From NCBI GenBank assembly GCA_016777585.1, contig JADHRD010000013.1, positions 1-33,689 on the forward strand: a stretch of DNA of 33,689 nt, written 5' to 3'. Position 1 is the stretch's first letter. The number at the start of each line of letters is the position of its first letter. The notes below the pieces were generated by a model. It saw only the letters and a program-made list of their open reading frames with translations, was not told where the DNA came from and did no database searches. The stretch comes from Rhodospirillales bacterium (GTDB lineage: Bacteria; Pseudomonadota; Alphaproteobacteria; Rhodospirillales; UBA2165). The position numbers and the translations under genes were made by a program. This document shows positions 1-33,689 of the stretch, one piece after another.

Positions 1-24
1 TGGACAAAATACAAATATCTCAGC

Positions 25-1089
25 CTAACCCGATACGGCCTGTATATGAGCAATGACCTTTTTCATAACTGTAGGCAAGGCGTGATCACTAAATTGATGG
101 GGCATACTCCAAATATCTCCTTTTAAACTCTCATCTTCATACGTTCCTGAGAGAATTTCCAAATCTAAGTGGAAATGTGTAAATGTGTGTCGTACGCTAC
201 CCGGAATAATCGTCCAATTAATGTCAAAGGGCGCTTGTTCAATTAATTCTTTATGCGATTTTTTTTCCACTTCCCAAGATGAAGAGGGGATTTCAATCAT
301 CCCCCCCAACAAACCCTTCTCTGGTCTCCTTCTTAGAAGCACTTTACCTGATGAACGGGTCACCCAAAAGACAATCGCTCGCCGCACCGGTTTCACCGGC
401 TTCTTCTCCCTTTTTGGTAGTTCTTCCTCAAGACCCTTTAGATTTGCAACACAATTACGCGTTATAGGGCATATGCCACAATTTGGTGATCTTGGCGTAC
501 AAATAGTCGCGCCGATATCCATCAACGCCTGAGCATAATCCCCAGCCCTTAGATCTGGAGTCATTTTTATCGCCAATTGGTAGAGATATTTCTTAGATTT
601 TGGCAGTGGCTCCATTACCGCATGTAGCCGTGTTATCACTCTTTCTATGTTGCCATCCATTGGTGTTGATTTTTTATTAAAAGCAATGGCCATAATCGCT
701 GACGCCGTATACGGGCCAATTCCAGGAAGAGCTAGGAGAGCACTCTCCGTCTCTGGAAATCTACAGTCATAATCAGAAGAAATAACTTGTGCACATTTAT
801 GCAGGTTACGGGCTCTTGCATAATAACCAAGGCCCTGCCAGGCGTGAAGAACGTCATCCAAAGATGCCTTGGCTAAATTCTCTATTTTTGGCCAACGCGT
901 CAGAAAATATTCAAAGTAGGATTTAACCGTTGCGACCGTTGTTTGCTGAAGCATAATTTCACTCAACCAAACATGATAAGGGTTAGGTACAACACCGGGC
1001 TCAGATCGCCAAGGGAGGGTGCGTCTATGTGCATCATACCAACCCAGAATTTTTATTACTCGGTCTTCAATTATTTGCTTTTCATCCAA
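25..1089 (-). CDS. mutY: A/G-specific adenine DNA glycosylase MutY
   Basis: Removes adenine mispaired with 8-oxoguanine, the last guard of the GO base-excision repair system. The 354-aa protein has the HhH-GPD fold: catalytic Glu44 in SEIMLQQT, helix-hairpin-helix LPGIGPYTAS at 121-130, catalytic Asp145 in MDGNIERV, and a [4Fe-4S] loop with Cys197, 204, 207 and 213 in the expected C-x6-C-x2-C-x5-C spacing. Residues from about 235 form the NUDIX-like domain that recognises 8-oxoG. The length is normal. The only sensible in-frame start is TTG at 1089, since an in-frame TAA lies a short way upstream and nearby ATGs are out of frame; the RBS is weak. It is divergent from the DUF721 gene across a 118-nt gap. 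Confidence 0.96.
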   Translation of the reverse strand: MDEKQIIEDRVIKILGWYDAHRRTLPWRSEPGVVPNPYHVWLSEIMLQQTTVATVKSYFEYFLTRWPKIENLAKASLDDVLHAWQGLGYYARARNLHKCAQVISSDYDCRFPETESALLALPGIGPYTASAIMAIAFNKKSTPMDGNIERVITRLHAVMEPLPKSKKYLYQLAIKMTPDLRAGDYAQALMDIGATICTPRSPNCGICPITRNCVANLKGLEEELPKREKKPVKPVRRAIVFWVTRSSGKVLLRRRPEKGLLGGMIEIPSSSWEVEKKSHKELIEQAPFDINWTIIPGSVRHTFTHFHLDLEILSGTYEDESLKGDIWSMPHQFSDHALPTVMKKVIAHIQAVSG

Positions 1090-1126
1090 GACTTGGTTCC
1101 ATACTTGCCATCTAAATTATGTTAGG

Positions 1127-1155
1127 TTGATAAGACCAGATTTTCTCAATACCAT
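1127..1155 (+). promoter_or_regulatory. Candidate sigma70-type promoter for the dciA-like gene
   Basis: TTGATA (1127-1132), a 17-nt spacer and TACCAT (1150-1155) lie 52 nt upstream of the ATG of the DUF721 gene, in the only divergent intergenic region of the left end. The -35 matches 5/6 and the -10 matches 4/6 of the consensus. This is pattern matching only. Confidence 0.4.
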
Positions 1156-1166
1156 AAGAAATCTGG
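1136..1166. repeat. Inverted repeat spanning the putative -10 element
   Basis: CCAGATTT (1136-1143) and its perfect complement AAATCTGG (1159-1166) are separated by 15 nt and bracket the proposed -10 box. The arms extend imperfectly with TCT/AG. There is no T-tract after it and no gene end next to it, so it looks more like an operator or leader hairpin than a terminator. Confidence 0.45.
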
Positions 1167-1207
1167 CTGATAAATGAAAAGCTTTGTTACTCTCACTTGG
1201 AGAATAA

Positions 1208-1684
1208 ATGACCATACGCCGCTACCAATCAAGAAGTATTAGTCATACAGTAGAGAAATTGACGCGTCCTATATTTGGAGGGCGTGGGTTTAGCTCAGGT
1301 AAAATACTATCAGAGTGGCCAAACATTGTCGGCGCATTACTCTCTAAGCATACATTCCCTGAAAAAATATCATACCCTCCAACGGAGAGGATAAATGGAA
1401 CCCTGTTTCTTCGAATTGATAGCCCAGCGCTCTCATTAGAGTTACAACACATGGAAATCCAGATGCTTGAGCGGATCAATACCCACTTTGGTTTTAAAGC
1501 CGTTACACGGATCAAATTAATACAAGGTACTTTGCCAACACAAGAAAACAAAGGGCCAAAACCAAAACGTAAGTTAACAGAGAATGAGCATCGAGAGCTT
1601 TCCGAAACCCTTGATATGATCAGCGACCCCGATTTGAAACAAGCCCTTCAAGCTCTTGGGTCAGAAGTCAAAACGAGTAATTAA
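1208..1684 (+). CDS. DUF721 (DciA-like) protein, probable replicative helicase loader/regulator
   Basis: This 158-aa basic protein has the DUF721 fold: an N-terminal region with RPIFGGRGF, a W-P/I-V-G segment (EWPNIVGALLSKHT), then a strand-rich core (TLFLRIDSPALSLELQH) that in DciA proteins adopts a KH-like fold. The tail from about residue 115 is charged and probably disordered. DciA assists loading of the DnaB helicase in bacteria that lack DnaC/DnaI; applying that role here is family-level inference. The start is ATG with GGAG a few bases upstream. It sits between mutY and dsbA, the usual alphaproteobacterial position for this family. Confidence 0.8.
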   Translation: MTIRRYQSRSISHTVEKLTRPIFGGRGFSSGKILSEWPNIVGALLSKHTFPEKISYPPTERINGTLFLRIDSPALSLELQHMEIQMLERINTHFGFKAVTRIKLIQGTLPTQENKGPKPKRKLTENEHRELSETLDMISDPDLKQALQALGSEVKTSN

Positions 1685-1798
1685 TATATTTTTTGTGCAA
1701 AACTCGGACTTTTTGTAAAATCCATAAATATATGACCTTATTCTAACCAAGTTATCCCCAAGTTTTTTAAATTTCCACCTTTTTTCTAAGATCCCGAC

Positions 1799-1827
1799 TT
1801 GTCCACGGGAATAATGCCATTTATATT
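1799..1827 (+). promoter_or_regulatory. Candidate promoter for dsbA-smc
   Basis: TTGTCC (1799-1804), 17 nt, TATATT (1822-1827) lies in the 170-nt gap between the DUF721 gene and dsbA, 27 nt before the start codon. The -10 matches 5/6 and the -35 matches 4/6. smc follows dsbA by only 23 nt and would be served by the same promoter. Confidence 0.4.
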
Positions 1828-1854
1828 ATCAAGATATAGTATGAGGAGTCTGTT

Positions 1855-2517
1855 TTGATCAAATATGTAGTAAATAATTTTGCAATACACCGGTTTATGG
1901 TCTTAATCGCATGTTCCACCTTATGTTTCATGACAATTGCTACAACCGAAGCTTTAGCAAATAGCCATGGAAAAACGATATTGCCACCCATAAAACAAAT
2001 TTTATCTGATAGAATTGAGGGCGATCCCAGTGCGCCTATTACAATGATCGAATACGCCTCAATGACGTGTCCACATTGTGCAGAATTTCATACTGAAGCT
2101 TACAAATTAATAAAGAAAGAATATGTGGAAACGGGAAAAGTGAAGTTTATATACCGTGATTTTCCCCTTGATCGTCTTGGCCTCGCAGCAGCAATGATGG
2201 CGCGATGTGCACCAAAAGAAAGATATTTTGCAATTGTAAATATAATTTATCAATCTCAAGAAAGTTGGGCGAGAGCACCAGATCCCGCAGCCGCTTTGGC
2301 ACAAATTGCCAAACTAGCAGGCATGTCAAAAAAGACTTTTGATGCATGCATTATCGATAAAAATATATACGAAGGTGTTATGAAAATTCGGAACGATGGT
2401 GATAAGAAATTCAATATTAAGGCAACTCCAACAATTTTAATTGATGGTAAAACCTTTGAAGGCGACAAAACTATCAAAGCATTTCGATCCGAGTTAAACG
2501 CGCTATTAAAAAAATAA
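1855..2517 (+). CDS. DsbA-family thiol:disulfide oxidoreductase, periplasmic
   Basis: Thioredoxin-fold protein, predicted to be exported and to introduce disulfides into envelope proteins. Residues 1-35 are a Sec signal (basic start, hydrophobic core about 14-30, ALA before a likely cleavage site at 35/36). The active site is C72-P-H-C75, the DsbA form, and the cis-proline loop is Thr191-Pro192. Two further cysteines (118 and 165) are placed where alphaproteobacterial DsbA proteins such as Wolbachia alpha-DsbA1 are known to carry a second, non-catalytic disulfide. The start is TTG with GAGGAG 6 nt upstream; a later ATG (residue 15) would still leave a signal peptide but lacks that RBS. It is probably co-transcribed with smc. 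The exact Dsb subtype (DsbA or a DsbC/Com1-like partner) is not settled by sequence alone. Confidence 0.88.
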   Translation: MIKYVVNNFAIHRFMVLIACSTLCFMTIATTEALANSHGKTILPPIKQILSDRIEGDPSAPITMIEYASMTCPHCAEFHTEAYKLIKKEYVETGKVKFIYRDFPLDRLGLAAAMMARCAPKERYFAIVNIIYQSQESWARAPDPAAALAQIAKLAGMSKKTFDACIIDKNIYEGVMKIRNDGDKKFNIKATPTILIDGKTFEGDKTIKAFRSELNALLKK

Positions 2518-2540
2518 ATTAATAAAGGACATGGGCGACC

Positions 2541-5500
2541 GTGCAATTTTCAAAACTCCGCTTAACTGGTTTTAAATCATTTGTTGATCCGACTGAACTT
2601 GATATTCTCCCCGGCGTAACTGGTGTTGTTGGGCCCAATGGTTGTGGTAAATCCAACCTTGTTGAAGCTCTTAAGTGGGTCATGGGCGAAACATCCGCAA
2701 AGCAGATGCGGGGCGGAGATATGGATGACGTCATATTCGCGGGATCAAGAAACCGGCCAGCGCGCAATATTGCCGAAGTTGGATTGGGATTGGATAATTC
2801 AAACCGAAAAGCACCCGCTCAATTTAACCAAATGGATGAACTTGATGTTACTCGAAAGATCGAGCGCGAAAAAGGATCAACCTATCGGGTAAATTCCAAG
2901 GAAGTTAGAGCGAAAGACGTGCATCTATTATTTGCTGACTCTGCAACCGGCGCGCGTTCAACAGCACTCGTAAGCCAAGGGCAAATTGGTGAAATAGTCT
3001 CTGCCAAACCGGCTCAAAGAAGAAAACTTCTCGAGGAAGCAGCTGGTATATCGGGCTTGCACACTCGCCGGCATGAGGCTGAACTCCGTTTACGCGGTGC
3101 TGAAACAAATCTTGAGCGTCTTGATGACGTCATGATTACGCTTGATGGGCAAATGTTAACTCTGCGAAAACAGGCCCGACAAGCAAAGAGATACCGCAAT
3201 TTAAATGATCATATTAAGAAAGCAGAAGCGACCCTCCTTTTGATTCAGTGGAATTCTGTAAATACTGAGATCAATAAATCTCAAGAAGCTTTGAAAATTA
3301 GGGATGAAACAGTAACGGATTTAACTCGAAAAACATCAAGCGCCACAATAATACAAAACGAAGCTGCAGATCACCTTCCCCAACTGAGAAATACGGAAGT
3401 CGAAGCCTCCGCAGTTCTGCAAAGACTAAATTTAGCGCGTGAAAACCTTGAAGAAGAAAAAACCCGCCTTATTCAGCAAAAAGAAGAATGTGAAAACCGC
3501 CTAAAACAAATTAGCCAGGATATAGAAAGAGAGAAAAACCTAACCTCTGATGCGGAAGCAGCCACCAGAAATTTAGAGGAAGAAAAATTACGTATTTCTG
3601 ATCTTGAGGCGAACCAAGGGCAGAATATCGGTAATGCTGGTGATGAGTTGGCAAAGATTCGCGAAGAATATGCAAATCTAGAGACCCAGTTGGGTATATT
3701 AACCCAGGAGTCGGCTAATGAACAAGCTAAGCGTAATGACCTCGAACAAAGAAAAAAAGAGATTGAAACTCGACTTTCGCGATTACAAACTGAAGAAAAA
3801 CAAAGACTGATTGAACTCGAAAAATTAGAAAAAGACGTCATAGATAAAGTCGAAATTGATAAATATAAGAGCGCATTTTCTTTTGCCCAAGAATCGCAGG
3901 ATCAAATGCGTAAATATGCAGACGAAATGGAAGAGACGAGGATTCTGGCTAATCAAAACTTAACAACGGCTAGAAATGAGTCACAAATTGTTCTCACTGA
4001 GACCAATAAATTACAAGCTGAAATAAAAGCCTTAACCGAAATTTTGGAGACCGGCGATCCTGATCAGTGGCCACCCTTAATTGATACACTGAGTGTAGAA
4101 CCAGGACTTGAGACAGCCTTGGGTGCAGCTCTGGGTGAAGATCTAAGCGCTGCGACAAGTAATTCAGCTCCTGTCCACTGGAGATCAATTGAAATTGAAG
4201 GTGATCAGCCAAAACTTCCGAGTGGAGCTAAGCCGCTGAGCAATTATGTGAGTGGTTCCAGTATAATTGTCTCTAGGCTATCACAAATTGGTATTGTTGA
4301 TGATATTAAGACGGGTTGGGATTTATTTCCCAAATTGAAACAAGGTCAACGGTTGGTAACTCGTAATGGAGATTTCTGGCGTTGGGATGGCTATACGTCT
4401 TCAGCAGAGGCTTCAACCACTGTCGCAATAAAACTGCAGCAACGGAATCGTTTGATTAAGGCCGAAGAAAGGCTCAAAAACCTTCAAGAAAAAGTTCAAC
4501 TTTCTCAATCTCTGGTTGAAGAAGCCGATAAACAGTTTGAATCAGCCATGGATAATGAAAAAAAAGCTCGTACCGAGGCAAGGAATGCGGAGCTTACTCG
4601 TGATAAGGCTCAGCAAGAAATGACACAGATAAATAATATCTTCAGTGAAACAGAAGCGAGAATTATCTCGCGCAAAGAAGCCCTGGAACGGATCACTGTT
4701 GACATTCAAGAAGCAACAAAAATTTTATCAGACTTAAACTTATCTGAATTATCTTTATCTAAGAATGAGGAAACAGAAATAAAGTTATCTGAGCTTAGGG
4801 TAACTTGTGGAGATAAACGTGAGGAGTTAGTCGCCGGACAAACAAGATTTGACACGTTAAATGCTCAACAAAGAGAGCGGCAGGATCGTCTGAAAGCTAT
4901 CACAAGCCAAATCACGAATTGGTCAATGAGAAAAAGTGAGGCAAAAGCTCAACTAGAAGAGCGAACACAAAGAAAAGTCTCCATCGAAGAACAACGCCGA
5001 CAACTTGATCAAAAGCCAGAAATTTTAGAGACAAATCAACGTAATCTTGACGAGAGTATTACTGGTGCGGAAGAGAAAAGAAGAGCTGCTGCAGATCAAT
5101 TGGCTGAAGCGGAAACAAAACTGAGAGGAGCTGAGAAGGATGTTCGCGAGTTAGAAGGTGCCCTAAGCCGAGCACGGGAAGAGAGGATTCGGTCCGAAGC
5201 TAATTTAGATCAACTCAAAATAAACTCCAAATCATTGGAAGAACGCATGACTGAACGGCTTGATTGCAATCCTTCTGACTTAACTGAAATAACTGGTGTT
5301 GGCGATCCAAACGAACTTCCTAACGTGGAGAGTGCCGAAAAACGAGTTGAGAGGTTATTAAGAGAGCGAGAAAATATGGGGCCAGTAAATTTACTAGCCG
5401 AGTCAGAAGCGAGCGAGCTCGAAGAACAAATTGAAACTCTTCAATCAGAACGGGAAGACCTAATAACTGCAATTGGCAAATTGCGACGTAGTATCAGTGA

Positions 5501-6002
5501 GCTTAATCGCGAGGGACGCCAACGCCTTCTAAAATCTTTTGAGGAAGTAAATACACATTTCAAGAAATTATTTGTCCGTTTGTTTGGCGGAGGTCGCGCC
5601 CACTTGGAACTTATTGAATCAGACGATCCACTTGAAGCCGGATTAGAAATAATGGCAAGTCCCCCAGGAAAACGACTTCAAGTCTTATCATTATTGTCTG
5701 GTGGAGAGCAGGCACTAACCGCTTTATCACTTTTATTTTCAGTTTTTATGTGTAATCCTGCACCGATCTGCGTTCTAGATGAGGTAGATGCACCTCTAGA
5801 TGATTCAAATGTTGACCGTTTCTGCACACTTGTAGACGAAATGGCAAATACATTATCAACGCGCTTTCTAGTTATCACTCACCATCGGATGACAATGGCC
5901 CGCATGGACCGTTTATTCGGCGTTACAATGGGGGAACAAGGCGTTTCCCAACTTGTATCTGTTGACTTAGGAAAAGCCATAGAACTACGAGAATCGGCTT
6001 AA
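2541..6002 (+). CDS. smc: Chromosome partition ATPase SMC
   Basis: Structural maintenance of chromosomes protein, the core of condensin that organises and segregates the nucleoid. At 1153 aa it has the standard length and order: N-terminal Walker A GPNGCGKSN (31-39), a coiled coil rich in Glu/Lys/Gln heptads from about 170 to 500, a hinge from about 503 to 635, a second coiled coil to about 990, then the ABC signature LSGGEQ near 1052 and Walker B ICVLDEVDAPLDD near 1075-1087. The start is GTG preceded by AAAGGAC. No scpA or scpB is in the window. atpI follows after a gap with its own promoter-like sequence. Confidence 0.97.
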   Translation: MQFSKLRLTGFKSFVDPTELDILPGVTGVVGPNGCGKSNLVEALKWVMGETSAKQMRGGDMDDVIFAGSRNRPARNIAEVGLGLDNSNRKAPAQFNQMDELDVTRKIEREKGSTYRVNSKEVRAKDVHLLFADSATGARSTALVSQGQIGEIVSAKPAQRRKLLEEAAGISGLHTRRHEAELRLRGAETNLERLDDVMITLDGQMLTLRKQARQAKRYRNLNDHIKKAEATLLLIQWNSVNTEINKSQEALKIRDETVTDLTRKTSSATIIQNEAADHLPQLRNTEVEASAVLQRLNLARENLEEEKTRLIQQKEECENRLKQISQDIEREKNLTSDAEAATRNLEEEKLRISDLEANQGQNIGNAGDELAKIREEYANLETQLGILTQESANEQAKRNDLEQRKKEIETRLSRLQTEEKQRLIELEKLEKDVIDKVEIDKYKSAFSFAQESQDQMRKYADEMEETRILANQNLTTARNESQIVLTETNKLQAEIKALTEILETGDPDQWPPLIDTLSVEPGLETALGAALGEDLSAATSNSAPVHWRSIEIEGDQPKLPSGAKPLSNYVSGSSIIVSRLSQIGIVDDIKTGWDLFPKLKQGQRLVTRNGDFWRWDGYTSSAEASTTVAIKLQQRNRLIKAEERLKNLQEKVQLSQSLVEEADKQFESAMDNEKKARTEARNAELTRDKAQQEMTQINNIFSETEARIISRKEALERITVDIQEATKILSDLNLSELSLSKNEETEIKLSELRVTCGDKREELVAGQTRFDTLNAQQRERQDRLKAITSQITNWSMRKSEAKAQLEERTQRKVSIEEQRRQLDQKPEILETNQRNLDESITGAEEKRRAAADQLAEAETKLRGAEKDVRELEGALSRAREERIRSEANLDQLKINSKSLEERMTERLDCNPSDLTEITGVGDPNELPNVESAEKRVERLLRERENMGPVNLLAESEASELEEQIETLQSEREDLITAIGKLRRSISELNREGRQRLLKSFEEVNTHFKKLFVRLFGGGRAHLELIESDDPLEAGLEIMASPPGKRLQVLSLLSGGEQALTALSLLFSVFMCNPAPICVLDEVDAPLDDSNVDRFCTLVDEMANTLSTRFLVITHHRMTMARMDRLFGVTMGEQGVSQLVSVDLGKAIELRESA

Positions 6003-6068
6003 ATGGGAAATCGCCAATAATTAAATGTTTTCAATAGCTTAACTAAATTACCCTCAAATTATTGAATC

Positions 6069-6097
6069 TTGACACTCCTTTAGATGAAAGTTATGTT
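6069..6097 (+). promoter_or_regulatory. Candidate sigma70 promoter of the F0 atp operon
   Basis: A perfect -35 TTGACA (6069-6074), 17-nt spacer and TATGTT (6092-6097) lie in the smc-atpI gap. Initiation near 6104 would leave a leader of about 40 nt before the TTG at 6145, which supports that start over the upstream TTG at 6115. No terminator hairpin for smc is visible in the gap, so readthrough from smc is possible. Confidence 0.5.
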
Positions 6098-6144
6098 CCG
6101 AAAAAAATTTATGGTTGGTCTTGGTTTCAACAAGGGAGCTTCGT

Positions 6145-6471
6145 TTGCGACTCGATAAAGGTGAAACAAACGAGCTAGATGATTTAAAAAGAAGGTTAGA
6201 TATCGCCGTAGAAAAAAATTCTGGGGCTAACAGCCAAGAAAATGTTGATAGTAGCAAGAATGGAAAAGGACAAGCACTAAGGATCAGTACAGAGCTTATC
6301 GTAGCCGTAGGAGTAGGCGGAGGATTTGGTTTTTTCTTAGATGACCTGCTAGGAACGAAACCATGGCTTTTAATTGTATTTTTACTCTTAGGGAATGCAG
6401 CTGGTCTTTGGAATATATACAGGTTGTTGAATGGTAAAAATTACCGAGTAGGCTTAAACCACAAGAAGTAG
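6145..6471 (+). CDS. atpI: F0F1 ATP synthase subunit I (AtpI)
   Basis: Small membrane protein found first in many atp operons, thought to help c-ring assembly and possibly Mg2+ handling. After a charged N-terminal segment it carries the alphaproteobacterial AtpI signature: RISTELIVAVGVGGGFGFF (first membrane span), the LDDLLGTKPW loop, then a second span ending in LWNIYRLLNG. I chose TTG at 6145 because AAGGGAG lies 6 nt upstream; the frame is open to another TTG at 6115, but that codon has no RBS and sits too close to the proposed promoter. With this start the protein is 108 aa, ordinary for the family. The next gene, atpB, begins 49 nt after the stop. Confidence 0.85.
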   Translation: MRLDKGETNELDDLKRRLDIAVEKNSGANSQENVDSSKNGKGQALRISTELIVAVGVGGGFGFFLDDLLGTKPWLLIVFLLLGNAAGLWNIYRLLNGKNYRVGLNHKK

Positions 6472-6520
6472 CTGAAGCGGTAAATAGTATATAACATTTA
6501 AGTTTTGAAGGTAGAAAATT

Positions 6521-7252
6521 TTGGCTGAAGCACATAATCCTCTCGATCAATTTGTTATACAGGCATGGGTTCCCATTAAAATTGGTGACTTTGACGCTTC
6601 GTTTACGAACTCGTCCGCATTCATGCTATTATCAGTGATATGTGCGACGGCTCTGATGGTTCTAGCTGTAAGACCCCGAGCAGGAGTTCCAGGCCGCTGG
6701 CAGCTCTTGGCTGAATTAAGTTATCAGTTTATAGCAAAAATGGTCGCAGATAATATTGGGAAGGAAGGTAGATCTTATTTCCCTCTTATTTTTTCAATTT
6801 TTATATTTGTATTGTTTGGTAATTTACTAGGTATGATACCCTACAGTTTTACATTCACGAGCCATATCGCTGTTACACTGACCATGGCGCTACTGATATT
6901 TATTATGGTCACCTTAATTGCTTTTTTTAAGCATGGTATGAAGTTTTTCTCATTCTTTTTACCTGAGGGTGTGCCGATAATATTAGCACCCCTTATGATA
7001 GCCATTGAAGTTATCTCTTATTTTACAAGACCGTTTAGCCTCAGTGTACGGTTGTTTGCAAATATGATGGCTGGTCACACTTTGCTGAAAGTTATTGGCG
7101 GTTTTGTAGTGCCACTAGGTATTTTTGGATTTGTGCCAGTAGCTGGGTTAGTCGCAGTTATGGGACTTGAGTTTTTAATAGCTTTTCTGCAAGCATATAT
7201 CTTTACGATATTAACATGTATCTATATTAATGATGCGATCCACCTTCACTAA
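6521..7252 (+). CDS. atpB: F0F1 ATP synthase subunit a
   Basis: Stator subunit a of the F0 sector, which supplies the two proton half-channels against the c-ring. The 243-aa protein has several hydrophobic spans and the key segment SLSVRLFANMMAGHTLL, in which Arg177 corresponds to the essential arginine (E. coli aArg210). The C-terminal span, FLIAFLQAYIFTIL followed by YINDAIHLH, is also typical. The start is TTG, supported by the conserved alphaproteobacterial N-terminus MAEAHNPLDQF and a GAAGG-like RBS. It is followed by atpE after 55 nt, in the standard order I-B-E-b'-b. Confidence 0.97.
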   Translation: MAEAHNPLDQFVIQAWVPIKIGDFDASFTNSSAFMLLSVICATALMVLAVRPRAGVPGRWQLLAELSYQFIAKMVADNIGKEGRSYFPLIFSIFIFVLFGNLLGMIPYSFTFTSHIAVTLTMALLIFIMVTLIAFFKHGMKFFSFFLPEGVPIILAPLMIAIEVISYFTRPFSLSVRLFANMMAGHTLLKVIGGFVVPLGIFGFVPVAGLVAVMGLEFLIAFLQAYIFTILTCIYINDAIHLH

Positions 7253-7283
7253 AAAGACATTAGACTACTAGAAATTTAGATAA

Positions 7284-7532
<249 letters not shown>

Positions 7533-7576
7533 CCGATGAAAACCAATTTTAATTTTTCAATCATTAGGTTAGTGAT

Positions 7577-8074
7577 GTGCCACAACTAGATATATCGACT
7601 TTTACGCCGCAGATTATTTGGCTAATTATTACATTTGGTGTGCTTTACCTACTTATGGCTAAATTAGCCCTGCCTCGTATAGGTTCTATTCTTGAGCAAC
7701 GACAGAATAGAATTGAAGATAACTTGGCAATGGCTCAAAATTTAAAAAGAGAATCTGAAGTAGACGCCGAATCTTATGAAACTGCAATATTTGAAGCCCG
7801 TGAGCAAGCACGGACCAGTACCCAGTTAGCCATTAAAGAAATGTCGGAAGAATCACAAAGACGACAAAGTGAATTGAATGATAGATTAGTGAGTGAAGTT
7901 AAATCTGCTGAGGAAAGAATAGCCCAAGCAAAGAAAAAAGCGATGTCTAATATTGGCGAAATGGCAGAAGATATTGTGTTGGATGCAGCAGAATCGTTAA
8001 TTGGGATTGCGCCAAGTAAAGACTCAATAAAAAATGCAGTTTCAGCTAAACTAAGAGAACATCCAGAAGGTTAA
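7577..8074 (+). CDS. atpF': F0F1 ATP synthase subunit b' (second b-type stator)
   Basis: Peripheral-stalk subunit of the diverged b' type, which in Alphaproteobacteria and phototrophs pairs with b instead of a b homodimer. It begins PQLDISTFTPQIIWLIITF, the usual b' N-terminus, and has one membrane span (about 12-30) followed by a long charged helix rich in Glu, Ala, Lys and Gln to residue 165. The start is GTG. It lies directly upstream of atpF with 4 nt between the stop and the next ATG, so the two partners are probably translated together. The symbol atpG or atpX is also used for this gene. Confidence 0.93.
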   Translation: MPQLDISTFTPQIIWLIITFGVLYLLMAKLALPRIGSILEQRQNRIEDNLAMAQNLKRESEVDAESYETAIFEAREQARTSTQLAIKEMSEESQRRQSELNDRLVSEVKSAEERIAQAKKKAMSNIGEMAEDIVLDAAESLIGIAPSKDSIKNAVSAKLREHPEG

Positions 8075-8078
8075 AATA

Positions 8079-8612
8079 ATGATTTCATCAGCCTATGCAA
8101 ATGTTGCTAACGGAATTGAGTCGCAAGTGTTTTATTACAGTCCCGCTTTCTGGGTAGCTATTGCATTTTTATGTTTTGTTGTCATTTTTACAAAACCGAT
8201 CTGGAAATTTGCGACGTCTGCATTAGATAAAAAAATCAAGGCTATTGAGGACTCTATTGAAGAATCGGCTAAACTCCGTGAAGATGCTCAGGATCTACTG
8301 GCTAAGTATAAACGAAAACTATCTGATGCAGAGGTAGAAGCCCAAAATATAATAAGTAAGGCGAGAGAAGATGCAGGAGCTTTAAAAGATAAATTAACAA
8401 GAGAATTAGAAGCAACATTGGAACGAAAAGAAAAGCAGGCGATGGAACGAATATCGCAAGCAGAGAATGAGGCTAGGGAAGAATTTCGAACAATAACTGC
8501 AGACCTGGCAATAGCGGCTACACGGCAGGTTCTCTCTGAACAGATTGAACAATACAAGGCTGATGAACTTATCGATGAGGCTATTACGGAACTACCCGAT
8601 AGACTTAGCTGA
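8079..8612 (+). CDS. atpF: F0F1 ATP synthase subunit b
   Basis: Peripheral-stalk subunit connecting F0 to F1. It has one hydrophobic span at about 20-40 (FWVAIAFLCFVVIF), a basic turn KPIWKF, then a long coiled-coil helix (LDKKIKAIEDSIEESAKLRE and on) with the ISKAREDA type repeats typical of b. The protein is 177 aa. The start is ATG with GAAGG upstream. It ends with TGA, which is one of the genuine TGA stops in the window. No F1 genes (atpHAGDC) follow; split F0 and F1 operons are normal in Alphaproteobacteria. Confidence 0.95.
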   Translation: MISSAYANVANGIESQVFYYSPAFWVAIAFLCFVVIFTKPIWKFATSALDKKIKAIEDSIEESAKLREDAQDLLAKYKRKLSDAEVEAQNIISKAREDAGALKDKLTRELEATLERKEKQAMERISQAENEAREEFRTITADLAIAATRQVLSEQIEQYKADELIDEAITELPDRLS

Positions 8613-8672
8613 GAAACATATTAAAATTACACTCGTCAGAATTTAATGGAAATTTTTCAACCTTTAATAGTG

Positions 8673-12433
<3,761 letters not shown>

Positions 12434-12471
12434 GATCGTGATTTATTCCATATATTTAGGGAAATCATATT

Positions 12472-13266
12472 TTAATCAAAAGGCCAGTACCAATATTTCT
12501 TTTTCTTATCTTCTAAAAATGTCTTTCCCTTAACAATCTTGAATGAATCAACATACCAATCTGAACCAGGAAAGTTATGTCCCAAAACGGATGCCATTTT
12601 ATTAGCCTGTTCTTTTAAGCCAATAGCTAGATAAGACTCTGTTAATCGATGGAGAGCCTCAGGAACATGGGTCGTGGTTTGAAATTGCGTAATTACTTGT
12701 TTATAACGATTAATGGCGGCCAAATAATATCCTTTCTTCTCATAATAACGCCCTATTTCCATCTCTTTGCCAGCCAAATGGTCGTGTGCTAAATCAATTT
12801 TCAAGATGGCATCGCGGGCATATTTACTATTCGGGAATCTGACTATAATTTCTTTTAGCGACTTTAGCGCTAAACGAGTCATTTGTTGATCTCGACCAAC
12901 ATCTGAGATTTGTTCATAGTATGATATAGCTTTAAGGTAATACGCGTATGGCACATTACTATCAGTAGGATGAATCTGAATAAATCGTTCTAAAGACAAG
13001 ATAGCATCGTCATATTTATTACTTTGATAATAACAAAACGCTACCATTAGCTGTGCTTTTGTTGCCCAGTCAGAATATGGATGCTGCCGCTCTACCTCCA
13101 GAAATGCCGCTGCTGCCGGCCCATAAGTTCCAGATTGAAGCTGTGCAAGAGCTCTATTATAAAGTAACTCTACTGGCTCATCCTTGTATATGGCGACATC
13201 ATTATTTGAACAGCCAGTTAGGAGAACTATTGTTAGAAAAATATGGAGCGTAATACGCATCAACAT
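12472..13266 (-). CDS. bamD: Outer membrane assembly lipoprotein BamD
   Basis: Essential lipoprotein of the BAM complex, which inserts beta-barrel proteins into the outer membrane. A short signal peptide (RITLHIFLTIVLLTGC) ends in the lipobox LTGC, followed by SNN. The body is made of tetratricopeptide-like repeats with BamD landmarks such as YNRALAQLQSGTYGPAAAAF, ERQHPYSDWATKAQLM and RFPNSKYARDA. I place the start at the ATG at 13266, giving a normal lipoprotein signal; ATGs at 13284 and 13260 are also in frame and no RBS decides strongly. About 264 aa. It lies between lpxC (gap about 120 nt) and recN. Confidence 0.93.
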   Translation of the reverse strand: MLMRITLHIFLTIVLLTGCSNNDVAIYKDEPVELLYNRALAQLQSGTYGPAAAAFLEVERQHPYSDWATKAQLMVAFCYYQSNKYDDAILSLERFIQIHPTDSNVPYAYYLKAISYYEQISDVGRDQQMTRLALKSLKEIIVRFPNSKYARDAILKIDLAHDHLAGKEMEIGRYYEKKGYYLAAINRYKQVITQFQTTTHVPEALHRLTESYLAIGLKEQANKMASVLGHNFPGSDWYVDSFKIVKGKTFLEDKKKKYWYWPFD

Positions 13267-13387
13267 GATTTGGCATCCATTCAATAAATCGAAAGTCTTA
13301 ATATACCACTACTATCCGATTTGTCTGCCAAAAAACATGAAATATAATTGGAAAACCATTATTGAGTGAATAAAATGTCTGATAAAC

Positions 13388-14380
13388 CTAAATTGCGCAG
13401 CAATTATTTACCTCAATCGGGGTATTAACCATATTTTTCATTATTTGAGATTCTGGAGTTACGTAACGCCAAGCGGTTTTGTCTGAAAATAAAGTCCTTA
13501 GTAATTGATTGGTTATAGAATGGCCCGATTTAATGCCCTTATAGGCTCCTAAAATTTTCCCGCCTGCAGTATATAAATCGCCAATCGCATCAAGAACTTT
13601 ATGGCGGGCAAACTCATTCTTGTATCGGAGTCCCTCTTTATTAAGAACTCGATCACCATCAACAATTACAGCATTATCAAGTGACCCCCCCAAACCAAGG
13701 CCAGCTTCTTTCAGTCGCTCAACTTCATGCATAAAACCAAAGGTTCGAGCTGGCGCCAATTCTCTTTTGAACGTTTCAGAATTCACTATCACAGTCATCG
13801 ATTGATTTACAATAAGCGTATCGCAAAAATCAATATCACATGAAACACAAAAATCATTACTTGGAGTTAATTCCGCTAATTTATCATCGATTTCTACTCG
13901 AACTGGTTTCAAAATTTCTATTATTTTGCCGGCTGCCTCTTGCTCACATAGCCCTGCCTCCTCAATGAGCGAGACAAAAGGTTGTGCACTACCATCCATA
14001 ACAGGTACTTCCGGTCCATCTAACTCAATATAAGCGTTATCCACCCCACATCCGGATAAAGCTGCCATTAAGTGCTCGATTGTTCCTACTATATTACCCT
14101 GTTCATTACCGATTTTTGTCGACAATCGTGTATCTACAACATTATCCCAACTTGCCCGAATATTGTTTGACCCAGTTAGATCAGTACGACGGAATATTAT
14201 GCCAGTGTTCTGTTCTGCGGGATGAAGTGTTAAATATACCTTGCTACCCGTGTGTAGTGCCACACCAATACAACTTATCGCACGCTGAATAGTGTGTTGC
14301 TTTCCACATACCTCTATATAAGAGGGATTACCTTTATTTGGTATAATACTTGTCAGTCTTTCGGTACTAATTTTATTCAT
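13388..14380 (-). CDS. lpxC: UDP-3-O-acyl-N-acetylglucosamine deacetylase LpxC
   Basis: Zinc hydrolase for the committed step of lipid A synthesis. All metal and catalytic positions are present: His103 (GTIEHLMAAL), His260 and Asp264 (HKVLDAIGD) as zinc ligands, and His287 (SGHSITNQLL) as general acid/base; Glu102 precedes the first ligand. The conserved opening TIQRAISCIGVALHTG starts only at residue 30, so the protein carries roughly 25 extra N-terminal residues; either these are real or translation starts later, but no later in-frame ATG with an RBS is obvious. It follows ftsZ after 131 nt, the normal alphaproteobacterial arrangement linking division and outer-membrane synthesis. Confidence 0.96.
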   Translation of the reverse strand: MNKISTERLTSIIPNKGNPSYIEVCGKQHTIQRAISCIGVALHTGSKVYLTLHPAEQNTGIIFRRTDLTGSNNIRASWDNVVDTRLSTKIGNEQGNIVGTIEHLMAALSGCGVDNAYIELDGPEVPVMDGSAQPFVSLIEEAGLCEQEAAGKIIEILKPVRVEIDDKLAELTPSNDFCVSCDIDFCDTLIVNQSMTVIVNSETFKRELAPARTFGFMHEVERLKEAGLGLGGSLDNAVIVDGDRVLNKEGLRYKNEFARHKVLDAIGDLYTAGGKILGAYKGIKSGHSITNQLLRTLFSDKTAWRYVTPESQIMKNMVNTPIEVNNCCAI

Positions 14381-14511
14381 AAAAATTTTACTAAGTTGAT
14401 CCTAAATTCAATACTTTATTTAATTATTGTATGTTAACACGACTAATTGATTACTCAAATCAACAAATATTTCAGAATATTACATCGCTTCTCAAAATAT
14501 TACTTAAACAT

Positions 14512-16395
14512 TTAGTTCGCTTGGCGACGTAAGAAGGCTGGAATATCGAGAATATCATCGTCGACATTTGATGCTTTTATTCGATCCGATGCATTAAGGC
14601 CACCCAACAAACTTTTGTTTTCTGAATTGTTATCAATATTTGAGCTATTGGGATTAGACGCTGTTTCTTCTGAGCCATTCTCTGTAATAGATACATCGAT
14701 ATTATCTTGGAAATTTTCATAAGCCTCATTATCTTTATTTTCCTCAAATCCCTCTTTACTCTCTTGATCCACTAAACCGACTATTTCACTATTATCAACT
14801 TCATCAGACAAATTCACATTATTTGGTTTTTTATGCTCACGAGATAAAAGAAGCGATTTATCATTATTATTGGTAGGCTCATCATTTAATTCATCTCCCA
14901 TTTCCTGATCTTGCTTTTTCTGACTTCTGCCTACACCTGTGACTCTCTCAAATAGACTGAGACCTCCAGTTTTCTTCGATGTGCCCTGAGTTTTTGTATC
15001 CTTATTGGCATTAACCATGTCTGCTGCGGCGAAGGGATCAATATTCTTTTCAGATTGCAATGCACTTGCTGGCTCATCAGGAATAAAAACATCTTTCTTC
15101 AAGTCTGCACTCGACAAAAATGCCGGGATTTCCTCATCCGTCCCACTTGTAACATTATTTGTGGCGATTTGAGGCTCTGCATTGATGATGTCTTCTAATG
15201 TGTTGTCTGAGGGAGATACTGATTGAGAATCAAGCTCCATCTCTTTTTTATTTTCCTCAGCTTCACCTTCTTTTTGGACCTGAATTTCAGAAATAGTCGC
15301 AACAGAATTGTTCTCGATATGCTCTTTTGGCATTTGGCTAATATTAGAGTTTTGTGTTATTTGTTTACTTTCATAACCATTACTAATCTTCCTGATAATT
15401 GGTTCACGTTTTGCCCCAATAGCTGACTCAATTCCGGTAGCAACCACTGAAACTCGGACGCGACCTTCAAGGCCCTCGTCAAATGTAGAACCAAATATAA
15501 TGTTAACATCTCCATCTACCTCATCACGTATACGATTTGCCGCTTCATCAACCTCAAACAGAGTAATATCATTTCCTGCTGTTATATTAATCAACACACC
15601 TTTAGCACCGCTCATAGAGGTATCATCCAATAGGGGATTGGCGATTGCTTGTTCTGCCGCTTCCGTAGCACGGCGCTCACCTTCAGCTTCTCCCGTGCCC
15701 ATCATAGCTTTACCCATTTCACTCATAACGGATTTAATATCGGCGAAATCTAAATTAATTAGACCGGGCATAACCATTAAATCCGTAACCCCACGAACTC
15801 CAGAGTAAAGCACGTCGTCTGCCATTTTAAATGCATCAGAAAAAGTAGTTTTTTCATTCGCAACTCTGAATAAATTTTGATTCGGAATAATCAAGAGAGT
15901 ATCCACATACTGTTGTAACTCTTCTAGTCCAGCCTCAGCCATCTTCATCCTATTCGCGCCTTCAAATTGAAACGGCTTTGTAACTACGCCAACCGTCAAA
16001 ATACCGTGCTCTCTTGCCGCTCGAGCTATCACTGGTGCGGCTCCTGTGCCCGTGCCACCCCCAAGTCCAGCTGTTATAAATACCATATTTGTATCTCGAA
16101 TATGAGAGAGTATCTCTTCGAGTGATTCCTCGGCTGCTGCCTCTCCTATATTTGGATTAGCGCCTGCACCCAATCCCTGGGTCACATTAATACCCATCTG
16201 AATACGGCGTTCAGATTTTGACAAGGACAGAGCCTGAGCATCTGAATTTGCAACAACAAATTCTACTCCTTCTAATCCTGACTGTATCATGTTATTGACT
16301 GCGTTTCCTCCGGCACCACCAACACCGATTACTGTAATTCGGGGCTTCAACTCAGATTTTAAAGCGCCACTGGGTAGTGTAAGATTAATGCTCAT
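14512..16395 (-). CDS. ftsZ: Cell division GTPase FtsZ, with a very long linker
   Basis: Tubulin-like GTPase forming the Z ring. The globular core covers about residues 14-325, with [13 protein letters not shown] at 24-36, the tubulin signature GGGTGTG at 112-118 and the synergy-loop region [11 protein letters not shown]. From about 330 to 612 there is a polar Asn/Ser/Glu/Lys linker containing [11 protein letters not shown], then the C-terminal peptide [11 protein letters not shown] (617-627). An internal EEIPAFL at 421-427 repeats the core of that peptide. I chose the ATG at 16395 because TGGAG lies just upstream and MSINL matches family N-termini; an in-frame ATG at 16407 has no RBS. A perfect TATAAT (16505-16500, minus strand) sits in the ftsA-ftsZ gap without a clear -35, so ftsZ may also have its own promoter. 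Confidence 0.96.
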
Positions 16396-16520
16396 TGTAA
16401 ACTCCATTCTTTATGTTATTCAACAAAATGCCAGGCTTATCCCATTTGTTAGCAATATTTACTCAATCATTCATAATTGAGACTAAAACTTTAATTCAGA
16501 TTATACTTTCAAAAGGTTAC

Positions 16521-17786
16521 CTAAACATTGTCACGGAACCATTTTTTTATAAAACCTGAAAAACCTTCTAAATCCTCAGTATTCGAAGATATTTCTAATA
16601 ATCTATTATTTTTTTGATTTATCATAAATCTTATTAGGCCGACAGAAGCTGAAAATCCCGGTCCACTCACAGATTCAGGCAAACCTTTGATAAAATCAGG
16701 AGTTCCAAGACGTACTTTCTTATTTAATATTTCAGCCGCCAGCTCTTGGGATCCTACCAATTGACTTCCCCCACCAGTTAGAACCACACGCCGTGCCTCA
16801 TCTCCCCCAAATCCAGACTGATCTAACTTTGTACGAACCAACTCGTAAATTTCTTCCATTCTTGGTCGAATAATACCAACCAAAATTGACCGTGATATTT
16901 GGTTCTCACCATCATCTTTTTCTCCAACTAGTGGCACTTTTATCACCTCTTGATCATCTGAGGGGCTTGGGATAACACTTCCATACAAAGTTTTCATTCT
17001 CTCGGCGAACGACAATGTAGTTGAGAGCCCTCTTGCTATATCATTTGTAACATGAGTACCACCTATTGGAATCGCATCCGTATAAACAAGCTCGCCATCA
17101 TAAAAAACAGCTATATCAGTTGTCCCCCCCCCTATATCAAGGCAAACCACTCCTAACTCTTTCTCATCTTCAACTAAGCAGGCTAAACCCGCCGCATAAG
17201 AACCTAAAATCTGGCTATCGACGTCTAAATGACAGCGATTCACACATGCGGTAATGTTTTTAATCGCCCCAATAGAAGTAGTTATCACGTGCATATTAAC
17301 TCCCAGCTTACCGCAATGCATACCCCTCGGATCTTTAATACCCGAATTTCCATCAATACTATAGTTGATCGGTAAAGCGTGAATAATTAGACGATCATCA
17401 TTCTGTTGACTATGCAACCATGTGGGATCAATTGCTCGTTTCAAATCTGTGTCGCCAATTTGGTTACTAGAGATTGCGACATCAAAGGAAACTAACTTTG
17501 ATTCAGGAACTAACCCTGAAATACACAAACTTAAATCACGAACATTTTCGCCTGCCATCTCTTCAGCAGACTCAACTGTTGAACGTATACTGGTTTCTAC
17601 AGCAGCCATGTCAACAATATTACCATTTCTTATGCCATTAGATACTTGATGACCAATGCCCACTACTTCGGCCTTACCATTTGCTAAGGGCCTGGCAATA
17701 AAACAAACAATTTTACTCGTTCCAATATCTAAAACTGTAAAAAGACTTGATCTATTTGACACCTGTTTTGAGCTTGTTTGAATCAT
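16521..17786 (-). CDS. ftsA: Cell division protein FtsA
   Basis: Actin-like ATPase that anchors FtsZ to the membrane. Actin-family nucleotide motifs: DIGTSK (20-25), DIGGGTTD (217-224) and LTGGGSQL (about 337-344); the 1C domain lies between about 85 and 165. The C-terminal end GFSGFIKKWFRDNV is an amphipathic membrane-targeting helix. 421 aa. Its ATG overlaps the ftsQ stop as ATGA, implying coupling. The three glycines of DIGGGTTD are encoded by an uninterrupted run of nine G (17124-17132), a slippage-prone tract. Confidence 0.95.
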   Translation of the reverse strand: MIQTSSKQVSNRSSLFTVLDIGTSKIVCFIARPLANGKAEVVGIGHQVSNGIRNGNIVDMAAVETSIRSTVESAEEMAGENVRDLSLCISGLVPESKLVSFDVAISSNQIGDTDLKRAIDPTWLHSQQNDDRLIIHALPINYSIDGNSGIKDPRGMHCGKLGVNMHVITTSIGAIKNITACVNRCHLDVDSQILGSYAAGLACLVEDEKELGVVCLDIGGGTTDIAVFYDGELVYTDAIPIGGTHVTNDIARGLSTTLSFAERMKTLYGSVIPSPSDDQEVIKVPLVGEKDDGENQISRSILVGIIRPRMEEIYELVRTKLDQSGFGGDEARRVVLTGGGSQLVGSQELAAEILNKKVRLGTPDFIKGLPESVSGPGFSASVGLIRFMINQKNNRLLEISSNTEDLEGFSGFIKKWFRDNV

Positions 17787-18748
17787 AATGGTTTATCCGA
17801 AACCGAAGCACTTGACCCATGTGCATTCTGCTTGAGTGAATAGATTATATTTTTTACTATTTTTGTTCTTTTTCTAGTTTCTATTTTGGTAGAATATTTA
17901 TCATCTATATTATTCAACTTTTTAATTTCTATTTTAGACTGATCCTGAATAATAACTCGATCTAACAATCTTAGATCTATCGAGACTAAATCTCGGGATA
18001 ATAGTTTATATTTATTATTTAGCTGAGCAAGGTGTCCCCAAGCTGCGCTAGTGTTATTTTCTGGTAAAAGAATTTGAATATTATTTTTCAGGTAAAGGTT
18101 CCATCTCCTTGCACCTATTCTCACCGCAGCCTTTACCTCCCTAGCCAATATTGGTTCGGCCGCCAAAACATTAAATAAACTCTCTGCTCTAATTGGCGCA
18201 TCTTTTCCTATAATAATAATCAGTGACGTATAAGAATTAATATTAGGAAGATTTATTATTTTTCCCTTAGCATCTAACAATAAAAGTTCGCCGTTTCTTT
18301 GCCACAATGCCAATGGCTTCTTCTCTTTTATGGTTAAACGAATTGTATCGGGTAAATGACGCTCAATAATTGCTGTCTCCACCCAAGGTAACTTCTCAAT
18401 TCTCAATCTAGCCTCTTCAGGCTTAAAATCCAAAATGAATTGCCCGCGGTTCAGCCTAAGGGATTGCAAAAGTTTCTTACTCGAAGTCTCTGATCTACCC
18501 TCAACAAAAATATAATTAACTCTTAGTTCGGGTTTTATTATTTTATCAATAAAAAATGACTGAGTAGCAATTTCAATAATCTTTCCAAAATAGCCAAATT
18601 GTTTTAACCCAACTAATGTTGCACACGTTCCTATGAGAAAAATTCCCAAGCCAATAAGAAATAATTTTTTGCGCCAGAATAGAGACCCACTTCGGCGACG
18701 AAGCCGTGCGCTTTTGGATTTTTTAGAAATTGACTTAAACCAATGCAT
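17783..18748 (-). CDS. ftsQ: Cell division protein FtsQ
   Basis: Bitopic divisome scaffold. A basic cytoplasmic tail (residues 1-28, rich in Lys/Arg) precedes a single span at about 29-49, then a POTRA domain (about 75-145, VNYIFVEGRSE ... LPWVETAIIERHLPDTIRLTI) and the beta domain with KKPLALWQRNGELLLLDAKG. Length 321 aa is normal. ATG start 12 nt after the ddl stop. It ends in TGA inside the ATGA overlap with ftsA. Confidence 0.93.
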   Translation of the reverse strand: MHWFKSISKKSKSARLRRRSGSLFWRKKLFLIGLGIFLIGTCATLVGLKQFGYFGKIIEIATQSFFIDKIIKPELRVNYIFVEGRSETSSKKLLQSLRLNRGQFILDFKPEEARLRIEKLPWVETAIIERHLPDTIRLTIKEKKPLALWQRNGELLLLDAKGKIINLPNINSYTSLIIIIGKDAPIRAESLFNVLAAEPILAREVKAAVRIGARRWNLYLKNNIQILLPENNTSAAWGHLAQLNNKYKLLSRDLVSIDLRLLDRVIIQDQSKIEIKKLNNIDDKYSTKIETRKRTKIVKNIIYSLKQNAHGSSASVSDKPL

Positions 18749-18760
18749 TAAATATTACTC

Positions 18761-19666
18761 TTAATCATCACAAATTGCATTCTCTACTAACCACCTTACT
18801 AGTTCGTTAAAAGAAATATTTAAATATTTAGCTTGTTCAGGAACCAATGATGTGGGCGTCATACCTGGTTGCGTATTTATTTCTAACATGTACAGATCAC
18901 TGCCATCATAACGAATGTCAGCCCGAGATATACCTCTGCAACCAAGTGTTTTATGTGCGAGCAACGAAATCCGCATAGCCTCATTATAAATTTCCGGGGC
19001 AACATCAGCCGGCACTACATGTGTAGATGCACCACTTGTATATTTTGTTTCATAATTATAAAATTCACTTTCGGTAATCACTTCCGTTACAGCCAATGCA
19101 CGGTCTCCCATAACCGTCACGGTAAGCTCACGACCGGGTATAAACTCCTCGATCATTGCATTATTACCAAAAATCCAATCCTTCTCATCAAAGTAAGGTT
19201 TATCGGCATCAGATTCGACAATATGAATTCCAATACTAGAGCCCTCATTTATTGGTTTTATCACAAAGGGAGGTGATAAAAAATTACCATTCTTAAAATC
19301 ATCTTTGGTAATTATTTCATGCTTTGCTACTTTAATGCCCACTCCTTCAAGAATAGATTTAGCCATGTGTTTATTCATTGCAATTGCAGAGGCTAGAACG
19401 CCGGAATGAGTATAAGGTATATCTAAAATATTCAGCAGTCCCTGAATGCAACCATCCTCTCCATAACGGCCATGTAAAGAATTAAATATTACATCTGGCT
19501 TTGGATATAAGCGAGTCAAGAGAGCTCCAATATCTCGCTGTATATCAATCGAAGTTACTCTATACCCCATAGCAATTAATGATTTGCATACCGCCGCACC
19601 ACTTATTAAAGAGATTTCTCTTTCTGCTGAATAACCTCCCAACAATACAGCCACATGATTTTTCAT
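18761..19666 (-). CDS. ddl: D-alanine--D-alanine ligase
   Basis: Makes D-Ala-D-Ala for the pentapeptide. ATP-grasp enzyme with the N-terminal motif LLGGYSAEREISLISG, LHGRYGEDGCIQG, ATP-binding FVIKPINEGSSIGI, EEFIPGRELTVTV, and the metal-binding end EINTQPGMTPTSLVPEQA. I start it at the ATG at 19666, which has AAGGGA about 8 nt upstream; the frame is open to 19705 but that would overlap murB without an RBS. 301 aa, typical of DdlB. Position between murB and ftsQ is standard. Confidence 0.95.
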   Translation of the reverse strand: MKNHVAVLLGGYSAEREISLISGAAVCKSLIAMGYRVTSIDIQRDIGALLTRLYPKPDVIFNSLHGRYGEDGCIQGLLNILDIPYTHSGVLASAIAMNKHMAKSILEGVGIKVAKHEIITKDDFKNGNFLSPPFVIKPINEGSSIGIHIVESDADKPYFDEKDWIFGNNAMIEEFIPGRELTVTVMGDRALAVTEVITESEFYNYETKYTSGASTHVVPADVAPEIYNEAMRISLLAHKTLGCRGISRADIRYDGSDLYMLEINTQPGMTPTSLVPEQAKYLNISFNELVRWLVENAICDD

Positions 19667-19682
19667 TATAGAATTTCCCTTA

Positions 19683-20609
19683 TTATGAGTTAAATCCAAT
19701 ACCAATTCTTTTGATCTCCCAGGATAACTTTATTCCGGAGTTTTCAAATACACGTTTACGAATCTCTTCGCCTAAATTTTCAAGATCTAATGCGCTGGCA
19801 GAACCCCTATTAATCAAAAAATTACAGTGTTTCTCGGATACTGATGCTCCACCAATTGACATACCCCTGCACCCAGCTTCATGAATTAATTTCCACGCTT
19901 TTTTACCTTGTGGGTTTGTAAAGGTACTTCCCCCAGTTGCTTTTTTCATGGGTTGAGAAGTTTCTCTCTCCTTACGAATTAAATCCATTTTTTTAGAAAT
20001 TAGAATAATGTTGCTTGAACTTACTTGTAATTCGGCGCCCAAAACTACTAAACCATCGGGTAATTTCGATTGTCGGTACCCAAATTCTATTTCAGAAGAA
20101 GAAAGTTTGGAAACATTACCCTGAGAATTTACCACCTCGATTTCCTTGACGACATCTTTTATCTCTGAACCATAACAACCAGCATTCATAAATATTGCGC
20201 CACCGATTGTACCCGGAATACCGTACAAAAATTCTAAACCTGTTACATTATGATCACGAGCAAAATTTGCAAGAGTTAGATTGGAGACACCACTTCCAAC
20301 CTTAATAATCCTATTATTAATAGAAATATGATTAAAAGTACGGTTAAGGCGAACAACAATCCCCGGAACACCACCATCACGTACAATTATATTCGATCCT
20401 GTCCCAATGATTGTTATTGGGATATCTTGTGGCCGTTCTTTTAAAAGATACGATAAATCGTCGAAGTCATATGGCCAAAACATAACCTCAGCAGGCCCGC
20501 CAACTCGGAACCAAGTTAATTTCGATAAATCAACATTCGCTCGCAATTGACCCTTAACCCGAGGGAGCCTATTTATTAACTCACATTCTTTTTTATTCTC
20601 TAACAACAC
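19683..20609 (-). CDS. murB: UDP-N-acetylenolpyruvoylglucosamine reductase MurB
   Basis: FAD enzyme that reduces UDP-GlcNAc-enolpyruvate to UDP-MurNAc. FAD-binding segments WFRVGGPAEVM (about 33-43), IGTGSNIIVRDGG and GIPGTIGGAIFMNAGCYG; catalytic residues Arg179 (GYRQ), Ser228 (GGSTFTNP) and Glu298 (WEI) are all present. The short type without the extra YQ insertion, 308 aa. The start is GTG sharing one base with the TAG stop of murC. Confidence 0.96.
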   Translation of the reverse strand: MLLENKKECELINRLPRVKGQLRANVDLSKLTWFRVGGPAEVMFWPYDFDDLSYLLKERPQDIPITIIGTGSNIIVRDGGVPGIVVRLNRTFNHISINNRIIKVGSGVSNLTLANFARDHNVTGLEFLYGIPGTIGGAIFMNAGCYGSEIKDVVKEIEVVNSQGNVSKLSSSEIEFGYRQSKLPDGLVVLGAELQVSSSNIILISKKMDLIRKERETSQPMKKATGGSTFTNPQGKKAWKLIHEAGCRGMSIGGASVSEKHCNFLINRGSASALDLENLGEEIRKRVFENSGIKLSWEIKRIGIGFNS

Positions 20610-22036
20610 TAATTGACCGATTTAATATTTTGTAATTTTTCTAAATCATCAGGCAACTTGTTAGCCCAGTGAGTGATGCTACCTGCACCAAGACAAACCA
20701 CTATATCGCCTGAGGTCATATATTCATCAACAAGTTGGGCTAAATCCTCTGGTTTGTTAAGAGGCAGAACCATTCGATGTCCGTGAGACCGTAAGCCATC
20801 AATTAAACTACTCTTGTCAAAATTTTTAATAACAGCTTCACCGGCTGAATACACATCAGAAATTATAACAATGTCAGCGTCGTTAAAGCAGGTACAAAAA
20901 TCCTCAAATAAACTTTGCAAACGTGAATATCTGTGTGGTTGAATAACGGCCATAATTTGTCCATTAGGTGTTGAGGTTCTCGCGGCCGCCAATACTGCAG
21001 AAATTTCGACAGGGTGATGACCATAATCATCTATAATTTTAATACCATGGACTATTCCCGTTATTGTAAAGCGCCTTTTTACACCCTCAAATTTTCGCAA
21101 TCCGTTTCGAATAACCTCATCAGCAACATTTAATTCAATCGCAATTGAGATTGCCGCCAGAGCATTTAATATATTGTGCTTTCCAACCATTGGCAGATAT
21201 AGGCTCTCGATTATCCGCTCATTCTGCAATAGCCTATCTTTAACTAAAATATCAAAATTTGATCCATTCTGCTTTTCATTTATATTAATTACTTGAAGAT
21301 CCGCCTGTGGCGAAATTCCATAAGTAATAATTCGCCGATTAGATAATTTAGGGATTAATGATTGAACCTCAGGATCATCTATACACAAAACAGCCAGGCC
21401 ATAAAAAGGGATTTGTTCAACAAACGTTACGAAAGCTTCAATTAATGACTTAAAGGATTGATAATGGTCAATATGTTCATTATCAATATTCGTTATAACG
21501 GCAATTGTTGATGGGAGCTTTACAAATGTTCCATCAGATTCGTCAGCTTCGACTACCATCCACTCTCCAGCACCTAATCGAGCGTTCGTACCCCACGCAT
21601 TTATTATTCCACCATTTATGACAGTTGGATCCATCTGGCCAGTATCCAAAAGTGCAGCAACAAGCGAAGTTGTTGTCGTTTTACCGTGGGTACCACCAAC
21701 AGCAATAGACCATTTTAGTCGCATAAGCTCTGCCAACATTTCTGCACGGCGCACAACTGGAATAAAAGACTTTTGGGCAGCCCTTAGCTCCTCATTATCA
21801 TCACTTACAGCAGATGATATTACTAATACTTTGGCGCCATCTATATTCTTATCGGAGTGCCCTAACATAACTTTAATTCCAAGGCCACGTAGGCGTTCGA
21901 CATTTGCGCTCTCTGATAAATCACTACCCTGAATAGAATAACCAAGGTTATACAGAACCTCAGCAATTCCACTCATCCCTATTCCACCAATTCCCACAAA
22001 GTGGATAGTACCAATATCAAGTGGCAATCGCCTCAT
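20609..22036 (-). CDS. murC: UDP-N-acetylmuramate--L-alanine ligase MurC
   Basis: Adds L-Ala to UDP-MurNAc, the first amino acid of the stem peptide. Mur ligase architecture: Rossmann domain with [12 protein letters not shown] (12-23), ATP-binding GTHGKTTT (115-122), central EADESDGTF and [10 protein letters not shown] segments, and C-terminal domain with [10 protein letters not shown] and PHRYSR. 475 aa. ATG start overlapping the murG TGA as ATGA. Confidence 0.97.
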
Positions 22037-23175
22037 ATTGTTTGCCTTCCAGCTAATTTAACTTCAGTTTCGATAAGTTCATCAATTATTTTAGCAATTT
22101 CATTCGATGCTTCCCGCCTACCAAACTTCCTAGATGCTAATTGTGCAGCTTTAAGCTTCCCTGGATTCAAAAATAATGATTTTAGTTTTTGCTCTAACAC
22201 TAAACTCGTGAAATCATTCTCTTTAATTAACCACCCACTCCCCGTTTCCTCATATGCCTTTGCATTAAGTAATTGATGGTCATCGACTGCATACTTATAA
22301 GGTACTAAGATTGCAGGTCTTCCAATAGCAGACAGTTCGGCAATGGTTGATGCTCCCGCCCTGCATATAACCAAATGTGATGACGCAATACGTTTAGGAG
22401 CATCGTTAAAAAAATCCTCAACATCAGCGTCTATTCCTATATTTTTGTACGCTATTTTTGTTTTCTCAATATCCTCTGGCCGGCTCTGATGTGTTACGGT
22501 AACACGACTTCTTAGACTTTTCTCTATTTTCGATAACGCTGATGGGACAACATCGCTAAAAACAGCTGCACCCTGGCTTCCACCAAAAACGGAAAGTATT
22601 ATTTTACTTTTAGGATCAAGTATCGGATACTTAACTTTATATTCTATCAAAACACTTGGACGCAGTGGCATTCCAGTAAAAACTATGTTTTCATCCAAAA
22701 TATTTGGAACGTGTGAACACTTTTCATAAGAAATGGCAAGTTTTTTTGCACTTGATACAAACAAACGATTAGCCCTACCAAGTACAGCATTCTGTTCATG
22801 TATTACTAAATTAATTCTATAGAGTAGGCCAGCTAACATAGTTGGGACACAGGCATAACCTCCAAACCCAACAATAATTTGTGGCTTCAAGCGGATACAC
22901 AAAAATAAAGCCTGAATAAAACCAATAAAAACGCTAATTAAACTAAGAATTTTCCCCAAGAGACCTCTGCCAGATACGCCTCCCGACTTAATAGCATAGG
23001 CGCCTAAATGACTAATTTTTTTTGATAATTTAATTCCTCGTTTGTCGGTTAGAAGTGACAATCTATATCCTCTCGATATTAGTTCAATAGCTAGAGCTTC
23101 TGCTGGAAAAATATGCCCACCTGTACCACCCGCAGCCAAAAAGATATGCGGTTTAGATAAAATAGGTTTCTTCAA
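22033..23175 (-). CDS. murG: Undecaprenyl-PP-MurNAc-pentapeptide GlcNAc transferase MurG
   Basis: Peripheral inner-membrane GT28 glycosyltransferase that converts lipid I to lipid II. N-terminal [10 protein letters not shown] (16-25), [18 protein letters not shown] and the donor-site segment [23 protein letters not shown] are diagnostic. 380 aa. The apparent start is TTG overlapping the ftsW stop (TTGA). It ends in TGA inside the overlap with murC. Confidence 0.95.
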
Positions 23176-24338
23176 AATTTATAACCTTCCATATACTTGC
23201 CTCCTAAATCATCGAGTAAATCGTTTTGACCGGGACGCTCTCTTGTTAGAGCTAAGACAGATCCCAAACCAATCGCCAATGCTAAAATAGATGAACCACC
23301 ATATGAGATTAAGGGAAGCGTCATTCCTTTAGTGGGCATCAAATTTAAAGTTGATGCCATATTAATTATTGCTTGAAGACCAACTTGGATAAGTAAACCC
23401 GCTACCGCCAACTGAACAAATAGGTCAGTCTCCTTAAAAGCCCGAATAAACCCTCTAAGAATGAGAAAAAAGAATAGCCCTACAATTAATAAGGTCATAA
23501 TCAAACCAAACTCTTCTCCTGCTACCGCAAAAATAAAATCGGCATGTGCATCTGGTAATATTTCCTTTACCCTTCCTTCTCCAGGCCCCCTCCCAAAAAT
23601 TCCACCATTTCGAAACGCCTCTAGCGAGCGAGCAACTTGATAGGCCTCAGTTCCCGCGGGATCAAAAAATCGATCAATCCGAGTTTGGACGTGGCTAAAG
23701 CTAAAGTATGCGCAAAATCCTCCTGTAATAAAAATAATTCCCACCCCTAATACCAAAAACATTGGTAATCCAGCTAAAAAAAACTGAACACCCCAAACAA
23801 CGCTTACCAATATTGCCATTCCAACATCAGGCTGCATCAATAGAAGGGCTACCACGGATAAATAAATACCTATGGACAATAGATAGCCCGGAGAATCATC
23901 CTTAATTCGCCATGCGGATAATAGCCAAGCTGCTATTACCGCAAAACTTGGTTTAATAAATTCAGAAGGCTGAATAGATAGCCCACCAAATCTTACCCAC
24001 CTTATAGCACCTTTAATTTCTTCCCCATTAATTAAAGTGTAAATCATCATAAGAAAGGCAAAAACAAAACACACAATAGCTAATCGCTTGATTCCTTCTC
24101 GATTGAGTAAAGAGACCATAAACATAACCATTAGACTTAAAGGTAAAATAATAAATTGGCGTCGTACGAAGAAGAAGGTGTCCAAATTAAGCCGCTCTGC
24201 AACCGCCGGACTCGCTGCTAGAGCAAGTATTGCACCACATGCCGATATGGAAAATATTATAGCAATCATCCACCTGTCGATTGTCCACCACCATCGTCCA
24301 AACAAGCTTTCATCAGTTCTGGAAAACGTATTTGTCAT
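23172..24338 (-). CDS. ftsW: SEDS glycosyltransferase FtsW
   Basis: Polymerises lipid II at the septum with FtsI. A polytopic protein with about ten hydrophobic spans, 388 aa. SEDS landmarks: GLSIQPSEFIKP, LMQPDVGMAILV, the extracellular loop with RSLEAFRNGGIFGRGPG, DAHADFIFAVAGEEFG and the end segment GMTLPLISYGGSSI. ATG start only 2 nt after the murD stop. FtsW rather than RodA from its dcw position. Confidence 0.95.
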   Translation of the reverse strand: MTNTFSRTDESLFGRWWWTIDRWMIAIIFSISACGAILALAASPAVAERLNLDTFFFVRRQFIILPLSLMVMFMVSLLNREGIKRLAIVCFVFAFLMMIYTLINGEEIKGAIRWVRFGGLSIQPSEFIKPSFAVIAAWLLSAWRIKDDSPGYLLSIGIYLSVVALLLMQPDVGMAILVSVVWGVQFFLAGLPMFLVLGVGIIFITGGFCAYFSFSHVQTRIDRFFDPAGTEAYQVARSLEAFRNGGIFGRGPGEGRVKEILPDAHADFIFAVAGEEFGLIMTLLIVGLFFFLILRGFIRAFKETDLFVQLAVAGLLIQVGLQAIINMASTLNLMPTKGMTLPLISYGGSSILALAIGLGSVLALTRERPGQNDLLDDLGGKYMEGYKF

Positions 24339-24340
24339 TA

Positions 24341-25717
24341 TTATCTATCCTCTAACTTTTTTACTATTGAGCAAAACGCATCACCTCTTTCCTCAAAGTT
24401 TTTGTATTGATCAAAAGATGAGCATGCAGGTGAGAGAAGAACCGTTGCCGACTTTTTCTCTAGAGCGGCAATATATGCTATATTTACAGCGTCATCCATA
24501 TTGTTACAAATGGTGGTAGGTACTATTTTATCCAGAAGATTAGACAATGCCTCAGCCGCCTCCCCAATTAAATAAACATGCAAAACCTCTCCTAAGAAAG
24601 GCAATAGAGCATCAATATTATTTTCTTTTAATCTTCCACCAGCAATCCAAAGAATTTTAGAATTTGCTTCAAGAGCACGCGCGGCAGCCTCGATATTTGT
24701 CGCTTTACTATCATTAATGAATTCGATGGAACCCAGCTTCCTGACAAAATTCTGACGATGCTCAAGGCCGCTAAAGCTTTTAATTGCAGCTAATGTATCT
24801 TGCTCACTAATACCCCACATTTTTGAAGCGGCATAAGCAAATGCAATATTCTGCCAATTATGGGTTCCCCTTAGAATTGTCAAGTCTCTCAAATCTAACA
24901 CAACCTTTGCATTATTCTCAATATCGTCAAATAGCAGACCATCATCAACATAAACGCCACCAGGCACCCTATTTTTTATAGAAACTGGTATAATGTTATC
25001 ACCACCCATTTTGACCATATGTTCCAGACAAATAGCCCTACAAAACCCATCATCCATGCCAATAATAGCTTTTGAATTAGGTTTCAGGCTGTTTAAGATA
25101 TTTCTTTTTGCGTTGATATATCCCTCCATTCCATTATGTCTGTCCAAATGATCAGGTGAAATATTCATTAGTATAGCTAAATCTAATAGTAGCGATGGAA
25201 CACGCTCCAATTGATATGATGATAGCTCTAAAATATATGTTCCAGACTGGTCCAAAATTTCTAGGTCAAGGGCAGGAATACCAAAATTGCCCCCAATTTG
25301 ATATTTTTTATTACTTTGACTAAAAATATGTCCAATTAAAGCTGTAGTTGTAGACTTACCGTTTGTGCCAGTAATACCTATAATTCTTGGCTTAAGAGTT
25401 TCTCTTGCTAGCAATTCTATATCACATATAATCTCACAGCCTGACCTCTTTGCTCGTTCAACAAGTGGGTGAGGTTTAGGAAACCGATCGGGTATACCAG
25501 GACTAAGTAATATCGTATCAATATTATTCCATTCTACTCGATATAAGTCCGTTAACTTCAAACCTTCTGATTTTGCGTGACTTCGAGCCTCAACAGAGTC
25601 ATCCCATGCCAAAACATTGGCCTTTGCCTCTAGAAGTGCACGACTAGATGAAATACCGGTTTTTCCCAACCCAAATACCGCTATCGATTTATTAGCAAAG
25701 GAAGTAATTCTTATCAT
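24341..25717 (-). CDS. murD: UDP-N-acetylmuramoylalanine--D-glutamate ligase MurD
   Basis: Adds D-Glu to UDP-MurNAc-L-Ala. N-terminal domain VFGLGKTGISSSRALL, ATP-binding GTNGKST (117-123), central ELSSYQLERV and NISPDHLDRH, and C-terminal FINDSKATNIEAAARAL and LLSPACSSFDQYKNFEERG. 458 aa. ATG start, 20 nt after mraY. Confidence 0.97.
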   Translation of the reverse strand: MIRITSFANKSIAVFGLGKTGISSSRALLEAKANVLAWDDSVEARSHAKSEGLKLTDLYRVEWNNIDTILLSPGIPDRFPKPHPLVERAKRSGCEIICDIELLARETLKPRIIGITGTNGKSTTTALIGHIFSQSNKKYQIGGNFGIPALDLEILDQSGTYILELSSYQLERVPSLLLDLAILMNISPDHLDRHNGMEGYINAKRNILNSLKPNSKAIIGMDDGFCRAICLEHMVKMGGDNIIPVSIKNRVPGGVYVDDGLLFDDIENNAKVVLDLRDLTILRGTHNWQNIAFAYAASKMWGISEQDTLAAIKSFSGLEHRQNFVRKLGSIEFINDSKATNIEAAARALEANSKILWIAGGRLKENNIDALLPFLGEVLHVYLIGEAAEALSNLLDKIVPTTICNNMDDAVNIAYIAALEKKSATVLLSPACSSFDQYKNFEERGDAFCSIVKKLEDR

Positions 25718-25737
25718 AAGTACTCAGTTCCAAAAAT

Positions 25738-26415
25738 TTATCTTAATTTAAGCGTTGCAAGCCCAACAATCGCTAAAATTATAGCAATTATCCAAAAACG
25801 AATAACAATAGTAGGCTCTGCCCAACCCTTTTTTTCGAAGTGATGATGGAGCGGAGCCATCGCAAAAATACGTTTGCCAGTTAATTTAAAAGAAATCACT
25901 TGAACGATTACCGATGCTGTTTCCAATACAAAGAGCCCTCCCACAATTGATAATACGAGCTCATGTTTTGTTATTACGGCTATCACTCCTAAAGCACCGC
26001 CAATGGCTAAAGACCCCGTATCTCCCATAAAAACCATGGCTGGAGGCGCATTAAACCATAAGAATCCCAATGCAGCTCCGATCAGTGCAGCACAAAATAC
26101 AGTTAACTCGCCTACTCCCGGCACATAGTTCAGTTGTAAATACTGCGAGAAAATTGAATTACCTACTAAATAAGCTATTATAGCAAAAACGACAGTAGCT
26201 ATTATAACGGGACCAATTGCTAAGCCATCCAAACCATCCGTTAAGTTAACAGCGTTTGACGAACCAACAATAACAAATATAGAAAAAACAGAGAAGAACC
26301 AACCCATATCAATTAATATGTTTTTAAAAAATGGAATGGTTAATGAGGTGGACAGGGGATCTCGAGTGAGATTAACAACAAATAATGTTACAGAAAATGC
26401 TATAATTACCTGCAA
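25738..26415 (-). CDS. mraY: MraY, C-terminal part after an in-frame TGA
   Basis: Continuation of phospho-MurNAc-pentapeptide translocase. Homology resumes directly after the TGA (from 26436, PGRLKLLLQ) in the same frame; the first possible start codon inside this part is a TTG at 26415. It holds most of the active site: [10 protein letters not shown] (194-203 in full-length numbering), Asp269 in [12 protein letters not shown] and H327-H328-H329 in [13 protein letters not shown], plus the remaining membrane spans. Without the N-terminal part it lacks the catalytic Asp117/Asp118 pair and cannot be a working enzyme by itself. Together the two parts form 362 codons, the usual family length. Stop TAA, 20 nt before murD. 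Confidence 0.85.
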
Positions 26416-26436
26416 AAGAAGTTTTAGTCTTCCAGG

Positions 26437-26439
26437 TCA
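26437..26439 (-). other. In-frame TGA, codon 130 of mraY
   Basis: The codon series reads Asp-Gly-TGA-Pro-Gly-Arg-Leu-Lys. Relatives have a hydrophobic residue (often Leu, Val or Phe) here in G-x-S/P-G-R, so one base change (for example TTA to TGA) would explain it. The base after TGA is C, a context known to favour readthrough. Confidence 0.9.
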
Positions 26440-26826
26440 ACCATCTGGTTCCTGAGAGGATACCTTTATATAGTCATCAATAAACCCTATTATACCAAAA
26501 CCAACCGTTAAACCCAACGCTGCCCATATGTAACCATTGGTTAAATCAGCCCACAATAGAGTGGCTACGACCAAAGCCAACAAAATCATAATGCCACCCA
26601 TTGTTGGAGTTCCTACTTTAGAAATTAAATGGCTTTCGGGTCCATCGGAACGAATTGGCTGGCCTTTCTTTTGGTGCAATTTAAGCCAACTAATTATGAA
26701 TGGGCCACAGATAAAACTAACGAGTAGCGCTGTAATCAATGCGCCTCCAGATCTAAAAGTAATATAACGAAAAATATTTAAGGCTGCTAATTGATCGGAA
26801 TATTGTGAAAGTGTATTAAAAAGCAT
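26437..26826 (-). CDS. mraY: MraY, N-terminal part (phospho-MurNAc-pentapeptide translocase)
   Basis: MraY transfers phospho-MurNAc-pentapeptide to undecaprenyl phosphate, giving lipid I at the inner membrane. This part (129 aa) carries the first spans, [28 protein letters not shown] (72-78) and the catalytic D117-D118 in FIDDYIKV. It stops at an in-frame TGA only about a dozen residues later, in a cytoplasmic loop before the next span. I use the ATG at 26826, with AAGGAGAG upstream inside murF; a TTG one codon earlier is also open. Overlaps the murF end by 11 nt. Sequencing error, true nonsense mutation or readthrough are all possible. Confidence 0.85.
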
Positions 26827-28264
26827 CAAGTCTCTCCTTAAACGTATTAATTTTCGGATCTATAACAGCAAGATGGTCTTTGATTGCATTAACAACCTTG
26901 CTCATTGAGGTTGCGGCCGATCCCTTGATTAAAACCAAATCATTGCCGTGAAGAGTGTTGAGTAATGGATCGATAAGTTCTTGAGAAGTTTTACCGACAA
27001 AAACAGATACCGCATCAGGCAGTATTTCACTCATCATTTCCATATTTTTACCGGTAACATAAACCAGATCAATTTTTGCCTCTACTATCTTGGGAGCTAA
27101 CTCTAAATGATATTTTTTAGTATTTTTACCAAGTTCCATCATATCCCCAAGCACCATTATTCGGCGCCCACTTTCTTTTACTACCGCCTTCTTTATTAAA
27201 CTGATAGCGGCTGAAACAGAGGCTGGGCTTGCATTATAACTGTCATCAATTAGCTTTATATTGCCTTTATTCGATGAAAGAATATGCATCTCGCCTCTAC
27301 CTTTTAGGGGCTTAATCTGAGAAAATGAGCTCGCAGCCAATTCTAGGCTAGCTCCAGCATAATTAATAGCGGCGAGAATTACTAAACTATTAAAAGCCCA
27401 GTGTTCGCCGGGAATTGCTACTTCGTAATCAAATTTTTTATTATTGATGCTAGCCGTTATAATGGAATTAGTAGGACTAGTTTTAATTTCTATAAGTCTA
27501 AGGTCAGCATCTTCGTGTATGCCAAAACCAACGACTTTACTAGCTCCTGACTTAAATGCTAATTCAGCAAGAAGGTCAAAATACTTATTATCTCTATTTA
27601 ATATTGCAACTCCATCTGATTTTAGTCCCTGAAATATTTCAGCTTTTGCCATGGCAATCGCCTCAAGAGAAGAGAAGAATTCAATATGTACAGGTTCAAT
27701 ATTTGATATGATTGCGATATCTGGTTTTACCATTTCAGATAATAATTTAATTTCACCAGCATGATTCATACCTAGTTCCAGAATAGCAAATTCTGTTTCG
27801 ATTGGAATTTGAGCTAAAGATAAAGGAACACCGATATGATTATTATAACTATTTGGACTATAAAATGTTCTACCTTGGGCCGTTAATAACTTTCCAATAG
27901 CATCTTTTATACTCGTTTTACCTACACTACCTGTAACGCCAATTATTTTTGCATGACACCTTTTTCTTGCCGCGAGAGCGAGCTTATTAAGCGCTTCATA
28001 TGCATCATTTACAGCTAATACTGGAAGCCCCTCTAAATTTTTACCTTTATCTTCAGAAACTGCCGCAACAGCACCTTTATTAAAAGCATCTAAAATAAAA
28101 TCCTGCCCATCAAAATTATCACCTTTCAGGGGGATAAATAGATCACCAGAGCAAACGGTTCTGCTATCAATTGACACGCCAGTAGCAGTCCAATCAAAAG
28201 GCGACTGCCCATCTAATATTTCTGCTACCTCATTAGATCGCCATAAAACAGGTTCATCGTTCAC
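26816..28264 (-). CDS. murF: UDP-MurNAc-tripeptide--D-Ala-D-Ala ligase MurF
   Basis: Adds the D-Ala-D-Ala dipeptide to complete the pentapeptide precursor. Mur ligase with ATP-binding GSVGKTS (112-118), [24 protein letters not shown] and the C-terminal [17 protein letters not shown] and VLGDMMELG. 482 aa. The start is GTG overlapping the murE stop as GTGA. Its 3' end contains the RBS and start of mraY. Confidence 0.96.
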
Positions 28265-29730
28265 ATTGAATATCCCACAATTTGTTTAATTTCTTCTATA
28301 TCATCAAATTTAAAAACTTGATCTTTTACAATTTGGTTTTGTTCATGGCCTTTACCAGTTATCACTAAAAGATCATCATCAGAAAGTTTACCAATTGCTA
28401 TTTTAATAGCTTTTCTACGATCACCAATTTCAATAGCACCAGGGCAAGCTTTAATGATCTGGGAACGAATATCGCTTGCATTCTCGTCCCTCGGGTTATC
28501 ATCTGTTACCACCACCTCGTCGGCCAAATTAGATGCAATCTTACCCATTTGAGCACGTTTATCTCTATCGCGATTACCTCCACACCCAAAAACAATATTT
28601 AACTTTTTAGCTGTACATTTTCTTAGCGCTAAGAGAACATTTGCAATTGCATCTGGGGTATGAGCATAATCCACATAGATACGGGCACCATTATCCAACT
28701 CGGATACTAGTTGGAGACGACCAATTACGCCTTCTAATTTCTCCAATGCTCTCGTAGCAATTTTCGGACTCACTCCATTAGCGATAACTATTCCTAAAGC
28801 ACATAATGCATTATAGATCTGAAAATCTGCAATAAACGGAACCTCCAATTCATAATCTTCTCCAACTACATTTATTGAAATTATTTGCCCTTTTTTGGAA
28901 CCAACCCTTCCTCTAAGAATTATATCAGTAGCCTTCTTACCATATGTTAGGAATGTTATATTTCTCTTAGTGAGGATATCTAAAATCATATGGGTCATTT
29001 TATCATCAGCATTAATTACGGCGATCCCATTTAAACCAAGAATCTCATTAAATAATCTGAGCTTCGCAGCAAAGTATCTTTCCATAGTTTGATGGTAATC
29101 TAGGTGATCCTGAGAAAAATTAGTGAAAGCGGCCACTTTAATATTTAGCCCGTCTAATCGATATTGATCTAACCCATGGCTTGAAGCTTCAATTGCTACA
29201 TGATTTACATTATTCCTCTCAAGACCAGAAAGCTTAGAATATAGATCAGAAGGATCTGGTGTAGTTAATCCAGCATCACTATGCGGCCCTGTAGATATTA
29301 GCCCTAAAGTTCCGTAACTTGCCGAGGGTAAGTCACACGCTTTTAATAACTGACGACTAAATTCTATTACGGATGTTTTTCCGTTTGTACCCGTGACGGC
29401 AGAAATATTCTGTGGATAAGGGTAATAGAAATTTCCCACAAGTCTTGAGTACTCTCTTCGTACGTTTTCACAATAGAAAATACTTATTGCCCGATCTTTT
29501 AAAAAATATGGCGCGTCAGTTAATGGTGCCATTATTGCCACGGCACCTCTGCTTAGTGCATCTTGAATAAAATTAAGACCACGTAGATTTCCCCCTGGCA
29601 AAGCAGAAAATAAAAATCCTGGCCTCACTTTACGCGAGTCGGCAGTTATACCAGTAATTTGAGAATTCTTGAAAATTCTATCGTACTTACTTTGAAACTC
29701 AAAACCTCTAAGCAGATCTATTAGATACAA
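28261..29730 (-). CDS. murE: UDP-MurNAc-L-Ala-D-Glu--meso-diaminopimelate ligase MurE
   Basis: Adds the third amino acid of the stem peptide. ATP-binding GTNGKTS at 114-120, TTPDPSDLYSKL, EASSHGLDQYRLDG, NFSQDHLDYH, and the specificity motif D411-N412-P413-R414, which marks meso-diaminopimelate rather than lysine enzymes. 489 aa. The start is TTG, with AAGGAAA upstream and no nearby ATG in frame. It ends in TGA inside the overlap with murF and begins 30 nt after ftsI. Confidence 0.96.
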   Translation of the reverse strand: MYLIDLLRGFEFQSKYDRIFKNSQITGITADSRKVRPGFLFSALPGGNLRGLNFIQDALSRGAVAIMAPLTDAPYFLKDRAISIFYCENVRREYSRLVGNFYYPYPQNISAVTGTNGKTSVIEFSRQLLKACDLPSASYGTLGLISTGPHSDAGLTTPDPSDLYSKLSGLERNNVNHVAIEASSHGLDQYRLDGLNIKVAAFTNFSQDHLDYHQTMERYFAAKLRLFNEILGLNGIAVINADDKMTHMILDILTKRNITFLTYGKKATDIILRGRVGSKKGQIISINVVGEDYELEVPFIADFQIYNALCALGIVIANGVSPKIATRALEKLEGVIGRLQLVSELDNGARIYVDYAHTPDAIANVLLALRKCTAKKLNIVFGCGGNRDRDKRAQMGKIASNLADEVVVTDDNPRDENASDIRSQIIKACPGAIEIGDRRKAIKIAIGKLSDDDLLVITGKGHEQNQIVKDQVFKFDDIEEIKQIVGYSM

Positions 29731-29760
29731 AAAAATTTCCTTCTACCTTTATATTATTCT

Positions 29761-31518
29761 CTATCGAGATTTCTTCTGAACTGAAATAAATAAGTCGTCG
29801 CCGAGTTTAAAATCAATTTCTTTGTTTTCTGTTCTTTTCAAACCAAGCAGAGGAGCCATTCTTTTAATTACATTCGCAACCGCAGGGGCAGCTACCCATC
29901 CGCCTGTGGCGTATCCATAAGTTCTTTTTATTCCTTTGGGCTCATCAACCATCAACAGGATAGCATACCGAGGTCTATTCATTGGAAAAGAACCCACAAA
30001 AGACGAGATAATTCGACGTTTTCCATAGCCACCTTGCGGACCTACTTTGTCAGCAGTACCTGTTTTACCGCCGACAAGGTAACCCAAAACATCTGCATTT
30101 TTACCTGTACCGTAGCGAACAACCACCCGCATAAGGTCTCTCATCTTTTTTGAAGTATTATCAGATATAATTTTTAGGCCTCTTACCTCCTCACCACGAG
30201 AGATTTTGCGGATACGTGGTTTAAATAAAGTTCCCCCATTTACTAAAGCTGCAACGCCTGAAATTAGTTGAATTGGACTCACAGAAATACCGTGTCCATA
30301 TGACATTGTAACAGTATTAATTTCTCGCCATCCTGCAACTTTTGGATATCCTATTTCTGGCAGTTCAAGTTGTGCCGGGGTAAGCAAACCAAAACGTCTC
30401 AAATAATTTTTCTGCGTTTTGGTACCAATGTCTTGAGCAATTTTAGCTGTACCTATATTTGAAGAAAATGCTATTATTTCTGGTACTGATAACCATCTAT
30501 TTTCTGCGTGATAATCAGATATTTTATGCCTGGAAACCTTAATTGGCTTGGTCGCATCATACCGATTCTGTAATTTAATAGTTCCAGAGTCTAAGGCCAT
30601 TGCAACTGTAAACAGCTTAAAAGTCGAGCCCATCTCATAGACACCCTTTGTTGCTCTATTGAAGCCAGCAATGCCACTTGCAGTTATAGGCTTGTTAGGA
30701 TTAAAGTCAGGTAGAGAGGTCATCGCCCTGACCTCACCATTTGTGACATCCATAATGATACCAGCTGCACCAATAGCCTTAAACTCATTCATGGCCTTCA
30801 ATAACTCTTCGCGCAGAATTGACTGCAGCCTGACGTCAAGGGACAACACTACTGGTATATCGGATTTGAAAAGGCTTTTATCAAAATAACCTTCCACCCC
30901 TGATAATCCTCGGCCATCGATATCTGTCAATCCCAAAACATGGGAAATAGTCTGGCCATGAGGATACACCCTTCTCTCAGTGCGTTGAAACTTAAGGCCA
31001 GGAATACCCAATGTATTTACTAAGAATTGTGCATTGGGTGTCAAGTTTCTCTCTAACCAAACGAAGGATTTATTTGATGCCAATTTTTTTTCAATCTTAG
31101 CCTGGTCCAGAGTTGGGAAGATCTTGCTCAGTTTCTCAGCAGCCAAAGTTGCATCAAATACTTGACGGGGATTAGCATATAATGAGGCTGTTGGCAGGCT
31201 AGTAGCTAGCAAAATACCATTCCTGTCTTTAATATTAGCCCGAGACACTCTCTTATTTAAGTTTGGTATTATTTTATGATACCTCGACTCTCTGACGCCT
31301 TCATCAAAGATTGCCAATTCAACTAAGCGGCCAGCTAAAACAGCAAAAGCCATGGTAAATAAAGCTCCGGCGACTAAAAGCCGATTTCGCCCTGTTTCCA
31401 ATGCTAAGCGGCGCGCACCATCAAATTTTATATGAATAGGAGACTGACTGTTCTTTTTTAAATATCCATTTGCTTTCGCATTTGGTCGGAATGGATGCTG
31501 GATTCTCTCGAATATCAT
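29761..31518 (-). CDS. ftsI: Septal peptidoglycan transpeptidase FtsI (PBP3)
   Basis: Class B penicillin-binding protein that cross-links septal peptidoglycan with FtsW. A cytoplasmic tail is followed by one span (about 46-70), a pedestal domain, and the transpeptidase domain with active-site Ser298 in STFK (298-301), SSN (352-354) and KTG (485-487). 585 aa, normal. ATG overlapping the ftsL stop (ATGA). Stop TAG. Confidence 0.97.
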   Translation of the reverse strand: MIFERIQHPFRPNAKANGYLKKNSQSPIHIKFDGARRLALETGRNRLLVAGALFTMAFAVLAGRLVELAIFDEGVRESRYHKIIPNLNKRVSRANIKDRNGILLATSLPTASLYANPRQVFDATLAAEKLSKIFPTLDQAKIEKKLASNKSFVWLERNLTPNAQFLVNTLGIPGLKFQRTERRVYPHGQTISHVLGLTDIDGRGLSGVEGYFDKSLFKSDIPVVLSLDVRLQSILREELLKAMNEFKAIGAAGIIMDVTNGEVRAMTSLPDFNPNKPITASGIAGFNRATKGVYEMGSTFKLFTVAMALDSGTIKLQNRYDATKPIKVSRHKISDYHAENRWLSVPEIIAFSSNIGTAKIAQDIGTKTQKNYLRRFGLLTPAQLELPEIGYPKVAGWREINTVTMSYGHGISVSPIQLISGVAALVNGGTLFKPRIRKISRGEEVRGLKIISDNTSKKMRDLMRVVVRYGTGKNADVLGYLVGGKTGTADKVGPQGGYGKRRIISSFVGSFPMNRPRYAILLMVDEPKGIKRTYGYATGGWVAAPAVANVIKRMAPLLGLKRTENKEIDFKLGDDLFISVQKKSR

Positions 31519-31880
31519 TGCTCAAATCCTTCTTGATTTGGAGCTACTTTTATATTGCCAACTTTTATATTCCAATTTTTTTGTTCTTTTTTATTTGGTT
31601 CACTACTAGGGATATTAATCAGATCATCAATAGATTTAATTCTATCGGGATTGGTCGGGTTCATTTGCAAATAACGCGAAGCCAGATCTTTAATTCTCGA
31701 TACATTATTTAAATGGCTCCATTCCGCATTCAAGACATGTATTCCCTCTTCATGATCTACTATTGAACTATTTAGATATGAAATTCTATCTTCTAAATTT
31801 GCTACCTCATATTTAAGATAAAAAAGCGCTAAACTCATAAAAGCCGCCACAAAAAGTGTGAGAATCGTCGTTTGACGCAT
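31515..31880 (-). CDS. ftsL: Cell division protein FtsL
   Basis: Small bitopic divisome protein. 121 aa with a membrane span at about 5-24 (ILTLFVAAFMSLALFYL) followed by a periplasmic coiled coil (VANLEDRISYLNSSIVDHEE) and the motif RIKDLASRYLQMNPTNPDRI, which resembles the alphaproteobacterial FtsL C-terminal segment. FtsL is poorly conserved, so the call relies on topology and position between rsmH and ftsI. ATG start with AAGGGAGAGGG upstream; stop TGA. Confidence 0.88.
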   Translation of the reverse strand: MRQTTILTLFVAAFMSLALFYLKYEVANLEDRISYLNSSIVDHEEGIHVLNAEWSHLNNVSRIKDLASRYLQMNPTNPDRIKSIDDLINIPSSEPNKKEQKNWNIKVGNIKVAPNQEGFEQ

Positions 31881-31903
31881 TTCCGCCCTCTCCCTTAAAC
31901 TGT

Positions 31904-32851
31904 CTAAAGCAAAACCACTGGTGCCGTTGTCCTCTCGGCCACTCGCAATCGAGCGGACCTTGATCTTGGATTCTTTTCGACTTCCAATACTTCTGGTTTA
32001 ATCACATGCTTTGTAATAAGACTAAAACTAGGTGCAATATTTGGTTCTGGGTTTTGTGGTAAGTGTCTTGATACTCCAATATTTTTACCACTATTTTTAT
32101 AAAGAAATCTTTTTACTCTTTTATCTTCGAGAGAATGAAAAGATACTACTGCTAGCCGCCCCCTAGGTGCTAAAATCCTCTCAGCTGCAATTAGACCTTT
32201 ATCGAGTGCCTCTAATTCATTATTTACTTTAATTCTAAGGGCCATAAAAGTTTTAGTCGCTGGATTATTGCCATTCCGAGGCCATTTTACATTCGCATGA
32301 ATTATTTTAACCAACTCTCCTGTCGATACTATTGGTTTTAATTCACGAGCTTTCATTATACCTCTCGCTATCTTTCGAGAGTATTTCTCTTCTCCAAATT
32401 GATAAATAACATTAGCTATTTCTTCTTCTGCCGCATTATTAATAAATTCTGCAGCTGTAAAACCTTGATTACTCATTCGCATATCAAGTGGTCCGTCAAA
32501 TCTGAAAGAAAAACCGCGAACCGGGTCATCAATTTGTGGAGTGGATATGCCAAGATCCAATGTTACCCCATCAATATTTCCAATAGATTGTTTTGTTATC
32601 AAACTGGCCATATCGCCAAAGCAACCTTTTAACATTATCAGTCGACCCTGATACTTTTTGCTAAGTTCAATTCCAAAATCAATTGCTATTGGATCCTGAT
32701 CAATGCCAAAAACTTTAGTTAAGGGTTTTTCCAGAATAGCTTTTGTATATCCCCCCCGACCAAAAGTTCCATCAACATAAACTCCACCCTTTTTGAGATT
32801 TAAGCCAGTAATAACTTCTTTTCGCAATACGGGCTCATGAGTTATAGGCAA
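31904..32851 (-). CDS. rsmH: 16S rRNA (cytosine(1402)-N4)-methyltransferase RsmH
   Basis: Methylates N4 of C1402 in the ribosomal P site (formerly MraW). Family motifs: HEPVLRKEVI at the start, SAM-binding YVDGTFGRGGYT, DLGISTPQIDDPVRGFSFR with DGPLDMRM, KTFMALRIKVNNELEAL, and VVSFHSLEDKRVKRF. 315 aa. The start is TTG with TAGGAG 8-9 nt upstream; a close ATG is out of frame. Confidence 0.96.
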   Translation of the reverse strand: MPITHEPVLRKEVITGLNLKKGGVYVDGTFGRGGYTKAILEKPLTKVFGIDQDPIAIDFGIELSKKYQGRLIMLKGCFGDMASLITKQSIGNIDGVTLDLGISTPQIDDPVRGFSFRFDGPLDMRMSNQGFTAAEFINNAAEEEIANVIYQFGEEKYSRKIARGIMKARELKPIVSTGELVKIIHANVKWPRNGNNPATKTFMALRIKVNNELEALDKGLIAAERILAPRGRLAVVSFHSLEDKRVKRFLYKNSGKNIGVSRHLPQNPEPNIAPSFSLITKHVIKPEVLEVEKNPRSRSARLRVAERTTAPVVLL

Positions 32852-32871
32852 ATCTAATACTCCTATTCATG

Positions 32872-33321
32872 TTAATATTTTTTAATATTTAAAATACACG
32901 TGTTTATGCTAGTGCATCTAAAATTAGCTAAATTACGAGCTAAAAGTATGCATAATCTCACAACCTTATGAATATTATCCTCAGCAATAATTAATTCTCG
33001 TTTTTTAATGGTCGAATTAGACAATAGTTGCCTGAGGAATTGCAATAGATTCTGAATAAAGATCTTAGCGAAGTTATTTTTTTTGCAAAAAACAATGTTA
33101 AAATTATTATTAATACTAACTGACTGCAGTGTAGATTGCTCACCACAATCTTTAGTAGAGCTTTTAAAAAAATATCTTGGAACATGATATATTGAAGAAA
33201 TTATTGCAGTCTTTATTAGCCGAGTGTCAATCATACAGATTGAAGTATATAAGAGCCAAGATTCTAATACTCTTCCCGTAATATCCATCATTTTAAAACG
33301 TCTAAATATTAACGTGGCCAT
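32872..33321 (-). CDS. Highly diverged or decaying MraZ candidate
   Basis: A 149-aa ORF in the mraZ position just upstream of rsmH, with ATG and GAGG about 9 nt before it. It is not plainly recognisable, but it is colinear with MraZ as I remember the family: M-A at the start, D13-x-x-G-R-V18 (first AbrB-like loop), C59-G60, L65..S69-I70-N71-N72 where MraZ has L..SID(D/N), N82-N83-F84-A85 for DD(L/F)A, and the right total length. The conserved proline after GRV and the second D-G-x-G-R-I-x-L-P loop (here about 104-114, IKKRELIIAE) are lost. MraZ is the DNA-binding transcriptional regulator of its own dcw operon. Alternatives: a pseudogene under decay, or a chance ORF in AT-rich leader DNA. Apart from this ORF nothing is seen in 32852-33321. 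Confidence 0.45.
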   Translation of the reverse strand: MATLIFRRFKMMDITGRVLESWLLYTSICMIDTRLIKTAIISSIYHVPRYFFKSSTKDCGEQSTLQSVSINNNFNIVFCKKNNFAKIFIQNLLQFLRQLLSNSTIKKRELIIAEDNIHKVVRLCILLARNLANFRCTSINTCILNIKKY

Positions 33322-33400
33322 TTTGTAGCCTCAATACGTCTCACATTAACCGCTAACTTCGTAACAAAAAATTAAAGTTAAGAAAGAAGCCAGAAAATAT

Positions 33401-33430
33401 TTAATAACAATCCAAATCCTGTTCAATCAA
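33401..33430 (-). promoter_or_regulatory. Candidate promoter of the dcw cluster
   Basis: On the minus strand, TTGATT (33430-33425), a 17- or 18-nt spacer and TTATTA/TATTAA (33407-33401) lie about 80 nt upstream of the mraZ candidate. The rest of 33322-33593, the largest clear intergenic region, is AT-rich with two short palindromes and no MraZ-type TGGG repeats that I can see. AT-richness makes chance matches likely. Confidence 0.3.
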
Positions 33431-33442
33431 CACAGAAATCCG

Positions 33443-33460
33443 AGAATAAATAATTATTCT
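33443..33460. repeat. Short perfect palindromic hairpin in the dcw leader
   Basis: AGAATAA, a 4-nt loop and TTATTCT form a perfect 7-bp stem. A smaller one, CCTATAAATAGG, lies at 33502-33513. Neither is GC-rich or followed by a T-tract, so they are weak as terminators for the upstream epimerase gene; an operator is equally possible. Confidence 0.35.
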
Positions 33461-33593
33461 GGGCGTATCATAGGGTTAAACAAGCACCATATTTTATCAT
33501 GCCTATAAATAGGTTAATAAAGCCTTTCCATAGCTAATAGTTTAATCAAAAATTATTATTAAGAAATCTTTGTGAAACTTAAATAAATATTAG

Positions 33594-33689
33594 CTAAATA
33601 TTATTCGCGAAATAAGAGACTGTCTTCTCTAAACCATCTTTTAGTTTCGTAGTAGGATTCCAATCGAGTATACTATTAGCTAAATTGAT
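33594..33689 (-). CDS. NAD-dependent epimerase/dehydratase family protein, C-terminus only
   Basis: The last 31 codons of a gene entering from the right edge, ending in TAG. The reading ILDWNPTTKLKDGLEKTVSYF matches the terminal helix of extended short-chain dehydrogenase sugar-nucleotide epimerases and decarboxylases (pattern LGW-x-P-x-x-x-L-x-x-G-L-x-x-T-x-x-Y/W-F). Substrate cannot be told from this piece; UDP-glucuronate decarboxylase or UDP-glucose epimerase types are candidates. It is upstream of the dcw cluster on the same strand, 272 nt from the mraZ candidate. Confidence 0.7.
   Translation of the reverse strand: MNLANSILDWNPTTKLKDGLEKTVSYFANNI

Follow-up and report, generated by a model that had tools for sequence, protein, structure and literature searches.

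A probable remnant of mraZ with an open reading frame and an eroded operator before rsmH in two related marine alphaproteobacteria

MraZ boxes, the repeats bound by MraZ, are known from E. coli, Burkholderia and Mycoplasma according to the available parts of PMC7761207 and PMC8475190, and those of Burkholderia are described there as 7-nt repeats with 3-nt spacers, giving a period of 10 (PMC7761207). Loss of mraZ is already known as well. In the part of PMC9395523 available to us, natural loss of mraZ in the multicellular longitudinally dividing Neisseriaceae goes with lower expression of the dcw cluster, whereas in the available part of PMC8475190 loss of mraZ in Mycoplasma genitalium raises expression of the cluster; since these two losses act oppositely, the direction of any expression effect in the species studied here is not inferable from them. 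Among the matches listed in our literature searches (mraZ with dcw, pseudogene or absence in Alphaproteobacteria, MraZ repeats, TMED23, and Rho polarity), no report of the mraZ remnant described here was found. What we add is this remnant, with visible loss of the operator and an unexplained open frame.

The window, that is, the whole stretch of 33,689 nucleotides analysed, comprises an entire contig, one of the 143 that make up an alphaproteobacterial genome (2.37 Mb, 85% complete). We refer to the sequence of its species as W, and the nearest relative among the genomes compared is Rhodospirillaceae bacterium TMED23 (NHCC01000019.1). The two are related marine bacteria forming a sister pair, and each is represented by an incomplete MAG (85% and about 86%, respectively). 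For 28 of the 29 ORFs taken as genes, TMED23 has a collinear counterpart with 78-98% amino-acid identity, and the only one without is the ORF at the mraZ position. A sequence-only reading of this DNA had described there a barely recognisable, decayed-looking MraZ, and the ORF is found in that place, on that strand and with that length, encoding 149 aa from an ATG start with a GAGG 5' of it at a 7-nt spacer, in agreement with the ribosome-binding site proposed earlier; its end lies 20 nt from rsmH. The landmarks that reading had listed (D13, GRV16-18, CG59-60, SINN69-72 and NNFA82-85) are all at the positions it gave. The features of the locus are the following.

31904..32851, minus strand: rsmH (mraW), intact, with a TTG start, the first conserved gene of the dcw cluster (Pfam and NCBIfam, comparison with TMED23)
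32860..32864, minus strand: AGGAG, likely the ribosome-binding site of rsmH's own (position before the TTG start)
32872..33321, minus strand: probable mraZ remnant, a 149-codon open frame, most likely mraZ-derived, without amino-acid constraint (ORF, HMM against shuffles, alignment, dN/dS)
33029..33043 (approximate), minus strand: junction of an in-frame deletion of about 10 residues comprising the second DNA-binding loop, common to TMED23 (three MAFFT modes; exact edges uncertain)
33329..33332, minus strand: ribosome-binding site (GAGG) for the former mraZ start (GAGGCTACnAAATGGC is present in TMED23 too)
33455..33519 (edges approximate), minus strand: stretch that is the MraZ operator in relatives (CCCA every 10 bp), at background level in W (box scoring)
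33506..33532, minus strand: 27-bp block identical in W and TMED23, containing TTTATTAACC (leader alignment)

The ORF has no match to MraZ models (Pfam PF02381, NCBIfam) at E up to 10, and no MraZ over cut-off was found elsewhere in its own genome. Among 41 genomes (its own and 40 relatives), PF02381 is over cut-off in 35, including all seven other members of the genus. The six without it are the window's genome (G000), TMED23 (G005), G013, G024, G029 and G038; two of these, G029 and G038, also lack an RsmH match, and the G013 contig starts within rsmH. mraZ precedes rsmH in all 28 relatives whose rsmH locus was read. When scored against an HMM of the seven MraZ proteins of the genus, the W ORF reached 6.9 bits, a score attained by 2 residue shuffles and no dinucleotide shuffle out of 5000 of each kind. 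With a wider HMM built from 28 relatives, in which rows L043, L045 and L046 carry extra N-terminal residues, its score was not significant, being reached by 954 and 278 of 5000 residue and dinucleotide shuffles, respectively. The resemblance to MraZ is thus visible against close kin only. The TMED23 ORF scored mostly above shuffles with the two HMMs (67 and 9 of 5000 reached its score), and hhalign of the W-TMED23 pair against the genus MraZ gave a weak match with a probability of 4%. The non-significant wider score and the low hhalign probability would both suit an unrelated ORF that took over the place of mraZ. However, W is collinear with the genus MraZ from residue 1, the old mraZ start context is preserved in both species, and W and TMED23 preserve different MraZ residues in the same register, W retaining more of the N-terminus and TMED23 more of the YxxxSFK..FIQ stretch; we therefore consider such a replacement very improbable. 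Since the genus HMM score exceeds those of shuffles, both sequences are in broad register with MraZ under three MAFFT modes, and the loss of a loop is common to the two, the ORF most likely descends from mraZ.

The loop loss concerns the tandem AbrB-like DxxGRVxxP motifs present in relatives. In W, the first motif is partial (D..GRV, without proline), reading GRVLESWLL against GRVSVPKPF in several relatives, and the second (DTEGRVxxP) has been deleted, leaving a gap of about 10 residues in all three MAFFT modes that is also found in TMED23. The missing first-loop prolines and the missing second DNA-binding loop had both been pointed out in the sequence-only reading. In a tree of RsmH, W and TMED23 are grouped (100/100) within the rows of the genus, though on a long stem and with an unusual composition in both. 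As this tree joins the two with full support, a single loss on their common stem would be the simplest account. A locus in another family of the same order, L060 (G024:C51:2500-5400), has no recognisable mraZ ahead of its rsmH, which is probably an independent loss and a separate case. Searches with the DNA pattern and with RsmH found no further sequences of this locus in viral contigs.

The W and TMED23 remnants are homologous DNA, since their alignment scored 359, whereas the best of 300 shuffles scored 113. Their identity is flat over codon positions 1, 2 and 3 (60/114, 59/115 and 67/115). At fourfold sites of rsmH, ftsL and part of ftsI, the two species are identical at 147 of 250, with codon positions 1 and 2 of these genes being 86-96% identical; the divergence of the ORF resembles that of the fourfold sites, so that all its codon positions change at the neutral rate, as in a pseudogene. 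We estimated dN/dS using a codon model anchored on five neighbouring genes; a pairwise model with free branch length was saturated and unstable. At the neighbour-fitted rate, dN/dS of the ORF was 1.7, a value of 1.0 being worse by 5.5-7.7 lnL units, and it fell to 1.0-1.4 if the neutral rate was set 30-60% above the fit (1 at 60%), while under all settings (three assumed rate scales) 0.5 fitted worse by 9-38 lnL units and was rejected. A coarser fit gave 1.4-2 over three alignments, against 0.10-0.17 for the five neighbouring genes. Overall, dN/dS lies at 1-2, varying with alignment and rate scale, and the comparison with relatives that had been proposed as a check on the decay of this ORF gives no sign of purifying selection. 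The best-fit value of 1.7 is unexpected for a strictly neutral remnant unless the synonymous sites of the neighbours are slowed; because codon usage may slow synonymous change in those genes, we read the change in the ORF as probably neutral, with diversifying change being possible. In any case, the amino acids of the ORF are not conserved between the sister species. Moreover, GC at codon position 1 is 0.275 in the W ORF against 0.446-0.522 in 13 other genes measured, and its codon-position GC and residue make-up are those of unconstrained AT-rich DNA. The structure prediction suggested in the sequence-only reading gave an AlphaFold2 model with a mean pLDDT of 41.7 for the W ORF, from a shallow alignment of 7 rows whose N-terminus was poorly aligned, against 77.9 for an intact MraZ (5 rows); a model of such low confidence does not disprove the double swapped-hairpin fold.

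In the relatives, the putative operator is a row of CCCA boxes on the gene strand (TGGG on the opposite strand) every 10 bp. This array before mraZ is comparable in period to the Burkholderia boxes as described in the available part of PMC7761207, but differs from the MraZ boxes known from the accessible text of that source and of PMC8475190 in that, in the order to which W belongs, the gene-strand sequence of the boxes is CCCA, and in W they are gone. Judging from the position of the arrays and from known MraZ boxes, MraZ probably binds them. Three or more CCCA boxes at exactly 10 bp occur in 23 of the 27 relatives with enough upstream sequence, and the remaining four contain two. When six boxes were scored softly, all 27 relatives reached 18-23 of 24, and W and TMED23 both reached 11; 500 shuffles gave a mean of 9.5 and a maximum of 14, placing the W score within the shuffle range. 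The operator repeats of the TGGG type had earlier been thought absent, and TGGG indeed occurs 0 times in the W leader examined, with the refinement that the boxes of relatives read CCCA on the gene strand. A gene-strand TGGG array was set aside as a candidate, with one such repeat in TMED23 and none in W, the operator of relatives being on the other strand. In a genome-wide search, three exact CCCA boxes were found nowhere in the available parts of the W and TMED23 genomes; 30 of the 41 genomes have a match, and since at least five genomes bearing MraZ (G003, G014, G026, G034 and G036) are also without the exact triple, this search alone proves little. No new repeat array was noticed in the course of the other analyses.

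A 27-bp block of the leader is unchanged between W and TMED23 despite the decay of the operator and of mraZ. It holds TTTATTAACC, at -196 in W and -195 in TMED23, a version of which stands directly before or opens the operator in many relatives, and TTAACC, which we take to resemble a CtrA half-site, is found upstream in 17 of the 27. The block is perhaps a promoter or a CtrA-type site. A promoter scan returned 6 sites against 5.2 expected by shuffle, and the same scan found no terminator-like site. The folding of the leader RNA is ordinary (z -1.09). We also considered a leader RNA like UpsM, as presented in the available part of PMC5089854, and searched 31500-33689 with Rfam, which gave four matches far below gathering scores to families of no bearing (snoRNAs, a U1A element and an lncRNA); we therefore claim no such RNA.

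The layout at the 3' end of the ORF has changed too. ATGA overlaps, in which an ATG in frame with rsmH shares bases with the mraZ stop, are found in all seven genus relatives (L024-L030) and are gone in W and TMED23, where rsmH starts at a TTG preceded by AGGAG or TAGGG. Such an overlap is the usual layout of coupled translation. The ancestor would thus have coupled the translation of mraZ and rsmH through ATGA, while rsmH would now depend on a ribosome-binding site of its own.

Compared with MraZ (PF02381) of the seven other genus members, then, the remnant is alike in its place before rsmH, its start context, its near-normal length, the residual first motif and its frame, but it is without a profile match, the second DNA-binding loop, purifying selection, the operator array and the ATGA overlap. 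Protein constraint, operator and overlap have been lost. All these observations make it quite probable that the ORF is a remnant of mraZ and that no working MraZ has been encoded since before W and TMED23 separated, with protein and operator lost together. On this reconstruction, an in-frame deletion would have removed the second DNA-binding loop, the constraint on amino acids would have vanished, and the operator would have eroded to background, with the start codon and its ribosome-binding site, the TTTATTAACC-bearing leader block and the remainder of the dcw cluster being retained. Since operator, protein constraint and second loop are lost, transcription of the dcw cluster would presumably now run without MraZ control. 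The earlier suggestion of a repressor in the course of loss is therefore supported as to the loss, but not as to its being under way, since the loss looks finished: there is no constraint, the loop is deleted, the operator is gone and no confident fold is predicted.

The other suggestion made at that time, a repressor with altered DNA specificity, finds no support, because a repressor of new specificity should be under purifying selection, which is absent here. A living, strongly diverged MraZ that still regulates the dcw cluster could account for the open frame with its start, ribosome-binding site and near-normal length, for the D13 and GRV of the first motif, and for the open frame of TMED23. 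On the other hand, it is hard to reconcile with a dN/dS of about 1 or more, the deleted second loop, the low pLDDT and the lost operator (although the missing exact CCCA triple is shared with at least five genomes that have MraZ), and we regard it as extremely unlikely. With mraZ loss in the Neisseriaceae, the remnant shares, as far as the available part of PMC9395523 goes, its restriction to a clade and an otherwise kept dcw cluster; unlike that case, where the same part of the source reports mraZ as absent, W has an in-frame remnant and a visible operator loss.

What this loss explains least well is the open frames. The 149 codons of the mraZ frame of W include no stop; dinucleotide shuffles predict 11.8, and none of 4000 is open. 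The TMED23 frame in the same register has 0 stops in 115 codons, with 9.0 expected and 1 of 4000 shuffles open. The other two forward frames have 13 and 23 stops in W and 10 and 17 in TMED23. The sequence-only reading had named a missing profile match together with an ORF unconserved in sister genomes as the outcome against it, and this is what we find for the protein; the frame, by contrast, is open in TMED23 in the same register. Since W was picked for being open, the fair test is TMED23 given W. Simulated neutral change from W to TMED23 over 97 aligned codons at 55-58% identity left the frame free of stops in 0.2-0.4% of runs, the reverse simulation at the same identity in 0.09-0.2%, and simulation at an assumed identity of 70% in at most 1.7%. 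When decay was simulated from an intact MraZ at the split (1500 runs), a W-like open frame arose in 0.33%, a TMED23-like one in 0.87% and both together in 0 of 1500. Since stop-free frames are so rare in shuffles and simulations, plain decay alone fits them poorly.

Even so, luck may have kept both frames of a plain non-coding pseudogene open, a sub-case of the loss of MraZ that we hold to be a serious possibility, if somewhat short of an even chance. It agrees with the neutral rate and the non-coding composition, and low stop counts do occur without a gene, as one antisense frame of W contains only 3 stops in 148 codons. If constraint lasted until well after the split, both frames were open in 2.2% of simulated runs. 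Furthermore, the old start of TMED23, downstream of which a net 91 nt are missing, runs into a stop at codon 6; the open frame of TMED23 therefore requires a different ATG, which lies a short way upstream and is preceded by GAGGG. A 1-nt gap also shifts the last codons of the frame. The stops or frameshifts that accumulate in pseudogenes are thus missing from the body of the frame (0 stops in 96 aligned TMED23 codons), yet the 91-nt net deletion and the 1-nt gap are present at its ends. Against luck stand the simulated frequencies just given, above all the absence of any doubly open outcome among the 1500 runs that began with an intact MraZ at the split.

A more tentative idea, based on two genomes, is that selection for translation itself keeps the frame open while the amino acids drift. 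Ribosomes crossing the stretch would feed rsmH or shield the message from Rho, which would explain open frames without conserved amino acids. We think this possible, on the unlikely side. Doubtful in our view is a third idea, in which an mraZ-derived protein is evolving fast or has been repurposed, its frame being kept and its residues changing freely or under diversifying selection. The absence of stops from both frames, the net in-frame indel within the in-register stretch and the preference for a dN/dS of 1.7 over 1.0 at the neighbour-fitted rate speak in its favour; however, the residue make-up and codon-position GC like those of unconstrained AT-rich DNA, a protein alignment score of 77 in the mraZ frame against 72 in frame +1, and a dN/dS that equals 1 once the neutral rate is raised by 60% do not. 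If the frames are selected, the operon would keep a gene for translation alone, with an ORF conserved only in being open and a function invisible to annotation based on conservation. A remnant that has lost its operator but still has its start context and an open frame may in turn make it possible to trace, step by step, how a conserved regulator disappears from its operon.

Two other genes of the window have unusual features. mraY (25738-26829, minus strand) has an in-frame TGA at 26437-26439 (PDG*PGRLK), where TMED23 has TTA. As both halves are otherwise 92-93% identical to TMED23, the TGA is likely either an error in the sequence or a nonsense mutation that arose very recently. We rejected a change of the genetic code, given the TTA in TMED23 and the TGA that ends other genes of the window. 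In FtsZ (14512-16407, minus strand; 631 aa), the Tubulin and FtsZ_C matches end at residue 327, which leaves a C-terminal tail of about 300 residues.
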